This document shows positions 1-64,000 of a DNA stretch of 64,000 nucleotides, piece after piece. Under the pieces are notes generated by a model. The model saw nothing but the letters and a program-made list of their open reading frames with translations. It did not search any database and was not told the origin of the DNA. The DNA comes from Pedobacter sp. D749. GTDB taxonomy: Bacteria > Bacteroidota > Bacteroidia > Sphingobacteriales > Sphingobacteriaceae. How positions within the stretch are numbered: position 1 is the stretch's first letter; the number at the start of each line of letters is the position of its first letter. The stretch lies in NCBI RefSeq assembly GCF_019317285.1, contig NZ_CP079218.1, positions 2,418,001 to 2,482,000 on the forward strand. The letters run 5' to 3'. A program made the position numbers and the translations under genes.

Positions 1-221
1 CTTACGAATTTACTGATGATGAGTTTAGTTATTCTGATAATGAAAAAAGATTTCATTTTAATTGGGGAGCCTTCTCAAATTATTCAGTTATCAATGATTT
101 CTTTATATTGTTGATTGACAAACGAATATTTCTCATGCTGCACAAATCTGAAACAAGTGAGTCACAATTTAATGATATCATTGAATTAACTAATTCAAAG
201 CTGAGTTTTAAAAAAGTTTAA
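1..221 (+). CDS. YcxB-like protein, C-terminal fragment (5' end outside window)
   Basis: The open frame begins at base 3 and ends at TAA 219-221, giving about 72 residues. It reads as a short W-x-x-x-x-x-Y segment followed by a hydrophobic strand and an 'I-D-K-R-I-F' stretch. That is the pattern of the C-terminal cytoplasmic half of YcxB-like membrane proteins, where the usual motif is 'lP-K-R-x-F'. Only the tail is visible, so the N-terminal membrane segments cannot be confirmed. The family assignment rests on pattern resemblance alone and is tentative. Confidence 0.45.
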   Translation, partial: YEFTDDEFSYSDNEKRFHFNWGAFSNYSVINDFFILLIDKRIFLMLHKSETSESQFNDIIELTNSKLSFKKV

Positions 222-464
222 TCATCCTAGCCTTACCCAAAACGGCTAATTTTCCGTGCATCCGTGAATTATTTTTAACTACAAAGGCACAAAGTTGAAT
301 TATAGTGTTTTCGCTGCTCTATGTATCCGGACTTTCGGACACCTGACTCCTGACTTAGTAATATTTTCCTCACCATTAAGAAGTTAAGGACATTAAGCAT
401 TCATCGATAAGTCCTGTAGTGGTAGAAATTGATCATTGATTTCGATCCCATCATCCATTTTCCA
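222..464. other. intergenic region with repeat remnants
   Basis: This lies between two convergent genes. No credible ORF. It contains a stretch of the 'tccgtgcatccgtgaatta' kind that resembles the low-complexity 'ccacagat/atctgtg' intergenic elements seen elsewhere in the window, for example at 3966-4085. No clear terminator hairpin was seen. Confidence 0.4.
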
Positions 465-1349
465 TTACACCTCTTCCATCAAAACCCCTGCTTTAACCAT
501 CCGATCTTTCCCTTGCATATCTTTCCTTAACTCAATATTAGAAAATCCCTTAGCAGCTAACATTTCAATAGTCTCTTCACCTAAATATTCATTAATTTCA
601 AAGAAAAGTTGTCCATAAGGTTTTAGATTGGTTTTTGCAAAATCAGCGATGGCTTTATAAAAAATTAAAGGGTTTTCGTCGCTTACAAATAAAGCCAGAT
701 GTGGTTCATATACTAATACGTTGTTATGCATCTCTATTTTTTCTAAACATCTGATATACGGCGGATTACTTACGATGATATCAAATTTTTCTTCAGATTG
801 AAATGTTAAAATATCTGCTGTAATAAAATTGATTTCAACACCAATTTGCTGGGCATTCTGTTTTGCAACTTCGATAGCATCAGCAGATACATCCAAAGTG
901 GTTACCTGAATGTTTGGTAAGTGTTTTTTAAGGGTTATTGGGATACAACCAGATCCAGTTCCAATATCAAGCATACTTAGCTTTTTTGGTGACTCAAAAC
1001 TGTTAACTAAAAACTGTGTATTGCAAACTGAAATGATCCATTCTACCAATTCCTCTGTCTCAGGTCTTGGTATCAATACATTTTCGTTTACTTTAAAAAC
1101 CAAACCGTAAAAATGGGCTTCCTCCAGAATATGCTGAATGGGTTTTCCAATCTGCAGGTCGTTAAGGATGCTCAGTAGTTTTTGCATATTGATAAAGCTG
1201 ATGTCGATATCCTTTTGCATGATCAGTTTACCTGAAGATAAAGCTAAAACCTTCTCGGCTGCAATAGTAAATAATGCTTTTGCTTCATTACGATCATATA
1301 AAGCGCCAAGTTCCAGTTCATAATGCTCGGCTAATTCTCTCACCTTCAT
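465..1349 (-). CDS. prmC: Peptide chain release factor N5-glutamine methyltransferase PrmC
   Basis: PrmC methylates the glutamine of the GGQ motif in release factors RF1 and RF2, using S-adenosylmethionine, and acts in the cytoplasm. The 294-aa length is typical. The N-terminal helical domain (about 1-90) is followed by 'PRPETEELV' (95-103), the SAM-binding motif 'LDIGTGSGCIPI' (127-138) and the catalytic NPPY motif (195-198), which together identify PrmC rather than another methyltransferase. The start ATG at 1349 lies five bases after a perfect TAnnTTTG box on the minus strand (1362-1355), so the mRNA may be leaderless. It is divergent from ribD. Confidence 0.95.
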   Translation of the reverse strand: MKVRELAEHYELELGALYDRNEAKALFTIAAEKVLALSSGKLIMQKDIDISFINMQKLLSILNDLQIGKPIQHILEEAHFYGLVFKVNENVLIPRPETEELVEWIISVCNTQFLVNSFESPKKLSMLDIGTGSGCIPITLKKHLPNIQVTTLDVSADAIEVAKQNAQQIGVEINFITADILTFQSEEKFDIIVSNPPYIRCLEKIEMHNNVLVYEPHLALFVSDENPLIFYKAIADFAKTNLKPYGQLFFEINEYLGEETIEMLAAKGFSNIELRKDMQGKDRMVKAGVLMEEV

Positions 1350-1354
1350 ATATA

Positions 1355-1362
1355 CAAAATTA
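1355..1362 (-). promoter_or_regulatory. Bacteroidota -7 box of prmC (TAATTTTG)
   Basis: The minus strand reads TAATTTTG, a perfect match to the Bacteroidota -7 consensus TAnnTTTG. It is separated from the prmC ATG by five bases, which puts the expected transcript start at or next to the start codon. No clear -33 TTTG was found at the standard distance. Confidence 0.55.
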
Positions 1363-1416
1363 CTTAATTGAGATGATAACAGCGCTCTTTGATAAGAGCC
1401 ATGACTCTTTTTTTAC

Positions 1417-1424
1417 TACTTTTG
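1417..1424 (+). promoter_or_regulatory. Bacteroidota -7 box of ribD (TACTTTTG)
   Basis: TACTTTTG matches TAnnTTTG exactly and ends five bases before the ribD ATG at 1430. A TTTG at 1388-1391 could be the -33 element, but the spacing of 25 bases is longer than usual. The geometry predicts a leaderless or nearly leaderless ribD transcript and supports the ATG at 1430 over upstream in-frame starts. Confidence 0.55.
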
Positions 1425-1429
1425 CGCTA

Positions 1430-2482
1430 ATGAGCGATGAATTTTACGTAAAACGTTGTCTTGACCTGGCGATCTTAGCTTCGGGGAACGTTAGTCCGAA
1501 CCCGATGGTTGGTTGTGTGATTGTTGTAAACGGCAAAATTATTGGAGAAGGATATCATCAGGAATATGGAAAATCGCACGCCGAACCCAATGCCGTTAAA
1601 GCTGTATTTGATCAATATGGAGATGAGGCTGAGGCCATGTTAAAACAGGCAACAGCTTACGTTAACCTGGAGCCCTGTGCACATTTTGGTAAAACGCCTC
1701 CATGTGCAGATTTATTGGTAAAACATCAGTTAAAGAAAATAGTTATTGGCAATAGAGATCCTTTTTCAGGGGTTGATGGTAAAGGTATCGAAAAACTAAA
1801 AAATGCAGGAATTGAAGTAGTAAGTGGAATTCTGGACGATGATTGCCGTTATTTCAACAGAAGGTTTTTTACCAGGATCGAAAAACAAAGGCCATATATC
1901 ATTTTAAAATGGGCAGAAACTGCGAATGGTTATTTCGCGACGAAAGATGGTCACCAGAAGTGGATCAGCGGAGCTTTAGCCAAACGTTTGGCACACCAAT
2001 GGCGTAGCGAAGAAGATGCAATCCTGATTGGCAAACAGACTGCGATTATGGATAACCCACAGTTAACTTCCCGTGAGTGGCCTGGTAAAAACCCCATACG
2101 TCTCGTCATCGACAAAAACCTTCAGGTGCCACTAAGCAATCATATCTTTAATGCAGCGGCCAAAACCATTATCTTTAATGAGGTTAAAACAGATGTTGTT
2201 GACAATATCCATTATATCCAGATGGAAGACATGCACTTTTATTTAGCACAAAAAATCGCTTTTCAACTTTACCTGATGGATATACAATCTGTAATTATTG
2301 AAGGGGGCGCCAATATTTTAAATCAATTTTTAAATACTAACCTATGGGATGAAGCACGTATTTTTACTTCATCTACCAGCTGGAGTGATGGGGTTTCTTC
2401 TCCAAACATTAATGGAAGTCTCCAGGAAACCATACAAATTGAAAATGACAAACTCTCTATCTATCTAAACGACATCAAATAA
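1430..2482 (+). CDS. ribD: Bifunctional diaminohydroxyphosphoribosylaminopyrimidine deaminase / reductase RibD
   Basis: Riboflavin biosynthesis: it deaminates the pyrimidine ring and then reduces the ribose side chain with NADPH. At 350 aa it has the usual two-domain length. The N-terminal deaminase shows the zinc signature H50-A-E52 and P82-C83 ... P-P-C92, and the C-terminal reductase domain runs from about 150. The frame is open upstream to 1274, but I start at ATG 1430 because 'MSDEFYVKRCLDLA' is the usual RibD N-terminus and a promoter box ends at 1424. The stop is directly followed by the ATG of the DMT transporter (2483), so the two are probably co-transcribed. Confidence 0.94.
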   Translation: MSDEFYVKRCLDLAILASGNVSPNPMVGCVIVVNGKIIGEGYHQEYGKSHAEPNAVKAVFDQYGDEAEAMLKQATAYVNLEPCAHFGKTPPCADLLVKHQLKKIVIGNRDPFSGVDGKGIEKLKNAGIEVVSGILDDDCRYFNRRFFTRIEKQRPYIILKWAETANGYFATKDGHQKWISGALAKRLAHQWRSEEDAILIGKQTAIMDNPQLTSREWPGKNPIRLVIDKNLQVPLSNHIFNAAAKTIIFNEVKTDVVDNIHYIQMEDMHFYLAQKIAFQLYLMDIQSVIIEGGANILNQFLNTNLWDEARIFTSSTSWSDGVSSPNINGSLQETIQIENDKLSIYLNDIK

Positions 2483-3352
2483 ATGATCTACATTATTTTA
2501 AGCATTTGCTGTAGTGTTACCGTAGCTGTATTATTAAAGCTGGCAAAACGGTACCAAATCAGTATTATTCAAGCCGTTACCATTAATTATCTTGCTGCAC
2601 TAAGCTTATGTTTTCTTTTTTTTAAACCCGATGTCAAACTGATTAATTCTACTGCACCATGGCCTATTTATATTGCACTGGCTATTTTATTGCCGTCGAT
2701 ATTTTTATTCCTTGCTGCATCAGTAAAGAATCTTGGCATTGTTAAAACCGACATTGCGCAACGCTTGTCGCTATTTATTCCGATACTGGCGGCTTATTTT
2801 ATTTTTAAAGAAGATTTTAATAACCTTAAAATTATTGGCCTTTTGATAGGTTTCGTTGCTATTTTCTTAACTTTTTTACGAAAATCCGATCAGGAAAAAG
2901 GCAGCAAAGGAAGCCTGCTTTTCCCTATTATGGTATTTGTCGGTTTTGGCGTAATCGATGTCCTTTTTAAACAAATTGCATTATATAAAGAACTGCCTTA
3001 TACAACTTCGCTTTTCACAGTTTTCTGCCTTTCATTCGTCGTATCGCTGCTCATTGTGATCACCATGGTTATTTCGGGAAAAATAAAATTACAATTGGTT
3101 AATGTTGTTTGTGGACTGATTTTGGGCTTTTTTAACTTTGGCAACATTCTTTTTTACATGAAGGCTCATAAGGCATTGGCAGAAAATCCATCTACCGTTT
3201 TTGCAGCCATGAATTTAGGGGTAATTATTGCAGGTACATTAATTGGCGTAATTGCTTTTAAAGAAAAATTAACTAAACTGAATTATGTGGGGATAGTTTT
3301 GGCTATCGCTGCTGTTATCTTTATAACCTTATCACAAAATGCTGTTCGATGA
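2483..3352 (+). CDS. EamA/DMT-family transporter
   Basis: A 289-aa integral membrane protein with about ten hydrophobic helices arranged as two similar halves, which is the EamA drug/metabolite transporter layout. Late in the protein, 'AFKEKLTKLNYVGIVLAIAA' is the typical 'f-x-E-x-l-s-x-x-q-x-x-G-x-x-L' end of the second EamA repeat. The substrate is unknown. The gene abuts ribD with no gap and overlaps the next gene by 14 bp, so it sits inside a ribD-transporter-YigZ transcription unit. A link to flavin transport is possible from position alone but nothing in the protein shows it. Confidence 0.82.
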   Translation: MIYIILSICCSVTVAVLLKLAKRYQISIIQAVTINYLAALSLCFLFFKPDVKLINSTAPWPIYIALAILLPSIFLFLAASVKNLGIVKTDIAQRLSLFIPILAAYFIFKEDFNNLKIIGLLIGFVAIFLTFLRKSDQEKGSKGSLLFPIMVFVGFGVIDVLFKQIALYKELPYTTSLFTVFCLSFVVSLLIVITMVISGKIKLQLVNVVCGLILGFFNFGNILFYMKAHKALAENPSTVFAAMNLGVIIAGTLIGVIAFKEKLTKLNYVGIVLAIAAVIFITLSQNAVR

Positions 3353-3953
3353 TTCCTATAAAACCATCGAAAATACCTCAGAAGGTATATTTCGAGATAA
3401 GGGCAGCAAATTTATTGCTTATGCCTACCCAATCCGCAGTGAAGAAGAAGTAAAGCCAATCATTATGAGCCTGCGTGCTACTAATGCAAAGGCCAATCAT
3501 TTTTGTTATGCTTACCGTTTAACGCCAGATCGGTCTGTTTATAGAACGAATGATGATGGAGAACCTTCTGGTACCGCCGGCAGGCCAATCCTGAATTGTT
3601 TATTATCAGAAGACATTACCAATGTTTTAATTGTAGTTGTGCGTTATTTTGGCGGCACCTTACTCGGAGTTCCGGGTTTAATTAACGCATACAAAAACGC
3701 TAGTATAGAAGCCATTAAAGCTTCAAAAATTATTGCGAAAACGGTTAATGATGTGTATGAAGCTCATTTCGAATACCTACAGATGAATGATGTAATGAAG
3801 TTGAGCAAAGAGGAAAATTTACAGATTTTAGCGCAACAGTTTGATACCAATTGTATCTTGAAATTTGAAGTGAGAAAGGCACAACTCAATCAGGTTTTGA
3901 GTAAATTTGATAAAATTGAAGGTGTTAAACTAAAATATCTCCACACAATTTAA
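3339..3953 (+). CDS. YigZ family protein (IMPACT N-terminal domain)
   Basis: 204 aa. It has the signature of the YigZ/IMPACT family: 'RDKGSKFIAYAYPI' near the start, 'AKANHFCYAYRL' around 50-61, 'DDGEPSGTAGRPIL' around 72-85 and 'VVVRYFGGTLLG' around 99-110. The role is not settled; family members are linked to translation or stress control, and the C-terminal part resembles the EF-G domain V fold. It overlaps the DMT transporter gene by 14 bp. Identification of the family is secure, the function is not. Confidence 0.9.
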   Translation: MLFDDSYKTIENTSEGIFRDKGSKFIAYAYPIRSEEEVKPIIMSLRATNAKANHFCYAYRLTPDRSVYRTNDDGEPSGTAGRPILNCLLSEDITNVLIVVVRYFGGTLLGVPGLINAYKNASIEAIKASKIIAKTVNDVYEAHFEYLQMNDVMKLSKEENLQILAQQFDTNCILKFEVRKAQLNQVLSKFDKIEGVKLKYLHTI

Positions 3954-3965
3954 TAACTACAGATA

Positions 3966-4085
3966 CTAGTTCTGCGTTGATCAGCGAAATCTGCGGGAAT
4001 AAATAGAATGTAGATAAAACGTAATTAGTAACCACAGATCAGAAGGATCAACACAGATAAATCTGTTTCTGTAGAATCTGCTGGG
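3966..4085. repeat. Intergenic 'ccacagat/atctgtt' type repeat
   Basis: The interval before the phosphorylase gene is built from short imperfect repeats such as 'accacagatcagaaggat', 'caacacagataaatctgttt' and 'atctgctggga', with inverted copies. A shorter relative, 'attaaccacagataaacaca', lies at 7887-7906 after galK. The pattern looks like a dispersed non-coding element rather than a gene. Confidence 0.45.
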
Positions 4086-4101
4086 ACAATATAAACCAAA
4101 T

Positions 4102-4962
4102 ATGAAAATATCCGAAAGCGACTTAATTATCAATCCTGATGGCAGCATCTACCACTTAAATCTTCTGCCTGGAGATATTGCAGATACCGTAATTACCGTG
4201 GGCGACCCAGACCGTGTTGGCGAAGTGAGTAAATATTTCGACCAGATAGAATTTAAAAAAGGAAAGCGGGAATTTATTACCCATACCGGTTATATAGGTA
4301 AAAAGAGGGTAACTGTACTTTCAACAGGTATTGGTACAGATAACATTGATATCGTTTTTAATGAACTGGATGCGCTGGTAAACGTCGATTTCGAAACCCG
4401 TGAAGTAAAAAAAGAATTGACCTCACTGAATATTATCCGTGTAGGCACATCAGGAGCCGTTCAGCCAGACATCCCCATGGGAACGATTTTAGCCTCCTCC
4501 CATGGTTTGGGTATGGATGCTTTAATGAATTATTACCTGCAGCAATTATCTGGCGATGAGCAACTTTTAATGGATGACATCAAGATACATTTTGGTCATT
4601 TAAAAAATATCAACCCCTACTTAACAGCTGCCGATGAAGGTCTTTTAAATACCATTGGCAAAGATATGGTTCATGGCATCACCATTACTGCTCCGGGTTT
4701 TTACGCTCCACAAGGCAGGATAGTACGGGCGAAAAATGCAGTTCCCGATTTCATCGGACTTATTAATAGTTTCCAGAGCAACCAGTATCGCATTACCAAT
4801 TTAGAAATGGAAACAGCAGGGATTTACGCATTAGCAAAAGTTTTGGGACATAAAGCACTTTCGGTAAATGCTATCTTAGCCAGTCGCGTGAAATTCGAAT
4901 TCAGTAATGAGCCTGATAAAATTGTAGAACAGGCCATTAAAACGGTGTTGGAAAGGATTTAA
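4102..4962 (+). CDS. Nucleoside phosphorylase (PNP/UDP family, uridine phosphorylase-like)
   Basis: 286 aa, single PNP_UDP_1 domain. These enzymes cleave nucleosides with phosphate to give the base and ribose-1-phosphate, serving nucleoside salvage. Visible motifs are 'VGDPDRVGEVSKYF' near residue 34, 'STGIGTDNIDIVFNEL' near 75, 'RVGTSGAVQPDIPMG' near 114 and 'NLEMETAGIYALAKVLGH' near 234, the last being the substrate-ribose-binding ME-E segment. The order and spacing suit uridine phosphorylase-like enzymes, but specificity (uridine, purine or methylthioadenosine) cannot be settled by eye. It stands alone after a repeat-rich gap. Confidence 0.88.
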   Translation: MKISESDLIINPDGSIYHLNLLPGDIADTVITVGDPDRVGEVSKYFDQIEFKKGKREFITHTGYIGKKRVTVLSTGIGTDNIDIVFNELDALVNVDFETREVKKELTSLNIIRVGTSGAVQPDIPMGTILASSHGLGMDALMNYYLQQLSGDEQLLMDDIKIHFGHLKNINPYLTAADEGLLNTIGKDMVHGITITAPGFYAPQGRIVRAKNAVPDFIGLINSFQSNQYRITNLEMETAGIYALAKVLGHKALSVNAILASRVKFEFSNEPDKIVEQAIKTVLERI

Positions 4963-5126
4963 TTAAGGCCGATCAATCACCAATATAACCTCAAGTGCAC
5001 TAAGATGTCTCAGGTGGTTAAAATAAACCATTAATAACCTATAAAGCACTAAAATTAACAACTTATCCAAAAAACTGAAAAGTCAGATGGTAACATCTAA
5101 CTCCACTTAAATAAATCTTTTAAAAA

Positions 5127-5161
5127 GATCTCTCCACTACGTTTACTTCGGTCGAGATGAA
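5127..5161. repeat. REP-like element copy, family A
   Basis: 'agatctctccactac' followed by 'acttcggtcgagatga'. Nearly the same sequence recurs at 23002-23038, and related ones at 12569-12671 and 13995-14103. All are intergenic. Confidence 0.6.
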
Positions 5162-5170
5162 GATTGTAGA

Positions 5171-5200
5171 GAAATAAAAAGGCCTGAAATTTCAGGCCTC
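5171..5200 (-). terminator. Rho-independent terminator of galM-DUF1398
   Basis: The perfect inverted repeat AGGCCTGAAA/TTTCAGGCCT (5180-5199) is followed, reading on the minus strand, by TTTTTATTTC. It lies six bases past the DUF1398 stop codon and ends the minus-strand unit. Confidence 0.85.
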
Positions 5201-5205
5201 CATGT

Positions 5206-5601
5206 TTATACTATTCGTATCTTCTCTTTTACGAGTTCATTCCCTTCTGTATCCAGATAAGTGCAGGTCATCTCATCAAGATCAGTAACCCATTTTTCCA
5301 CTCCCGCATCTGCCGCCTGTTTACAAAAGGTAATATAATCTGTTTCACCTTGTTGATGTACTTCTAAAGCGTGTTCCAATTTTCCTGCAGAAGATTCTTC
5401 ATTGATAATCAAAGTTGGATATTCATCAGGACTCAGCTGTTGTGCATTATCTTCGTCATCAAAATAGATCGATAAACCATTGCTTACATAAACATCATTC
5501 CGTTTAACACCCAATTCCTTAATTTCTTTTATAAACTGCGGGAAATCTGCACCAGTTTTAATTTTTGATTCTGCTGCCCGGATGTTTTCGATAGTGAACA
5601 T
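5206..5601 (-). CDS. DUF1398 family protein
   Basis: 131 aa, with the DUF1398 pattern 'ADFPQFIKEIKELGVKRNDV' followed by a strand with 'G-x-x-x-Y' and a C-terminal 'YLDTEGNELVKEKI'. This is a small soluble protein family of unknown function with homologues in enterics (YbcV type). It lies four bases downstream of galM on the same strand and ahead of a strong terminator, so it is the last gene of a galM transcript. Nothing in the sequence links it biochemically to galactose. Confidence 0.75.
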   Translation of the reverse strand: MFTIENIRAAESKIKTGADFPQFIKEIKELGVKRNDVYVSNGLSIYFDDEDNAQQLSPDEYPTLIINEESSAGKLEHALEVHQQGETDYITFCKQAADAGVEKWVTDLDEMTCTYLDTEGNELVKEKIRIV

Positions 5602-5604
5602 AAT

Positions 5605-6654
5605 TTATTTGTTTAATGAAACTTTGTAAATGGTTGTTTGCGTGTACAAATCTTCTGGTCTTAATATGGTACTTGGAAATTCAGGAATGTTTATTGCATT
5701 GGGGTGATGCTGTGTTTCCACACAAAAAGCACCGAAGCTGCCGTAATCCCTTCCGCCTTTACCATTTTTTACATCCAAATATTTTGAGGTATAAAGATGT
5801 GCTACAGGTTCTGTTGTATATACGCTTAAAACTAAACCACTTTCTTCTTCAATTGTTTTGGCTGCCAGCGATAAATCGCCATAGATTTTATCCAGAACGT
5901 AAGTTTGGTCGTAACCTTCTTCCTCATCCCAATCCTGCCCAATCGCCTTAGATTTTGTAAAATCCAGGTGTGTACCTTCAACAGGGATCAGTTTACCTGT
6001 TACCGAATAATTACTGTCCTGCTCTAAATAATTTGAAGCGAAAATCTGTTGCTTATGGTTTTTGACGTTTCCGCCTTCAGTAGCCAGGTTAAAATAACCA
6101 TGATGTGTTAAATTGATTGCGGTAGCCTGATCAGTCTCTGCTTCATAACTTAAAATCAACTCATCATTTTCGGTAAGTTCGAAAGTAAGATCGATGATCA
6201 GGTTGCCTGGGAAATTCTCTTCGCCATCCACACTTTCATATTGTAAGGTAACCGACGATTGTTGCCCTTCGCCCACTTCAACAATATCCCAAACTTTTTT
6301 ATCAAAGCCTTCTATACCGCCGTGTAGCGTATCAGTACCAGCATTTTGTGCCAGTTGATAGTCTTCTCCGTCAATGGTAAACCGGCCATTTTTGATGCGA
6401 TTGGCATAACGCCCCACAACAGCGCCCAGATATGGATACTGGGTTAGGTAATCCGGATTGAGGTATTCGTCGAAAGTATCAAAGCCCAATACAATATCCT
6501 GCATTTCACCTTTGGCGTTTTTAACGATGAATTTGTTAATGATCGCACCATAATTGAATATTTTAACATAAGTGCCTTTACTATTGGTTAGTTCGATTGC
6601 GATAACTTCTTCGCCATCAATAATTTTTCCGGTAGGTATTTGCTGAACGCTCAT
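5605..6654 (-). CDS. galM: Aldose 1-epimerase (mutarotase) GalM
   Basis: Interconverts alpha and beta anomers of galactose and other aldoses in the first step of the Leloir pathway. At 349 aa it is the standard length. Characteristic segments are 'YPYLGAVVGRYANRIKNGRF' near 72-91, 'NAGTDTLHGGIEGFDKKVWD' (catalytic-site histidine in LHGG), 'NLTHHGYFNL' (second histidine) near 183, and 'VETQHHPNAIN' near 315 before the catalytic glutamate region. There is no signal peptide, so it is cytoplasmic. It is divergent from galK across 76 bp, and DUF1398 follows it. Confidence 0.94.
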   Translation of the reverse strand: MSVQQIPTGKIIDGEEVIAIELTNSKGTYVKIFNYGAIINKFIVKNAKGEMQDIVLGFDTFDEYLNPDYLTQYPYLGAVVGRYANRIKNGRFTIDGEDYQLAQNAGTDTLHGGIEGFDKKVWDIVEVGEGQQSSVTLQYESVDGEENFPGNLIIDLTFELTENDELILSYEAETDQATAINLTHHGYFNLATEGGNVKNHKQQIFASNYLEQDSNYSVTGKLIPVEGTHLDFTKSKAIGQDWDEEEGYDQTYVLDKIYGDLSLAAKTIEEESGLVLSVYTTEPVAHLYTSKYLDVKNGKGGRDYGSFGAFCVETQHHPNAINIPEFPSTILRPEDLYTQTTIYKVSLNK

Positions 6655-6685
6655 AAATTGTAACTTAGGGCTTTTGTATCCTAAA

Positions 6686-6693
6686 CAAACATA
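6686..6693 (-). promoter_or_regulatory. Bacteroidota -7 box of galM (TATGTTTG)
   Basis: On the minus strand TATGTTTG fits TAnnTTTG exactly and would start transcription about 6680, leaving a leader of about 25 bases before the ATG at 6654. No good -33 element is visible. Confidence 0.45.
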
Positions 6694-6730
6694 CTACTAT
6701 TAATGCTTTTAATAAATATATTTTAGCCAA

Positions 6731-7882
6731 ATGAATATTAACCTTGAGGAAAAATTTGCAGCGCAATACCATAAAAAAGCCGATGCCATATATTTTACAC
6801 CCGGTCGCGTTAACCTCATTGGCGAGCATATTGATTACAACGGCGGTCTGGTAATGCCCTGTGCCATTACCCTTGGAACCTGGTTGGCCATTGCGCCTAA
6901 TAATGAAAACAAATTTAGGTTTAAGAGTCTGAATTTCGAGATGGAAACGACTCTTGAAAGCAATGTTTTAAATGGAAAAGATGGTAGCCATTGGACCAAT
7001 TATCCTATAGGTGTAATTAATGAAATGATCAAAGATGGAAAAGAGATCACCGGACTGGATTTTCTTTTTTATGGAAATATCCCCATCGGATCAGGGCTTT
7101 CTTCTTCTGCATCGATTGAAATCGCTACGGCTTATGCTTTAAACAGTTACTTTAACCTGGGTTACGACCGATTAGATCTTGTTAAGATTGCCAAAAGGGT
7201 GGAGAATGATTTTATTGGCCTAAACTCAGGCATAATGGATCAATTTGCGGTTGCTTTCGGCGAAAAAAACAAAGCGATTGTTTTAGACTGCGAGACTTTA
7301 AAATATAAAATGGTTGATATTGATCTAGGGAACTATGTGCTGGCCATCATTAATACCAATAAACCGCGCGAACTGGCAGATTCTAAATATAATGAACGTG
7401 TTGCTGAATGTCAAACAGCCTTAAAGTTATTAAACGAAGAAATTACACTTCACTATCTTTGTGAGCTTAACGCTGAAAAGTTTGCTTTACACAGCCATTT
7501 AATAACAGATGAAACTATTTTAAACCGTGCAACACATGTAGTTAAGGAAAATGATCGGGTTCATTTGGCTGCTAAAGCATTAAACGGCGGAAACCTGGAA
7601 GAATTCGGCCGCCTGATGTATGCCTCACATGAATCGTTAAGAACACTATATGAAGTAAGCGGTAAAGAACTGGATACTGTAGTAGATTTCTGTACCGGCT
7701 ATGACCATGTAATCGGTGCACGAATGACAGGCGCTGGCTTTGGTGGTTGTGCAATTGCATTACTGGAGAAAGGATACGAAGAAGACTTTGCAAAACACTT
7801 AACAGATTATTACGTAGATAAAATTGGCTACCCTGCAGCAATTTATATTAGCGAAATTGGTAATGGTCCAATTAAGTTGTAA
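6731..7882 (+). CDS. galK: Galactokinase GalK
   Basis: Phosphorylates galactose to galactose-1-phosphate with ATP. At 383 aa it has all three GHMP-kinase motifs: 'PGRVNLIGEHIDYNGGLVMP' near residue 25 (galactokinase signature), the ATP-binding 'GNIPIGSGLSSSASIEIATA' near 114, and 'GARMTGAGFGGCAIALL' near 335. Divergent from galM, so the two enzymes opening the Leloir pathway share an intergenic control region; galT and galE are not in the window. Confidence 0.95.
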   Translation: MNINLEEKFAAQYHKKADAIYFTPGRVNLIGEHIDYNGGLVMPCAITLGTWLAIAPNNENKFRFKSLNFEMETTLESNVLNGKDGSHWTNYPIGVINEMIKDGKEITGLDFLFYGNIPIGSGLSSSASIEIATAYALNSYFNLGYDRLDLVKIAKRVENDFIGLNSGIMDQFAVAFGEKNKAIVLDCETLKYKMVDIDLGNYVLAIINTNKPRELADSKYNERVAECQTALKLLNEEITLHYLCELNAEKFALHSHLITDETILNRATHVVKENDRVHLAAKALNGGNLEEFGRLMYASHESLRTLYEVSGKELDTVVDFCTGYDHVIGARMTGAGFGGCAIALLEKGYEEDFAKHLTDYYVDKIGYPAAIYISEIGNGPIKL

Positions 7883-7948
7883 TATATTAACCACAGATAA
7901 ACACAGATTCGTAATTATACCTCATCGGTGTAATCACTTTAAAAAATA

Positions 7949-8479
7949 ATGAGAAAATTAAAATTAGACGAGTTAAACCGTCCGGATATTGAAGCGTTTA
8001 AAGCACAGGAAAAATTACCTGTTGTAGTGGTTTTGGATAATGTGCGCAGTATGCACAATGTAGGTTCAATATTCCGTACTGCTGATGGATTTGCTTTAGA
8101 AAAAGTGATTCTTTGTGGCATAACTGCACAACCACCACACCGTGAGATTGAAAAAACGGCTCTGGGTGCTACACAATCGGTAGACTGGATTCACTATACA
8201 AACACTTTACAAGCTGTTGATGCCCTTAGGGATTTAGGATACGAAATTATTGCCATTGAACAGGCAGAGAATAGCACGATGCTAAATACTTTTACACCCG
8301 ATCCCAATAAAAAATATGCGCTTATTTTCGGGAATGAAGTTGATGGTGTTAGCGATGAGGTAATGGCTAAAATTGATGAATGCATAGAAATTCCGCAATT
8401 TGGAACCAAACATTCTTTTAACATCGTAATTTCTGCTGGAATAGTATTTTGGGATTTCTTTGCTAAACTGAGGCTGTAA
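7949..8479 (+). CDS. TrmH/SpoU-family RNA 2'-O-methyltransferase
   Basis: 176 aa, a minimal SPOUT methyltransferase without an extra RNA-binding domain. The N-terminal 'LDNVRSMHNVGSIFRTADGF' carries the catalytic arginine of motif 1, 'ALIFGNEVDGVSDEV' is motif 2 and 'IPQFGTKHSFNIVISAGI' is motif 3, which forms the SAM-binding knot. It methylates the ribose of tRNA or rRNA; which position is modified cannot be told. It follows galK after a 66-bp gap that holds a short repeat remnant. Confidence 0.88.
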   Translation: MRKLKLDELNRPDIEAFKAQEKLPVVVVLDNVRSMHNVGSIFRTADGFALEKVILCGITAQPPHREIEKTALGATQSVDWIHYTNTLQAVDALRDLGYEIIAIEQAENSTMLNTFTPDPNKKYALIFGNEVDGVSDEVMAKIDECIEIPQFGTKHSFNIVISAGIVFWDFFAKLRL

Positions 8480-8788
8480 TTTATCCAAATTTTTCACAAC
8501 GAAAAACAAAGAGATGTTATTCAGCAATAAGAAAAACCCAATTAGACAAGTAGAATTTTAATGACTTCATAAACGACCTTTTTTAGGTTTTGTTCAGAAT
8601 ACTATACAAAAACTAACATAATTTCAGTTACATAGTAACATTTTTGTGAAATTAATTTATACTCTTAATCTCCTGATAACATGCTATTTGTGTAAAATAT
8701 ATGGTGTTTGGCAAGATTTTTTCTAAGACCATGCAAAACAGTACGATAAAAAAACTGTTAAGACACTAATATTAAAAAATAGAATAAC
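8480..8788. other. Intergenic/leader region upstream of the OmpA-family gene
   Basis: 309 bp, very AT-rich, with no ORF. A TTTG-containing stretch around 8685-8692 and an AT-rich tract next to the start are compatible with a long 5' leader, but I could not fix a promoter with a consensus -7 box. Confidence 0.4.
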
Positions 8789-10129
8789 ATGAATACGAGA
8801 ATTACAAAATCAACAATGTTGGTTGCATTATTGGGTTTATCATCACAATTGTTTGCCCAGGATACACCAACAACTACGAGTACCACTGGGCGTTTCTCTC
8901 CTAAAGAATTTCGTACCTGGTCAATAGGTGTACATGGAGGTTTGCTAACCCCAAGAACTATTTTTGGCAACTCTAATCACCAATTTCAAACTCCAGTAGA
9001 ACACATCGGTTATGGTGGTTACATTAAAAAACAAATTTTACCTCAATTAGGCATCCAAGCAGATTTCCTTGCAGGTAAAGTTGAAGAATTAAGAATCGCA
9101 AATGGTGTTGATGCTGCCGGAAATACAACTTACGCTGCAAACACTGGTTACAAAACCAACATCCAATGGTCTGGAGCTTTATCAGCAGTTTGGAATGTTG
9201 CCAACATTAACATTAATAATGAAAATGCGGTAATCATCCCTTACTTAAAAGCCGGTGCTGGTTACATGTCATCTGGTGCTACAACTATGCCAGCTAACAC
9301 ACAAGATGCAGGTTATTACAGAGAAGGCTGGTTTGTACCAGTAGGTGCCGGTTTTAAATTGGGTGTTGCCAAAGGTATCAATGTAGATTTAGGTTACGAT
9401 GTAAATTTTGTTAAATCTGCTAAGTTTGATGGGGTTAACTCTGGTGCTAACGACAGATTTGCTTATGCACACGCAGGTTTAGAATTTGCTTTAGGAAGTA
9501 AAGAAAAACCTCAGTTACAAAACTACAGCTCATTGGCTAACTTACGTCAGCAAAGTGCTGAAGAAAGTGCTGAATTAAGAAGAGCATTATCTACTGCTGA
9601 GCAAAATGCACAACGCGATAGAGAGCAATATGCTAAAGACCTTGGCGATGACGATAATGATGGTGTAGCTAACAAATTCGACAAATGTCCTGGCACTGCT
9701 TCAGGTACAGTTGTTGATGGTTCTGGTTGCCCAATCAAAGTTAAACGTGAAGTAATTAAAGAAACCAGAGTAATTACTGAAGAAGATCGTAAAGTGGTTA
9801 AAGATGCGATTTCTAACTTAGAATTCGATTTAGGTAAATCAACTATCCGTTCTAAATCATACGCTACTTTAAATCGTGTTGCTGGTTTATTGGTAGATAA
9901 AAACTTTAGCTTAAAATTAGCTGGTCACACTGATAATACCGGTGGCAGAGAGTTAAACTTACGTTTATCTAAAGACAGAGCTGAATCAGTAAAAGCTTAC
10001 TTAGTATCTCAAGGTGCAAATGCATCACGAATTGAAGCTACAGGTTACGGACCTGACCAGCCAATTGCAACAAATAAAACTGCAGCTGGCCGTCAACAAA
10101 ACCGTCGTGTAGAGTTTACTTTATACTAA
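8789..10129 (+). CDS. OmpA-family outer membrane protein with thrombospondin-type-3 repeat
   Basis: 446 aa. A signal peptide (residues 1-24, ending L-F-A-Q) is followed by an N-terminal beta-barrel of about 220 residues with many alternating aromatic strands. Then come a short Gln/Glu/Ala-rich helical linker, a calcium-binding TSP3-like 'DDDNDGVANKFDKCPGTAS' segment around 288-306, and a C-terminal OmpA peptidoglycan-binding domain with 'LAGHTDNTGGRELNLRLSKD' and 'ATGYGPDQPIA'. It should anchor the outer membrane to peptidoglycan and is likely an abundant structural protein. It is monocistronic with its own terminator at 10151-10187. Confidence 0.93.
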   Translation: MNTRITKSTMLVALLGLSSQLFAQDTPTTTSTTGRFSPKEFRTWSIGVHGGLLTPRTIFGNSNHQFQTPVEHIGYGGYIKKQILPQLGIQADFLAGKVEELRIANGVDAAGNTTYAANTGYKTNIQWSGALSAVWNVANININNENAVIIPYLKAGAGYMSSGATTMPANTQDAGYYREGWFVPVGAGFKLGVAKGINVDLGYDVNFVKSAKFDGVNSGANDRFAYAHAGLEFALGSKEKPQLQNYSSLANLRQQSAEESAELRRALSTAEQNAQRDREQYAKDLGDDDNDGVANKFDKCPGTASGTVVDGSGCPIKVKREVIKETRVITEEDRKVVKDAISNLEFDLGKSTIRSKSYATLNRVAGLLVDKNFSLKLAGHTDNTGGRELNLRLSKDRAESVKAYLVSQGANASRIEATGYGPDQPIATNKTAAGRQQNRRVEFTLY

Positions 10130-10150
10130 TCGTAAATAACGGTTAACGAA

Positions 10151-10188
10151 AAAAGCTCCTCAGATTAATTTCTGAGGAGCTTTTTTTA
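10151..10188 (+). terminator. Rho-independent terminator after the OmpA-family gene
   Basis: Arms AGCTCCTCAG (10154-10163) and CTGAGGAGCT (10172-10181) enclose an 8-base loop and run into a T tract to 10187. It lies 21 bases after the stop. Confidence 0.95.
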
Positions 10189-10202
10189 TATAGTAGAAAT
10201 CA

Positions 10203-10281
10203 GTCATCCTAAACCTTTTCAGGATTGTTATTGGCGGAATAAACCCTGAAATAAATCCGATAGCTACCGGATCAGGGTGAC
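10203..10281. repeat. REP-like element ('gtcatcct ... agggtgac')
   Basis: Begins 'gtcatcct' and ends 'atcagggtgac', with internal 'ccctgaaataaatccgata' and 'ccggatcaggg'. Its boundaries (gtcat / gtgac) match those of the elements at 18829-18896 and 25722-25795. It sits between the convergent OmpA-family and helicase-like genes. Confidence 0.6.
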
Positions 10282-10290
10282 TCACCGTTG

Positions 10291-11589
10291 TTAAGACAAT
10301 CCCTTTTTATTCTTATAGGTCATTTTGGCTTTAGTGCCTGCGCTATAATTATAGTTTTTTAGATTGCTGGCTTTCTTTTCATGAAATGCAGCACCGCGCT
10401 CAGAAGATTCATCTTCTTCGGCACCTTTTTTTTTCTTCGGTTTATCAGCAGCATCAACCACTTTCAAATCTTCAGGTAATTCCATTACCTCCAATTTCTG
10501 GCCAATAGCCTGCTCAATTTTTTTCACCTCAATCAATTCAATATCGGTAGAAAAAGTAATGGCCACCACATCTTCATCGCCATGTTTAACAATGCGCTGA
10601 ATTAAAGTTTCTTTCTGCTCTGGCAATTCTAAGTGCAGGATAAAAGGAATCCCTTCAATATTGAGTTCGCCTAAATTCTCATTGGCCACAATTAAAACCC
10701 GCGCCTCTGGGTTATTTTTAAAGTCTTCAATATCATCGTAACCTTTATCATCAAAAAACAGCGAGCGATAGATACTGATCTCACCTTCTTTATGCTGATT
10801 AAAGTTTTTATAAACTGTTTGTGCCGTTAAACGTGTATTTACAAAAACCACAACTTTATCAAAAATTTCAGTATCGCCCAATAATAAGGTTAACAGGTTT
10901 AGCTTTGTTCTGAAATTCGGCACCAGATAAAGCATCTGCTGATAAACTTCCGCTTGCTTTTCGCCTAATTCATCAACCTCGATGGTTGTGGTAGAATCTT
11001 TCATAAAAGGCGAAATCATGTGGTTCAATTTTTCGTGCATTACCTCAGTAAATACCACATGCTGGGATTTATAGGCACTGTTTGCTAATTCTACAACTGG
11101 TAATTGCAGGCCTTTTTTAACAATAAGTTCCGCATTATCCACTATAAACAACTGGATTTTGTTTGTATTTAGTGCCAATTTAAGGTACAAGGCACGGGCA
11201 CGGTCTGGTACTGCTACAATAATATCGCAGCCATCTGTTATTTCATTCATTTGAGCATCAACAGCGCCACGGCTATCAATTCCTAAAATTCTAAATGTAC
11301 TGTTCCGGTTTAATAATTTAAATTGTTCCAAAACATGATCAACATGTTCCGCATCCGGCACTAAAATTAAAGCCCTCGGCGCTTCCTCAAAGGCGTATTT
11401 CAACTTCATTAAAGTAGCCAAAACATAAGTTGTTGTTTTTCCCGAACCCTCTGGTCCCACCGCTATAACATCTTGTCCACCTAAAATGCGCGACATTGTT
11501 CTGGACTGGATTTCTTTTGGAGTTAAAAATCCTGCATCAGTCATGGCCGTTACAAGTGGTTTGCTAAGTTTTAATTTATCTAAAGACAC
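10291..11589 (-). CDS. Degenerate DEAD-box-type helicase-like protein
   Basis: 432 aa with the two RecA-like lobes of a DEAD-box RNA helicase. The Q motif (P24-K-E-I-Q) and Walker A 'GPEGSGKTT' (45-53) are intact. Motif II, normally DEAD, is DNAE (151-154). Motif III, normally SAT, is F-T-E-V (180-183). Motif V (about 297-313, 'VLIVANENLGELNIEGI') lacks its arginine, and motif VI, normally HRxGRxGR, is 'QRIVKHGDED' (331-340) and lacks both arginine fingers. The C-terminus is a Lys/Ser-rich tail as in many RNA helicases. I infer that it can bind a nucleotide and RNA but is unlikely to unwind RNA efficiently. The frame is intact, so this is a diverged gene rather than a pseudogene. Confidence 0.82.
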   Translation of the reverse strand: MSLDKLKLSKPLVTAMTDAGFLTPKEIQSRTMSRILGGQDVIAVGPEGSGKTTTYVLATLMKLKYAFEEAPRALILVPDAEHVDHVLEQFKLLNRNSTFRILGIDSRGAVDAQMNEITDGCDIIVAVPDRARALYLKLALNTNKIQLFIVDNAELIVKKGLQLPVVELANSAYKSQHVVFTEVMHEKLNHMISPFMKDSTTTIEVDELGEKQAEVYQQMLYLVPNFRTKLNLLTLLLGDTEIFDKVVVFVNTRLTAQTVYKNFNQHKEGEISIYRSLFFDDKGYDDIEDFKNNPEARVLIVANENLGELNIEGIPFILHLELPEQKETLIQRIVKHGDEDVVAITFSTDIELIEVKKIEQAIGQKLEVMELPEDLKVVDAADKPKKKKGAEEDESSERGAAFHEKKASNLKNYNYSAGTKAKMTYKNKKGLS

Positions 11590-11833
11590 AATTACTATTT
11601 TAATGTTTGAACTGCAAATATCCTTAAAATAATTAGCTTTTCTGAATTTGAATTTAAAGGCTTAAAAATAGATCAAAAGAAAAAATTGAAATATTTCTGA
11701 TAAGGCTATCAACTTCAACCCGATATTTCAATAAAATTGAATTAAAATAAAAATTATTTTCCTGTAAATGAGTTAGTTAAAATATTTTTTCACCTAATAA
11801 CTACTAAATCTATAGATTTTATATACTTATTTT
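11590..11833. other. AT-rich intergenic region, no gene seen
   Basis: Between the divergent helicase-like gene and the small unit starting at about 11834. Very AT-rich, no ORF and no hairpin of note; presumably holds the helicase-like gene promoter. Confidence 0.4.
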
Positions 11834-11841
11834 TATATTTG
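11834..11841 (+). promoter_or_regulatory. Bacteroidota -7 box (TATATTTG) ahead of a heptamer repeat
   Basis: Perfect TAnnTTTG. The predicted transcript start, about 11846-11848, falls at the first unit of the CATTAAT tandem repeat. No convincing -33 TTTG. Confidence 0.5.
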
Positions 11842-11846
11842 CTCAT

Positions 11847-11888
11847 CATTAATCATTAATCATTAATCATTAATCATTAATCATTAAC
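11847..11888 (+). repeat. Heptanucleotide tandem repeat (CATTAAT x5 + CATTAAC)
   Basis: Five exact copies of CATTAAT (11847-11881) followed by CATTAAC (11882-11888). The array starts where transcription from the 11834-11841 box should begin and ends 33 bases before the ATG of the small ORF. Simple heptamer arrays can change length by slippage. Confidence 0.9.
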
Positions 11889-11921
11889 AAAAAATATGTT
11901 GAACAATTAAACAATAAAATC

Positions 11922-12083
11922 ATGTCGATTTATTTTCAGTACCCAGCCATAGCTGAATATCCGAAACTCATTTATCCTTTGCAAACAGAAACTGAAGAAC
12001 CGGCAATTGTAACGGATGAAGATAGTGCAAATAAAGAACAAATTTTAGAGCTGAGAGATTATTTAGCACTAAAGCAATTATAA
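11922..12083 (+). CDS. Small ORF, 53 aa, unknown function
   Basis: ATG 11922 to TAA 12083. The product starts MSIYFQYPAIAEYPKL, has an acidic middle (TETEEP, TDEDSANKEQ) and ends ILELRDYLALKQL, which could form a short helix. No signal peptide, membrane segment or Cys. I do not recognise it. Support comes from context: it sits between a consensus promoter box with a heptamer leader and a tRNA-like sequence that begins seven bases after its stop. It could be a real microprotein or a leader ORF controlling what follows. Confidence 0.45.
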   Translation: MSIYFQYPAIAEYPKLIYPLQTETEEPAIVTDEDSANKEQILELRDYLALKQL

Positions 12084-12089
12084 AAATAC

Positions 12090-12160
12090 GGCCAGTTGAC
12101 CGATGGGAAGGTTGGAGTTTCATAAACTCTTTATAATGGTTCGAATCCATTACTAGGCCG
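12090..12160 (+). tRNA. tRNA-like sequence, anticodon CAT (atypical acceptor stem)
   Basis: A cloverleaf can be drawn. Acceptor 5' GGCCAGT (12090-12096), D stem ACC/GGT with an 8-base loop GATGGGAA, anticodon stem GGAGT/ACTCT (12114-12118/12126-12130) with loop TTCATAA giving CAT at 12121-12123. A 4-base variable loop follows, then a perfect T arm AATGG-TTCGAAT-CCATT (12135-12151), and the 3' acceptor ACTAGGCC (12152-12159) with G as discriminator. The acceptor pairs only if A12155 is bulged (GGCC/GGCC plus AGT/ACT). CCA is not encoded. The T arm and anticodon arm are convincing; the bulge and the 3-bp D stem make it either an unusual Met/Ile2-type tRNA or a decaying one. Confidence 0.5.
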
Positions 12161-12242
12161 CAAAGTGTATCTCATAACACTTTATCCTGATTCTGCTCAA
12201 TCAGGCAAGATTTGGTTATCTTATATTTGTTTTGTTGTTAGC

Positions 12243-12272
12243 AAAGGCTATCCGCGATGGGTAGCCTTTACC
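12243..12272 (+). terminator. Hairpin, possible terminator of the tRNA-like unit
   Basis: AAAGGCTATCC (12243-12253) pairs with GGGTAGCCTTT (12259-12269) over 11 bp with one G-T, with a 5-base loop. The downstream T run is weak (TTTACCTTTCT), so termination efficiency is uncertain. Confidence 0.5.
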
Positions 12273-12371
12273 TTTCTGAGTAAATACAATGATCCTGAGC
12301 ACTGCGAAGGATTTCGACCAAATATCCTAACTTTTTGATTATTTAGAAGCTCAGTTTCAGTGCCTATGGTC

Positions 12372-12467
12372 AGGGCTTGGTCCTGCTGTTCACTGCAATC
12401 TTTTTGGAAATATATTCACAAATACAATATTGTGTAGCCAAAAAGTATTTCCGTTTCCATCAGGGCT
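12372..12467. repeat. Intergenic element with CTTTTTGG/CCAAAAAG inverted repeat
   Basis: Outer blocks 'agggcttggtcctgctgttc' and 'tttccatcagggct' flank the inverted repeat CTTTTTGG (12400-12407) / CCAAAAAG (12438-12445). I recall similar non-coding blocks as common between genes in Flavobacterium and Pedobacter genomes; only one copy lies in this window. Confidence 0.5.
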
Positions 12468-12568
12468 ATTTAAGCAGATACAGTGATTTAAAACTGAATA
12501 ATTAATAGTGCTAAAACTTAATTAATAGATTCTTCGCTGCTACCTTCGGCAGATTCTAATAGAAATAT

Positions 12569-12671
12569 CGTCCTCTCGACCGGAGCAACGCGAAGTGGAG
12601 AGATCTATACAGGCAGATTTTGCTGCGCAGAGCCTTCGGGTTCTCGACTGCGTTACACTCTGCTCTAAATG
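12569..12671. repeat. REP-like element copy, family A (bipartite)
   Basis: Starts 'cgtcctctcgaccggagc', contains 'agtggagagatctata' and ends 'gttctcgactgcgtt' plus 'gctctaaatga'. The layout is the same as 13995-14103: two palindromic ends in opposite orientation with a variable middle. Confidence 0.65.
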
Positions 12672-12856
12672 ATGGTAACTTGAGAGAATTTACGCGTAGA
12701 TTAATTGCTATCATTCATATTCACTTTAATTACAATAAATTATCGCTAAGCACAACAAAAACTTTTTTTTCAAAATCTCAAAACATTTTATTTCATTCGT
12801 GGTTATTTATATAATTCACATTATACTAATCTTTTACAGATTAATTTGTTTGGTTT

Positions 12857-12893
12857 AAAAAAGGGATTTATGGATATAAATCCCTTTTCTTTT
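12857..12893 (+). terminator. Rho-independent terminator with no obvious upstream gene
   Basis: AAGGGATTTAT (12861-12871), loop GGAT, ATAAATCCCTT (12876-12886), followed by TTCTTTTA, with an A run on the 5' side. It is a strong hairpin, but no coding gene precedes it for over 700 bp on the plus strand. It may end an unrecognised small RNA or the 11.8-kb unit, or act as an attenuator for the carboxypeptidase gene 57 bases downstream. Confidence 0.75.
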
Positions 12894-12949
12894 ATGCAAG
12901 AATTTTAAATCATATATTTAGCCATATCAATTCCACTACCCTATTTTAG

Positions 12950-13972
12950 ATGAACAGAAAACATTTCCTTTCTTCATTTATAGCAGCTGCAACTGTATTT
13001 CCTGCTTTTAAAACCTTGGCAAATACCATAGACAATGAAAGTTCATCGTTTAAAATCCCACCATACTTAAAACCTGGTGATAACATTGGAATAACAAGTC
13101 CGGCAGGATACATTACCCTGGAACAGATTCAGCCTTCTGTTTTACAAATGCAAAGTTGGGGTTTTACAATAAAAGTAGGCGATACCATTGGCAAACGCGA
13201 TTTTACTTATGGCGGTACCGATGATGAAAGGTTAGCGGATTTTCAGCAAATGCTTGATGATCCAAATATAAATGCCATTATGTGTGCCCGTGGTGGTTAT
13301 GGTTTTGTACGGATAATCGATAAACTCGATTTCTCTTTGTTCAAAAGAAAACCAAAATGGATTATTGGCTTTAGTGATATCACTGTTTTACATTGCCATT
13401 TGGCCAAGAATTATGGCATTGCCTCTATCCACTCCAAAATGTGCAATAGTTTTCCCGATGATTGGAGTAAAGCCGAACCCATACAGATTGAAACGATTTT
13501 ATCCATAAAAAACGCTTTAATTGGTGAGCAAATGGGTTACACCGCTCCTTCTAACATGAATAACCGGCAAGGAAAAGTTGATGGCATTTTAGTAGGCGGA
13601 AACCTGAGTATCATCGAAACACTGGCGGACAGCGATTCTGATTTAGATACAAAAGATAAAATCCTTTTTATCGAAGAAACTGGCGAATACCTCTACAGAA
13701 TTGATAGAATGTTGTGGAACCTAAAACGCAGCGGCAAACTGAAAAACCTAAAGGGATTAATTGTTGGTGGTTTTAAAATCAAACCTGATGATGCAGGCGA
13801 AGAATTTGGCAAAACCATTTATGATATTGTGCTCGAAAAGGTAAAAGAATACGCCTACCCTATCGCATTCGATTTTCCGGTTGGTCACCAACGTAATAAT
13901 TTTGCACTGAAATGTGGTATACGACATACTTTTATCGTAAATGAAACTGAGTCGGTATTACGAACGGTTTAA
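12950..13972 (+). CDS. Muramoyltetrapeptide LD-carboxypeptidase (S66 family)
   Basis: Removes the terminal D-Ala from murein tetrapeptides during peptidoglycan recycling. 340 aa. An export signal (about 1-25) begins 'MNRKHFLSSF', with an RK pair at the place of the Tat twin arginine. The S66 fold follows: 'ARGGYGFVRI' near 108-117, 'IIGFSDITVLHCHL' near 136-149 with the nucleophilic serine in G-F-S-D, 'FIEETGEYLYRIDR' with the catalytic glutamate region near 233-246, and 'FPVGHQRNNFAL' with the catalytic histidine near 307-318. Exported LD-carboxypeptidases are common in Bacteroidota. Transcribed alone. Confidence 0.9.
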   Translation: MNRKHFLSSFIAAATVFPAFKTLANTIDNESSSFKIPPYLKPGDNIGITSPAGYITLEQIQPSVLQMQSWGFTIKVGDTIGKRDFTYGGTDDERLADFQQMLDDPNINAIMCARGGYGFVRIIDKLDFSLFKRKPKWIIGFSDITVLHCHLAKNYGIASIHSKMCNSFPDDWSKAEPIQIETILSIKNALIGEQMGYTAPSNMNNRQGKVDGILVGGNLSIIETLADSDSDLDTKDKILFIEETGEYLYRIDRMLWNLKRSGKLKNLKGLIVGGFKIKPDDAGEEFGKTIYDIVLEKVKEYAYPIAFDFPVGHQRNNFALKCGIRHTFIVNETESVLRTV

Positions 13973-13994
13973 CTTATTTTACCATTCGTATTTT

Positions 13995-14103
13995 CGTCAT
14001 CTCGCCTGAAACGTAGTGGAATGGAGAGATATACCTCGATAGATTTAGCTTCGCTGAGCACTTACGTGGTTCTCGGCTGCGTTTGCACTACGATCGAAAT
14101 GAC
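13995..14103. repeat. REP-like element copy, family A (bipartite)
   Basis: Begins 'cgtcatctcgcctgaaacg', contains 'atggagagatata' and ends 'gttctcggctgcgtttgc' plus 'gatcgaaatgac'. It is the most complete copy of this family in the window. Confidence 0.7.
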
Positions 14104-14242
14104 TAGCTTTATCATGCTCAAAATAACATACAATCTACTCTTTCTGTTAAAACTCAAAACTGACTAATCTCAAAGTTCTAACCTTTCGTCGCAGCATTTT
14201 CTGCATTGGTCTCAATTGTTAAAATGCGGCCTTAACCGGATA

Positions 14243-14250
14243 TATTTTTG
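14243..14250 (+). promoter_or_regulatory. Bacteroidota -7 box (TATTTTTG) of the tolC-macAB operon
   Basis: Matches TAnnTTTG exactly; the expected transcript start near 14255 leaves a leader of about 30 bases. A TTG at 14216-14218 is a weak -33 candidate with 24-base spacing. Confidence 0.45.
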
Positions 14251-14285
14251 TGTTCAATAGTTCATAGACACAAAATTTATTCGCC

Positions 14286-15581
14286 ATGAGCAGATACATT
14301 AAATATATTGTCGTACTCATTTTGCTTGGTGCGGGCTACAAAAGCAGAGCTCAGGATATCCCACAGGTTTGGGATCTGAAAACGGCTATCGAGTATGCCA
14401 AAGAAAAAAACATCAACATCAATACCTTAAAGCTGAGTTCGCAAACTGCTGAGCAAAATTTAATTGCTTCAAAAGCCGCTGTACTCCCAAATTTATCGGG
14501 AAATGTTTCACAAGCCATTACCAATTATAAATCCGGTTTGCAAAATACAAGTGGTTTTGGCTTAAGTTCAGATATGACGCTTTATAATGGAAGTTATTTA
14601 AAAAACGATATCAAGTCTAAAGAACTCAGCCTGCAAACCGCAAATCTATCGGTAGAAGCAGCTAAAAACGATATTACCATCTCCATCACCCAGGCCTATC
14701 TGAATATTTTATTGGCCAGAGAAAATATCACCTATTTAAAAGATTTGTTGACCACCAGCGAGGCCCAGGTTAAACAATCAGAACAGCAATTTAAATTTGG
14801 AACCATAGCCAAAAAAGATTTATTGCAGTTGCAGGCCACTTATGCCAACGATAAATATACGTTGGTTACTGCACAAAATACTTTACAGCAAAATATTTTA
14901 ACCTTAAAGCAACTGTTGCAAATTCCTACAACTACACCTTTCGAAGTAAGTACAACCGATACCGTTGCCGTTGCTCCAGCATTGGATAATTTAGCCTCGG
15001 CACAAGATCAAGCCTTGCGTACCCGTCCGGAAATTAAAAGCGGAGAATTGAATATCCAGCTTCAAAGCACCGAACTGGCCAAAGCAAAATCAACCTTACG
15101 CCCAACGCTGAGTTTAGGAGGATCGCTAAATACAGGCTATAACAATAATAATATCGGTGGTTATGGATACCAGTTAAATAATAGTTTTTATCAAAACTTA
15201 GGTTTAACACTTTCCATTCCGATTTTTGATAGAAAAGTGACCAAAACAAATGTGGCGAAAGCAAATATCGGCATTGAGCAGGCCCGTTTATCGCTTTTAG
15301 ATGCCAAAACAACTTTGACTCAAAATGTAGAACGTGCTTACATTAACGTACAAAATGCAAACAGCCAATATGCCGCTGCGCAAGAGCAGTTTAAATATAC
15401 AAGCGAGGCATTAAGGATTTCTAACGCAGCTTTAAAAGAAGGTACCAATAACATTGTAGAAAACCTGCAACAGAAAAATTTATATGTGCAGGCATTACAG
15501 GCCTTTGTTCAGGCAAAATATACAGCAAGTCTTTATACCAAGATCTATAACTTTTATACAGGAGTTCCTATTACTAACTAA
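14286..15581 (+). CDS. TolC-family outer membrane efflux protein
   Basis: 431 aa. The signal peptide ends near 22 (S-R-A-Q). Then come two OEP repeats of long amphipathic helices rich in Gln, Ala and Asn, as expected of the TolC periplasmic tunnel, with the short beta-strand regions that insert in the outer membrane. Conserved feel: 'WDLKTAIEYAKEKNIN' at the start of repeat one and 'SIPIFDRKVTKTNVAKANIG' in repeat two. First gene of an operon with a MacA-like adaptor and split MacB, so it forms the exit duct of a tripartite ABC efflux pump. Confidence 0.9.
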   Translation: MSRYIKYIVVLILLGAGYKSRAQDIPQVWDLKTAIEYAKEKNININTLKLSSQTAEQNLIASKAAVLPNLSGNVSQAITNYKSGLQNTSGFGLSSDMTLYNGSYLKNDIKSKELSLQTANLSVEAAKNDITISITQAYLNILLARENITYLKDLLTTSEAQVKQSEQQFKFGTIAKKDLLQLQATYANDKYTLVTAQNTLQQNILTLKQLLQIPTTTPFEVSTTDTVAVAPALDNLASAQDQALRTRPEIKSGELNIQLQSTELAKAKSTLRPTLSLGGSLNTGYNNNNIGGYGYQLNNSFYQNLGLTLSIPIFDRKVTKTNVAKANIGIEQARLSLLDAKTTLTQNVERAYINVQNANSQYAAAQEQFKYTSEALRISNAALKEGTNNIVENLQQKNLYVQALQAFVQAKYTASLYTKIYNFYTGVPITN

Positions 15582-15626
15582 AATACATGATGATGGCTAC
15601 CGCCTAGTCTGCTTAATATTTGAATC

Positions 15627-16820
15627 ATGAAAAAGAAAACAATATTTATTATCACAGGTATCGCAGTTGCATTATTTGCTGTTTGGTACTTCGCGCTGCG
15701 CAAAAAAGAACAGGTGGTTGTTCTCGAAACCGAAAAACCTAAAATGGGTTATATTTCAGAAAATGTTACAGCCACAGGAAAGGTGCAACCGGTAGATACA
15801 GTAGCTGTAGGTACTCAGGTTTCGGGAACCATTAAAACGCTTTATGCCGATTTTAATTCGAAGGTTAAAAAAGGACAGTTATTGGCCGAATTGGATAAAA
15901 CCCTGTTCGAAGCTACTGTAAATCAATATCAGGCCAACCTGGTAAGTGCTCAAAGTGCATTGGTTTATCAGCAGGGTAATTTCAGCCGGCAAAGCAACCT
16001 GTATAAGGTTGGTGCGGTGAGCAAAGCAGATTATGATAATGCACTATATACCTATAATGCTTCAAAAGCATCGGTTAATAGCATTAAGGCTCAACTTGCT
16101 TCTGCTCAAAAGAATCTGTCACTGGCCAGCATTTATTCTCCCATTGATGGAACAGTGCTTTCAAGAAGTGTTAGTGAAGGAACAACCGTAGCGGCCAGCT
16201 TTAGTACACCAACCATTTTCAGTATTGCTAAAGATCTGACTAAAATGCAGGTAGAAGCCTCTGTAGATGAGGCTGATGTAGGCGATATCTCAAAAGGAGA
16301 AAGAGCAACGTTTACTGTTGATGCCTTTTTAAACGATACCTTTAAAGGAACCATACAAGAAATCAGGCTAAGTCCGTCCATTTCCTCTAATGTGGTTACT
16401 TATAAAACCATCATCAACACTTCAAATGATGCGAATAAGTTAAAACCCGGTATGACAGCAAATATCACCATCTTCACTAAAGAAGTGAATAATGCGCTGC
16501 TTATCCCTACCAAAGCTATAAAATTTGCTCCTGATTCAACTTTAGCGGGTAAATATCAAATGACCTGGGTTAATCCAGAAAGGAAACCTGCCGGAGCAGA
16601 CGAGGCATATGTTTGGGTACAAAAAAGTCCGAAAGAATTGGTGCAGAAGAAAATTAAAACCGGTATAAACGACAATACACATGTTGAAGTTTTATCAGGA
16701 TTAGCAGCAGCAGATGTAGTGATTACAGGTTCACAGCGCATGGGTAAAAGTCAGACGGCAGCACAAAGTCAATCTAGTCCTTTTATGCCAAAACGCCCAG
16801 GCGGTAACAGAAGGAAATAA
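15627..16820 (+). CDS. Periplasmic adaptor (membrane fusion) protein, MacA-like
   Basis: 397 aa. A single N-terminal membrane anchor (about 5-23) precedes a lipoyl/biotinyl-like domain split by a coiled-coil hairpin ('VSKADYDNALYTYNASKASV' region), then beta-barrel and membrane-proximal domains ('KLKPGMTANITIFTKEVNNA'). The domain order fits RND/ABC adaptor proteins, and the neighbours point to the MacA type. It links the inner-membrane ABC transporter to the TolC-like protein upstream. Its stop codon overlaps the start of the ATPase gene by one base (TAATG), so the two are translationally coupled. Confidence 0.9.
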   Translation: MKKKTIFIITGIAVALFAVWYFALRKKEQVVVLETEKPKMGYISENVTATGKVQPVDTVAVGTQVSGTIKTLYADFNSKVKKGQLLAELDKTLFEATVNQYQANLVSAQSALVYQQGNFSRQSNLYKVGAVSKADYDNALYTYNASKASVNSIKAQLASAQKNLSLASIYSPIDGTVLSRSVSEGTTVAASFSTPTIFSIAKDLTKMQVEASVDEADVGDISKGERATFTVDAFLNDTFKGTIQEIRLSPSISSNVVTYKTIINTSNDANKLKPGMTANITIFTKEVNNALLIPTKAIKFAPDSTLAGKYQMTWVNPERKPAGADEAYVWVQKSPKELVQKKIKTGINDNTHVEVLSGLAAADVVITGSQRMGKSQTAAQSQSSPFMPKRPGGNRRK

Positions 16821-17566
16821 TGGAACAGAAGATATTAGATATACACGATTTAAAACGGGAGTTTGTAATGGGTGATCAAACCGTTAGGGCTTTGAAAGGC
16901 ATCACTTTTGATATCAAGGCCGGCGAATTTGTAACCATTATGGGCAGTAGTGGCTCGGGTAAAACAACACTTTTAAATATTCTGGGTTGTTTAGACAAAC
17001 CCACTGAAGGCAGTTATCTGCTTGATGGTGTTGATGTAAAAAGCTTAAACCGTGACGAACTGGCTGGTTTGCGTAATACTAAAATCGGCTTTGTTTTCCA
17101 GGCCTATAACCTGTTGCCAAGAACATCGGCACTGGAGAATGTTGAGTTGCCTCTATTTTACAACAAAACCATCACAGCTGAAGAACGAAGAGCAAGAGCC
17201 ATTAAATCACTCGAATCGGTAAAACTTGCCGAGCGTTTTGATCATACCCCAAGTCAGCTTTCTGGCGGTCAGCAGCAGCGTGTAGCCATTGCCAGGGCTT
17301 TAGTTAATCACCCGGTGATGATTTTGGCCGATGAAGCTACAGGAAACCTGGATACGCGTACCTCTTATGAGATTATGGCCCTGATGCAGGAGTTGAATGC
17401 AGAAGGGAAAACGATCGTTTTTGTAACACACGAGCCTGATATCGCTGCTTTTAGTACCAGGACCATTATGCTTCGCGACGGAAAAATCCAAAAGGACAGC
17501 ATTAACCAAAATCAACGTTCGGCCAGAGAGGCACTTGCCAATTTACCAGAATCGGATGATTACTAA
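16820..17566 (+). CDS. ABC transporter ATP-binding protein, MacB/LolD-type
   Basis: 248 aa. Walker A 'GSSGSGKTT' near 42, Q loop 'FVFQAYNLLPRTSALENVEL' near 91, signature 'LSGGQQQRVAIARAL' near 144, Walker B 'MILADEATGNLD' near 164 and the H loop 'FVTHEPDIA' near 200. This is the MacB/LolD/FtsE subclass. MacB of E. coli is a single ATPase-permease chain; here the ATPase is a separate gene, with the permease encoded 12 bases downstream. It powers export with the adaptor and TolC encoded upstream. Confidence 0.93.
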   Translation: MEQKILDIHDLKREFVMGDQTVRALKGITFDIKAGEFVTIMGSSGSGKTTLLNILGCLDKPTEGSYLLDGVDVKSLNRDELAGLRNTKIGFVFQAYNLLPRTSALENVELPLFYNKTITAEERRARAIKSLESVKLAERFDHTPSQLSGGQQQRVAIARALVNHPVMILADEATGNLDTRTSYEIMALMQELNAEGKTIVFVTHEPDIAAFSTRTIMLRDGKIQKDSINQNQRSAREALANLPESDDY

Positions 17567-17578
17567 TTTGAGAAGATC

Positions 17579-18802
17579 ATGAGCATTATAAATTTATTAA
17601 AGATTGCCTTTAGAGCATTAAAAAGAAATAAGCTACGTGCCTTTTTAACCATGCTCGGCATCATTATCGGTGTGGCCGCGGTAATTGCCATGATGGCCAT
17701 TGGTGAAGGTTCGAAACAAAGTATCAGGTCTTCATTATCAGGAATGGGTTCGAACATGATTACCATCATGCCCCAAAGCAATGAACCTGGTGGTGTACGT
17801 TTGCAGGGAAGCAGCATCCAGACTTTAAAACTGGAAGATATTACAGCGATTCAAAAATTACAATCTAAAAATATAAATGGTTTATCGCCTGTGGTTTCTA
17901 CCAGCGGACAGGCCATTAAAGGTGGTTATAACTGGCCAACCACCATTACAGGGGTGAGTCCGGATTATCTGAACATCCGCCAATTAAAACTTCAGGATGG
18001 TATTCTTTTTTCTGAAAATGATGTAAAAAGCTTTGCCAAGGTTTGCCTGTTGGGTAAAACCGTAATCGATAACCTATTTCCTGACGGAAGCAACCCAATC
18101 GGGCAGATCATCAGGTTTAAAAATATTCCTTTTCAGGTAATTGGTATTTTAGAACCTAAAGGACAGAGTAATTTTGGCCAGGATCAGGATGATATTATCC
18201 TTGCCCCTTTTACTACTGTACAAAAGAGAATTACGGCAACTAATTACCTACAGAGTATTTATGCTTCTGCCACTACCGAAGCTTCGAGCGCAGCTGCTAC
18301 AACCGAAATTTCGGATGCTATAAGAGAAAGCCACAGGTTAACTGCGGCAGAAACCGACGATTTTCAGGTTCGTACACAGGCCGAGTTAATTAGCACCATC
18401 AGTTCAACCAGCAGCATGCTTACCGTACTTTTAACCGCTATTGCAGGTATTTCACTGTTTATCGGTGGTATCGGGATTATGAATATTATGTATGTTTCGG
18501 TTACCGAACGTACCCGCGAAATCGGTCTGCGCATGTCTATCGGTGCTCGTGGACAAGATGTTTTGATGCAATTTTTAATAGAGGCTATATTAATTAGTAT
18601 CACCGGTGGAATTATCGGGGTAATTTTGGGTGTAAGTTCAGCATACCTCATCTCCTATTTCTTAAACTGGCCAATTTTAATCGCAGAATCTTCAATTATC
18701 ATTTCCTTTGTTGTATGTGCCATTACTGGTGTTTTCTTCGGCTATTATCCAGCCAAAAAAGCCTCTAATTTAGATCCGATTGATGCATTAAGATACGAGT
18801 AG
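17579..18802 (+). CDS. ABC transporter permease, MacB-type (MacB_PCD + FtsX)
   Basis: 407 aa. A first membrane helix ('LTMLGIIIGVAAVIAMMAIG', about 24-43), a large periplasmic MacB core domain (about 45-270), and three C-terminal helices forming the FtsX domain, with 'ERTREIGLRMSIGARGQDVL' between helices 2 and 3 as the coupling segment. Together with the preceding ATPase it makes a split MacB. The cargo is unknown; MacAB systems export macrolides, toxins or peptides. Followed after a REP element by a LytS/LytR pair. Confidence 0.92.
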   Translation: MSIINLLKIAFRALKRNKLRAFLTMLGIIIGVAAVIAMMAIGEGSKQSIRSSLSGMGSNMITIMPQSNEPGGVRLQGSSIQTLKLEDITAIQKLQSKNINGLSPVVSTSGQAIKGGYNWPTTITGVSPDYLNIRQLKLQDGILFSENDVKSFAKVCLLGKTVIDNLFPDGSNPIGQIIRFKNIPFQVIGILEPKGQSNFGQDQDDIILAPFTTVQKRITATNYLQSIYASATTEASSAAATTEISDAIRESHRLTAAETDDFQVRTQAELISTISSTSSMLTVLLTAIAGISLFIGGIGIMNIMYVSVTERTREIGLRMSIGARGQDVLMQFLIEAILISITGGIIGVILGVSSAYLISYFLNWPILIAESSIIISFVVCAITGVFFGYYPAKKASNLDPIDALRYE

Positions 18803-18828
18803 CGATCAGCACTAGTGCTAAGCGCTCG

Positions 18829-18896
18829 CGTCATCCCCGCGCAGGCAGGGATCTTAAAGCATTTTAACATGATCCCTGAAATAAATTCAACGTGAC
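18829..18896. repeat. REP-like element ('cgtcatccccgc ... cgtgac')
   Basis: 'cgtcatccccgcgcaggcag' then 'gggatcttaaagcatttt' and the inverted half 'gatccctgaaataaattcaa' + 'cgtgac'. It lies between macB and the histidine kinase gene, and a GTG inside its right end (18892) could be mistaken for a start codon of that gene. Confidence 0.6.
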
Positions 18897-18954
18897 AAAG
18901 CGTAAAAACATAATAAATAATAACTTAGCGATGCAAAGCGCCAAAGAAAAAATA

Positions 18955-19998
18955 ATGACAATTAATTTCTCCAAAAAGTGGATAAAAATTACCCTCCATA
19001 TTCTGGTATGGGTGGTTTTGATCACTTTACCTTATATCATTAATGTTAACCGTAGCCGTCCCCCTCACCCACTAAGCAGTTACGAAGAAAACCAGTTCCT
19101 TCGCTTAAATTTCATCAGTTATTTTTATTGGATTGCTATATTTTATTTAAATAATAAGGTTTTAATTCCATCATTTTTCTACAGAAAGAAATATTTGTGG
19201 TATGGCTTATCGTTTGTTGGCTGTTTACTTTCGGCCATTACCATTCACTCTATATTATTCAGGATTTTACTGCCCGATTTTGATTTTAACCTTGGCCGTA
19301 CACTTTGGTTTAATACACCAACATTTTTATTGACCATTGCCGCCAGTACCGCTTTTACCATGATTTCTGACCGGATTAATGAAGAGAAAAGAGCTTTGCA
19401 GCGCGAACAAGAGAACATGAAAACCGAACTTTCATTTTTACGTTCTCAAATCAGTCCGCACTTTATTTTTAATGTTTTAAACAACATTGTGGCACTGGTA
19501 AGGCTTAAAAGTAACGAATTGGAGCCAACGGTGATGAAATTATCCGGTTTGATGCAATATATGCTTTATGAAACCGATGAAGAAAAAGTATCCATCAAAA
19601 CGGAAACCGAATACCTGCAGGCTTATATAGATCTGCAAAAACAGCGCTTCGGCAAAAAAGTAGTAATAGAAACAAACATTGATATAGAAAGAGAGTTTGA
19701 TGAAATTGAACCTATGTTACTGATCCCGTTTATTGAAAATGCTTTTAAACATGGCGTTGGCATGATCGAAAAACCGCAGATTTTTGTTGATTTAAAAACA
19801 GAAAACGAACTTTTGACATTTACTGTCCGGAATAAATTTAGCGAAGATGAAAATGAGGTAAAAGATGCTGCATCGGGCATTGGCCTTGCGAATGTAAGCA
19901 GAAGGCTAAATTTACTTTATGGCAAAGAGCATCAGCTGGAAATAGAGAAAAAAGATGGCTGGTTTAATGTTTACCTCACTTTAAAATTAACAGTATGA
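18955..19998 (+). CDS. LytS-type sensor histidine kinase
   Basis: About 347 aa from ATG 18955. Four membrane helices occupy the N-terminal third, with no obvious large external domain. Then a coiled-coil linker and the His_kinase (PF06580) box 'QISPHFIFNVLNNIVAL' with the phospho-accepting histidine, and the N box 'PMLLIPFIENAFKHGVG' followed by a glycine box 'GIGLANVSRRL'. The frame is open back to a GTG at 18892, but that codon is part of a REP element; ATGs at 18931 and 18955 are better starts, and I chose 18955 because membrane-proximal sequence begins there. Overlaps the response regulator gene by four bases (ATGA). Confidence 0.88.
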   Translation: MTINFSKKWIKITLHILVWVVLITLPYIINVNRSRPPHPLSSYEENQFLRLNFISYFYWIAIFYLNNKVLIPSFFYRKKYLWYGLSFVGCLLSAITIHSILFRILLPDFDFNLGRTLWFNTPTFLLTIAASTAFTMISDRINEEKRALQREQENMKTELSFLRSQISPHFIFNVLNNIVALVRLKSNELEPTVMKLSGLMQYMLYETDEEKVSIKTETEYLQAYIDLQKQRFGKKVVIETNIDIEREFDEIEPMLLIPFIENAFKHGVGMIEKPQIFVDLKTENELLTFTVRNKFSEDENEVKDAASGIGLANVSRRLNLLYGKEHQLEIEKKDGWFNVYLTLKLTV

Positions 19999-20693
19999 TA
20001 AAATGTTTAGCCATTGATGATGAGCCTTTAGCCCTGCAATTACTGGCTGACAACATCAGCCGTATTCCTTTTTTGGGGCTGGTAGCTAGTTGTGATGACG
20101 CTTTTGCTGCCAATAAAATGATGCAGGAACAATCGATAGACCTTATTTTTATCGATATCCAGATGCCGGGTATTACCGGCTTACAATTTATCCAGAGCTT
20201 GGTTAAAAAGCCCATGGTGATTATTGTTACTGCCTATAAACAATATGCTTTGGATGGCTTTGCACTCGATGTGGTGGATTATTTAATGAAACCGGTATCG
20301 CTTGATCGTTTTATGAAAGCCTGCAATAAAGCTAGAGACCTGTACGAACTCAAACAATCGGCAGAACATAACAACTTACCCAAACAGGATTATATGTTTG
20401 TAAATGTGGGCTACAGTTTAATGAAGATTAGTTTTAATGAGATTACTTACGTAGAAGGACTTAAAGATTATATCCAGATCCATACCTCTGCAAGTCCAAA
20501 AGCCGCGGTAGTGCGTATGAGTATGAAAAGTATAGAAGAACAACTGCCTGCTTATTTCGAAAGGATCCACAAATCATTTATCGTAAATATCAATAAAATT
20601 ACATCCATTAGAAAAAACGCTTTATTTATTGATGATAAGGAATTACCAGTAAGCGATAGTTATAAAGAGGTAATTGAAAAGTTATTAAAATAA
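19995..20693 (+). CDS. LytTR-family response regulator
   Basis: 232 aa. The receiver domain (about 1-120) has the acidic pocket 'IDDEP', the phosphorylated aspartate in 'FIDIQMPGITG' near 54, and the conserved lysine in 'YLMKPVS'. The C-terminal LytTR DNA-binding domain begins near 135, with 'ITYVEGLKDYIQIHT' and 'FERIHKSFIVNINKITSI'. It pairs with the kinase whose stop codon it overlaps. The position right after the MacAB-TolC genes suggests control of that pump or sensing of a cell-envelope stress tied to it, which is an inference from layout. Confidence 0.92.
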   Translation: MIKCLAIDDEPLALQLLADNISRIPFLGLVASCDDAFAANKMMQEQSIDLIFIDIQMPGITGLQFIQSLVKKPMVIIVTAYKQYALDGFALDVVDYLMKPVSLDRFMKACNKARDLYELKQSAEHNNLPKQDYMFVNVGYSLMKISFNEITYVEGLKDYIQIHTSASPKAAVVRMSMKSIEEQLPAYFERIHKSFIVNINKITSIRKNALFIDDKELPVSDSYKEVIEKLLK

Positions 20694-20733
20694 AAGCATT
20701 TATCCTGTATATTGTGTGCGTTTAGCACCTTAC

Positions 20734-22383
20734 ATGAACTATATTTTATTCGGCATTGCAGCCATAATACTTTTAATGATATTTGCTTTTTTTGATTCGA
20801 GAAAAAAGAAAAAGCAGATTTTAAAAGAGCTTGAAAACAGCTGGGGAAAGGAAAAAACAGAACCTATCAATTTCGACAAAGCAAGTTGGTACGCTAATTA
20901 TGTAAAGGAAAAAGTATTTCATACGCTTTCTCACCAAACCATGGCCGATATCGATTTCGATCAGTTATTTGCAAAAATTGATCGTACCACAAGTAAAATA
21001 GGGCAACAATTCCTCTACAATAAACTTGCAAAGCCAACTAATAACCTAGAGGAACTTAAAAAACTAAAAGCTCAGGCCGATTTCTTTGCCGCAAATCAAG
21101 AAATAAGAGGAAAAGTTCGCGCCGAGCTGGTAAAATTGAACAGCAGCGAAAGCTATTCTGTGGTATTATTGTTCAATAATAAATTGGTTGAAAAACCATC
21201 CTGGTTTAAATGGTTTTCCATAGATCTGCTCATTTTAGTGGTATTATTGATTTTATCCATTAAAGTCTCAGTCTGTTTAATATTGGTATTGCTGCTGATT
21301 ACATTTAATGCCACTTATTTAAACTATTGGAATAAAAAACACCTGCTTATTTTTACCAAATCACTCTCGCAGCTTAATATTTTGATTAACGTTTCGAGAA
21401 AACTGGTAAAAGAAAAAATACCATTCGAGGCTGATAAAATAAAAAACGCCATTCCGATGTTCAGGAAATTTCAGCGAAGAATCGGCATTCTTTATCAGGA
21501 TTTCAGTCAAAATAGTCAAGGCGATTTAAGTCAGGTACCACTTTACCTGTTCGAGATCATTAAAGCAATTTTCTTAATCGAAATCTTTACTTTTTTTAAG
21601 TTGATCAAGCTGATCGAAAATAATCAGGATGATATTTTAAACCTCTACCAATATGTGGGGTCGATAGATATGGCAATTGCCGTAGCCTCATTAAAAGAAA
21701 GTGAACAGATCTGCGAACCTGAATTTACTGAACCATATAAAGGAATTGAAATTAAAAGTATCAGGCATCCGTTGATCGATAACTGTATTGAAAATGAAAT
21801 AAAGCTGGATCATAAAAGCATGTTGATTACAGGCTCAAACATGTCGGGCAAATCAACTTTTCTCCGTACTGTGGCTATCAATTCATTATTAGCTCAAACC
21901 ATTTATGTTTGTTTTGCTGAAGCATATAAAGCACCATTTTTTAAATTGCACACTTCAATAAGAATCGACGATAACTTATTTCAGGGTAAAAGCTATTTTT
22001 TAGAGGAAGTTGATGTAATGTCGACCCTGATTGAAGCAGTTAAAAATCCCGATCAGAATCTTTTTATTCTGGATGAAGTATTTAAAGGTACCAACACCAT
22101 AGAAAGGATTGCAGCAGCAAAGGCCATATTATCGCATTTAAACCGTGAGCAAAACCTCACTTTTGTGGCTACGCACGATATCGAATTGTCCAACATGCTT
22201 GCAAAAGAATATGAACTTTATCATTTTACCGAAACGATAACCGATAATGAGCTTATTTTTGATCATAAACTAAAAGAAGGTCCGCTTAAAACTAAAAATG
22301 CAATCAAAATTTTAGAAATGTCTAATTATCCAAAGCAAATTATTCAGGAAGCATTGCAGATTAGCAAGGATTTGAGTTCTTGA
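20734..22383 (+). CDS. Membrane-anchored MutS-like ATPase
   Basis: About 549 aa. An N-terminal membrane helix (MNYILFGIAAIILLMIFAF), a cytosolic helical region, a hydrophobic hairpin around 166-200 (two more helices), a MutS-lever-like helical region, and a C-terminal MutS ATPase domain with Walker A 'TGSNMSGKSTFLRT', Walker B 'LFILDEVFKGTNTIERIAAA' and 'FVATHDIELS'. The mismatch-recognition domain of classical MutS is absent and the membrane helices rule out ordinary mismatch repair. Function unknown. The frame is open from a GTG at 20716, but ATG 20734 starts the membrane helix directly and is preferred. Confidence 0.8.
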   Translation: MNYILFGIAAIILLMIFAFFDSRKKKKQILKELENSWGKEKTEPINFDKASWYANYVKEKVFHTLSHQTMADIDFDQLFAKIDRTTSKIGQQFLYNKLAKPTNNLEELKKLKAQADFFAANQEIRGKVRAELVKLNSSESYSVVLLFNNKLVEKPSWFKWFSIDLLILVVLLILSIKVSVCLILVLLLITFNATYLNYWNKKHLLIFTKSLSQLNILINVSRKLVKEKIPFEADKIKNAIPMFRKFQRRIGILYQDFSQNSQGDLSQVPLYLFEIIKAIFLIEIFTFFKLIKLIENNQDDILNLYQYVGSIDMAIAVASLKESEQICEPEFTEPYKGIEIKSIRHPLIDNCIENEIKLDHKSMLITGSNMSGKSTFLRTVAINSLLAQTIYVCFAEAYKAPFFKLHTSIRIDDNLFQGKSYFLEEVDVMSTLIEAVKNPDQNLFILDEVFKGTNTIERIAAAKAILSHLNREQNLTFVATHDIELSNMLAKEYELYHFTETITDNELIFDHKLKEGPLKTKNAIKILEMSNYPKQIIQEALQISKDLSS

Positions 22384-22441
22384 ATTTGATTCTCGTACAA
22401 AACCAATATTTAGAGTCTATCCTTTCAACAGTAATCTATTA

Positions 22442-22490
22442 TTGACAGCTGATTAAATAAGTTCGTATTTTTGATTATACAACAATTGTT
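22442..22490 (+). promoter_or_regulatory. Promoter and palindrome ahead of the toxin-antitoxin pair
   Basis: TTG (22442-22444), 21 bases, then TATTTTTG (22466-22473), a perfect -7 box. The 10-bp perfect palindrome AACAATTGTT (22481-22490) lies at the transcript start and touches the antitoxin ATG, a position suited to autoregulation. Confidence 0.5.
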
Positions 22491-22700
22491 ATGACTATAA
22501 TCGCACATCCTAAAAATAAAAAACAAGAGGCTGCAATTGAAGCTGTTTTAAAAGCTTTAGATGTTTATTTTCAAAAAGAAGAAGAAAGTCCTTACAATCC
22601 AGAATTTGTGGCGAAAGTTAAAGCAAGAGCTGCTAGTGCAGAAAAAGGCAATGTAACGAGAATTAAAGGCCCTAATAATATATGGGAAAGTATTTTATAG
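22491..22700 (+). CDS. DUF2683-family antitoxin-like protein
   Basis: 69 aa. 'MTIIAHPKNKKQEAAIEAVL' followed by 'KALDVYFQKEEESPYNPEFV' matches the DUF2683 family of small proteins, which typically lie just before Txe/YoeB-type toxins in Bacteroidota. Likely the antitoxin. It overlaps the next gene by 19 bp, as toxin-antitoxin pairs often do. Confidence 0.8.
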   Translation: MTIIAHPKNKKQEAAIEAVLKALDVYFQKEEESPYNPEFVAKVKARAASAEKGNVTRIKGPNNIWESIL

Positions 22701-22912
22701 AAGTTGAGAGGCTTGCAAAAAAAGATCTAGAATTACATTACAAATCTGGAGACAAAGCTTCAGTTAAGCGAATAAACCAAATTTTTATAGAACTATCAGA
22801 GCATCCTGAAACGGGAATTGGAAACCGGAAAGATAGATTGATCTATAAAATAGAAGAGAACATCGTTACTGTTACCATAATCTCTGCATTTGGTCATTAC
22901 GGAGATAAATAA
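22682..22912 (+). CDS. Txe/YoeB-type toxin with an internal deletion
   Basis: 76 aa. The N-terminal half ('VERLAKKDLELHYKSGDKAS', 'RINQIFIEL', 'HPETGIG') and the C-terminal half ('RLIYKIEENIVTVTIISAFG', 'GHY') both match YoeB ribosome-dependent mRNA interferases. Between G47 and D51 only three residues remain where E. coli YoeB has about 20, so about 17 residues are missing, including the position of catalytic Glu46 and the conserved G-x-W-S-R-R stretch. The equivalents of Arg65 (R52) and the terminal His-Tyr (H72-Y73) are present. The loss is in frame. Expected consequence: loss of toxin activity while antitoxin binding may persist. Confidence 0.78.
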   Translation: MGKYFIEVERLAKKDLELHYKSGDKASVKRINQIFIELSEHPETGIGNRKDRLIYKIEENIVTVTIISAFGHYGDK

Positions 22913-22925
22913 ACTAAACTCTTCT

Positions 22926-23038
22926 TGTCATTCTGAATGTAGTGAAGAATCTTCAATAATTATGCAGACTTTAATTTTCTAACGATGAAAATTTGCGTTG
23001 ATAGATCTCTCCACTACATTGCACTTCGGTCGAGATGC
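22926..23038. repeat. REP-like element, composite of two types
   Basis: The left part 'ttgtcattctgaatgtagtg' + 'aagaatctt' is a 'gtcattctga' type half; the right part 'agatctctccactacattgc' + 'acttcggtcgagatgcc' repeats 5127-5161. It lies between convergent genes. Confidence 0.6.
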
Positions 23039-23059
23039 CGAAGCTTATTAGATTAATAT

Positions 23060-24376
23060 TTACACCGTTTTCACCTCGTCCTCACTATAATCCTTAATAT
23101 CAGTAATATAGCCATTTATCAAAAGAAAATCGAACAAGGGTTTAGCTTCTGGTGTTATTGGCATATTCTCTGTGGTAATTACCTGATTGGTCTTTTTATC
23201 TAGGAAAGGGTAAGCAAATAACCGCACATTAGTATTAAACATATCGTTTACGTAGCTCAATAACTGGCCAGAGTAGTTTTCTCCGGTGAAGTTTTTAGAA
23301 TTGAATACAAATTTTAAGTTATTGATGTTTGTTGCCAATCCAACACTTTTAGGCTTGCACCTTGCCAAATATTTTGCCAAGCGGTTGTGGCGCGTAAAGT
23401 TAGATACGATCACGATATTACCCGTATCGCACATTTCCTGTGCTCTTTTAGCCACTGTTTCCAGGTCAATATCATCAGGGGTTTCTTGTCCATCCGTTAA
23501 AACGTTGGTTAACAAAACCTCTATCATTACCGCTAAGTTCCCATCTTCTACTTTATTGGTACGTTTAAACTGATCGGTAGCTTTATTGAATAAATTAAAG
23601 TTAGGCAATGATTTCTGACCATATTTAGTCCTCAAAATCATGATATCCTTTTTATACAAAAGATCTTTAGCCTGACGGGGGTGTGCGTCGGCGTCGAAAA
23701 TTGCAGCGGCAGAAAAATCTTTCATAATCATATACAGATTAAGCAGTATATTATCTACGCCTGGAAAAGCAGGTCCTTTAACTGAAATTAAATCGATTTC
23801 TACCGATCCGATTGTTAAGTTATCAGCCAGTGATTCTACCATTATTTTAGGATCCTGATAATAGTAAAAAGCTGCGTAAAGTAAGTTTACACCAATAATA
23901 CCGAGCACACGCTGTTGCATATTTACGTCAGTATCCAACAAACGGACGTGAAAAAATATTTCATTTGGTAAACCACCCGGTTCATTTTGGAAACGGATTC
24001 CAACCCAACCATGTGGTTCATTCGTGCGTTTGTAATTTAGCGTTGTTACGGTATCAGCAAAGGCAAAAAAAGTACGGCTTTCGTATTTCTCTCCTGATAA
24101 ACGCTCATTGAGTAAGCCAAATTCATGATCAAGCATCTGTAAAAGCCGGTTCTGACTTACATAACGGCCATTCGTTTCTGCTCCGTAGATGGCATCGCTA
24201 AAAGTCATATCGTAAGCCGACATGGTTTTGGCAACTGTTCCAGATGCTGCGCCAGCATTAAAAAAGTTTCGTGAAACTTCCTGTCCCGCTCCTATCTCGG
24301 CAAAAGTGCCGTAAATTCGTGGGTCAAGATTTATTTTTAGTGCTTTACGCTTTGTATCCAGAATTTCTCTCTCCAT
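23060..24376 (-). CDS. Conserved protein of unknown function (438 aa)
   Basis: A soluble-looking protein with no signal peptide or membrane helix. The N-terminus 'KINLDPRIYGTFAEIGAGQE' and nearby 'FFNAGAASGTVAKTMSAYDM' look like highly constrained motifs, with 'GAGQEVSRNFFNAGAASGT' reminiscent of a nucleotide- or phosphate-binding loop. I recognise the style of a well-conserved family found across Bacteroidota but cannot name a function. It is on its own transcript with a -7 box five bases before the codon region (24388-24381), suggesting a leaderless mRNA, and faces the repeat element and toxin pair tail to tail. Confidence 0.7.
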   Translation of the reverse strand: MEREILDTKRKALKINLDPRIYGTFAEIGAGQEVSRNFFNAGAASGTVAKTMSAYDMTFSDAIYGAETNGRYVSQNRLLQMLDHEFGLLNERLSGEKYESRTFFAFADTVTTLNYKRTNEPHGWVGIRFQNEPGGLPNEIFFHVRLLDTDVNMQQRVLGIIGVNLLYAAFYYYQDPKIMVESLADNLTIGSVEIDLISVKGPAFPGVDNILLNLYMIMKDFSAAAIFDADAHPRQAKDLLYKKDIMILRTKYGQKSLPNFNLFNKATDQFKRTNKVEDGNLAVMIEVLLTNVLTDGQETPDDIDLETVAKRAQEMCDTGNIVIVSNFTRHNRLAKYLARCKPKSVGLATNINNLKFVFNSKNFTGENYSGQLLSYVNDMFNTNVRLFAYPFLDKKTNQVITTENMPITPEAKPLFDFLLINGYITDIKDYSEDEVKTV

Positions 24377-24712
24377 GCCGCAAAAGTACGAAAAATGAGA
24401 TTAACGTGATTTTAAGAATGTAACTTAAAATCAATCTAAATACTACTACTGGGATTCTTCACCCTATCTTGATTTTACATGGAATAAGCTTCTGTTTTGC
24501 AGAAAAGATGCTGAAATGAATCAGCATGACGATATGAGCAAAAAAATAAGGTTAATACCATCCGGCATTAACCCTATAAACCTAAACTTAAACCTATTAT
24601 GAAACCTGCGTCAACTATCCATCGCATCTGTATCAAATTCACCTGATGCAAGCTTCATAAGCTTTGAAAAAACTAAACTATTATGAAAAACCCTCTTTCG
24701 AGAATATTTTTA
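24377..24712. other. Intergenic region between two minus-strand genes
   Basis: 336 bp. Contains a short REP-like piece ('agaaaagatgctgaaatgaa' + 'tcagcatgacg', about 24500-24530) and AT-rich sequence. Two short Met-initiated frames end quickly and have no gene character. Confidence 0.45.
24381..24388 (-). promoter_or_regulatory. Bacteroidota -7 box (TACTTTTG) of the 438-aa protein gene
   Basis: The minus strand reads TACTTTTG-CGGC-ATG: a perfect -7 box four bases from the start codon, so the transcript should begin at or beside the ATG. Confidence 0.55.
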
Positions 24713-25147
24713 TTACGATACTACAATTTCTTTGTGCTGTAATTTAGCATCGTCTTTTTTGCTGATGTTAATTGATAAGATCCCGTCTTTATATTCAGCA
24801 GTAATATTATCACCATCAGCACTGTCTGGTAAATTAAATGATCTTGCAAATGAGCTATAATCAAATTCTTTACGCGTAAAGTCTTTACTTACCTGGGTTT
24901 CGTCTTTTTTAACTTCTGCCCAAACAGAAAGCGTATCTTTTTTCAAATTGATCTGAAAATCTTCTTTCTTCAAACCTGGAGCAGCAAGCTCAATTACATA
25001 AGCAGTTTCATTTTCATGAATGTTTACATTTGGTGATTTATCAACCAATTTGTTTTTACTTACTGCATCGCTAAACAATGAATCAAAAACATTGTTAAAG
25101 TAAGGAGCTGTGTTACGGGTTCTGTTGTTAAAATTTACTAGTGTCAT
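24713..25147 (-). CDS. Small heat shock protein, Hsp20/alpha-crystallin family
   Basis: 144 aa. An ATP-independent holdase chaperone. The alpha-crystallin domain spans about 38-135: 'PNVNIHENETAYVIELAAPG' opens it, 'LKKEDFQINLKKDTLSVWAE' follows, and 'AEYKDGILSINISKKD' contains the conserved G-x-L motif. The C-terminal I-V-V resembles the I-x-I/V tail that mediates oligomerisation. Single gene; no heat-shock promoter element could be identified. Confidence 0.93.
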   Translation of the reverse strand: MTLVNFNNRTRNTAPYFNNVFDSLFSDAVSKNKLVDKSPNVNIHENETAYVIELAAPGLKKEDFQINLKKDTLSVWAEVKKDETQVSKDFTRKEFDYSSFARSFNLPDSADGDNITAEYKDGILSINISKKDDAKLQHKEIVVS

Positions 25148-25223
25148 ATCGCTTATTCTTTATTTTTTTAATTTTTAAATTGACAATACACCATATTCAA
25201 CTTATATACCAAACCAAATATTT

Positions 25224-25709
25224 ATGATTTTTAAGACATTTTGGCAAAATAAACCCAAATCAAAAGACAAATTGACAGATATCAGGGCTTTTTCAGACAA
25301 ATTCAACTATAAAACCAATATCCATTTGCGCTTTATTGATTTCGATTTGATGGGGCATGTAAATAATTCTATCTATTTTACCTATCTCGAAATTGCCAGA
25401 TCCAAATATTGGGAAGAAATTATAAAATGGGACTGGAAGAAAACCGGAATCGTGATTGCCCATGCAGAACTGGATTACATTTTACCGATTGTAATGAATG
25501 ATAAAATCGCCATACATGTAAAAACATCGAGGATTGGTAACACCAGTTTTGACCTGGATTACCAAATTGTGAAACTAAAAGGAACAGAAGAAGTAATTTG
25601 CAGTAAAGGCAAAACCGTTTGCATTGCAGTTGATTATGTTACAGGTAAACCTACAGCTATCCCGGATGAAGAAAAGCAGAAAATGCTAGCTTTTGAGCAG
25701 TTAAAATAA
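25224..25709 (+). CDS. Acyl-CoA thioesterase, 4HBT hot-dog family
   Basis: 161 aa. The hot-dog fold with the 4-hydroxybenzoyl-CoA thioesterase/YbgC signature 'FIDFDLMGHVNNSIYFTYLE' near 37-56, where the aspartate in D-L-M-G-H-V-N-N is the catalytic residue, followed by 'VIAHAELDYILPI' and 'CSKGKTVCIAVDYVTGKPTA'. Hydrolyses an acyl-CoA; chain-length preference is not evident. No signal peptide. It ends at a strong inverted repeat shared with the convergent FAD oxidoreductase gene. Confidence 0.88.
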   Translation: MIFKTFWQNKPKSKDKLTDIRAFSDKFNYKTNIHLRFIDFDLMGHVNNSIYFTYLEIARSKYWEEIIKWDWKKTGIVIAHAELDYILPIVMNDKIAIHVKTSRIGNTSFDLDYQIVKLKGTEEVICSKGKTVCIAVDYVTGKPTAIPDEEKQKMLAFEQLK

Positions 25710-25721
25710 CTGAGTAGAACC

Positions 25722-25795
25722 CGTCATGCTGAACTTGTTTCAGCATCTTAATATACTGGTTACTATTAAGACCCTGAAACAAGTTCAGGGTGACG
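25722..25795. repeat. REP-like long inverted repeat between convergent genes
   Basis: 'cgtcatgctgaacttgtttc' (from 25722) is the inverse of 'ctgaaacaagttcagg' + 'gtgacg' (to 25795), about 22 bp per arm with two mismatches. As a transcript it would fold into a long hairpin and could terminate both neighbouring genes. Confidence 0.75.
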
Positions 25796-25803
25796 AATAA
25801 AAA

Positions 25804-27207
25804 TTAATCAGGCATAATCTTCCCGGGATTTAATATTCCATTCGGATCGAAAACAGTTTTAATTCCGCGCATTAAATTAAGGTGGATTTCAGAATACTTT
25901 ATTGGCATAAATTCTTTTTGTACCAGGCCAATTCCATGTTCTCCAGATAGTGTCCCACCTAAAGCCGTGGTTAATTCAAATATTTCAGCAATACCGAATT
26001 TGAGTTTGTTTTTCCAGTCTTCATCACTCATTCCGGCTTTAATGATGTTTACATGTAGATTTCCATCACCGGCGTGACCATAACAAACACTTTCGAAACC
26101 GTATTTTGCGCCAATTTCTTTTATTCCATTAATGAGTTGAGGTAAAGCCGCCCGCGGCACAACAGTATCTTCCTCTTTGTATACGGAATTGGATTTTACC
26201 GATTCGGCCATGGTTCTTCTCATCCGCCACAATTCTTCCTTTTGAGCTGCAGTATCTGCAAATAATACTTCTGTACAGTTGTGTTCTTCTAAAACCACAT
26301 TTGTTTTCTCGCAGTTTTTGAAAATATCATCTAAATCATCACCATCAAACTCAATCATTAATAGAGCGGCCACGCCATCTTTTAAATCAAATTTGATGTC
26401 GTCAAACTTGATCACCCACTCCACTCCTTTCCGTTCCATAAATTCCAAAGCCGATGGCGTAACGCCAGCTCTGAAAATTGCCGAAACCGCCGCACAGGCA
26501 TCTTCATTTGTGCTGAAAGCGCCCATCATTAAAACGGACTGGGTAGGTTTTGGCAATAATTTGGTTACAATTTTGGTTACCACCCCCAAAGTACCTTCCG
26601 AACCGATCATTAACTGTGTTAAATTATAGCCTGATGCATACTTCAAAGTATTTGCGCCTGTCCAGATGATATCGCCGTTAGGCAAAACCACTTCAAGATT
26701 TAAGATATACTCGCGTATAGTGCCATATTTTACTACCCTTGGTCCACCAGAACCATGCGCCACATTACCGCCAATAAAACAAGATCCTTTACTGCTTGGA
26801 TCAACCGGATACAAAAGACCTTTCCCGGCTACTGCATTAATAAACTCTTCAGTAATAACCCCTGGCTCAACAGTTGCCTGTAAGTTTTCGGTATCAATAT
26901 CGATGATGGATTTAAATTTTTCCATTGATAGGGAAACACCACCATAAATCGGCAAAGCGGCACCACTTAAACCCGTACCACCACCGCGGGGCGTAACCGG
27001 AACATGGTGGGCATTACAGATTTTCAATACAGCAGAAACTTCTTCAGGCGAAGTTGGCTTTACCACCAACTCTGGTTGGTAACGCAAATCCTCCGTTTCG
27101 TCATGACTGTAATTTTCTAAACTTTCCGCATCAGTAAAAACTTTATCTGCTCCAATGGCAGCTTTAATTTCTGCTAAAATTTCAGCATTTATCTTCGTAA
27201 AATTCAT
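25804..27207 (-). CDS. FAD-binding oxidoreductase, glycolate/D-lactate dehydrogenase (GlcD) type
   Basis: About 467 aa from ATG 27207. The PCMH-type FAD domain has 'VTPRGGGTGLSGAALPIYGG' near 75-94, 'DPSSKGSCFIGGNVAHGSGG' near 136 and 'LKYASGYNLTQLMIGSEGTL' near 190; the FAD-oxidase C-terminal domain carries 'GHAGDGNLHVNI' near 380 and ends 'FDPNGILNPGKIMPD'. It oxidises a 2-hydroxy acid such as D-lactate or glycolate and passes electrons to an acceptor. The frame continues to 27240, but ATG 27207 lies one base after the folB stop and gives the standard N-terminus. Confidence 0.9.
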   Translation of the reverse strand: MNFTKINAEILAEIKAAIGADKVFTDAESLENYSHDETEDLRYQPELVVKPTSPEEVSAVLKICNAHHVPVTPRGGGTGLSGAALPIYGGVSLSMEKFKSIIDIDTENLQATVEPGVITEEFINAVAGKGLLYPVDPSSKGSCFIGGNVAHGSGGPRVVKYGTIREYILNLEVVLPNGDIIWTGANTLKYASGYNLTQLMIGSEGTLGVVTKIVTKLLPKPTQSVLMMGAFSTNEDACAAVSAIFRAGVTPSALEFMERKGVEWVIKFDDIKFDLKDGVAALLMIEFDGDDLDDIFKNCEKTNVVLEEHNCTEVLFADTAAQKEELWRMRRTMAESVKSNSVYKEEDTVVPRAALPQLINGIKEIGAKYGFESVCYGHAGDGNLHVNIIKAGMSDEDWKNKLKFGIAEIFELTTALGGTLSGEHGIGLVQKEFMPIKYSEIHLNLMRGIKTVFDPNGILNPGKIMPD

Positions 27208-27208
27208 T

Positions 27209-27577
27209 TTAATTGGCTGATTTGTAAGTAAGCTTAACAAAGGAATACCCGATCTGGCCAGGCATTGGTGGGTTTAATTTCTTCATACTCACCTTTACAG
27301 TTTCAACAAAGGGATACAATTCAATCACTTTCGAAATGATATTCTTCAAAACACTTTCTAAAAGCTTTTGTGTATGTTTCATTTCTTCAAGGATGATGTG
27401 ATTCAAATCCTCGTAATTAACGGTTTGTGCCAGTTCGTCATCAAAACCCTGTGGTGTAAATTCTGTTTCTAAATCTACAACAAAATGATTTCCAATCAGT
27501 TGCTCTTCTGGATAATAACCATGCAGGGCGAAACATTTTACATCTTTTAAAGCTACTGTTTGTTTGAAATGGTTCAT
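27209..27577 (-). CDS. folB: Dihydroneopterin aldolase FolB
   Basis: 122 aa, the usual size. Cleaves dihydroneopterin to hydroxymethyl-dihydropterin and glycolaldehyde in folate synthesis. Motifs: 'VALKDVKCFALHGYYPEEQL' at the N-terminus (active-site 'G-x-x-x-x-E'), 'TVNYEDLNHIILEEM' in the middle and 'VKVSMKKLNPPMPGQIGYSF' near the C-terminus, with the catalytic lysine in K-x-x-P. It is first in an operon with the FAD oxidoreductase, one base apart, an unrelated metabolic partner. Confidence 0.93.
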   Translation of the reverse strand: MNHFKQTVALKDVKCFALHGYYPEEQLIGNHFVVDLETEFTPQGFDDELAQTVNYEDLNHIILEEMKHTQKLLESVLKNIISKVIELYPFVETVKVSMKKLNPPMPGQIGYSFVKLTYKSAN

Positions 27578-27594
27578 GTATGTTCTGTAAGTTG

Positions 27595-27602
27595 CAAAAT
27601 TA
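27595..27602 (-). promoter_or_regulatory. Bacteroidota -7 box of folB (TAATTTTG)
   Basis: Exact TAnnTTTG on the minus strand; the ATG is 17 bases beyond the box, giving a leader of roughly 10 bases. Confidence 0.5.
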
Positions 27603-27643
27603 AATTTTTATTCATGAATATAATGCCCCTTGCCGTAAATTGT

Positions 27644-27651
27644 TACCTTTG
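27644..27651 (+). promoter_or_regulatory. Bacteroidota -7 box of gcdH (TACCTTTG)
   Basis: Exact TAnnTTTG; predicted start near 27657, leader about 34 bases. No standard -33 element at the usual spacing. Confidence 0.5.
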
Positions 27652-27690
27652 AAATGAACGCGGTTTCTTAACCAGATAATACGAAATTAC

Positions 27691-28881
27691 ATGAGCAAAT
27701 CAGTAAAAAAAGACCTGTACGAGGCGCCAGACTATTATTTATTAGATGAATTATTAACCGATGAGCACAAATTAATCCGTGCTACGGCCAGAGATTGGGT
27801 AAAAAAAGAAGTGAGCCCAATTATTGAAGATTACGCACAAAAAGCAGAATTTCCAAAACATTTAATAAAAGGCCTGGCCGATATTGGTGCTTTTGGCCCT
27901 ACCATTCCGGTTGAGTATGGTGGAGCAGGTTTAGATTATACGGCTTATGGAATTTTGATGCAGGAAATAGAACGTGGCGATTCAGGTATCCGTTCTACAG
28001 CCTCCGTTCAGGGTTCGTTGGTGATGTATCCGATTTATGCTTATGGAACTGAGGAACAGCGTAAAAAATATCTCCCTAAATTAGCCAGCGGCGAAATGAT
28101 GGGCTGTTTCGGTTTAACAGAACCTGATCATGGCTCCAATCCGGGGGGCATGGTAACCAACATTAAAGATGCCGGTAGCCATTATATTCTAAATGGAGCA
28201 AAGATGTGGATCAGCAATGCACCATTTGCGGATATTGCTGTGGTTTGGGCAAAAGATGAAGCTGGAAAAATCAGGGGCTTGATTGTAGAGCGGGGAATGG
28301 AGGGATTTTCTACACCCGAAACGCACAACAAATGGAGCTTACGTGCATCGGCAACCGGTGAGCTTGTATTTGACAATGTTAAAGTTCCAAAAGAAAATAT
28401 TTTTCCCGAAATCAGCGGATTAAAAGGACCATTGGGTTGCTTAAATCAGGCACGTTATGGGATTGCATGGGGCGCTTTAGGCGCAGCAATGGACTGTTAC
28501 GATACCGCTTTGCGTTACTCAAAAGAGCGTGTTCAGTTCGGAAAACCAATTGGCGGTTTTCAGCTTCAACAAAAGAAACTGGCCGAAATGGTGACTGAAA
28601 TTACTAAAGGTCAGCTGTTGGTTTGGCGTCTGGGCGTATTGAAAAGTGAAAACAGGGCGTCGGCTGAACAAATATCAATGGCCAAACGAAACAGTGTAGA
28701 AATTGCACTGGATATTGCGCGTAATGCCCGCCAAATGCTTGGTGGCATGGGCATAACCGGGGAATACTCGATTATGCGCCACATGATGAACTTAGAATCG
28801 GTGGTTACCTACGAAGGCACACATGATATACATTTACTGATTACGGGAATGGATGTGACCGGATTAAATGCGTTTAAATAG
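27691..28881 (+). CDS. gcdH: Glutaryl-CoA dehydrogenase-type acyl-CoA dehydrogenase
   Basis: 396 aa, all three acyl-CoA dehydrogenase domains. Oxidises and decarboxylates glutaryl-CoA to crotonyl-CoA in lysine and tryptophan breakdown, using FAD. GCDH hallmarks are 'GDSGIRSTASVQGSLVM' near 96-112 (substrate-carboxylate-binding arginine), 'CFGLTEPDHGSNPGGM' near 138, 'GKPIGGFQLQQKKLAEM' near 289 and the catalytic glutamate in 'TYEGTHDIHLLITG' near 372. The D-I-H run and ending 'TGLNAF' are typical of GCDH rather than other acyl-CoA dehydrogenases. The DUF3857 gene follows two bases after the stop. Confidence 0.9.
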   Translation: MSKSVKKDLYEAPDYYLLDELLTDEHKLIRATARDWVKKEVSPIIEDYAQKAEFPKHLIKGLADIGAFGPTIPVEYGGAGLDYTAYGILMQEIERGDSGIRSTASVQGSLVMYPIYAYGTEEQRKKYLPKLASGEMMGCFGLTEPDHGSNPGGMVTNIKDAGSHYILNGAKMWISNAPFADIAVVWAKDEAGKIRGLIVERGMEGFSTPETHNKWSLRASATGELVFDNVKVPKENIFPEISGLKGPLGCLNQARYGIAWGALGAAMDCYDTALRYSKERVQFGKPIGGFQLQQKKLAEMVTEITKGQLLVWRLGVLKSENRASAEQISMAKRNSVEIALDIARNARQMLGGMGITGEYSIMRHMMNLESVVTYEGTHDIHLLITGMDVTGLNAFK

Positions 28882-28883
28882 AT

Positions 28884-31538
28884 ATGATAAAAAAAATTAC
28901 GCTCTCAGTTTGTATTATTTTAGCGATGGCCAATTTGGCTTTTGCGCAAAAAGGAAAGGTTGCTATAAATGCGAAATTACCTGATTGGCTACAAACAGTA
29001 AAGGTGGTAAACAGTAAACCAGCTTACAAAAATATTCAGGATGGATATTATCTTTTTCTTTTTGAAAAACAGAACAATTTAGAAACAAAAGAACAGTATT
29101 CGCACATTATAAGAGAAATCAGTAATGGTACCGGTGTTCAAAATGGCTCTGAGATATCTGTTTCTTATGATCCAAGTTACGAAAAGCTCGTATTTCATAA
29201 ATTGACAATCTGGCGCGGCAATAAGCCAATGGATAAACTCAATTTACAGAATTTCAAAATCCTGCAAAATGAAAAAGAATTATCACGGTTTATATACAGT
29301 GGCTTATATACGGCTTACTTAATATTGGATGACATTAGAAAGGGTGATCGGATTGAATATGCGTACACGATCCAGGGAAGTAATCCCGTGTTTCCTAAGT
29401 ACTCGAACACCATTTATTTCGAAGGTAGCAGTCAGATTGTTAACGTTTATAACAACATCATTTTTAAACCAGGCAGAAATATCCGAACTAAGAATTTTAA
29501 TAGTGTACCTCCTTTAAAAAGATCTGTTGTAAAAGGCTTAAATGTTTTTGAGTGGCAAAATTCAATGTCAAAAACCTACCCATCAAATGATTTTGAGCCT
29601 TCCGATTTTGATCCATTTGCAAGGGTTCAAATATCAGAATATAACAATTGGCAAGAAATTGTAGACTGGGGACTGAGTTTACAACAATTTAACGCTAAAA
29701 ATTCTCCCATTATAAACGAAAAAGTAGCAGAATTAAAACTTAAAGCTAAGGGAAATAAAGAAAAGTATCTTGAACTGGCAACAAGATTTGTGCAGGATGA
29801 AATAAGGTACATGGGCATTGAGATCGGTGAGTATTCGCACCGCCCAAATAGTCCAGAAAAGATATTAAAGCAACGATACGGAGATTGCAAAGATAAATCA
29901 ACTTTGTTATGTAATTTATTAAAAGCTAATGGTATTAACGCATATTCGGTATTTCTTAATACTTATCTTAAGAAAGAAACAGCATCATTGTTACCTAGCC
30001 CCAGCGTGTTTAATCATGAGACAGTAGTTGCAGAATTTGACGATAGAAAAATTTACATCGATCCAACTGTTGCCAATCAGCGTGGACCTATTTTTAATAA
30101 TTACTTTCCATACACCGCAAAAGTTCTGGTGATAAAGGATGGCAATAAAGAATTAACTGAAACTGCTCAACAGAACCTTGGTAAGCTAAAATCATTAGTA
30201 GTTTTTAATGTTGGCGATACCTCTGGAACAAGTAAATCTACGCTTCGCATTACCAGTGATTATTCGAACAATTATGCTGATAATTTTAGAGACAATTTAA
30301 ACAATGAGGGAGCAGATAATATTGAAAAATCTTATGTAAAGTATTATTCAAATCTTTATCCTGGATTAACCATAAAAGATCCGATTGAGATCAAAGATAA
30401 TGAAGCTGAAAATATAATATCTGTAACTGAAACGTATGAAATAGATAGTTTATGGACACGTAGCGAAACTGACCAATCAAAACGCTTGGCTTACTTTTAT
30501 GGCGATCTGATTAATGAACAGATTGTATCGATCAAGAAATTTAGAAATGCTCCGCTCTCGTTAAAATTTCCATGTACCATTGAACAGGAAGTAAGGATTA
30601 TCCTGCCTGAAATTTGGAATTTCGAGAATGAAAATATAAATATCGACAATGAGAATTACAGGTTTTTATACAGTGCCAACGCGAAATTCAATACTTTAAC
30701 ACTAACGTATTATTATCAAAATTTCACTCCTGTTTTACAAACTAATAGCATAAACGATTATATAAAGGATAGTAAAGAAATACTTAATACACTATCTTAT
30801 GGCATTTATTGGGGTGGAACAGGCCCCATTGAAAATGACGGACTAAATCTCAAATTACTTGGAATCGGATTTGTGGCACTTTTACTCTCCACATTTATTG
30901 CCATTTATCTTTACACCAGAAAAACAGAAGTTAATCTGGATTCTATTAAAAATGCATGGAGATTGGGGGGCTGGTTAGCTATACCAGGCATCGGCATTAC
31001 ACTAAATCCACTGATTATACTGGTTTCGGCATTAAAACAAGGTATTTACACTGATAAGATATGGCAAGGCATTCAACTAAATGCACATTCGCTTTTACTT
31101 AATTTGTCGGTAATATTTACAGTTGTATTTAATGTGATGTTATTTGTTTTCAGCATTTTTATATTAGTATCATTTTATAAACGAAGGGATTTTTTTCCAA
31201 AATATTACATTGCCTTCCTTATTTTTTCATTCTTAATTACTTTATTAGATACTACAGCGAGTATCTATATCAATAAGCTGGTAAATAACGAGATTTTGGG
31301 AGCTTCAGAATTTTATTCTGTATTCAGAATTGGTATTTTTGCTGCTATTTGGATTACCTATTTCTTAAAATCGGAACGTGTTAAACAAACCTTTGTATTT
31401 TCTTATCCCGATTCGGAATGGAGAAAGGCAGTAATTCAGGATTTAAATGAAAATTTCAGAATTAATAATCTGGAACAAGAAGAAAATATTATTAAAAATC
31501 AAGAAACAATAGATATAGAAGAAAATGAAAGATTTTAA
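28884..31538 (+). CDS. DUF3857 / transglutaminase-like / DUF2569 multidomain membrane protein
   Basis: 884 aa. A signal peptide (1-21, F-A-Q) leads to an extracytoplasmic DUF3857 domain (about 50-230), then a transglutaminase-like domain with a full Cys-His-Asp triad: C in 'RYGDCKDKSTLL' near 335, H in 'FNHETVVAEF' near 376 and D in 'YIDPTV' near 391. One membrane helix near 655 is followed by a membrane-embedded DUF2569-like domain ('GGWLAIPGIGITLNPLIILV', four helices) and a charged cytosolic tail. DUF3857-transglutaminase pairs are common in Bacteroidota; the added DUF2569 is less usual. Function unknown; possibly a cell-surface cross-linking or peptidase-like activity. The next gene overlaps it by 14 bp. 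Confidence 0.82.
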   Translation: MIKKITLSVCIILAMANLAFAQKGKVAINAKLPDWLQTVKVVNSKPAYKNIQDGYYLFLFEKQNNLETKEQYSHIIREISNGTGVQNGSEISVSYDPSYEKLVFHKLTIWRGNKPMDKLNLQNFKILQNEKELSRFIYSGLYTAYLILDDIRKGDRIEYAYTIQGSNPVFPKYSNTIYFEGSSQIVNVYNNIIFKPGRNIRTKNFNSVPPLKRSVVKGLNVFEWQNSMSKTYPSNDFEPSDFDPFARVQISEYNNWQEIVDWGLSLQQFNAKNSPIINEKVAELKLKAKGNKEKYLELATRFVQDEIRYMGIEIGEYSHRPNSPEKILKQRYGDCKDKSTLLCNLLKANGINAYSVFLNTYLKKETASLLPSPSVFNHETVVAEFDDRKIYIDPTVANQRGPIFNNYFPYTAKVLVIKDGNKELTETAQQNLGKLKSLVVFNVGDTSGTSKSTLRITSDYSNNYADNFRDNLNNEGADNIEKSYVKYYSNLYPGLTIKDPIEIKDNEAENIISVTETYEIDSLWTRSETDQSKRLAYFYGDLINEQIVSIKKFRNAPLSLKFPCTIEQEVRIILPEIWNFENENINIDNENYRFLYSANAKFNTLTLTYYYQNFTPVLQTNSINDYIKDSKEILNTLSYGIYWGGTGPIENDGLNLKLLGIGFVALLLSTFIAIYLYTRKTEVNLDSIKNAWRLGGWLAIPGIGITLNPLIILVSALKQGIYTDKIWQGIQLNAHSLLLNLSVIFTVVFNVMLFVFSIFILVSFYKRRDFFPKYYIAFLIFSFLITLLDTTASIYINKLVNNEILGASEFYSVFRIGIFAAIWITYFLKSERVKQTFVFSYPDSEWRKAVIQDLNENFRINNLEQEENIIKNQETIDIEENERF

Positions 31539-31905
31539 AAAATACACCTACATACCTGCACCACCTGAAGAAGTTTATTTAGCCCTTACCAAAGAAACCA
31601 GCATAAAATTATGGACAGGTGCTGAAGTGGAGTTTGAAGAAGTACCAGAAACAGAATTTTCTTTCTGGGACGGAGATATTACGGGCAAAAACATCGAATT
31701 TACTTACGGTAAACAGATTGTGCAGCAATGGTACTTTGGAGAAGAAAACGAACCTTCTATTGTTACCATCAAACTTCACGAAGATAAAAAAGGAACTTCA
31801 CTGGAGTTTAAACAAACCAATATCCCTGATGAAGATTATGAAGATTTTACCTCAGGCATTCAGGAATATTTCCTGGGTGGGTTGGTTGATTTTTTTGACG
31901 AATAA
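31525..31905 (+). CDS. SRPBCC/START-like (AHSA1-type) domain protein
   Basis: 126 aa, a single START-like fold. 'KKYTYIPAPPEEVYLALTKE' opens the domain, 'IKLWTGAEVEFEEVPETEFS' and 'IEFTYGKQIVQQWYFGEENE' follow, and a long C-terminal helix ends it. AHSA1-type proteins bind hydrophobic ligands or activate Hsp90; which applies here is unknown. It overlaps the preceding DUF3857 gene by 14 bp and precedes a lipoprotein gene by six bases, forming a probable four-gene operon. Confidence 0.8.
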   Translation: MKDFKKYTYIPAPPEEVYLALTKETSIKLWTGAEVEFEEVPETEFSFWDGDITGKNIEFTYGKQIVQQWYFGEENEPSIVTIKLHEDKKGTSLEFKQTNIPDEDYEDFTSGIQEYFLGGLVDFFDE

Positions 31906-31911
31906 ATAAAA

Positions 31912-32727
31912 ATGAAAACTAAAATTAATGCTCTCCTTTTTTCTCTGCTTTTAATCATTTTATCAAGTTCTTGCAGAACATACCTTAGCCCTGCTTTACC
32001 TGGAAATAATATGGGCTATCTGCCTCGTCCGATGGAAGCCGACAGTGTTAAATCTTTAATACATGCATCAGCAAGTTTTGCCGGGGCATCTTCTCCGGGA
32101 AATGGTAGTATTTCATTTGAATTGGGTATGCTGAATATCAATCGTGCCCATACTTTTAAAGGATTTAATATTGCTTATGGCGTATTTGGTTATATGGGCA
32201 GTGCAGAAAATACTTATCCAGATAATGTTAATGATACTAATTCAGATTACCCTTCTGCTTTTAACAAAACCATGTATGGCTTTGGCCTGAGAACTTCTAT
32301 AGGCTTGAATAGCATGTCTGCTAATGGAAATACAGATTTCAGATTTATCAATTGGGAAAACTCTTTAAGCGCCGAAAGTGGAGCGTACGCTGATTTTAGG
32401 GAAGAAATTTATAGTGGTAAAGTTTACAATTATGCAGGTGTTTCAAATAGGAAAAGATTTTGGACCACAGGTTTATCGACAGAAGTGATCTTTAGAGGAA
32501 GAAGTAATCATGATATTAGACATGCTTTCAGGCTTTTTATCGGTGGAACACCAAGACTAGCTAACAGTTTTAGATACGGTGATCTCGCAGATCTTGATAA
32601 AATAATTAAAGGCTCTGGAGCTTGGAACCTTAGCTACTTCTTAAATGTAAAAAAAATTACGCTTTCATTTGAAATAGCCGAAAATATAAATCTGGCAAGC
32701 AAGATTTCATTGGGTTATAAATTCTAA
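31912..32727 (+). CDS. Hypothetical lipoprotein, beta-rich
   Basis: 271 aa. A lipoprotein signal with lipobox L-S-S-S-C (Cys21) ends a hydrophobic stretch. The mature part is rich in Gly, Ser, Asn and aromatics in alternating patterns ('FNIAYGVFGYMGSAENTY', 'MYGFGLRTSIGLNSM', 'TLSFEIAENINLASKISLGY') and ends in Y-K-F, which suggests outer-membrane beta-strands. I do not recognise the family. It follows the SRPBCC gene in the same direction with a six-base gap. Confidence 0.65.
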   Translation: MKTKINALLFSLLLIILSSSCRTYLSPALPGNNMGYLPRPMEADSVKSLIHASASFAGASSPGNGSISFELGMLNINRAHTFKGFNIAYGVFGYMGSAENTYPDNVNDTNSDYPSAFNKTMYGFGLRTSIGLNSMSANGNTDFRFINWENSLSAESGAYADFREEIYSGKVYNYAGVSNRKRFWTTGLSTEVIFRGRSNHDIRHAFRLFIGGTPRLANSFRYGDLADLDKIIKGSGAWNLSYFLNVKKITLSFEIAENINLASKISLGYKF

Positions 32728-32773
32728 TAAAAACTTATCGAAGCGATTACTGTTCTGATAGAAATAAAATATT

Positions 32774-32989
32774 ATGAACAGAACATTAGGAATTATATTA
32801 ATCGTTGTAGGCATTGCTATGCTGATCTGGACAGGTTTTACCTATACCAAAAAAGAAAAGCTGGTTGATGCCGGCCCCATTCAAATTTCTGCCGATAAAG
32901 AAAAGTCCGTGAATTGGCCTCCTTACGCAGGTGGTATTATTTTAGTGGCGGGTGTAATTGTATTCATCGCATCTGGAAAGCGAAAATAA
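32774..32989 (+). CDS. Small two-helix membrane protein
   Basis: 71 aa. Two hydrophobic helices (about 5-24 and 49-66) separated by a 25-residue polar loop that starts with T-K-K-E-K and contains D-A-G-P-I-Q. The C-terminus is basic (S-G-K-R-K). Resembles small DUF3185-like membrane proteins, function unknown. Located 46 bases after the lipoprotein gene in the same direction. Confidence 0.65.
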   Translation: MNRTLGIILIVVGIAMLIWTGFTYTKKEKLVDAGPIQISADKEKSVNWPPYAGGIILVAGVIVFIASGKRK

Positions 32990-33108
32990 CTCAGCTGTCT
33001 TTTTATCTCTTCATTTCTTCCTGTCTCCTATTAAGCAAATGCCTTAAGTTTTTAATAAATCTGGCCTAAATTTAATTGCAACAATGTAGCGATAAATATA
33101 TTATTTAT

Positions 33109-33139
33109 TTTGCAACATAGTTGCAATTGATTATCTTAG
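33109..33139 (+). promoter_or_regulatory. Probable lanA promoter (TTTG-N19-TATCTTAG)
   Basis: TTTG at 33109-33112, 19 bases, then TATCTTAG at 33132-33139, which differs from TAnnTTTG at one position. The -33 element lies inside the palindromic operator 33110-33126. Predicted start about 33145; the leader to ATG 33210 contains a CGGGG/CCCCG hairpin (33152-33156/33168-33172). Confidence 0.5.
33110..33126. promoter_or_regulatory. Palindromic operator 1 (TTGCAAC-ATA-GTTGCAA)
   Basis: A perfect 7-bp inverted repeat with a 3-base spacer. A degenerate copy, TTGCAAC-AAT-GTAGCGA, lies 34 bp upstream at 33076-33092, and a half site GTTGCAA at 33144-33150. Two relatives occur at 41137-41153 and 41168-41184, upstream of the other arm of the same gene cluster. 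Confidence 0.75.
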
Positions 33140-33209
33140 TACTGTTGCAACCGGGGATAAGCCGAAACCCCGTAACCACCAGTAGGCATCATATTTAATC
33201 ACTTATTTT

Positions 33210-33401
33210 ATGAAAAATCAATCAGAAAAAATCACATTGAGCTTAGAAGACCTTCAGTTAGAAAGTTTTGTAACCAGTATTGACAGTGAAGTTGCGATGC
33301 GTTTATCAGGTGGTTTAGGTAATGTATCAGAACCTACACACACTGAACAAACAGATGACCATCATACCCCACCGGTAAGATGTACCACGGTAATCTGCTA
33401 G
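33210..33401 (+). CDS. Class I lanthipeptide precursor (pinensin-like leader)
   Basis: 63 aa. The leader 'KITLSLEDLQLESFVTSI' has the amphipathic pattern of Bacteroidota class I lanthipeptide leaders, followed by a double-glycine site at G34-G35 for the C39 peptidase of the exporter. The 28-residue core begins LGNVSEP and holds Ser40, Thr43, 45, 48, 53, 59, 60 and two cysteines, C58 and C63, so at most two (methyl)lanthionine rings near the C-terminus are possible. The core middle is unusually acidic and His-rich (H44, D49-D50, H51-H52). It is preceded by the operator and promoter, and followed by a terminator. It converges on the biosynthetic operon. Confidence 0.85.
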   Translation: MKNQSEKITLSLEDLQLESFVTSIDSEVAMRLSGGLGNVSEPTHTEQTDDHHTPPVRCTTVIC

Positions 33402-33417
33402 TTACTTAATTCAATTT

Positions 33418-33446
33418 CAAGGCGCCATTTGGCGCCTTGTTTATTC
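33418..33446 (+). terminator. Rho-independent terminator of lanA
   Basis: CAAGGCGCC (33418-33426), loop ATTT, GGCGCCTTG (33431-33439), then TTTATT. It is 16 bases after the lanA stop and ends two bases before the LanC-like stop, insulating the converging transcripts. Confidence 0.9.
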
Positions 33447-35336
33447 CTCTACACATAAAAAACCACTCATTAACAACAGGCGGATTTGTAATACAATTTT
33501 TTGACTGATTTGTTCCTTTTCCGTAGCTGGTTTAAAATATTCGTGGGTAATTTCATCAATTAATTGGGATGTTTTCATTTTCCTATTAACCAAAGATTCA
33601 ACGATGATGGCTGAAAAGGTTCCGATTTTAATTTCTTCCACACCACTTTCATGGCTATATAAAAGAAGCTTACTACCGTTTTCATCTTCTCCGAAATATT
33701 TTACATGATCACTCAGTTTTAAATCCAGCACCATGAAATCGGAATCTGATTTTTGATTGGCACTTTCTGCATTTTTCTTAAGGTAAATATTTTGTTGCTG
33801 ATAGCTAAAATAACCTTTATGAAGTTTCCATAGCTTCAATAGTTTTGATTCCAACCGGAATGATTGCGTGATTGCTTCATTCGCTCCTTCTATCTGGCTG
33901 ATTTTGACAGACAATACATCACTAAACTCATCAATATTCTTTACTTCATACAGTGCACCAATGCCGACACCTAACTGATCAAGTTTTCCAATAGTTCTTT
34001 TGAAGTATGACGAAAAAATTTTCCGTTTAATATCAACCGTTGAGAACCGTCCTTCCAGATTAATTATTTTTGCAGGTTTGGGTAAAGTTGGTTTTGCCAC
34101 TGAATCAGATTGATCTCCAGCTATCAATTGTAAAAGCACATAACCTACACCGGCTTTTCCAGAGAAAAGACCATAATCATCTGCTCCACATGATAAATAT
34201 TCGCTGTAGCTGTTTGTTTTTTGATATTGTTTAATGGCTCCGTCAATCGCATCACAAATATGATCAGCTATTCCGGCTCTGTCCTTATTGCACATCAAAA
34301 ACGGAATCATTCCGCTGTAGCCGCTTACCAAAGTGAAATCTGGCCGGGGTTTGTTTTGAAGATCTGATAAACATTTTTCAAGTGTGCGGTTACAATGTTC
34401 TGAATAGATTTCTTTTTCAGTGAGCGCAAATGCAAGACTCCTTGATAAACCCACTCCTGCCGCACCATGTGCCCAGGCATTCGCCCCTGCCATATCTGAA
34501 ATAAAAGTTTCCAGTTGCCAGAGATGTGCGCCTGGTTTTGAAAGTTCATAATTGCCTATCCGCAAATCAAGCCAGTTATTTGCAGGGGAATGATAATATT
34601 GCATTTCATAAGCCAACACTTCTTCCGCCAGATACAACAAACCAGGTTCATCAAAATACATACTCAATTGCATCAGACAATATGCAATACCTGATGCCCC
34701 ATGAGAAAACCCGGTCATGCTATCGTATGCCTTTTTCGATTGATGATAATCCCATTTCAACCCCATCTCTGATACCCGTGCTTCCTGAATTAACCGGTCT
34801 AAGAGTAAATGGATCAATCTTAAAACTTCTTCATGCTGACTGTGGTGATAAAGTAGTGTAAATATCAGTAAATTACCTGTATAGCCACTTAATAAATCTG
34901 CTTTCAGTAATTCCGTGCTAAGCTGAGTTTGGTTGGATAATGTTAAAAGCAATGCATTATTCAGGTATTTCTGGATTCCGGTTGCTTCGTAAATCTTTAA
35001 ATTTGTATAAATCACTCCACCAAGGCCGGTATAGAACGCAAAGAATTTCGGTTTGAGGATGGCTTCAGATTTCATCATTCTACTCATCATTTTATCAATT
35101 AAACTGATGTGCGCTTCGCTTTGATCAAAACGATAAAGTTCAAGAAAGAATAAGGCTATTCCGCAATTGCCATTAAAAATATCATAGCTTTCCTGAAAGG
35201 CATATTCATTCGGATTGATGTAATAAGGCGTTGGCCACCATGCTTCATCCACTGTTTCCTTTTTATGCAAGAGCAAGTCGTTCTTTATTTCATGAAGATG
35301 ATTGGTAAAAACTTCGATCTGAGCAGCTGTAAACAT
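33441..35336 (-). CDS. LanC-like protein without zinc ligands, with extra C-terminal domain
   Basis: 631 aa. Residues 1-405 carry the seven LanC toroid repeats with GxxG motifs ('FNGNCGIALFF' 54-64, 'LSGYTGNLLIF' near 150, 'FSHGASGIAYC' 210-220, 'AWAHGAAGVGLSR' 287-299, 'LVSGYSGMIPF' 336-346, 'FSGKAGVGYVLLQL' 391-404). In active cyclases the fifth motif is W-C-H-G and the sixth C-H-G; here Ala289 and Val337-Ser338 replace the three zinc ligands. About 200 residues follow, whose end ('KTSQLIDEITHEYF', 'LLLMSGFLCVE') looks like a PqqD/RRE-type winged helix that could bind the precursor leader. It may act as a scaffold, or as a cyclase using a different chemistry as in class III enzymes. Last gene of the operon. 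Confidence 0.8.
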   Translation of the reverse strand: MFTAAQIEVFTNHLHEIKNDLLLHKKETVDEAWWPTPYYINPNEYAFQESYDIFNGNCGIALFFLELYRFDQSEAHISLIDKMMSRMMKSEAILKPKFFAFYTGLGGVIYTNLKIYEATGIQKYLNNALLLTLSNQTQLSTELLKADLLSGYTGNLLIFTLLYHHSQHEEVLRLIHLLLDRLIQEARVSEMGLKWDYHQSKKAYDSMTGFSHGASGIAYCLMQLSMYFDEPGLLYLAEEVLAYEMQYYHSPANNWLDLRIGNYELSKPGAHLWQLETFISDMAGANAWAHGAAGVGLSRSLAFALTEKEIYSEHCNRTLEKCLSDLQNKPRPDFTLVSGYSGMIPFLMCNKDRAGIADHICDAIDGAIKQYQKTNSYSEYLSCGADDYGLFSGKAGVGYVLLQLIAGDQSDSVAKPTLPKPAKIINLEGRFSTVDIKRKIFSSYFKRTIGKLDQLGVGIGALYEVKNIDEFSDVLSVKISQIEGANEAITQSFRLESKLLKLWKLHKGYFSYQQQNIYLKKNAESANQKSDSDFMVLDLKLSDHVKYFGEDENGSKLLLYSHESGVEEIKIGTFSAIIVESLVNRKMKTSQLIDEITHEYFKPATEKEQISQKIVLQIRLLLMSGFLCVEE

Positions 35337-35341
35337 AGAAT

Positions 35342-36223
35342 TTAATTGGAATGATATACTTGAAAAATATATTCGATGCAGGTTTTGATCACATATATCA
35401 GGTAAGCTTCTTCCTGATTGGCAATGCCCAGCCGATTATTGGTCATGTGTATCAGGCTTGAAACGATTTCCTGGAATTTAAATTCATCAAATTCTGCTGT
35501 TTGATACTGATCCATAACTTTCTGGCTGCACATCATATACTTTGCTAAATCATCATGAAGACTGTTTACGGCAAGCTCTTCCCAGAAAGAGGCTGCTGCC
35601 AGGCAAACTATTTCTTTTTTGGATAAAAATGCCTGTTCAAATTGATTGAGCCAAAATGCCTTTTCATGGTCCCCGGAAAAACCTGAACGATAAAGTTTAG
35701 GTAACCATCCGTTTATAAAAAAACCACATAATCTGATGATTTTGTCAGGCTTTAACCCGGCACAGAATAATAGAACCAGGTGAAGCTTTACCGCCTGTAA
35801 AGTAATCTGACTGCTATTTTCCCTAATCAGTAACCAGTTTAAAACATAGGTAGATGAAGCGGCAAAATGCTGTTCTGCCCAGGCGATACTTTTTACATTC
35901 CCATAACGGCTAATCTCAGGATCATATTCAACGTACAGAACTTTTTCCACCCGGAAAGAATTGCTTTGAAATTGACAAAGATCATTACTTAACGAACTGG
36001 TAATCTGTTCATGGTAAAACGAATTGGCATGAAGTCTCAACCGAATATGACTCCCTCCTTCCCAATAGCGGATAAAGAACCAGGGAGAATCAGCAAAAAA
36101 ACAAAATTTCCATTTACTGATGAAGGGCGCAATGGCCTGTTTCAAAAGCTCATCAGCATTTCCGGTATAATAAATATGCAGACTGAGCCAGGTATAACTG
36201 ATTGGTTTGATTGTGCTATCCAT
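35342..36223 (-). CDS. Thiopeptide-type bacteriocin biosynthesis protein (SpaB_C, LanB elimination domain)
   Basis: 293 aa. 'WLSLHIYYTGNADELLKQAI' near 13-32 and 'WFFIRYWEGGSHIRLRL' near 68-84 are the hallmarks of the SpaB_C family, the C-terminal part of LanB dehydratases that removes glutamate from glutamylated Ser/Thr to form dehydroamino acids. Here it is a separate protein, as in split LanB systems such as the pinensin cluster. Its ATG lies inside the end of the glutamylation gene (8-bp overlap), so the two halves are coupled in translation. Confidence 0.9.
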   Translation of the reverse strand: MDSTIKPISYTWLSLHIYYTGNADELLKQAIAPFISKWKFCFFADSPWFFIRYWEGGSHIRLRLHANSFYHEQITSSLSNDLCQFQSNSFRVEKVLYVEYDPEISRYGNVKSIAWAEQHFAASSTYVLNWLLIRENSSQITLQAVKLHLVLLFCAGLKPDKIIRLCGFFINGWLPKLYRSGFSGDHEKAFWLNQFEQAFLSKKEIVCLAAASFWEELAVNSLHDDLAKYMMCSQKVMDQYQTAEFDEFKFQEIVSSLIHMTNNRLGIANQEEAYLIYVIKTCIEYIFQVYHSN

Positions 36224-38888
36224 TATACCACTGCATTAAATATTCTTTAACTCCACTTTCCACAGGTACCGGAAGCACTTCTTCTATGGTGATGTTATTT
36301 CCTGCTCTTGCTAAAAGCCGTTTAAACATAGCTACAAACAACGGCTTATCTAAAGTTAAATATTGTGGTTTATAGTCATCATGCAGGCCTTCTTTTTTGT
36401 TGATCTCGCCATCTACAGCTTTGTTTTGATAAGAACGTTTCCTTAGAAACAAAAAGAAATTTATTGGTATTTTCTGCAATTCGAACCAGCTATGTAAGCG
36501 AATAAAATATTCAAAATCCGCCTCCATTGTTTGCTGAACAGGGATTACAGCAGTTTTTATTCTCCATGTTTTTCTCCTGATGATTACTGTTTCTTCAAAT
36601 GTGATTCTTGGAAGCAGGTAAACATCAGGCGCTGAATTTGCAAATCTGCCTAGATCATACTGATCTATCAGCTGGATAAAAGGCTGTAATGAAATCCTTG
36701 CATCAGGATTAAAGTGCGCCAATAACTGGTATAAGTTGGAACGGTTATAAAAAGATTCCAAACTCAAATCATAGCTGTAGAGTTCATGATCATTTAGCCA
36801 TAGTCTAAGCTTGTTCGTATCCGAATCAAGGCAAACCCTTAAATTACCAACATTAATTTGCTGATCTGCAGGATAGATATTATTTCCAGAGGGAAGCGTA
36901 AGCTCGTGACTGAGCAAAGGAGGATGAATATTTGCGTTAAAGGTTGACGCATCATTTAGTTCAGCTTTAATTACTTCTGGATTTAATGACTCATTTTGAG
37001 CAATAAAATCTTCCTGTATTTTTGAATCAAACAAAGACAGAAATCTTCCGCTTACCTTTCCCATTCCGGGTAAAAGCGAATTGATTACCCCATAAAGCTG
37101 GTCTCGTTTCTCGCACACATAAAATTGTACAAAAGCGCCTACCGATGAAATTTCTCCAAGATCCGGTTGAACAGGTAAATCTGCAAAAAAATCAGCGGTT
37201 AGGTTTAATGTATCATCTAAAGTAGTTTGTTGCTCCAGTTTGGTAAGAACAGCTATTTTCCAAGGCATTGAATCTGTTAATGCCTGATCATTCTGGTTTA
37301 CCTGCTCCATTTCGGGCTTTTTAATATAGAAATAGTAGTCCCGATAAAACTCGGTTATTTTTATCTTTTCATGTCTAGGATAGTGTTTAATATAAAAATC
37401 ACGCATCTTGATGCGCTCTTTTCGCATCACATCTAGCGGTAGCAGAAATTTGGCAAGCGCATTCGTTTTAGAAGCAAACTCCGCTATCCCTTTTTTGGGC
37501 AATACTTCAGTTTCATCTGTAAAACAATCTTCAAAAAAAATATTACGTGCCGAGAAATAGTAAGGAACAAAGTTGTTGGTTAAAAAGGCCGCTTGGTTTT
37601 GAGATTCTTTTTCTCCAATGATTTTTTTCTCCTCAGCACTCGTATAGTAAGGTAAGTTTGCTTCTTTTTGTAATTTAAGAAAAGTGCTGTTCACTGCTTT
37701 TTCTGCCTCCTGTAAAATCACGTAGCGTTTATCAGTTCCTGCTGTTGCATAGCTTTCACGGTGAATTTGCAATGTTTCGAAAAGGCTGATTAAAGGCTTT
37801 ACTAAGTGAATTTTATCTGGTACAGCTTTAAAAAACGACAATAGTTTTATGTCCCAGTTTTCTTCCATCCCGGAAAAGCCAAAGCCTGGCTCGAACAAGC
37901 CGGTGTTGATCAATTTTATGATATAAGCTTTAATGCTTTCGTGGCTGGCATCTTCTACATGATCTGACAGATATTTTATTAATTCGGCTAAAGTAACTGA
38001 TTGGTGGTTTTGATGAAAATAATTGACAATCAAGAGTTGCAAACCATTTGCAGGCAATTGCTGAAAGGATTCGATGTTATTGAAATTAGTCAGGAATTGT
38101 ATTTTATCACCTTTGATTTCTGCTGTGATATTAATTTTCAGCAATAAATATTCATTCAATACCGGATGTTGCCTCAGTATGGATCGTAAGTATTCGAAAA
38201 GAATATTGTTCAGCTTCAGTTTACTCTGAACTTTAGGATTTTTATTTGGATGGTTTATCAGATGAGCACTGGTGGTCATCAGGCCAGTAAAAGTAAAGCT
38301 GCTAAATGGCGAAGTTTTAAAAGCCATCCGGCTGAGATACCGCAATAAACTAAATTCCATTCGCAGCTCTTTTTGCTTAAAATTTTCCGGGGCTTTTGTA
38401 ACAAAACTTTTCAGTTGGGTGTAAAGCACCGGGCTGGATAACATTAAAGCATTTTGCAGCGCTGGGTTTAATGCCATTTGCTGAACAAGTTTTTGATGTA
38501 ATCTTAATTCGTGGTTAAATAGCTTCTTGTTTACCTCAAAGAATTTATTGATTAGGGTTTCGTTTAACAGGTAAGCTTCAAAATATTCAGATAATAATTT
38601 GGCATTCAAGCCTTTAATAAGCGTATATTGTTCTGCATCTACCCGCTTGTTATTAAATATTTTTCTTTTAAGATTGATTAACTGTTGCCTCAATTGATCG
38701 TCGGTTTGTTCACTGATGATCGGAAATAAGGCATCACATAAAGTATTTTTTAATTCTTCCCTTCTTTTGAGATATTCATGGTGTGTTTCTATCAGCTTTT
38801 CGCCTTGATGAAATGTAAGCTGATTGAATACATCGTGGTTAAGATTCGCATATCGAACTAAGGAATAAGGGAAAATTCTGACTGACAT
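36216..38888 (-). CDS. Lantibiotic dehydratase, LanB glutamylation domain (split type)
   Basis: About 890 aa. Transfers glutamate from glutamyl-tRNA to Ser/Thr side chains of the precursor peptide. The N-terminal LanB domain begins 'MSVRIFPYSLVRYANLN'; 'RYLSRMAFKTSPFSSFTFTG' near 190-209 matches the LanB 'R-x-x-x-K-x-x-P-x-x-x-F' segment, and the long middle and C-terminal region follow the LanB pattern ('DVYLLPRITFEETVIIRRKT' toward the end). The frame starts at 38930, overlapping the exporter gene by 17 bp; I prefer ATG 38888 because the family N-terminus starts there. The partner elimination protein is encoded next. Confidence 0.9.
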   Translation of the reverse strand: MSVRIFPYSLVRYANLNHDVFNQLTFHQGEKLIETHHEYLKRREELKNTLCDALFPIISEQTDDQLRQQLINLKRKIFNNKRVDAEQYTLIKGLNAKLLSEYFEAYLLNETLINKFFEVNKKLFNHELRLHQKLVQQMALNPALQNALMLSSPVLYTQLKSFVTKAPENFKQKELRMEFSLLRYLSRMAFKTSPFSSFTFTGLMTTSAHLINHPNKNPKVQSKLKLNNILFEYLRSILRQHPVLNEYLLLKINITAEIKGDKIQFLTNFNNIESFQQLPANGLQLLIVNYFHQNHQSVTLAELIKYLSDHVEDASHESIKAYIIKLINTGLFEPGFGFSGMEENWDIKLLSFFKAVPDKIHLVKPLISLFETLQIHRESYATAGTDKRYVILQEAEKAVNSTFLKLQKEANLPYYTSAEEKKIIGEKESQNQAAFLTNNFVPYYFSARNIFFEDCFTDETEVLPKKGIAEFASKTNALAKFLLPLDVMRKERIKMRDFYIKHYPRHEKIKITEFYRDYYFYIKKPEMEQVNQNDQALTDSMPWKIAVLTKLEQQTTLDDTLNLTADFFADLPVQPDLGEISSVGAFVQFYVCEKRDQLYGVINSLLPGMGKVSGRFLSLFDSKIQEDFIAQNESLNPEVIKAELNDASTFNANIHPPLLSHELTLPSGNNIYPADQQINVGNLRVCLDSDTNKLRLWLNDHELYSYDLSLESFYNRSNLYQLLAHFNPDARISLQPFIQLIDQYDLGRFANSAPDVYLLPRITFEETVIIRRKTWRIKTAVIPVQQTMEADFEYFIRLHSWFELQKIPINFFLFLRKRSYQNKAVDGEINKKEGLHDDYKPQYLTLDKPLFVAMFKRLLARAGNNITIEEVLPVPVESGVKEYLMQWYNG

Positions 38889-38913
38889 AAGATGGTTATA
38901 GGTTAATGGAAAA

Positions 38914-41115
38914 TCATTGGCCAAGTTCAAGTTGATTTTTGATCAGGTGGTAATAGTGCCCTTTGATTTGAAGCAACTGCTGATGCGTACCAACTTCTTT
39001 AATTTCACCTTGCTGAAGCACTACAATTTGGTCTGCATTTTTTACCGTACTGAGCCTGTGGGCAACGATCAGCACCGTTTTACCCTGAAAAAAAGTATTG
39101 AGATTATTTACGATTGAAAGTTCATTCTGTGCATCTAACGAATTAGTGGCCTCGTCAAGAAAAACGTAATCCGGATTACGGTAAATCATCCTGGCGATTA
39201 ACAGGCGCTGTTTCTGGCCTTCACTTAAGCCAAATCCATCTCTACCGACCACGGTTTCATAGCCGAAGGGCATTTTCAGGAAAAAAGCATGCATGTTGGC
39301 CATTGTAGCTGCCTCATGAAGACGATTAAAATCTTTAACTTCCGCTCCTGCGAAAATATTATTAGCGATAGTATCCATGAAAACATATCCATCCTGCATC
39401 ACTACACCGCAATGTTTTCGCCATGATCTGGCATTAATGGCTTCAATTTTTTGCGCACCAATTTCAATACTGCCTGCCGAAGAAGCATAAAATTTAAGTA
39501 AAAGCTTTATCAATGTTGTCTTCCCGCTGCCGCTGGTACCCACAATAGCTGTTACTTTTCCGGCTGGAATTTTCAAACTGAAATTTTTTAATACCTGTGC
39601 ACTGTGTTTGCCCCCGTATTGAAAAGATACCTGATTCAGCTCAATATCTACCGGTCCATCCCCATTCACTTCATCATCCATGCCAAAATCTTCTTCAGTT
39701 TCTTGTTGCACTTCATCTATACGCAATAAACTGAATGCTGCATTTTGCGAAACCCTTGAAAATTCCACTAACTGGTTTACCGGAGCATTTAACTGCCCAC
39801 AGATATAAGTAATGGCCAGCATGCCACCCAATGTTACCTGATCATGGATCACCAGCATGGCTGCAGCATAAGTGATCAGCACGTTCTTTACCTCGTTAAT
39901 AAAAGCACCTACCCCCTGCATTCGCTGATCAAGTTGCAATGCTTCAAGTTTGAGATCGAAAGATTGATCTTGTAATCCTTCCCAAAGCTGTTTTTTTTCT
40001 TCTTCACTCCCAGTTAATTTGATTTCCTGCATGGCATAGAAAATTTCCAGGAGCAGTTGCTGGTTGGCAGAAAGTACCTTGAACTTCTTCTGATCAATCA
40101 TTTTTCGCTTCTGTTGAAAAGAGTTAGACCAGATTACGCTGATGCCAGCGCCGACAATAAATAGCAGAAAAATCTGCCAGTTGTAATGAAGCAAAACACC
40201 ACCAAGTACAATTAAGGTAATTGCCGATAAAATAAAATTGATGAGTGAATTGGTCAGGAATTCCTCTATGCGTTGATTATCATTCACGCGCTGCATATTA
40301 TCTCCCGCCTGCCGGTTGTCAAAAAATGAAAAGGGCAATTTCATCAGTTTTGCCAGAAAATCTTTCAGCATGGTGATGCTCGTTCGGGCACCAATTCTAA
40401 ATAACAATCTCCCCCGAACAAAATCCATCAGCATCCGGCCAGAAAAAAGCATCAGCTGCCCTAAACAAATCAGCAATAACAAATTGATATTTTTCCCTTG
40501 AATGCCCTTATCTACAATCATTTGGGTTAGCAAAGGAATCAAGAGTGAGAAACCACTGGCCAGTGCCAAACTCACCGCTATGGGGAACCAGCCTTTTCGG
40601 TGTAATTTTAGGTAAGGAATAAGGTTCCACAACGAAGTTTTATGCTCCGGCTTGCTATCCATTTCATGAAATGAACGGGTTGTCTCTAATAACAATACCC
40701 GACCAATCTGTGTATCATCATTGATATTCCAGCCCGATAAAAATGCAGCCGTATCTAATTTTATTTTACTGTTAAGCGCCGGATCTGCAAGATAGACTGA
40801 TTCATCATTTACTTCATAAACCACCACATAATGTTCTTTTTGCCAGTGCACTATGCAAGGCATGGGTAGTCTGTGTAGTTTATTATATTCCAATTCCGCA
40901 GCCATGGTTTTGAAGCCAATGTTTTCTGCGGCATCAATTAAATCAAGCATTGTGGTGCCTTGTTTCCCGATTTTGCAAAGCTTTCTTAAATGCTGCATGG
41001 AAAAATTCTTACCGTGATAGCCAGCAATCATTTTAAGGCAAACCGGACCACAATCCATGGCATCTGGCTGCTTATAAAACGGGTACTTTCTCCTGCGGAT
41101 AAAATCTTTAACCAT
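38914..41115 (-). CDS. Peptidase-containing (C39) ABC exporter for the lanthipeptide
   Basis: 733 aa. The N-terminal C39 peptidase domain (about 1-125) has catalytic C22 in 'DAMDCGPVCLKMI', H95 in 'KEHYVVV' and D111 in 'LADPA'; it cuts after double-glycine leaders such as that of the 33210 precursor. Five to six membrane helices follow (about 155-430), then the ATPase with Walker A 'GTSGSGKTTLIK', signature 'LSEGQKQRLLIARMI' and Walker B 'DYVFLDEATNSLDA'. The frame is open from 41184, but ATG 41115 gives the standard start 'MVKDFIRRRKYPFYKQPDAM'. First gene of the LanT-LanB-SpaB_C-LanC operon. Confidence 0.94.
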   Translation of the reverse strand: MVKDFIRRRKYPFYKQPDAMDCGPVCLKMIAGYHGKNFSMQHLRKLCKIGKQGTTMLDLIDAAENIGFKTMAAELEYNKLHRLPMPCIVHWQKEHYVVVYEVNDESVYLADPALNSKIKLDTAAFLSGWNINDDTQIGRVLLLETTRSFHEMDSKPEHKTSLWNLIPYLKLHRKGWFPIAVSLALASGFSLLIPLLTQMIVDKGIQGKNINLLLLICLGQLMLFSGRMLMDFVRGRLLFRIGARTSITMLKDFLAKLMKLPFSFFDNRQAGDNMQRVNDNQRIEEFLTNSLINFILSAITLIVLGGVLLHYNWQIFLLFIVGAGISVIWSNSFQQKRKMIDQKKFKVLSANQQLLLEIFYAMQEIKLTGSEEEKKQLWEGLQDQSFDLKLEALQLDQRMQGVGAFINEVKNVLITYAAAMLVIHDQVTLGGMLAITYICGQLNAPVNQLVEFSRVSQNAAFSLLRIDEVQQETEEDFGMDDEVNGDGPVDIELNQVSFQYGGKHSAQVLKNFSLKIPAGKVTAIVGTSGSGKTTLIKLLLKFYASSAGSIEIGAQKIEAINARSWRKHCGVVMQDGYVFMDTIANNIFAGAEVKDFNRLHEAATMANMHAFFLKMPFGYETVVGRDGFGLSEGQKQRLLIARMIYRNPDYVFLDEATNSLDAQNELSIVNNLNTFFQGKTVLIVAHRLSTVKNADQIVVLQQGEIKEVGTHQQLLQIKGHYYHLIKNQLELGQ

Positions 41116-41136
41116 AATATTTTTTAAAAACCGTAA

Positions 41137-41153
41137 ATGCAATGTAGTTGCAA
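41137..41153. promoter_or_regulatory. Palindromic operator 2 (ATGCAAT-GTA-GTTGCAA)
   Basis: Same architecture as the perfect site at 33110-33126: 7-base arms, 3-base spacer, with GTTGCAA conserved. It lies 22 bp upstream of the exporter ATG (minus strand) and 50 bp upstream of the divergent permease gene. The TTG at 41148-41150 is placed as a -33 element for the plus-strand promoter. Confidence 0.65.
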
Positions 41154-41167
41154 ATATGTAAAATATA

Positions 41168-41184
41168 ATGCAACTTTGATGCAT
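41168..41184. promoter_or_regulatory. Palindromic operator 3 (ATGCAAC-TTT-GATGCAT), overlapping a -7 box
   Basis: Arms match operator 1 with two changes; it starts 31 bp from operator 2, close to three helical turns and close to the 34-bp spacing of the pair upstream of lanA. CAACTTTG (41171-41178), one mismatch from TAnnTTTG, would be the -7 box of the permease gene at 41203, so the site would sit directly on the promoter. Confidence 0.65.
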
Positions 41185-41202
41185 TATTAAATTAATCTTT
41201 TA

Positions 41203-42648
41203 ATGAAAAAAAACAACTTTGCCATTTGGCAAATGCTGATAAAAAAAGAGTTGCTGGTAATTTACCGGAACAAGACGATGCTCATCTCCACGGTAATGAT
41301 CTGGACACTTTTTATTGCGGCTGCCATTTGTACATACTTAGATTATCAATCGGCACACAAACAAAGAATTGAAGCCAACACAATTTTCAGGCAGCAATGG
41401 GCGCATCAACAACGCAATCCACATGATGCGGCGCATTTTGGCACTTACCTTTTTAAATCGATCAATCTGTTAAACGTATTTGATACCGGATTAGATGACT
41501 ATGCCGGGAATACCTACCGTATTGAAGCCCATGTGCAGCACGAACCTAATGCAGCAAATGCGGAAGGAAATGATAGTTCCATGCGTTTCGGCAGGCTCAC
41601 ACTTGCTTTGATTTTGCAATTGCTCATTCCGCTGCTCATCCTTTTCATCACAGCAACCAGCATTACCGTAGAAAAAGAACAGGGTACATTAAAAATGCTG
41701 CTGGCTCAGGGATTAAGCACTTCAAGGTTAATATGGGTTAAGGTAATTTCAAGTTACCTTTTTATCATAACGGTGGTTCTACCAGTCTTTTTATTGATGA
41801 TCATGATGTTATTGGTTTCTCCCGGATCTGACGTACTGCTCACCAGATTACTTTGGATGATATTAGCATTTCTATTGTATTTTTTATTCATTGCCTTGCT
41901 GGGCATATTGATTTCAGCCTGGAGTGGTAATTCTGGAAAAGCACTTTTAACTGCCTTGAGCTGCTGGATATTAATGAGCATCGTTTCGCCGAAATTACTC
42001 ACCGGGATTGCCGATCGCAGCTATCCGCCTATGTCTCGCGCAGCTTTTACTGAGCTTGTTGAACAGGGCTACAGAAAGGGGCTTAACGGCCATGATCCTT
42101 ATGCAGAACGCGGGGAACGTTTCGTTAATAATATTCTTAAAAAATACAATGTAGACAGCATTAGTGAGCTTCCTTTTAATGTTGAGGGTTTAACTTTTCA
42201 ATACCATGAGGATTATCGTAATATGGTGTTTAACTACTATCTGGAAAAAGTATCGCGACAGTTTGATAAACAACAAAACTTTTTAACGATAGCGGGAATC
42301 TTTAATCCTTTTCTCTCCATCAAGCGGATTTCGATGGCGCTTTCTGGCACCGATTATTATCATCACCAGTATTTTTTTAAACAGGCGCAAACTTACCGCA
42401 ATCACTTAATTAAAACGCTGAATCTGCAACTCGCCATGCATAGTAAAGATGTAAAGGGTGAGTATACCTTGGGGCCTCAGTATTTTGCCCAGCTTCAAAA
42501 CTTTGATGATCAGCTTCCACCTATCCATAAGGTGATCCAGTTAAACCAGATTGGACTATATGCTATTGCCGGATGGATTCTGTTACTCGCCGCATTGCTC
42601 CAGTTTATCGCTTCACGTTCTTTAGCCCGCCATTATGAACCTGCTTAA
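41203..42648 (+). CDS. ABC-2 type transporter permease (DUF3526-like), first of pair
   Basis: 481 aa. One N-terminal helix (about 27-47), an extracytoplasmic region of about 100 residues, then five helices between about 143 and 260 with 'TATSITVEKEQGTLKMLLAQ' (150-169) as the coupling segment typical of ABC-2/DUF3526 permeases, a second extracytoplasmic part and a final helix near 455-473. It starts the operon divergent from the exporter and shares its palindromic operators. No ATP-binding subunit is encoded next to it. Possible roles are self-immunity or transport of the peptide. Confidence 0.85.
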   Translation: MKKNNFAIWQMLIKKELLVIYRNKTMLISTVMIWTLFIAAAICTYLDYQSAHKQRIEANTIFRQQWAHQQRNPHDAAHFGTYLFKSINLLNVFDTGLDDYAGNTYRIEAHVQHEPNAANAEGNDSSMRFGRLTLALILQLLIPLLILFITATSITVEKEQGTLKMLLAQGLSTSRLIWVKVISSYLFIITVVLPVFLLMIMMLLVSPGSDVLLTRLLWMILAFLLYFLFIALLGILISAWSGNSGKALLTALSCWILMSIVSPKLLTGIADRSYPPMSRAAFTELVEQGYRKGLNGHDPYAERGERFVNNILKKYNVDSISELPFNVEGLTFQYHEDYRNMVFNYYLEKVSRQFDKQQNFLTIAGIFNPFLSIKRISMALSGTDYYHHQYFFKQAQTYRNHLIKTLNLQLAMHSKDVKGEYTLGPQYFAQLQNFDDQLPPIHKVIQLNQIGLYAIAGWILLLAALLQFIASRSLARHYEPA

Positions 42649-44059
42649 AATCGTATTTAAATTTGAACTGCGCATGCTTCTCAGACAGCGATTGGTATTG
42701 TGCTTAATTGCTTTCTTCTTTCTAACAGGCCTTTACAGTATCTATGATGGCTACCATTTAACCAAAAAGCAACTTACGGCTATTGATAGTCTGGAACGAA
42801 ATTACGATCAGAAATTTAATGAGCTGGCTAAAAATTTTACAGCAGATACCACTACATCGGCAGGAAAAACCAGCTATGCGCAGGCAGGAATTCCATCTGT
42901 GATTGAATACCGGAATCCGCTCAATGCGGTACACAAACCTGCAACACTATCGTCACTATCTGTAGGACAAAGGGATATATTACCTTATTATGAGTTAATT
43001 ACCAGAAAACGCAATGCAGTAAATGCGCCAAATGCTGAAATTGCCAATCCGGAAATGCTCGCAGCCGGAAATTTCGATCTCGCCTATGTGATCATTTACC
43101 TTTTCCCATTATTGGCTATCGCATTATCATATAATACCTGGTCGAAAGAGAAAGAACAACAAACTGATCGCCTGTTGGCTGTTCAGGGAGAGCATCCTAA
43201 CCGCATCATCGTTTATAAACTTGGCTTTCGTTTTACAGTGGTAGCATTACTGGCCTGGTTGCTGAGTGCTATCGGAATCATAAGTGATTCGCAACTCAGT
43301 TCCTTTAACCTGACTACTTCCTTATTATGGTTTTTTACCGTTACAGTATATCTGGCATTCTGGTTTTCAATCTGTTTAATGCTGATCAAACTCGGTAAAA
43401 GTTCTGCTGTGAATGCACTCTACCTACTGGCTGCATGGTGCTTCTTTCTCCTGGTATTGCCTGCCCTTACCAACGCCTTCATTCGCCAGAAGTATCCTAT
43501 TCCATTAAAAACGGATGAAGCCGTTGCTTTACGTGAAAACAGCGAAGCCATTTGGGCAATGCCTAAACAAGCGCTTATTGATACGTTTTATGCGAATCAC
43601 CCAAAATATAATTCCTTAAAAAGCGCTGCGGATACCAGCGAGAATAGCACCGTTCGTTTCAGTGCTTATTATGATCTTCTGGGCAGGAAAATGACTTCGG
43701 TGATAATACATTACAATCAGTATCCACGAAAGCAAAATTTGATTTCAGCTAAATTAAGCTGGATTAATCCGGCTACGAAAACACAATACTTGCTCAACTC
43801 AATAGCAGAAAGTGGCCTGACGGATTATTTATCTTATCAAAACCAGGTCAATCACTTTCAAAAAACATGGGTCGATTTCATGACAGGTTATATTATTCAT
43901 AATAGAAATTTAAGCCTTGCTGACTTACATCATCTTCCCGAATTTAAAATGCAACCAGCTCCGGAAAAGAACACAAATATCTTAACAGACATCCTTGGGC
44001 TGCTGATTATTTCCCTCTCTATCCTATTCTTGAGTACAAAAATCAAATTACCATTATAA
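42635..44059 (+). CDS. ABC-2 type transporter permease (DUF3526), second of pair
   Basis: 474 aa, with the same topology as the preceding gene product: helix near 12-30, periplasmic region, helices between about 145 and 275 with 'ALSYNTWSKEKEQQTDRLLA' (162-181) as coupling segment, second periplasmic domain and final helix near 450-470. It overlaps the first permease gene by 14 bp, so the two are likely made together as a heterodimer. An ATPase is needed but is not present in the window. Confidence 0.87.
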   Translation: MNLLKIVFKFELRMLLRQRLVLCLIAFFFLTGLYSIYDGYHLTKKQLTAIDSLERNYDQKFNELAKNFTADTTTSAGKTSYAQAGIPSVIEYRNPLNAVHKPATLSSLSVGQRDILPYYELITRKRNAVNAPNAEIANPEMLAAGNFDLAYVIIYLFPLLAIALSYNTWSKEKEQQTDRLLAVQGEHPNRIIVYKLGFRFTVVALLAWLLSAIGIISDSQLSSFNLTTSLLWFFTVTVYLAFWFSICLMLIKLGKSSAVNALYLLAAWCFFLLVLPALTNAFIRQKYPIPLKTDEAVALRENSEAIWAMPKQALIDTFYANHPKYNSLKSAADTSENSTVRFSAYYDLLGRKMTSVIIHYNQYPRKQNLISAKLSWINPATKTQYLLNSIAESGLTDYLSYQNQVNHFQKTWVDFMTGYIIHNRNLSLADLHHLPEFKMQPAPEKNTNILTDILGLLIISLSILFLSTKIKLPL

Positions 44060-44092
44060 CACAATTACCATCAATTTAATAAAATCACAGAA

Positions 44093-46345
44093 ATGAAGAA
44101 AAAACTTTACTTGTTATTAATCACCCTTATTTACATTCCCCAGCTATTTGCACAACAGCAAAGCAAAACGAAATCTACATTAGATTCTAACAGAACGCAG
44201 CAGTTAAGAGAAATCAGTATTGCCGGAAAAAAAGCTGTTAAATTGCGAAAAGACACCTTATCTGCAGCCTTGAGAATGCAGATCCCACTACTTCAGATGC
44301 CTCAAAACATCATTAGTATTTCCGCAGCATTGATACAGCAGCAAGGAAGTTTTCAATTAAAAGACATGGCCAGGAATGCCAGCGGAATCTATTTCGGATA
44401 CAACAGTTCGCCTTTTGACAATTCTGCTTCCATTAAAATCAGAGGGTTTAATGCCGCTACCACCATTAACGGAATGCCCAGCCGACTGGTGCTTGGCGCA
44501 ACACTTGATGATGAAGCGCTAATTGAAAATCTGGAATTCATTAAAGGTCCGGCCGGATTTATCAGTGCTGTTGGCGAACCCGGCGGAACATTAAACATTT
44601 CTACCAAAACACCGAAAGAAAAGCTACTGAATGTACAGCTTAACGGAGGTAATTACAACCTTTTCAGATCTACAGTTGATGTTGGCAGTAAAGCTTTAGA
44701 CAAAGGGTTTTCTTATCGTTTCAACGCAGCATATCAGCGGCAAAATTCTTATCTGAACAAGATGAAAACGGAGAAATATGTGATTGCTCCAGTAGTTCAG
44801 TATAATTTCAGCCCGCGGACTTATGTCATTGCCGAATATAATTACATTCGCGGTGAAGTAAAAAATGGTTCATCAATCAATAAACTTCGCCAGGATAAAG
44901 ATGTATTGCAAGATCCGATTGGCGTAAATTACAGCGCGGGTATTGGCCTTCCGTTGAGTGTTGCACAAACACATACGGGCAGATTTGTAGCCGTTCACAA
45001 ATTCAATTCGAACTGGCAGCTAACTTCCCAATCTAATTATGTGAAGGCTCCTTCTACGCAGTGGTATATGGTTTCATCAAATAACAGAACTTCGATCAGC
45101 TTTGATGATGCGGGTAAAACTAAACGGATATCCAGTAATTCTAATTTGTTAGGTGAAACCTATAACACCAACTTATTTCTGAATGGTAAATTTAACACCG
45201 GGCAGTTTAAACATACCCTTTTGGTTGGTGGCGATTATACTAAAGGAAAAGATTCGCTTTCAACCTATTATGGAACCAATCCAATCGCGTTCGACCGCAA
45301 CAATCCGAATTATGATGTCGATCCAAATATGGTAGCTGTAACCAAAAGATCCATCAGGCAGGAAAATAAAATTCATTACACGGCGGCGTACGTTTATGAC
45401 AACATTGCCTTAAATAAATTGCTACTGACTATTGGAGCGCGATATACGGAATACAGAAATCAGAATATTTTAACGACCACAAAAGGTCCACGTACCCCTG
45501 ATCAATACAAGCAACATGCCTTTTCACCTCGTTTAGCACTAACTTTTACTCCGGATTCTACTTCTTCCATCTACTTTTTGTATGACCAATCTTTTGTTCC
45601 GCAAACGGGTCAGGTAGTAACTGAAACTACAGCCAGTGCAACGGCAGGACAGCGGACAGTTACGGGAACAAGACCTATAGACCCTCAATTCGGAAATAGC
45701 TTCGATCTTGGTTTTAAAAAAAAATGGTTTAATGGCAAGTTGCTAACCACCATAAACGGTTTCCACTCGGCAAAACAAAATGTATCTGCCAGGGATTTTA
45801 GAAGTTACACAGCTGCTGCGGGCGCTGTAGCTTATTACCTGCAATTAGGCGAAGTAGTGAGTAACGGGATTGAAGTTGATGTGATTGGAAACATCACCGA
45901 TCGCCTTTCATTAGTGGCGAATTACACCTATGTAGATGCTAAAATTACCAAAGACAATAACCTTGATCCTACACCAGACAATCCTTCTATTATAGGACAA
46001 AAAATGCCTGATGTGCCTCAACAAATTTTTAATACCTGGATTCAATATAGCATTCCATTAAAGGGGTATAATAAAATTTCACTGAGTGCCGGCCAAACCA
46101 GTATTGCAAAACTCTCTGCAATTAGTCAGCGGGATGTTTTTTTGCCGAATTATACCAAGTTTGATGCTGGGGTGAGCTTTACAAATCCGAGATATTGGGT
46201 TAGGGTAATTGCAGATAACCTGGCGAATAAACGCTATATTTCTTCCGGGGATATTACAACTGATTTCCCATATACCGGGAATAACTATTTCTTTGTTGAA
46301 GGAGAACCCTTTAACATCAGGTTTTCTGTTGGCATTAAGTTTTAA
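44093..46345 (+). CDS. TonB-dependent siderophore-type outer membrane receptor
   Basis: 750 aa. Signal peptide 1-20 (L-F-A-Q-Q), plug domain (about 60-180) with 'SIKIRGFNAATTINGMPSRL' near 121 and 'ENLEFIKGPAGFISAVGEPG' near 145, and a 22-strand barrel ending in aromatic 'NIRFSVGIKF'. The plug motif 'G-P-A-x-x-x-x-G-x-G-E-P-G-G-x-x-N' is that of siderophore receptors. It lacks the carboxypeptidase-regulatory-like domain common in Bacteroidota receptors. It lies 33 bases after the DUF3526 permease gene, in the same direction, and so appears part of the lanthipeptide locus. Confidence 0.9.
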   Translation: MKKKLYLLLITLIYIPQLFAQQQSKTKSTLDSNRTQQLREISIAGKKAVKLRKDTLSAALRMQIPLLQMPQNIISISAALIQQQGSFQLKDMARNASGIYFGYNSSPFDNSASIKIRGFNAATTINGMPSRLVLGATLDDEALIENLEFIKGPAGFISAVGEPGGTLNISTKTPKEKLLNVQLNGGNYNLFRSTVDVGSKALDKGFSYRFNAAYQRQNSYLNKMKTEKYVIAPVVQYNFSPRTYVIAEYNYIRGEVKNGSSINKLRQDKDVLQDPIGVNYSAGIGLPLSVAQTHTGRFVAVHKFNSNWQLTSQSNYVKAPSTQWYMVSSNNRTSISFDDAGKTKRISSNSNLLGETYNTNLFLNGKFNTGQFKHTLLVGGDYTKGKDSLSTYYGTNPIAFDRNNPNYDVDPNMVAVTKRSIRQENKIHYTAAYVYDNIALNKLLLTIGARYTEYRNQNILTTTKGPRTPDQYKQHAFSPRLALTFTPDSTSSIYFLYDQSFVPQTGQVVTETTASATAGQRTVTGTRPIDPQFGNSFDLGFKKKWFNGKLLTTINGFHSAKQNVSARDFRSYTAAAGAVAYYLQLGEVVSNGIEVDVIGNITDRLSLVANYTYVDAKITKDNNLDPTPDNPSIIGQKMPDVPQQIFNTWIQYSIPLKGYNKISLSAGQTSIAKLSAISQRDVFLPNYTKFDAGVSFTNPRYWVRVIADNLANKRYISSGDITTDFPYTGNNYFFVEGEPFNIRFSVGIKF

Positions 46346-46359
46346 CACCTTATTGCCTA

Positions 46360-46410
46360 AATAAAAAGATCGCCGATACGTTTGCAGCATTTGCTACACG
46401 TATCGGCGAT
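46360..46410 (-). terminator. Rho-independent terminator after lysA
   Basis: CGTATCGGCGAT and ATCGCCGATACG (46399-46410/46369-46380), 12-bp perfect stem, 18-base loop; reading on the minus strand the stem is followed by CTTTTTATTT. It lies five bases past the lysA stop and may also stop the converging receptor transcript, though without a T run in that direction. Confidence 0.85.
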
Positions 46411-46415
46411 TGATA

Positions 46416-47582
46416 TTAAATCTCGTTACTGTAAACCGATCTTATGGCATCCCTAAGGTTATATTTGGAAGCCATTACCTCTCCATAAGCACCTGCACTA
46501 CGGATGGCAAAAATATCACCTCTGAAAGATTCTGGCTGCTCAACTTCTTTACCAAAACAATCGGTACTTTCGCAGATTGGTCCAACGATGTCGTATTTAA
46601 CTGAGGTTTGAGATTTGAGATTTAAGATTTGTGACAAGTTTTCGATCTTATGGTAGGCCTGATATAAAGCCGGGCGCATCAATTCGGTCATCCCTGCATC
46701 TAAAACCACGAAATTTTTCTTCTTTCCTTTTTTAATGTAAAGTGCTCTTGTAATTAATGAAGCTGATTGTCCAACTAAAGCCCTACCCAGCTCAAAATGC
46801 ACTTCCTGACCAGGTTTAACAGTCAGAAACTCGTTAAAAATCTTGAAGTAAGCTTCGAAATCTGGAATTTGATGATCGGGATTGTAATAATCAATTCCTA
46901 AGCCGCCACCAACATTTAACACTTTAAGGTTAAATCCTTTATCTTCAAACCAGGCTGCAAATTCATTTACACGCACGCAAAGGTTTTTATACACATCCAG
47001 ATTAGTAATTTGTGAACCAATATGGAAGTGAATACCTATAAATTTCAAGTTTACAGATGCTTTTAAAGTCTCTGCACATTCTGGCAAATCCCATGAGTTG
47101 ATACCGAATTTATTTTCATCTAAACCCGTGGTAATGTTGTGGTGGGTATGGGCATCAACATTTGGATTGATGCGAATAGCCACCTGAGCGGTTTTGCTCT
47201 TTTTACCGGCAAGTTCATTTAACACTTCTAATTCCTGGATAGATTCTACATTAAAGCAGAAAATATCAAGATCAAGCGCTTCGTTGATTTCTTTATCCGA
47301 TTTGCCTACTCCGGCAAAAACGATTTTTTTGTGATCGAAACCTACTTCAACAGCTCTTCTCACCTCTCCTGCACTCACACAATCTGCACCGAAACCAATT
47401 TCTTTGATCTGGTTTAACAGCACACTATTGAAGTTCGCTTTTAATGCATAATGGATATGGAAATGGTATGGAGCCGCTGCATCTGCACAGATATGCAAGG
47501 TTTTTTGCAACAGATCGGTATCATAGTAGTAAAAAGGCGTTTCAATATTGTTAAACTTTGATATATCTTTATCGGCGAACAT
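46416..47582 (-). CDS. lysA: Diaminopimelate decarboxylase LysA
   Basis: About 388 aa from ATG 47582. PLP enzyme that decarboxylates meso-diaminopimelate to L-lysine. The PLP lysine is in 'HIHYALKANFNSVLL' near 42-56, the glycine-rich phosphate loop in 'LNVGGGLGIDYYNP' near 218, and 'GPICESTDCFGKEVEQP' near 330 carries the substrate-binding cysteine-containing C-E-S-x-D motif. A TTG at 47588 would add two residues but ATG is preferred. The start codon overlaps, on the opposite strand, the ATG of a small membrane-protein gene (shared CATG). Confidence 0.94.
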   Translation of the reverse strand: MFADKDISKFNNIETPFYYYDTDLLQKTLHICADAAAPYHFHIHYALKANFNSVLLNQIKEIGFGADCVSAGEVRRAVEVGFDHKKIVFAGVGKSDKEINEALDLDIFCFNVESIQELEVLNELAGKKSKTAQVAIRINPNVDAHTHHNITTGLDENKFGINSWDLPECAETLKASVNLKFIGIHFHIGSQITNLDVYKNLCVRVNEFAAWFEDKGFNLKVLNVGGGLGIDYYNPDHQIPDFEAYFKIFNEFLTVKPGQEVHFELGRALVGQSASLITRALYIKKGKKKNFVVLDAGMTELMRPALYQAYHKIENLSQILNLKSQTSVKYDIVGPICESTDCFGKEVEQPESFRGDIFAIRSAGAYGEVMASKYNLRDAIRSVYSNEI

Positions 47583-47751
47583 GTTCAAATTCCTTATTAT
47601 AATTTTAATTTTATTCTTCGGGTTAGTTTATTTGGGTAACTACCTGGATTTAAAACATGGAAGAATTACCCGGAAACAATACAATGGAAAAATCCGATTT
47701 TTTATCGTGTTACTTTTTATTGTACTGTTCCTTTTATTTATCAAAAAATGA
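47581..47751 (+). CDS. Small membrane protein, 56 aa
   Basis: ATG 47581 to TGA 47751. 'MFKFLIIILILFFGLVYLGN' forms one membrane helix, a basic 20-residue loop (K-H-G-R-I-T-R-K-Q-Y-N-G-K) follows and a second helix ends in I-K-K. Unknown function. Its ATG is shared in reverse with the lysA start codon, and its stop overlaps the next ATG (ATGA). A longer frame from 47548 would start inside lysA and is unlikely. Confidence 0.55.
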   Translation: MFKFLIIILILFFGLVYLGNYLDLKHGRITRKQYNGKIRFFIVLLFIVLFLLFIKK

Positions 47752-47912
47752 AGATAGCAGCTGCCATATTTATCATTCTTATTCTTTCTGCGGGATTGTA
47801 TAACTCCTACAAAAAATATAAAAACGGATTACTACCATCAAGCTTTTTGGCTTTTCACTTCCTAATCGGATTAATGGTAGTAATTGGCGCCTTTTTTCTC
47901 CTATTCGAATAA
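47748..47912 (+). CDS. Small membrane protein, 54 aa
   Basis: ATG 47748 to TAA 47912, coupled to the previous gene by a four-base ATGA overlap. Two hydrophobic helices ('MKIAAAIFIILILSAGLY' and 'FLIGLMVVIGAFFLLF') flank a short Tyr/Lys-rich loop. Same topology as the upstream 56-aa protein, so the pair may form a complex. It overlaps the aspartate kinase gene tail to tail by 12 bp. Not recognised. Confidence 0.5.
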   Translation: MKIAAAIFIILILSAGLYNSYKKYKNGLLPSSFLAFHFLIGLMVVIGAFFLLFE

Positions 47913-49214
47913 TCTATTGTGTAAGCTTCTTAAAGCCTCAGTTTTATACTCGCTTAAAATTAAAAGCGATACGTTATAGTTGCTTCCTCCGTAAGAAATC
48001 ATACGGATTGGAATGTGTTTTAAACCTTCCAAAACCCTGCTGGCGAAACCATGTTTCTCAGAGCCAAAATCGCCAACCACACAAACAATACTGTGGTTGG
48101 TATCTACTTCAACTGTTCCGAAACTTTCCAGTTCTTCGATAATCTGCGGTAAATGAGCTGTTTCATCAATGGTTAGTGATACGGCTACCTCAGAAGTAGT
48201 AATCATATCGATTGGTGTTTTGTACCGCTCAAAAACTTCAAAAACACGGCGTAAGAAACCATAAGCCAATAACATGCGGCTCGATTGGATGCGGATTGCA
48301 GTAATCCCATCTTTAGCAGCGATTGATTTAATCTTCCCTTTTTCGCTATCATGCGTAATCAAAGTACCCGCCGCAGAAGGCTCCATTGTATTTAATAAAC
48401 GAACCGGAATTTTATATTTCTGTGCAGGGAAAACCGATTGAGGATGCAAAATCTTTGCACCAAAATAAGCCAACTCAGCTGCTTCATCAAATGATAGCTG
48501 GGCAATTGGCCTGGTGCCTTTAACAATACGTGGATCATTGTTGTGCATGCCGTCTATATCCGTCCAGATCTGAACTTCTTCGGCCAGAATTGCAGCGCCT
48601 AACAATGAGGCCGTGTAGTCACTACCCCCACGACGCAGGTTATCTACTTCTCCAAAACTGTTGCGACAGATGTACCCTTGCGTAATAAATAACTTATTGT
48701 CTTTATGCTCTTCCAACAAAGGTGTTAAGTGCTTTGTGGTAAATGGAATATCAGGCTCGTTATCTTCATCCGTTTTCATGAAATCCAATGCGGGTAACAA
48801 TACGGATTCGATTCCAATTGACTTCAAATAGATGTGATATAAAGTGGTAGACAATAATTCGCCTTGCGCCAGTACTACTTTTTCCTCAATTGAAGTGAAA
48901 ATATCATTGGTTAAAACGGCTAAAAAGCTGAAATGGTAATCAATCACTTCATTTCCCATTTCCTGAAAATCAGCAGCGGGCAAAAGTTCAATTACGAAAT
49001 CCTTATATTTTTGATATAAATTTTCTACGGCGGTACTTCCGTTCTTCTTATCTCCGGCTAAAAAATAATTAGAAATCTCTACTAAACTATTTGTAGTTCC
49101 AGAAACGGCTGATAACACTACAATCTGTTCTTCATTTGGATCTATGATATCCAATAACTTCGTCATACGCTCGGGGCTACCAACTGATGTACCCCCAAAT
49201 TTTAATATTTTCAT
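47901..49214 (-). CDS. Aspartate kinase, monofunctional (LysC type)
   Basis: 437 aa. Phosphorylates aspartate, the first step toward lysine, threonine and methionine. 'MKILKFGGTSVGSPERM' is the diagnostic N-terminus, 'GRGGSDYTASLLG'-like substrate-binding segment ('LRRGGSDYTASLLGA') occurs near 192, and two ACT regulatory domains occupy about 300-437 ('IDMITTSEVAVSLTID', 'VCVVGDFGSEKHGFASRVLE'). Downstream lysA is separated by the two small membrane-protein genes, so lysine synthesis genes are near each other but not in one simple operon. Feedback control by lysine is likely from the ACT pair. Confidence 0.92.
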   Translation of the reverse strand: MKILKFGGTSVGSPERMTKLLDIIDPNEEQIVVLSAVSGTTNSLVEISNYFLAGDKKNGSTAVENLYQKYKDFVIELLPAADFQEMGNEVIDYHFSFLAVLTNDIFTSIEEKVVLAQGELLSTTLYHIYLKSIGIESVLLPALDFMKTDEDNEPDIPFTTKHLTPLLEEHKDNKLFITQGYICRNSFGEVDNLRRGGSDYTASLLGAAILAEEVQIWTDIDGMHNNDPRIVKGTRPIAQLSFDEAAELAYFGAKILHPQSVFPAQKYKIPVRLLNTMEPSAAGTLITHDSEKGKIKSIAAKDGITAIRIQSSRMLLAYGFLRRVFEVFERYKTPIDMITTSEVAVSLTIDETAHLPQIIEELESFGTVEVDTNHSIVCVVGDFGSEKHGFASRVLEGLKHIPIRMISYGGSNYNVSLLILSEYKTEALRSLHNRLFE

Positions 49215-49396
49215 CTACTCAAATTATTATTAACTGTGATAAAAACTGCCAAAACTTTACATAATCCCTTTCGGATTGTGAAAAAGTTAAGATGATTTTA
49301 CTTTAATACCGGAATTTCTTTATTATTGTATCGGGGCGTGAAAATAAGCAAAACAAGCTTAAAAGCAACACCCTCAACAAAATAAAATTTGGATGA

Positions 49397-49441
49397 GTTG
49401 AAATAAATAGGTTTCAACCAAACATCATTCATTTAAATTTG
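49397..49441 (+). promoter_or_regulatory. Promoter with inverted repeat upstream of the phosphosugar mutase gene
   Basis: GTTGAAA (49397-49403) and TTTCAAC (49412-49418) form a 7-bp inverted repeat with an 8-base spacer; the -7 box TAAATTTG (49434-49441) follows and matches TAnnTTTG exactly. The right arm covers the expected -33 position, so a bound regulator could block the polymerase. Confidence 0.5.
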
Positions 49442-49476
49442 TTCAACACCAGATATTAAATTAAAAAAACAGCTCA

Positions 49477-51213
49477 ATGCAGGCAATTGACCAATCAACG
49501 CAAGCCACAATTAATCAGTGGTTAAGTGGGAATTATGATGAAAATACAAAGGCAGAAATTCAGGCTCTTGTAAACAAAGATGCGACTACCGAATTAATAG
49601 ATGCATTTTATAGAAGTTTAGAGTTTGGAACAGGCGGTTTACGCGGTATAATGGGTGCAGGTTCTAACCGGATAAACAAATACACCATTGGAACCGCTAC
49701 ACAGGGATTGGCCAACTACTTAAACAACAAATATCCGAACGAGAAAATCAAAGTGGCCATTGCGCATGATAGTCGCAACAACTCTGATTATTTCGCCAAA
49801 ATTACGGCTGACGTTTTTTCAGCAAACGGAATCCATGTATATTTCTTCTCTGCATTAAGACCAACGCCAGAGCTTTCTTTCGCTGTGCGCCATTTTGGTT
49901 GTAAAAGTGGAGTTATGTTAACCGCATCGCATAATCCTAAAGAATATAACGGTTATAAAGCTTATGGTGCAGACGGTGGCCAGTTTACTTCTCCTGATGA
50001 TAAATTGGTAATTGATGAAGTAAGCAAGATTAAAAGCATTGATGAAGTAAAATTTGATCGTGTAGATTCAAATATTGAATTAATTGGCGAAGATGTAGAT
50101 AAACTTTATTTAGATGGTATTGCAGCACTTTCAATTTCTCCGGAAGCCATTAAAAGACAGCACGATTTAAAAATTGTTTATTCACCTATCCACGGAACGG
50201 GAATCACATTGGTGCCTAAAGCGCTAGCTCAATTTGGTTTTACCAACGTAACCCTAGTTGAAGAGCAAAGCACACCAGACGGAAATTTCCCAACTGTGGT
50301 TTATCCAAATCCAGAGGAAAAAGAAGCATTAACTTTAGCGATGAACAAAGCAAAAGAGATTGATGCTGATTTAGTTTTGGCAACTGATCCAGATGCGGAT
50401 CGTGTAGGTATTGCCGTAAAAGATAATGATGGCGAATGGGTGCTACTGAATGGTAACCAAACAGGTAGTCTGTTAATTAACTATTTATTATCAGCCTGGC
50501 AAGATAGCGGCAAATTAGATGGTAACCAGTTTATTGTGAAAACCATTGTAACCTCTAACCTGATCGAAGAGATTGCCAAAAAGAAAAATGTAACCTATTA
50601 CAATACCTTAACAGGATTTAAATACATCGGTCAGTTAATGACTGAGCTGGAAGGCAAAAAATACTTTATTGGTGGTGGCGAAGAAAGCTATGGCTATTTG
50701 ATCGGCGATTTAGTACGCGATAAAGATGCAGTAGTTTCTGCAGCTTTTATCTCTGAAATGACTGCTTATTACAAAGATAAAGGTGCAAGTTTATACAATG
50801 CCTTATTGGATATGTATGTAGAATATGGCCTTTATAAAGAAGATCTGGTTTCGTTGACCAAAAAAGGTAAATCAGGTGCTGAAGAAATTAAAGCCATGAT
50901 GGTTAAATTCAGGGAAAATCCTCCTGCAACATTAGGCGGTTCTAAAGTTTCAGTATTGAAAGATTACGAATTGAGTCAGGAAACAGATTTAGCAACAGGA
51001 AAAGTAACTAAACTGGATTACCCGACTTCGGATGTTTTGCAATTTATTACTGAAGATGGAAGTATCGTTTCGGCTCGTCCGAGTGGTACGGAGCCTAAAA
51101 TTAAATTCTATTGCAGTGTAAATGCACCTTTAGCCGATAGGAAAGATTTTGATTCGGTTAATGCACAGCTTGGAGAAAAAATTAAAGCGGTAATGGCCGA
51201 TTTGCAGGCATAA
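49477..51213 (+). CDS. Phosphosugar mutase (phosphoglucomutase/phosphomannomutase family)
   Basis: 578 aa, the length of the long phosphoglucomutase/phosphomannomutase type (PgcA/ManB-like). 'GVMLTASHNPKEYNGYKAYG' near 145 contains the phosphoserine that carries the transferred phosphate; 'LATDPDADRVGIAVKD' near 305 is the metal-binding loop, 'GGGEESYGYLIGDLVRDKDA' near 405 the sugar-binding loop and 'SARPSGTEPKIKFYCSV' near 530 the phosphate-binding loop. Interconverts hexose-1- and hexose-6-phosphates. Single gene with its own promoter and terminator. Confidence 0.93.
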   Translation: MQAIDQSTQATINQWLSGNYDENTKAEIQALVNKDATTELIDAFYRSLEFGTGGLRGIMGAGSNRINKYTIGTATQGLANYLNNKYPNEKIKVAIAHDSRNNSDYFAKITADVFSANGIHVYFFSALRPTPELSFAVRHFGCKSGVMLTASHNPKEYNGYKAYGADGGQFTSPDDKLVIDEVSKIKSIDEVKFDRVDSNIELIGEDVDKLYLDGIAALSISPEAIKRQHDLKIVYSPIHGTGITLVPKALAQFGFTNVTLVEEQSTPDGNFPTVVYPNPEEKEALTLAMNKAKEIDADLVLATDPDADRVGIAVKDNDGEWVLLNGNQTGSLLINYLLSAWQDSGKLDGNQFIVKTIVTSNLIEEIAKKKNVTYYNTLTGFKYIGQLMTELEGKKYFIGGGEESYGYLIGDLVRDKDAVVSAAFISEMTAYYKDKGASLYNALLDMYVEYGLYKEDLVSLTKKGKSGAEEIKAMMVKFRENPPATLGGSKVSVLKDYELSQETDLATGKVTKLDYPTSDVLQFITEDGSIVSARPSGTEPKIKFYCSVNAPLADRKDFDSVNAQLGEKIKAVMADLQA

Positions 51214-51238
51214 GGCAGCCGAAGATTTGCAGATTACA

Positions 51239-51280
51239 ATAATCCAGATGCATAAATTGTATCTGGATTATTTTTGTTTA
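51239..51280 (+). terminator. Rho-independent terminator of the phosphosugar mutase gene
   Basis: ATAATCCAGAT (51239-51249) and ATCTGGATTAT (51261-51271), 11-base loop, followed by TTTTGTTT. Confidence 0.88.
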
Positions 51281-51304
51281 AAAATCTGATAATCTGTGGC
51301 TAAC

Positions 51305-52036
51305 CTATTTTATTAAATTAGAAATGTTTTGTTTCGACACATAAATTATAGCCGGTTCTGCCTTTTCATTATCTGAATACTTACCCGAATTTTTATCATA
51401 AATGGCACTTGTAGCCGAAACATAAAGTCTTCCTTTTTCATCAAGATACAGATTGGTGATCTGATTATTAAATGGTAATGAAAGTGTTCTGGTATTGCCA
51501 TTTTCAATTATTTCAACTGTACTTTTTAAAACGCTATTGTGATTGGGATTATCATTTATAGGTTCTAAATTTTCTTTTAATCGGATCGTTATTTGGTTAT
51601 TCGGATAAACAGTAGCATATTCTTTTGATCTATTTATCGACTTCGCTCCTTCATAAAATGATTGCCAGCTTAAACCGTTATCTAAACTTAAATATTGTGA
51701 AAATGATGTCAACATCTGTCCGGACTGACTTTTTAACGATTTCGAACTTAGAGTAAAAATGCTATCGCCTTTCACTAAAAGACCATAAAAAGGTTGATGA
51801 GTGGTTTTTACATTTACCCATGTTTTTCCTTTATCATACGTTTGACGAATATCATATAAGGTTGAGACGGTAAGTGTATCATCTAAATTCCCGTAAACAG
51901 CATGGGCTTCTTTTCCATTTGCAATTTCGAGCCTGGTCCAATCTGGATCACTAAAGGCTGGAGGTACATCTGGAACTTCTTTTTTGGCGCATGATGACAA
52001 TACCATCATCAACGCGATAGTTTTAAATAATTTCAT
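51305..52036 (-). CDS. Hypothetical lipoprotein with Asp-box (BNR-like) motifs
   Basis: About 243 aa from ATG 52036 (in-frame ATGs also at 52045 and 52060). Signal peptide with lipobox L-S-S-C (first Cys of mature 'CAKKEVPDVPPAF'). The mature part has two Asp-box-like turns, 'YDKGKTWVNV' and 'LDNGLSWQSF', typical of beta-propeller sialidase-like folds, though the protein is too short for a complete six-blade propeller. Function unknown; likely surface exposed. Confidence 0.7.
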   Translation of the reverse strand: MKLFKTIALMMVLSSCAKKEVPDVPPAFSDPDWTRLEIANGKEAHAVYGNLDDTLTVSTLYDIRQTYDKGKTWVNVKTTHQPFYGLLVKGDSIFTLSSKSLKSQSGQMLTSFSQYLSLDNGLSWQSFYEGAKSINRSKEYATVYPNNQITIRLKENLEPINDNPNHNSVLKSTVEIIENGNTRTLSLPFNNQITNLYLDEKGRLYVSATSAIYDKNSGKYSDNEKAEPAIIYVSKQNISNLIK

Positions 52037-52228
52037 AGGTTTCATTTTTGTGTATGGCAAGATAGAAAAAAATTACTTTAACTAAAAGCGCAGGTAAAAG
52101 CCTGCTGCACAAACTCAAAAATATATTAGAATCACTAAATCTTAAAGAATTAAATTCCTGAAAAACATCACCTTATATCAATTTTAAGTTCTACTTTAAA
52201 ATTTAAACTCAGGCAATTTTTATTTTCC

Positions 52229-52259
52229 TTTGCTGCAACCAATTTCTTTAATACTTTTG
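52229..52259 (+). promoter_or_regulatory. Full Bacteroidota promoter (TTTG-N19-TACTTTTG)
   Basis: -33 TTTG at 52229-52232, 19 bases, -7 TACTTTTG at 52252-52259, the clearest match to the Bacteroidota promoter in this window. Transcription should start at about 52264, downstream of the ATG at 52230, so ATG 52272 must be the real start of the next gene. Confidence 0.8.
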
Positions 52260-52271
52260 CAGCGCAATACC

Positions 52272-52643
52272 ATGCTCAAAAAAACCTTAATATATCTGAT
52301 CATTATATGCACCGTTAGCAACGGTTTCATGCAATTGGTGATTTATTCTGGTTATAAAATGAACAAAGAATACATTACCAGTGTATTCTGTATTAATAAA
52401 GAGCATCCTGAATTACATTGTGATGGGCAGTGTTTCCTGGCAAAAAAACTGAAAGACCTTGATGGTAAAAACAAACAGGCTCAGGAAAACCTTAAAAGAG
52501 TTATAGAAGCTGAACCCAGATTTCAGACTATTGCATTGAACCATCATATTCCTTATTTCATCATCACTTCAGAAAATCTTTACATCGAAAAACCGGTTAA
52601 AGATCTTTCCATATCCATATTCCATCCTCCAAAATTGGGTTAA
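52272..52643 (+). CDS. Small exported/anchored protein with C-x9-C-x3-C motif
   Basis: 123 aa. A membrane helix or signal at 1-27 is followed by 'YITSVFCINKEHPELHCDGQ' with C40, C50 and C54 plus H45 and H49, which together look like a metal site. Then a Lys/Asn/Gln-rich helix and a C-terminal segment with HH (about 95). The residue 'H-P-E-L-H-C-D-G-Q-C' block resembles small periplasmic proteins seen near metal-uptake genes in Bacteroidota, but I cannot name the family. It opens a probable operon: TonB receptor, PepSY protein, SCO lipoprotein and cytochrome c follow in the same direction. Confidence 0.6.
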   Translation: MLKKTLIYLIIICTVSNGFMQLVIYSGYKMNKEYITSVFCINKEHPELHCDGQCFLAKKLKDLDGKNKQAQENLKRVIEAEPRFQTIALNHHIPYFIITSENLYIEKPVKDLSISIFHPPKLG

Positions 52644-52788
52644 TTTTTAATTATAACCACTAATAACATCAAATAGAAAGCACCAGTTAATGCCAATCAG
52701 GCGTTAAGCAGCCATGTTTATCTATAAAATACAAATGTTATCCCGCTGGTTAGTTTGAAACTATTAATCACCACCCAATTTTTAATGA

Positions 52789-55116
52789 ATGAAATTCAAA
52801 ATACTAACAGGCATTTTGCTATGCCTTAATATTGCTGCATACGCCCAAACAATTAAAGGAAAAATATACGATGCGCAAACAAAGGAACCTGTTGTCGCCG
52901 CGCTGGTTAAGGAAAAAAATAGTGCTAACATTACAAAAACCAACAACGAAGGTTATTTCGAATTAACTTGCAGCCAGGCTTCGCCAGATATTTTAATTAG
53001 CTGCATCAGTTATAAAAATGTAGAAATTAAAGCCTACAACAATCAAAATATAGAATTAACAACCGATTCCAGAACTTTGCAGAGTGTTATGGTTACGGCA
53101 AATAGAGAAGCTTCATTACGTAGCGAAACGCCTATTGCAATAACTAAACTTAGTGCTAAATTAATCGACGAGACGAAAGCTACCACTTTATTTGAGGTGG
53201 TAAATAAGACACCTGGTGTTTTGATGGTCGATTTAGGCAATGAACAACACATGATGTCTATCCGACAGCCAATTACAACCAACCCGTATTATTTATATAT
53301 GGAAGATGGTGTTCCTATTCGTCCGATGGGTGTTTTTAATCACAATGCCCTGTTACAAATTAATCAATATACGGTTAGTTCTATCGAAGTTGTTAAAGGT
53401 CCGGTTTCATCCATCTACGGACCAGAAGCTATTGGTGGTGCAGTTAATTTTATCATGCAAAGACCAACAACAGTTCCTACTGCTAAAGCAGGATTTCAAT
53501 TTGATAACTGGGGATATAAGCGGTTTCAGTTTGGTACTGGTGCTACAATTGGAAAATTTGGATTCTACATTGGAGGTTTAACCAGTAAACAAACCAATTC
53601 TTGGATGACCACTTCTGACTATGATAAACAAACAATAAATGCTCGTTTAGAATATAATTTCACTCCTAAAACACGCTTAATTGGTAATTTTATTTACGGC
53701 AAATACAACTCCCAAATGAGTGGTAGTGTAGATAGTATTGCTTTTTATAGTAGAAACTACCTGAGTACATCTGATTTTGCTTACCGCAAATCGGACGCGA
53801 ACAGAACACGGTTAACCCTTGAACATGAATGGAATGAAAATGCTAAATCATTTATTACCATTTTTAACAGAAACGATCAATTAGGGCAAAATCCTTCCTA
53901 TGGTATCAGATGGAAAACAGGACAAACTACTGCAACTGGTCAAATTAATGCTAACAATTTCAGTAGCTATGGTGTTATTGCGCAGCACAGTCAACATTTC
54001 AACTTCTTAAATTCAAAATTAATTGCCGGAGCCATGTTTGATTATTCTCCAAACGATTATTGGGCTTATCAAACTGATTTAATTGCACAACTTCGTCCTG
54101 ATGGAAAATCGGTTGAAAAATATAGCCTTAAAGAAGAACGTCCGGATATTGAATTGTCTGATTACAATGCTAAAATCCGCAATGCCGCAAGTTATCTGCA
54201 ATATGATTTCGAGCTGGTAAAAAAAATAAGATTTTCTACAGGTCTCCGATATGACAGGATGAGTTTTACCTATATTAATAACTTAGATAATAGTTCTGGA
54301 GAAAAAGCATATAGTAAGTTAACGCCTAAAATTGGTTTAACTTATCAGATCGATCAGGAGAAAGGACTATATGCCAATTACGCACAAGGTTTTTCGCCAA
54401 CCGCTTTAACTGCAATTTTTAGAGCAAAGCCTAACACCAGTCCTGCCCAATTTTATTATAACCTGGCGCCTGCAACTTTCCAGAATTATGAGCTTGGAGG
54501 TTGGGCAACATTCATTAACCATAAAGTTTATGCTGATATTGCTATTTACCAAATGAATGGTACTAATGAATTGCTAAGTATCCGTCAACCAGATAATTCA
54601 ACCGATTATCAATCGGCAGGAAAAACTTTGCATCGTGGAATTGAATTTGGCCTTACCGCTAATCCTGATCCTCAATTTTCTTTCCGTTTTGGCGGTACAG
54701 TTGCCATACACAAATTCATCAGTTTTCAGGTAAGTGATAATCCCAAAGATGCCCTACAAAACCTGAACAATTACGAAATGCCATCTGCTCCACGCTGGGT
54801 ATACAATACAGAGTTTAACTACTATCCAAAACAATTGCCAAATCTACGGATGTCCATAGAGTTGCAACATTTATCTTCTTACTACCAGGATCAGATAAAC
54901 ACAGTTAAATATGATGGTTATACGCTACTAAACTACCGGATTGGGTATAAAATTAAAGGTGTGGAAGTATATAGTAATGTAATGAACTTAGGAAATACGC
55001 TTTATGCAACAAATGTTACCAGAGGAAACAATGCAACAGATACAAGCACCTTTACTCCTGCGGCACCAAGAACATTCGTGTTCGGAATCCAATATAACTT
55101 TGCAGGAAAAAAATAG
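52789..55116 (+). CDS. TonB-dependent receptor with carboxypeptidase-regulatory-like N-terminal domain
   Basis: 775 aa. Signal peptide (1-19, A-Y-A-Q), CarboxypepD_reg-like domain ('IKGKIYDAQTKEPVVAALVK', about 22-100), plug (about 115-215, 'SIEVVKGPVSSIYGPEAIGG') and beta-barrel ending 'RTFVFGIQYNFAGKK'. The gene order (PepSY, SCO, cytochrome c downstream) suggests import of a metal, perhaps copper, rather than carbohydrate; no SusD partner is present. Substrate is inferred from neighbours only. Confidence 0.9.
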   Translation: MKFKILTGILLCLNIAAYAQTIKGKIYDAQTKEPVVAALVKEKNSANITKTNNEGYFELTCSQASPDILISCISYKNVEIKAYNNQNIELTTDSRTLQSVMVTANREASLRSETPIAITKLSAKLIDETKATTLFEVVNKTPGVLMVDLGNEQHMMSIRQPITTNPYYLYMEDGVPIRPMGVFNHNALLQINQYTVSSIEVVKGPVSSIYGPEAIGGAVNFIMQRPTTVPTAKAGFQFDNWGYKRFQFGTGATIGKFGFYIGGLTSKQTNSWMTTSDYDKQTINARLEYNFTPKTRLIGNFIYGKYNSQMSGSVDSIAFYSRNYLSTSDFAYRKSDANRTRLTLEHEWNENAKSFITIFNRNDQLGQNPSYGIRWKTGQTTATGQINANNFSSYGVIAQHSQHFNFLNSKLIAGAMFDYSPNDYWAYQTDLIAQLRPDGKSVEKYSLKEERPDIELSDYNAKIRNAASYLQYDFELVKKIRFSTGLRYDRMSFTYINNLDNSSGEKAYSKLTPKIGLTYQIDQEKGLYANYAQGFSPTALTAIFRAKPNTSPAQFYYNLAPATFQNYELGGWATFINHKVYADIAIYQMNGTNELLSIRQPDNSTDYQSAGKTLHRGIEFGLTANPDPQFSFRFGGTVAIHKFISFQVSDNPKDALQNLNNYEMPSAPRWVYNTEFNYYPKQLPNLRMSIELQHLSSYYQDQINTVKYDGYTLLNYRIGYKIKGVEVYSNVMNLGNTLYATNVTRGNNATDTSTFTPAAPRTFVFGIQYNFAGKK

Positions 55117-55190
55117 AAGTACCAAAAGATGTCATCAGATCGCTTCAGGTTTTCATTTTACCTCTTCATTTAAAATAAAAAATTTTAAAG

Positions 55191-56711
55191 ATGAATAATA
55201 AAACATCAAATTTTAAACAAAGCGTCAAGCGTAATATGTACAAATGTCATCGTACTATTGGGCTTATTACCGTTATTCCTGTTATTTTCTGGACATTATC
55301 CGGATTGATGCATCCTTTTCTATCCAATTGGTTTAAGCCTCAAATTGCCCATCAGATTTTAGTACCAAAACCCATCAATAAGGGGCAGATTAAACTCACA
55401 CTTCAGGATGTTTTGCTTAAAAATAATATCCAGGAATTTAAAAACTTCAGGATAGTAAATTTCGATCAGCAAACCTATTATCAGCTTAAAAGTATCAAGG
55501 GAGATTTACACTATTTTAATACAACAACAGGAATAGCATTAAGTAATGGAGACGAACATTATGCTGAATATCTGGCCCGTTATTTTATCGCAGACCGTTC
55601 TAGTAAAATTAAATCAATTACTGTTCAAACAGGTTTTAGTCAGCAATATAAATATGTAAACAGATATCTTCCGGTTTGGAAAGTAAGTTTTAACCGAAAA
55701 GATGCCATGGATGTTTATGTAGAAACAGCCTCTTCTCAATTGGCTACTTTTAATACTGACGCAAGAAAAACCTTTTTATGGCTGTTTGATAATTTCCATA
55801 GCTGGTCATTTTTAGAAGCAATCAGTAATAACACGTTTAAAACCTGTGTTATGGTGGTTTTATTGTCCATTATTACTTTATCTGCTTTAAGTGGTATTTT
55901 AATTTATGGTATACTCTGGAAAAAATTTAAAAAACCAAAACAGGGAAGCAAAATTGGTTTCTTAAGGCTTTACCACCGTCAGATTGGAATTTGCATTTCT
56001 TTATTAACATTAACCTTTGCATTTAGCGGAGCCTATCATATTATGAATAAGCTTAACTCAAATACCATTCAGAATGTAATTTACCAGCCAAACATCAATC
56101 TTAGTGAACTTAAAATACCCAATAACGTTTTAAATTTAGATTCGGACCGGCTGAACAATATTTCCCTTGTAAAGTTTAAAAAACAGGTATATTTTCAAAT
56201 ATTCTACAATAAGACCGAAGATCTGCCGGAAGAAACGATTTATATCAATGCAAAAGATAGTTCCAAACTCAACAACGGTAATCTCGAATATGCTAAATTC
56301 TTAGCGAATAAATTTGAAAACAAATCAGAAGATACAGACGAGCCCGAAATGGAATGTTGTACTTCAAACGCTACTGAAAATGACATTTGCAAAGCGAAAC
56401 TAATAAAAACCAGCGTACTCTATAAATTCGATGATAGAGAATATGGGTTTGTTTTTAAACGCCTCCCTGTTGTAAAACTAACATATAACACTCCCAATCA
56501 CACTAATTTATATATCGACACCAAAACATCCCGTTTAGCTGCAAAAATTGCAGATGCCGATCGTTACGAAGGGTATTCTTTTGCTTTTCTGCACAAATTC
56601 CATTACCTGGATTGGGCAGGGAAAAACTTTCGTGATTTCTTTATCTTATTAGCGGCCCTGTTAATTTTAACCGTTAGCTTGCTCGGCTTAATAATTTTTA
56701 TAAAAAAGTAA
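55191..56711 (+). CDS. PepSY-domain membrane protein with a Cys cluster
   Basis: 506 aa. Four membrane helices (about 22-42, 219-243, 263-285 and 480-503) flank two large extracytoplasmic PepSY-type domains, the layout of PepSY-TM/PiuB proteins that reduce or transfer metal at the inner membrane. Helix-adjacent histidines in 'KCHRTIGLITVIPVIFWTLS' and 'RLYHRQIGICISLL' are typical haem or metal positions. An insert in the second loop reads C389-C390-x9-C400 and is flanked by acidic residues ('SEDTDEPEMECC'), not a usual PepSY feature. Lies after the TonB receptor. Confidence 0.85.
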   Translation: MNNKTSNFKQSVKRNMYKCHRTIGLITVIPVIFWTLSGLMHPFLSNWFKPQIAHQILVPKPINKGQIKLTLQDVLLKNNIQEFKNFRIVNFDQQTYYQLKSIKGDLHYFNTTTGIALSNGDEHYAEYLARYFIADRSSKIKSITVQTGFSQQYKYVNRYLPVWKVSFNRKDAMDVYVETASSQLATFNTDARKTFLWLFDNFHSWSFLEAISNNTFKTCVMVVLLSIITLSALSGILIYGILWKKFKKPKQGSKIGFLRLYHRQIGICISLLTLTFAFSGAYHIMNKLNSNTIQNVIYQPNINLSELKIPNNVLNLDSDRLNNISLVKFKKQVYFQIFYNKTEDLPEETIYINAKDSSKLNNGNLEYAKFLANKFENKSEDTDEPEMECCTSNATENDICKAKLIKTSVLYKFDDREYGFVFKRLPVVKLTYNTPNHTNLYIDTKTSRLAAKIADADRYEGYSFAFLHKFHYLDWAGKNFRDFFILLAALLILTVSLLGLIIFIKK

Positions 56712-56758
56712 AAAACAAAATACAGTAAATTTGAAACATATTAATCAATTATAATACA

Positions 56759-57406
56759 ATGAAAAATATCAACTATATCACAATTCTTATAAGCGCAGGT
56801 TTATTATTCGCATCTTGCAAACAAGAAAGAAAACTTCCATTTTATGGCGAGCGCCATGCAGAAACAGTTAAAGATGCTGCAGGTGTAGAAAAAATTGATA
56901 CGGTTTACCAAACGATTCCTGCTTGGTCTTTCTTAAACCAGGATAGCATTGTAACGACCAATAAGTCAACGGATGGCAAAGTTTATGTGGCCGATTTCTT
57001 TTTTACTTCCTGCACCACCATCTGTCCTACCATGCACCGTAACTTAATGACGGTTTATAATGACTTTAAAAGCAATCCAGATGTAATGTTTGTATCACAT
57101 ACAATTGATTTTAAATATGACAAACCTCATGTTTTAAAAAAATACGCCCAAAAATTAGGCGTAGATGGTCCGAAATGGCAATTTCTTTATGGTACAAAAG
57201 ATAGCGTATACACTTTGGCCGAAAAAAACTACTTAGTGGCAGTTGGCGAAGACAGTACTGCTAAAGATGGTTATATTCACCAGGGTTACCTGGTTTTAAT
57301 TGATAAAGACAGGCGCATCCGCGGTGCTTACGATGGCACCAAAGAAGATCAGGTAGAGCAGTTGAAAAAAGATATTCCCGTTTTGTTGGCCGAATATAAA
57401 AAGTAA
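56759..57406 (+). CDS. SCO1/SenC-family lipoprotein
   Basis: 215 aa. Lipoprotein signal (L-F-A-S-C20) then a thioredoxin-like SCO domain with the copper-binding C85-x3-C89-P in 'FFTSCTTICPTMHRNL', the helix after it, and 'DGYIHQGYLVLIDKD' carrying the third ligand His. SCO proteins deliver copper to the CuA site of cytochrome oxidase or serve other redox roles. Being a lipoprotein facing the periplasm and next to the PepSY and cytochrome c genes, it supports a metal-handling role for this island. Confidence 0.92.
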   Translation: MKNINYITILISAGLLFASCKQERKLPFYGERHAETVKDAAGVEKIDTVYQTIPAWSFLNQDSIVTTNKSTDGKVYVADFFFTSCTTICPTMHRNLMTVYNDFKSNPDVMFVSHTIDFKYDKPHVLKKYAQKLGVDGPKWQFLYGTKDSVYTLAEKNYLVAVGEDSTAKDGYIHQGYLVLIDKDRRIRGAYDGTKEDQVEQLKKDIPVLLAEYKK

Positions 57407-57416
57407 AGTTATATTT

Positions 57417-57463
57417 AATCATCCTTTCGATCCGCTAGCTATCGGATCGAAAGGATGATTTTC
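57417..57463 (+). terminator. Long perfect hairpin between SCO and cytochrome c genes
   Basis: 18-bp perfect arms (57417-57434 and 57443-57460) with 8-base loop CTAGCTAT, then TTT. It can act as terminator; its 'atcatcctttcgatccg' end also resembles the REP-like elements, so it may be a repeat used as terminator. Confidence 0.75.
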
Positions 57464-57477
57464 ACTACAAAACATCC

Positions 57478-57900
57478 ATGCGCAAGTACATTATCAATTC
57501 AGTTTTTTCCCTTTTTATTATAGGCATCATTGTTTCCTGTCAAAATCAGGAAACCATCGATCTGCAAAATTACATGTCGAACGGAAAAGATATTTATAAA
57601 GCCAAATGCCAAAACTGCCATGGTGTAAATGGCGAAGGATTAGGTAAACTTGCTCCCCCACTTACCGATTCGGTATTTCTAAAAGCAAATAAAACTCGTT
57701 TAGCCTGTTTTATTAAAAACGGTGCAAACGAATCTTTGATCATTCATGGTCAGGAATACAAAGAAAAAATGCCATCTTTCCCCGAATTGGCTGATATTGA
57801 TGTGGCACAGGTAATGGTTTTCATTACCAATTCGTTTGGCAACAAGCAAGGCTTTGTACCTTATTCGAAGGTTTCAAAAGATTTGCAGAATTGTAAATAA
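57478..57900 (+). CDS. Cytochrome c lipoprotein
   Basis: 140 aa. Lipoprotein signal with Cys21 ('GIIVSC'), then a small class I cytochrome c: haem-binding C44-x2-C47-H48 in 'KAKCQNCHGVNGEGLGK', and the axial methionine most likely in 'EKMPSFPEL' near 99. It would carry electrons at the membrane surface. Only one haem motif. Separated from the SCO gene by a strong hairpin, so it may have its own transcript. Confidence 0.9.
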   Translation: MRKYIINSVFSLFIIGIIVSCQNQETIDLQNYMSNGKDIYKAKCQNCHGVNGEGLGKLAPPLTDSVFLKANKTRLACFIKNGANESLIIHGQEYKEKMPSFPELADIDVAQVMVFITNSFGNKQGFVPYSKVSKDLQNCK

Positions 57901-57976
57901 TATTCAGTATTATAAAAATACCAACGAATAAATATCACAATAATGATATTTTAGATACTTTGTGCTTAAAAAAACC

Positions 57977-57984
57977 CATATTTG
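57977..57984 (+). promoter_or_regulatory. Possible -7 box of rnpB (CATATTTG)
   Basis: One mismatch from TAnnTTTG; transcription from it would begin at about 57989-57991, the deduced 5' end of RNase P RNA. Confidence 0.4.
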
Positions 57985-57989
57985 CGCAA

Positions 57990-58388
57990 AATGCAGGCTG
58001 TTCTATCGCTGTTTCGAATAAAATCGGAAGAGAGGAAAGTCCGGGCAACGCAGGGCATCCCGCTTTCTAACGGAAAGGAATTCAGGAATGAAAACCTGAA
58101 TTACGGATTAGTGCAGCAGAAAATATACCGCTCTGGCTTATGTCGGAGTAAGGGTGAAAACGTGCGGTAAGAGCGCACGAGCATTGCAGGCGACTGCAGT
58201 GGTTTGTAAACCCCGGGAGTTGAAAGACCAAATAGGCTAACATTCCGACTTTATGCCGGAATAAAGGGCTGCCCGTCCGATGTTAGTGGGTAGGTCGTTA
58301 GAGATAAACGGCAACGTTTATACTGGATAAATGATAGAAGCCTGAGCAATCAGGAAACAGAACCCGGCTTATAGGCCTGCATTTTTTT
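57990..58388 (+). ncRNA. rnpB: RNase P RNA (bacterial class A)
   Basis: The catalytic RNA that trims tRNA 5' ends. The universal P4 strand 'gaggaaagtccgggc' is at about 58033-58047, and its partner 'acagaacccggcttatag' near the 3' end, at about 58358-58375. The CR IV-type 'gagggatagcagctgc'-like region appears here as 'gaataaagggctgcccgtcc'. P1 is formed by AATGCAGGC (57990-57998) and GCCTGCATT (58375-58383), after which a T run terminates the transcript. The short frames open in this stretch are not genes. The 3' end touches the convergent ppk2 stop codon. Confidence 0.93.
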
Positions 58389-59266
58389 TACTCACTTAGC
58401 AAAATACGCTTGGTTTCACTCAGTTTAGCAGTTTCTTCTTCTCCAAGTACCGGAAATTCAAGATCTAAACTTTTTAACTTTTCTACAATAATCTCACTAA
58501 TAGCCAGCCGGGTAAACCATTTTTTATCAGCGGGTATAATATGCCAGGGTGATTCTTCTGTACTTGTAGCATTGATTGCATCTTCATAAGCATCCATATA
58601 TTTATCCCACAAAGCCCTTTCTTTAATATCACCTGAAGAGAATTTCCAGTTTTTGGTAGGATCATCAATACGTTCTAAAAAGCGTTGTTTTTGTTCATCC
58701 TGGCTAACATTTAAAAAGAACTTTAAAATTACCGTTCCATTAGCGGTTAAATGCTCTTCAAAATTTTTAATGCTATTGTAGCGCTTCTGCCAAAAACTTT
58801 TGCCAATCTCTTTAACATCATCAAAACCTGGAATATTTTCGCTCAGAATATATTCGGGATGTACCTTACAAACCAAAACGTTTTCGTAATGCGAACGGTT
58901 ATGAATACCTATTCTACCGCGTTCCGGCAAAGCTTTATAATGTCTCCACAAAAAATCGTGTTCATATTCTTCTGGTGTAGGAACTTTAAAACTATAAACC
59001 TGGCATCCCTGCGGATTTAATCCACTCATGACGTGCTCAATGGCGCTGTCTTTACCAGCAGCATCCATCGCCTGAAAAATGATCAGAACAGAATGTTTGC
59101 CTGAGGCATATAATTTCTCCTGTAAATGGTTTAATTCTATTTTCGAATTCACCAATGCATCTTTAGCCTTTTCTTTGTTATAACTACCGGTAAAATCAGT
59201 TTTATGATTTTTTAAAGAAAATTTCTCACCTCCTTGTACAATTAACCCTTTAAATTCGTTCTTCAT
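58388..59266 (-). CDS. Polyphosphate kinase 2 family protein
   Basis: 292 aa from ATG 59266 (another in-frame ATG at 59272). PPK2 enzymes transfer phosphate from polyphosphate to nucleotides (AMP, ADP or GDP). Walker-A-like 'QAMDAAGKDSAIEHVM' near 66-81 and the lid motif 'ERGRIGIHNRSHYENVLVCK' near 114-133 define the family; the lone PPK2 domain and length suggest the short class, with adenylate or nucleoside-diphosphate specificity not decidable by eye. Its stop lies in the rnpB terminator region. Confidence 0.93.
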   Translation of the reverse strand: MKNEFKGLIVQGGEKFSLKNHKTDFTGSYNKEKAKDALVNSKIELNHLQEKLYASGKHSVLIIFQAMDAAGKDSAIEHVMSGLNPQGCQVYSFKVPTPEEYEHDFLWRHYKALPERGRIGIHNRSHYENVLVCKVHPEYILSENIPGFDDVKEIGKSFWQKRYNSIKNFEEHLTANGTVILKFFLNVSQDEQKQRFLERIDDPTKNWKFSSGDIKERALWDKYMDAYEDAINATSTEESPWHIIPADKKWFTRLAISEIIVEKLKSLDLEFPVLGEEETAKLSETKRILLSE

Positions 59267-59288
59267 AATCATGTATTATTTTAGATAA

Positions 59289-59302
59289 ATCGATGCATCG
59301 AT
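59289..59302. promoter_or_regulatory. 14-bp palindrome ATCGATGCATCGAT between divergent genes
   Basis: Perfect palindrome located between ppk2 and the penicillin-binding protein gene, 23 bases upstream of the ppk2 ATG. A possible operator; a TTAATTTG at 59344-59351 is a one-mismatch -7 box for the plus-strand gene. Confidence 0.35.
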
Positions 59303-59409
59303 AATTTAAATATAGAACTAAAAAATAAGTAAATTAAATACGTTAATTTGCATAGAGAGTTTTTTATATTTAACGCCACAGCTTTTACCTAAAGATCATC
59401 TTATCCAAT

Positions 59410-61866
59410 ATGTTTAAAGAGATAAAGAACAAGTACTTACGTTATTCTACAATATTTTTATTTTTTATAATAATTTTCTTTTCTGCCCTGCAATTAAATT
59501 TTTTGTGGCTATTTGGCTACTCACCAAGTGTTCGGGATATTAAAGCACCTACCCTCCGTGTTGGCTCTGAACTTTACACTGCAGATGGAAAACTGATTGG
59601 CAGATATTTTAAAGAAAACAGAACGCCTGTAAATTATAATGATATTTCACCTGGTGTAATACATGCTCTGGTTGCTACTGAAGACGTGCGTTTTTATAAA
59701 CATTGGGGTATCGATGTGCAGGCAGTTGGCCGCGCAGTTATTGGTTTGGGAAAGGATGGCGGAGCCAGCACCATTACCCAGCAGCTGGCAAAAAATCTCT
59801 ACCGTACACGTTATAATAAATCGCAGGGGTTATTGATTAAAATACCTTTAGTAAGAACCTTAATAGTAAAACTCAAGGAATGGATGACAGCTGTAAAGTT
59901 AGAATCCAATTATTCTAAAAATGATATCATCACCATGTATCTGAATACCGTGTCGTTCGGTAATAATACCTATGGCATAAAAACGGCCAGCCGGATTTAC
60001 TTTGATAAAGAAGCAAAAGATTTAGCCACTACAGATGCAGCTATGCTGGTGGGGATGTTAAAAGGAACAACCTTATATAATCCAACTAAAAATCCTGCAA
60101 AAGCTTTGGAAAGAAGAAATGTAGTACTTGCGCAAATGAACAAGTACAAATACCTGAGTAAGGATAGTTTAACACAATTATCAAAAGAGCCTGTTAAACT
60201 GAAAGAAGGTAAAATGCAGGATGGCAGTGATGGCGACTCTTATTTAAGGGCAGCTGTGGCTAAATATTTAGAGAAATGGTGTACTGATAATGGTTACGAT
60301 CTTTACGAAGATGGTTTAAAAATTTACACGACAATCGATTCACGACTGCAGGGTTATGCCGAAGAAGCGGTTGCCGATGAGATGAGGATTTTGCAACGCA
60401 GGTTTTATAGTGTTTGGGGCAAGGAAGATCCCTGGTATGATTCGGAAAAACAAAAGGTTGATTACCCCGACCGTGCGATGAAAAACCTTCCGATTTATTC
60501 ACTTTTGCAAAAAAAGTTCCCTAACAATCCAGATTCTGTTATCGCCTATTTCAATAAAAAGAAAAGAATGCAGATTTTCACTTATAAAGGAGATCGCGAT
60601 ACTTTATTCTCTACTTTAGATTCGATCCGTTATTACGGAAAAATCATGAATACGGGAATGATGACGATGGAACCTGCAAGTGGTAAAATTAAAGTTTGGG
60701 TTGGTGGTATCGACCATAAGTTTTTCAAATACGATCACGTAAATCAGGCTAAACGCCAGGCAGGCTCTACTTTTAAACCATTTGCTTATTTAACGGCTTT
60801 AGAACAAGGGATGAGTCCTTGTGATAAATTTACGGATAAGCCGGTTAAAATTGCTTACCAGGATAAAGGCGAAACGAAATATTGGGAGCCAAAAAATGCC
60901 GATTATAGTGTTTCCTACCGCGAAATGAGCTTACGCTGGGCCATGGCAAAATCAGTGAATACCATTACTGCCCAGGTAACGGAAAAGGTTGGCTGGGATA
61001 ATGTGGTTAAATATGCACACGAATGTGGTATTGACAGTCACCTGGAATCTGTACCATCGGTAAGTTTAGGATCAAATGATGTTACCGTTTACGAAATGGT
61101 AAAAGCTTATTCTACATTTATGAATAAGGGGATTAAAACAGATCCCATATTGGTAGAAAAAATTACCGATCAGGATAACAATTTAATAGATGAATTTAAA
61201 CCTAAAACAAAAAGGGTTTTAACTGAAGAAATTGCCTGGTTAATGACCTATATGTTCCGTGGTGGTATGGAAGAACCTGAAGGTACTTCCCAGGCCTTAT
61301 GGGAATGGCCTGACCTTTTTAAGAAAAACAACCAGATTGGTGGTAAAACAGGTACTTCTTCTGATTATGTGGATGCCTGGTACATGGGCTTAACCAAAGA
61401 TCTGGTGACTGGTGTTTGGGTAGGTTGTGATGAAAGAACAGCCCACTTTAAAAATGGCGAGCAAGGTGAAGGATCGAGAACTGCCCTGCCAATTTTTGCT
61501 AAGTTTATGGAAAAAGTTTACCTCGATCCGAAATCAGGATATACTTATGGGCCCTTCCCTAAAGCAACAGTTGATATTACCCGCACTTACAATTGCCCTA
61601 GTCCAAGAATTGTCAGGGATACAACATCAACTGACAGCGTAACCGTTGATTCTACTGATTTTACCGTTCCTACCGAAGTACCCGTTACTACGGAACCAGT
61701 AAACAATGAACCCGAAGTTAAAAAAGAAGAAAATAAAACAGAGCCTGCTCAAAATCCCGTTACCCCAACTGTGCCACTAACCAGAAAAGAAGAACGTGAA
61801 CTTCGGAGGAAACAACGTCAGGAAGAAAAGGAAAAAAAGAAAAACGAAGATAACAATCAGCAATAG
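59410..61866 (+). CDS. Class A penicillin-binding protein (PBP1A-like)
   Basis: 818 aa. Bifunctional peptidoglycan glycosyltransferase/transpeptidase anchored in the inner membrane. An N-terminal helix (about 13-36) leads to the GT51 domain with catalytic Glu in 'VATEDVRFYKHWGIDVQAVG' near 93 and 'GGASTITQQLAKNLYRTRYN' near 117. The transpeptidase has the active-site S453 in 'QAGSTFKPFAYL', S-V-N in 'AKSVNTITAQV' near 515 and K-T-G in 'GGKTGTSSDYVDAWYMG' near 644. The C-terminal 60 residues are a Thr/Pro/Glu/Lys-rich, highly charged tail. Divergent from ppk2. Confidence 0.94.
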   Translation: MFKEIKNKYLRYSTIFLFFIIIFFSALQLNFLWLFGYSPSVRDIKAPTLRVGSELYTADGKLIGRYFKENRTPVNYNDISPGVIHALVATEDVRFYKHWGIDVQAVGRAVIGLGKDGGASTITQQLAKNLYRTRYNKSQGLLIKIPLVRTLIVKLKEWMTAVKLESNYSKNDIITMYLNTVSFGNNTYGIKTASRIYFDKEAKDLATTDAAMLVGMLKGTTLYNPTKNPAKALERRNVVLAQMNKYKYLSKDSLTQLSKEPVKLKEGKMQDGSDGDSYLRAAVAKYLEKWCTDNGYDLYEDGLKIYTTIDSRLQGYAEEAVADEMRILQRRFYSVWGKEDPWYDSEKQKVDYPDRAMKNLPIYSLLQKKFPNNPDSVIAYFNKKKRMQIFTYKGDRDTLFSTLDSIRYYGKIMNTGMMTMEPASGKIKVWVGGIDHKFFKYDHVNQAKRQAGSTFKPFAYLTALEQGMSPCDKFTDKPVKIAYQDKGETKYWEPKNADYSVSYREMSLRWAMAKSVNTITAQVTEKVGWDNVVKYAHECGIDSHLESVPSVSLGSNDVTVYEMVKAYSTFMNKGIKTDPILVEKITDQDNNLIDEFKPKTKRVLTEEIAWLMTYMFRGGMEEPEGTSQALWEWPDLFKKNNQIGGKTGTSSDYVDAWYMGLTKDLVTGVWVGCDERTAHFKNGEQGEGSRTALPIFAKFMEKVYLDPKSGYTYGPFPKATVDITRTYNCPSPRIVRDTTSTDSVTVDSTDFTVPTEVPVTTEPVNNEPEVKKEENKTEPAQNPVTPTVPLTRKEERELRRKQRQEEKEKKKNEDNNQQ

Positions 61867-62040
61867 TTTTTTGGACCGAAATAAACCAAAATAGCTCACT
61901 GACTGTGTAAAATAGGCAGTGGAATTTTAAAAAGTGTTAAATTTTTAATACTCTTTTAAACAATTGCTACTTTTATTTCAAGATTTTTTACCATTTCATT
62001 TTCGTAAATTATTGAACAATCATTACTAAAACCAAACATA

Positions 62041-64000
62041 TGAAAATAGGCTCTACTTTATTAAGGCGATATTCTTCTTTATTGCTCCTGCTTATTCTTT
62101 CTTTTTCTGTTAAGGCACAATATTTCGGACAAAACAAGGTAAGGTATAAAAAACTCGACTTTAAAGTTTTGCAGACGCCCCATTTTGAGATCTATTATTA
62201 TATTAAAAATGAGAAACTTTTAAAACGTTTTTCGCAAGATGCTGAAACCTGGTACAAAATGCATCAGGAAGTTTTTAGAGATACCTTTTTAAAGAAAAAT
62301 CCAATTATTCTATACAATAACCATCCTGATTTTCAGCAAACTACAGTGCTTAACGGAGAAATTGGAATTGGTACCGGCGGGGTTACAGAGGCACTAAAAA
62401 ACAGGGTAATTATGCCTGTTATGGAACTCAATAGCCAAACAAGGCACGTTTTAGGTCACGAGCTTGTTCATGCTTTTCAGTATCACCTTCTACTGGAAAA
62501 AGATTCCATTAGTTTAGAAAATGTTGGACAGACACCACTATGGATGGTTGAAGGGATGGCCGAGTATTTATCAATTGGAAAAAAAGACGCATTTACTTCA
62601 ATGTGGATGCGCGATGCTATGTTAAATCGTGATATTCCTTCGTTAAAAGATTTAACCAACTCTAACAAATATTTCCCCTACCGTTACGGGCAGGCTTTCT
62701 GGACTTATATCGGTTCGCAATATGGTGATACCACCATTGTTCCTTTATTTAAGAATACAGCAAAATATGGTTACGAAAATGCCATCCGATATACATTTGG
62801 TTACGACGATAAAACATTATCTGGTCTTTGGAAAAACTCCATCGATGCGCATTACAAGCCGATGTTAAAAGCGGATAGCTCTCAGATTAAAATTACGGGT
62901 ACAAAAATCATCGACAATAAAAACGCAGGTAATATGAACGTCGCCCCTGCCCTTAGTCCTGATGGAAAATATTTAGCATTTATGTCTGAAAAAGATCTTT
63001 TTGGTATAGATTTATTTCTCGCAGATGCCAAAACCGGGAGAATTATCAGGAAGTTGAGCAGTCAGATCTCTAATGGCCATATTGATGATTTCAACTTTAT
63101 AGAGTCAGCCGGAGCATGGTCGCCGGATAGTAAGCAATTTGCCTTTAGTATCTTCAGTCATGGTAAAAACCAGATGATGATTATTAATGTTTCAAACGGA
63201 ACTACTGTATCTCAAACACCAATGGCACAGGTGCAGCAATTTGGTAATTTAACCTGGTCGCCAAATGGAAAAGATATCGCATTTTCAGGAATGGTTGAAG
63301 GACAAAGTGATATTTTCTCTTACAACCTCGATACCAAAGCAGTTACGCAGATTACCGATGATGTATATTCTGATTATGCACCAAGTTATTCGCCTGATGG
63401 TAAAAAACTGGTGTTTTCATCAGATAGAGCCGCAATTCAGGCCAATGTAATTAACGCAGTGCTGCCTATAAACCTTGCTGTTTACGATATTGCGGCTAAA
63501 ACCGTAAATAATTTGGATGTTTTTCCTGGAGCGAATAACTTAAACGCACAATTTTCGGCTAACAGTCAGAACATCTATTTCCTGTCTAACAGAGATGGTT
63601 TTAGGAATTTATACAAATACAATTTCGCAGATAATACGGTTGATCAGTTGACCGATTATTTTACCGGGATTAGTGGAATTACCGAATTTTCGCCAGCCAT
63701 TTCGGTGTCAACAACAGATGATATTGTATATAGCTATTACCGTTACCAGCGTTATACCCTATATAATGCTAAGTTAAGCAGCTTTAAAGCGAAAAGAATT
63801 GGTAACCAGGAAGAAAATTTCGATGCAGCCATACTCCCTCCAATGGAAAACATTGGTGTAAACATCATCAACTCTAATTTAAATAATTTTGACCGTTTCG
63901 AGAAAATAGTGGCCGATTCGATGAAAACGGTACCTTACAAACCAAAATTCAGATTAGATTATTTAGCAAATAGTGGCGTAGGTGTTTCAACCAGCCGTTT
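62041..64000 (+). CDS. HExxH metallopeptidase with TolB-like beta-propeller (3' end outside window)
   Basis: At least 653 aa; the frame is still open at 64000. Signal peptide ends S-V-K-A-Q near 27. The first domain is a gluzincin-type peptidase (MA clan): zinc site 'LGHELVHAFQ' near 140, with the third ligand in 'WMVEGMAEYLS' about 30 residues later. From about 290 on, TolB/PD40-type WD-like repeats follow: 'APALSPDGKYLAFMS', 'GAWSPDSKQFAFS', 'LTWSPNGKDIAFS', 'PSYSPDGKKLVFSS'. Periplasmic or surface. The pairing of a peptidase domain with a propeller is found in other Bacteroidota proteins; function unknown. Confidence 0.85.

Follow-up and report, generated by a model that had tools for sequence, protein, structure and literature searches.

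Our analysis of the window, i.e. the whole stretch of 64,000 nucleotides from Pedobacter sp. D749, identified a lanthionine cyclase-like protein, here named LanC-RRE, whose toroid lacks the zinc triad and is fused at its C terminus to a domain with the predicted fold of an RRE. We propose, with moderate confidence, that LanC-RRE serves as the cyclase in a pinensin-type class I pathway, forming (methyl)lanthionine rings without zinc while the leader is tethered. The feature itself is real and well bounded, and it is testable through matched zinc-bearing sister proteins. Zinc is regarded as essential for the cyclases of classes I, II and IV, class III being the published exception (PMC10604976). 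Neither a zinc-less LanC beside a LanB nor a LanC-RRE fusion is described in the portions covered of the related literature (PMC7268733, PMC13060382, PMC12241602, PMC10604976, PMC12710340, PMC7470986, PMC4662063, PMC8358304, PMC9248904, PMC10352776, PMC3091789, PMC9934072, PMC9993889), and a zinc-less LanC-RRE of a class I cluster is provisionally taken as new to the literature.

Gene cluster and C-terminal domain

The features of the cluster and of LanC-RRE are as follows (NisC and LanCL1 equivalents in brackets).

33441..35336, minus strand: LanC-RRE gene, 631 aa, ATG start, intact; zinc-less lanthionine cyclase-like toroid plus C-terminal RRE
34104..35264, minus strand: LanC toroid, residues 25-411 as aligned (Pfam LANC_like; LicM2 6st5 profile alignment)
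33735..34103, minus strand: linker, residues 412-534, called helical from the alignment and a poor model only
33813-33830, minus strand: WKxHKG motif, residues 503-508, inside the linker
33444..33734, minus strand: predicted RRE domain, residues 535-631 (AF2, Foldseek, VIA, hhalign)
34470..34472, minus strand: Ala289 codon, first zinc Cys position (NisC Cys284)
34323..34328, minus strand: Val337-Ser338 codons, positions of the second Cys and the His/Cys ligand (NisC Cys330, His331)
34467..34469, minus strand: His290 codon, position of the enolate-stabilising residue (LanCL1 His277, NisC Tyr285)
34701..34703, minus strand: His212 codon, position of the enolate-protonating residue (LanCL1 His219, NisC His212)
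34896..34898, minus strand: Asp147 codon, position of NisC Asp141
33210..33401, plus strand: precursor (LanA), 63 aa; pinensin-type leader (NF038180), GG, 28-residue core ending CTTVIC
35342..36223, minus strand: split LanB, elimination part (Pfam Lant_dehydr_C, E 2.8e-42)
36216..38930, minus strand: split LanB, glutamylation part (Pfam Lant_dehydr_N, E 1e-27)
37884-38144: RRE-like segment of the LanB glutamylation part, residues 263-349 (hhalign 63% to the LanC tail)
38914..41184, minus strand: C39-peptidase ABC transporter (Pfam Peptidase_C39, ABC_membrane, ABC_tran)
41203-42648 and 42635-44059, plus strand: two ABC-2 type permease genes, conserved with the cluster
44093..46345, plus strand: TonB-dependent receptor, present in those related clusters whose examined region extends that far

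The split LanB and the C39 transporter lie upstream of LanC-RRE in the same direction, while the precursor gene faces it. The precursor leader matches the model NF038180 leader_pinensin (E 7.7e-9, 35.3 bits vs a cut-off of 24); judged by its sequence, the cluster is a class I lanthipeptide cluster, of the pinensin family by leader. Pfam LANC_like covers residues 50-411 of LanC-RRE (E 7e-45, 153.5 bits vs a curated cut-off of 23.2) and was the sole match in a Pfam scan up to an E value of 1, kinase and lyase domains being absent. The top NCBIfam model was the LanM subfamily (E 7e-50, under the cut-off of this model), which fits a published tree where the Bacteroidetes LanCs that accompany pinensin-type precursors seem to be related to LanM cyclase domains (PMC7268733). 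The genome consists of a single contig of 5.84 Mb, and the closest named relatives of LanC-RRE occur in Pedobacter alluvionis (94%), P. terrae (90%) and Pedobacter sp. AJM (89%). PADLOC matched neither the LanC nor the two LanB parts, no relative was confirmed in viral contigs, and the plasmid search returned two LanM matches and nothing else.

When 399 genomes of the same family were searched with LanC-RRE, matches at E 1e-10 were obtained in 34. The gene order LanC, LanB-C, LanB-N, C39 ABC is kept across the zinc-less loci, and an ABC-2 gene is present in every zinc-less cluster region (in L083 beyond LanA). LanA adjoins LanC in these loci, L105 with a distance of about 5 kb being the exception. 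All 25 zinc-less clusters examined hold a precursor with exactly two Cys in its core, which in 24 of them ends in CTTV[IV]C, although the identity of their LanCs to LanC-RRE falls as low as 28%. Within the genus the precursor was found in 28 of 145 genomes; in 27 of these the examined flank contained a LanC with WAHG and xSG/xTG, including six genomes additional to the earlier set, and in the 28th (G347, locus L105) the zinc-less LanC lies about 5 kb off. Samples of the class and phylum, taken with LanC and with the leader model, and searches around further families yielded no zinc-less LanC outside the family. According to published work, pinensin-like clusters occur in six strains with varied cores (PMC9248904).

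The last 97 residues of LanC-RRE, modelled by AF2 together with three near relatives, gave a beta-beta-beta-alpha-alpha-alpha domain in the best of five models (pLDDT 82.8, pTM 0.69), the other four reaching a pLDDT of 65, 50, 47 and 46. Foldseek returned six matches to the tail model with E values up to 0.001, each of them a lasso-peptide RRE protein whose solved structure includes the leader (TbiB1 5v1u and 5v1v, and 6jx3; E 3e-4 to 9e-4, TM 0.68-0.75). The highest VIA Z scores were 11.9 (6jx3_B) and 11.3 (5v1v, 5v1u), followed by a second tier of TigE (8.7), PqqD (5sxy, 8.4), the heterocyclase 4v1v (8.3), NisB (8.1) and MibB (7.7); scores like those of the second tier were also reached by proteins not recognised as RRE (8hkr 8.3, 5doo 8.2, 3dee 8.1). 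By hhalign the tail matched a PqqD profile with a probability of 67% and a score of 29.8, the profile being made from 27 of 30 loci of the phylum (L157, L161 and L168 were omitted due to an unclear frame). As controls, 60 column shuffles scored at most 15.5 with a probability of at most 1.5%, and among 43 windows of cluster proteins LanB columns 288-383 reached 29.4, the next best 19.0. The high-scoring LanB window appears to be an RRE-like segment of LanB itself, recognised after the comparison.

With curated family models, hmmscan found no match to PF05402 in 23 tails, and a search of the D749 genome with PF05402 up to E 1 did not detect the tail either. The best NCBIfam match of the tail was MftB2 (E 0.02, below the cut-off) in one of 20 members, and searches of PDB and Pfam with tail profiles, using sequence alone, gave nothing convincing. 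By model and profile comparison the tail has the RRE (PqqD-like winged-helix) fold, and it may tether the leader. The initial annotation had noted an RRE-like pattern at about residues 565-631 and had named a missing winged-helix fold as a reason to abandon it. The pattern proved real and the modelled domain longer (535-631), the winged-helix fold is present according to AF2, Foldseek and VIA, and the HHpred-type comparison with RRE/PqqD profiles agrees.

Loss of the zinc ligands

Among 66 class I LanCs, CHG was found in 98% and WCYG in 95% (Marsh et al., PMC3091789), and NisC requires its zinc ligands (PMC3091789). In LanC-RRE the segments NAWAHG (A289) and LVSG (V337, S338) stand where zinc-bearing relatives have the zinc motifs WCHG and LCHG in the alignment, and the alignment to the solved LicM2 structure 6st5 (profile E 4e-53) gave the same mapping. 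Instead of the triad of Cys, Cys and His/Cys, LanC-RRE has Ala289, Val337 and Ser338, as had been read from its sequence before, and both alignments bear this replacement out.

The zinc-less set comprises 26 distinct sequences, three of them from named records (P. alluvionis, P. terrae, Pedobacter sp. AJM). L008 and L009 are identical to L004 and L006, each pair being counted once, and locus L089 lacks its end at a contig edge. Position 289 is Ala in all 26 distinct zinc-less rows and Cys in all 18 zinc-bearing rows. The zinc-less rows have Cys (13), Val (12) or Ser (1) at position 337 and Ser (24) or Thr (2) at position 338. Given this distribution of residues at 289, 337 and 338 over the 26 rows, the loss of the ligands is not due to chance. 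Not one Cys is shared by all 26 sequences, the nearest being C322 in 25 of them, and the invariant His of the toroid are H212 and H290 only; there is thus no invariant alternative site of three Cys/His, which the earlier annotation had considered as a counter-argument.

In a reduced tree of 40 rows (omitting L003, L135, L136, L138, L092 and L034) the 26 zinc-less rows lie on one side of a branch with a support of 100/99 and a stem of 1.10, and two zinc losses suffice, the second being that of L093 and L095. Adding four distant free-standing LanCs as outgroup gave a tree of 46 rows in which no single branch sets the zinc-less group apart, with 2 changes, and such a separation appears in 13% of the bootstrap trees; the AU test left one zinc-less clade unrejected (p 0.242). 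The dN/dS ratio of the LanC domain was 0.06-0.19 in ten of ten pairs, some of which share sequences. Judged from the reduced tree and dN/dS the zinc loss is stable, which is less clear with the distant outgroups, and by the same ratios the zinc-less toroid is under purifying selection. Recent decay to a pseudogene was rejected on these ratios and the 26 distinct sequences, and the trees and dN/dS gave no sign of the recent loss of ligands that the initial annotation had allowed for. In genome G218 the zinc-less LanC gene is split in two frames.

Ten loci encode a zinc-bearing LanC (C, C, H) that carries 213-355 further residues as a C-terminal tail (L075, L085, L086, L087, L088, L091, L092, L197, L198, L199). 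The tail model matched five of them at E 0.001 (L075, L085, L087, L088, L197), while L086, L091, L092, L198 and L199 were unmatched at this threshold; a joint profile of six zinc-bearing tails (L075, L085, L088, L197-L199) aligned with the zinc-less tails at 97% and with PqqD at 81%. The zinc-bearing relative L090 has no tail. A pinensin-type leader peptide lies near seven of the ten loci (L075, L085-L088, L091, L092), where the peptides have 7-12 Cys, and in the regions around L197-L199 such a leader peptide was found in L201 and L202 and none in L200. Because ten zinc-bearing relatives are tailed and six of the tails are RRE-like as a group, the fusion seems to predate the loss of zinc. The fusion of a LanC and an RRE-fold tail in one class I protein, as first annotated, is upheld, but the zinc-less protein is not alone in having it.

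Proposed ring closure without zinc and its alternatives

A full-length AF2 model from four near-identical sequences had a mean pLDDT of 37 and was not used, so that statements on the toroid rest on alignment. By this measure the remainder of the toroid is intact, as had been claimed, with respect to the GxxG motifs and D147, H212 and H290. LanC-RRE keeps the Asp141 and His212 of NisC as D147 and H212, D147 being assigned by the D-x-x-x-G-x-x-G motif given in PMC3091789 and thus by sequence, not superposition. H290 is present in 26/26 zinc-less and 14/18 zinc-bearing rows, H212 in 26/26 and 18/18, and D147 in 26/26 and 17/18. Invariant acids of the toroid in the 26 zinc-less rows are D147, D205, E244, D257 and D387, while S150, R187, S189, K194, D205, S206, Y247 and N286 are invariants specific to the zinc-less lineage. 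The WKxHKG motif of the linker occurs in 25 of the 26 zinc-less rows (it is missing in L031) and in none of ten zinc-bearing tailed rows. In LanCL1 zinc activates the thiol, His219 (NisC His212) protonates the enolate and His277 (NisC Tyr285) serves the enolate oxygen (PMC9934072).

We infer from these conserved positions that LanC-RRE is catalytic and propose the following course. The split LanB would dehydrate Ser/Thr of the precursor encoded at 33210-33401, as expected from its Pfam class and family function. The C-terminal RRE, assigned by model and profile, might then bind the leader and keep the dehydrated core at the toroid. In the cavity the conserved His290 could polarise the carbonyl of the dehydro-residue, and His212 and Asp147 could handle proton transfers as in zinc LanCs, these roles being taken from published LanC work. 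Without zinc, activation of the Cys thiol would fall to a protein base, to tight tethering or to both. Finally the C39 transporter, as its family suggests, would cleave at GG and export the product. Metal-free thiol activation is proposed since the zinc function is lost, both His positions are kept and ThurKC cyclises metal-free; candidates for it are the WKxHKG motif of the linker and the clade-specific invariant residues of the zinc-less lineage. Observations against a zinc-free cyclase are that the position of Asp771, a possible base of ThurKC, is Ser or Thr in the zinc-less lineage, that NisC depends on its zinc ligands (PMC3091789), and that the zinc-less group is not set apart by one branch in the tree with the distant outgroup.

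The initial annotation had left the choice between a precursor-binding scaffold and a zinc-independent cyclase. As a non-catalytic scaffold, the RRE and the toroid would hold leader and dehydrated core and might act as a chaperone for LanB or the transporter, while the two rings close uncatalysed. All three zinc ligands are gone, the RRE fold is present, and the core, which is short, almost invariant and has two Cys, might close in this way if tethered. However, D147, H212 and H290 are invariant in all 26 rows under purifying selection, and glutathione adds to Dhb very slowly when no enzyme is present (PMC9934072), an observation that concerns glutathione and not an intramolecular Cys; we therefore regard a scaffold as unlikely. 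A metal could also sit at a relocated site, e.g. His212, His290, Asp147 and nearby acids, given that two His and five Asp/Glu of the toroid are invariant and that position 337 retains a Cys in 13 of 26 rows. This is improbable, since the zinc-less rows have no invariant set of three Cys/His and the equivalent His work on the substrate rather than the metal in published LanC structures (PMC9934072).

It is quite improbable that LanC-RRE makes no (Me)Lan at all and that the product is uncyclised, disulfide-bridged or otherwise modified. Zinc-less LanC-like proteins outside lanthipeptide clusters have been reported (PMC10352776), and a second zinc-less LanC-like group sits in NRPS operons, but the present cluster has LanB, a pinensin-type leader and two conserved Cys, and pinensins bear two methyllanthionines (PMC13060382). 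Cyclisation in trans by a separate zinc-dependent LanC from elsewhere in the genome could draw on two further LANC_like loci of the own genome, one a LanM with WCHG/CCG and the other a stand-alone LanC that has the ligands C, C, H. Yet six of 25 zinc-less genomes (G061, G154, G185, G200, G338, G347; completeness 99-100) yielded no further LanC domain at a threshold of E 0.001, so no zinc LanC acts in trans there, and a seventh, G218, has none besides its own frame-split gene; G377 belongs to these 25 genomes, its cluster lying outside the precursor count. As a general explanation a zinc LanC in trans was rejected on the six genomes, and for LanC-RRE it is extremely improbable. The zinc-independent cyclase is favoured over the scaffold because the acid and enolate positions are invariant, every one of the 25 clusters has a precursor with two Cys, and a second LanC domain is missing from six of the 25 genomes.

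We further suggest, tentatively and at somewhat less than even chance, a second and independent invention of metal-free lanthionine cyclisation, in which one Bacteroidota LanC-RRE lineage serving pinensin-type leaders lost the zinc site, kept the electrophile half (His290, His212, Asp147) and compensates by leader tethering and a new element (candidates WKxHKG, R187, K194, D205, S206, N286). A zinc-less class I LanC with its His pair separates thiol from electrophile activation and offers a natural experiment on which of the two is required, with the zinc-bearing sister proteins serving as matched controls. Through the fusion a class I cyclase would engage the leader on its own, which is useful for engineering. 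If the LanC of C. pinensis is likewise zinc-less, all pinensins would be made without zinc.

Comparison with known systems

The cluster resembles the pinensin pathway of Chitinophaga pinensis in its leader family (NF038180) and in the split LanB, which is stated for pinensin (PMC7268733). With NisC, LicM2 and CylM LanC-RRE shares the toroid family by sequence and the Asp, His and enolate positions, but it differs from them by the absent zinc triad and the RRE fused to the C terminus. The tail resembles the lasso B1 RREs, PqqD, NisB and MibB in the predicted fold of residues 535-631, whereas it is fused to a LanC and has 6-18% identity in the compared rows. Bacteroidales LanC-like proteins near rSAM and carbohydrate enzymes are also reported to miss the zinc motifs; unlike here, LanB was absent in the genomes screened and a lanthipeptide role was deemed unlikely (PMC10352776).

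The class III LanKC ThurKC likewise has a LanC fold without zinc ligands and was shown to cyclise (PMC10604976). It has Ser, Phe and Asp at the ligand positions, compared with Ala, Val and Ser in LanC-RRE, and Ser and Asp replace Asp141 and His212 (PMC10604976), whereas LanC-RRE keeps both Asp and His. In contrast to class III LanKC proteins, LanC-RRE also has no fused kinase and lyase domains.

Dispersed leaders and incomplete genes

Pinensin-type leaders are dispersed across two of the compared genomes, with twelve in G862 and seven in G877 (loci L042-L074 and L197-L202), and LanB or LanC was absent from six of the leader regions examined for them (L069-L074). Since the leaders are scattered and these regions are devoid of LanB or LanC, a single distant LanC-RRE enzyme may act on many precursors in G862 and G877. 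At two further loci a small ORF encodes a pinensin-like leader but ends right after the double glycine and possesses no core (L076:5261-5449 and L077:9880-10041); a C39 transporter gene lies near that of L076.

In genome G218 the zinc-less LanC gene is broken into two reading frames of 141 and 508 residues (L100:8745-10672), with genes for precursor, LanB and transporter present beside it. A LanC-domain search of this genome revealed none beyond its own split gene.

A second zinc-less LanC-like group

Genomes G293 and G320, both of which also have the main cluster, encode a second, more degenerate LanC-like protein, which is likewise zinc-less and has a long tail. The L093 protein has Tyr at the alignment positions of both Asp147 and His212.

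Second zinc-less LanC-like genes and their neighbours
L093:9089-11110, beside NRPS and DUF6734 genes
L095:9216-11258, beside NRPS and DUF6734 genes

Linker motif and RRE-like segments

The linker joining toroid and RRE contains a WKxHKG motif (residues 503-508, window 33813-33830), which 25 of the 26 zinc-less proteins share and all ten zinc-bearing tailed relatives lack. The split LanB has an RRE-like segment of its own (window 37884-38144). The LanC tail is as similar to this segment as it is to PqqD, so it may be related to the LanB RRE.
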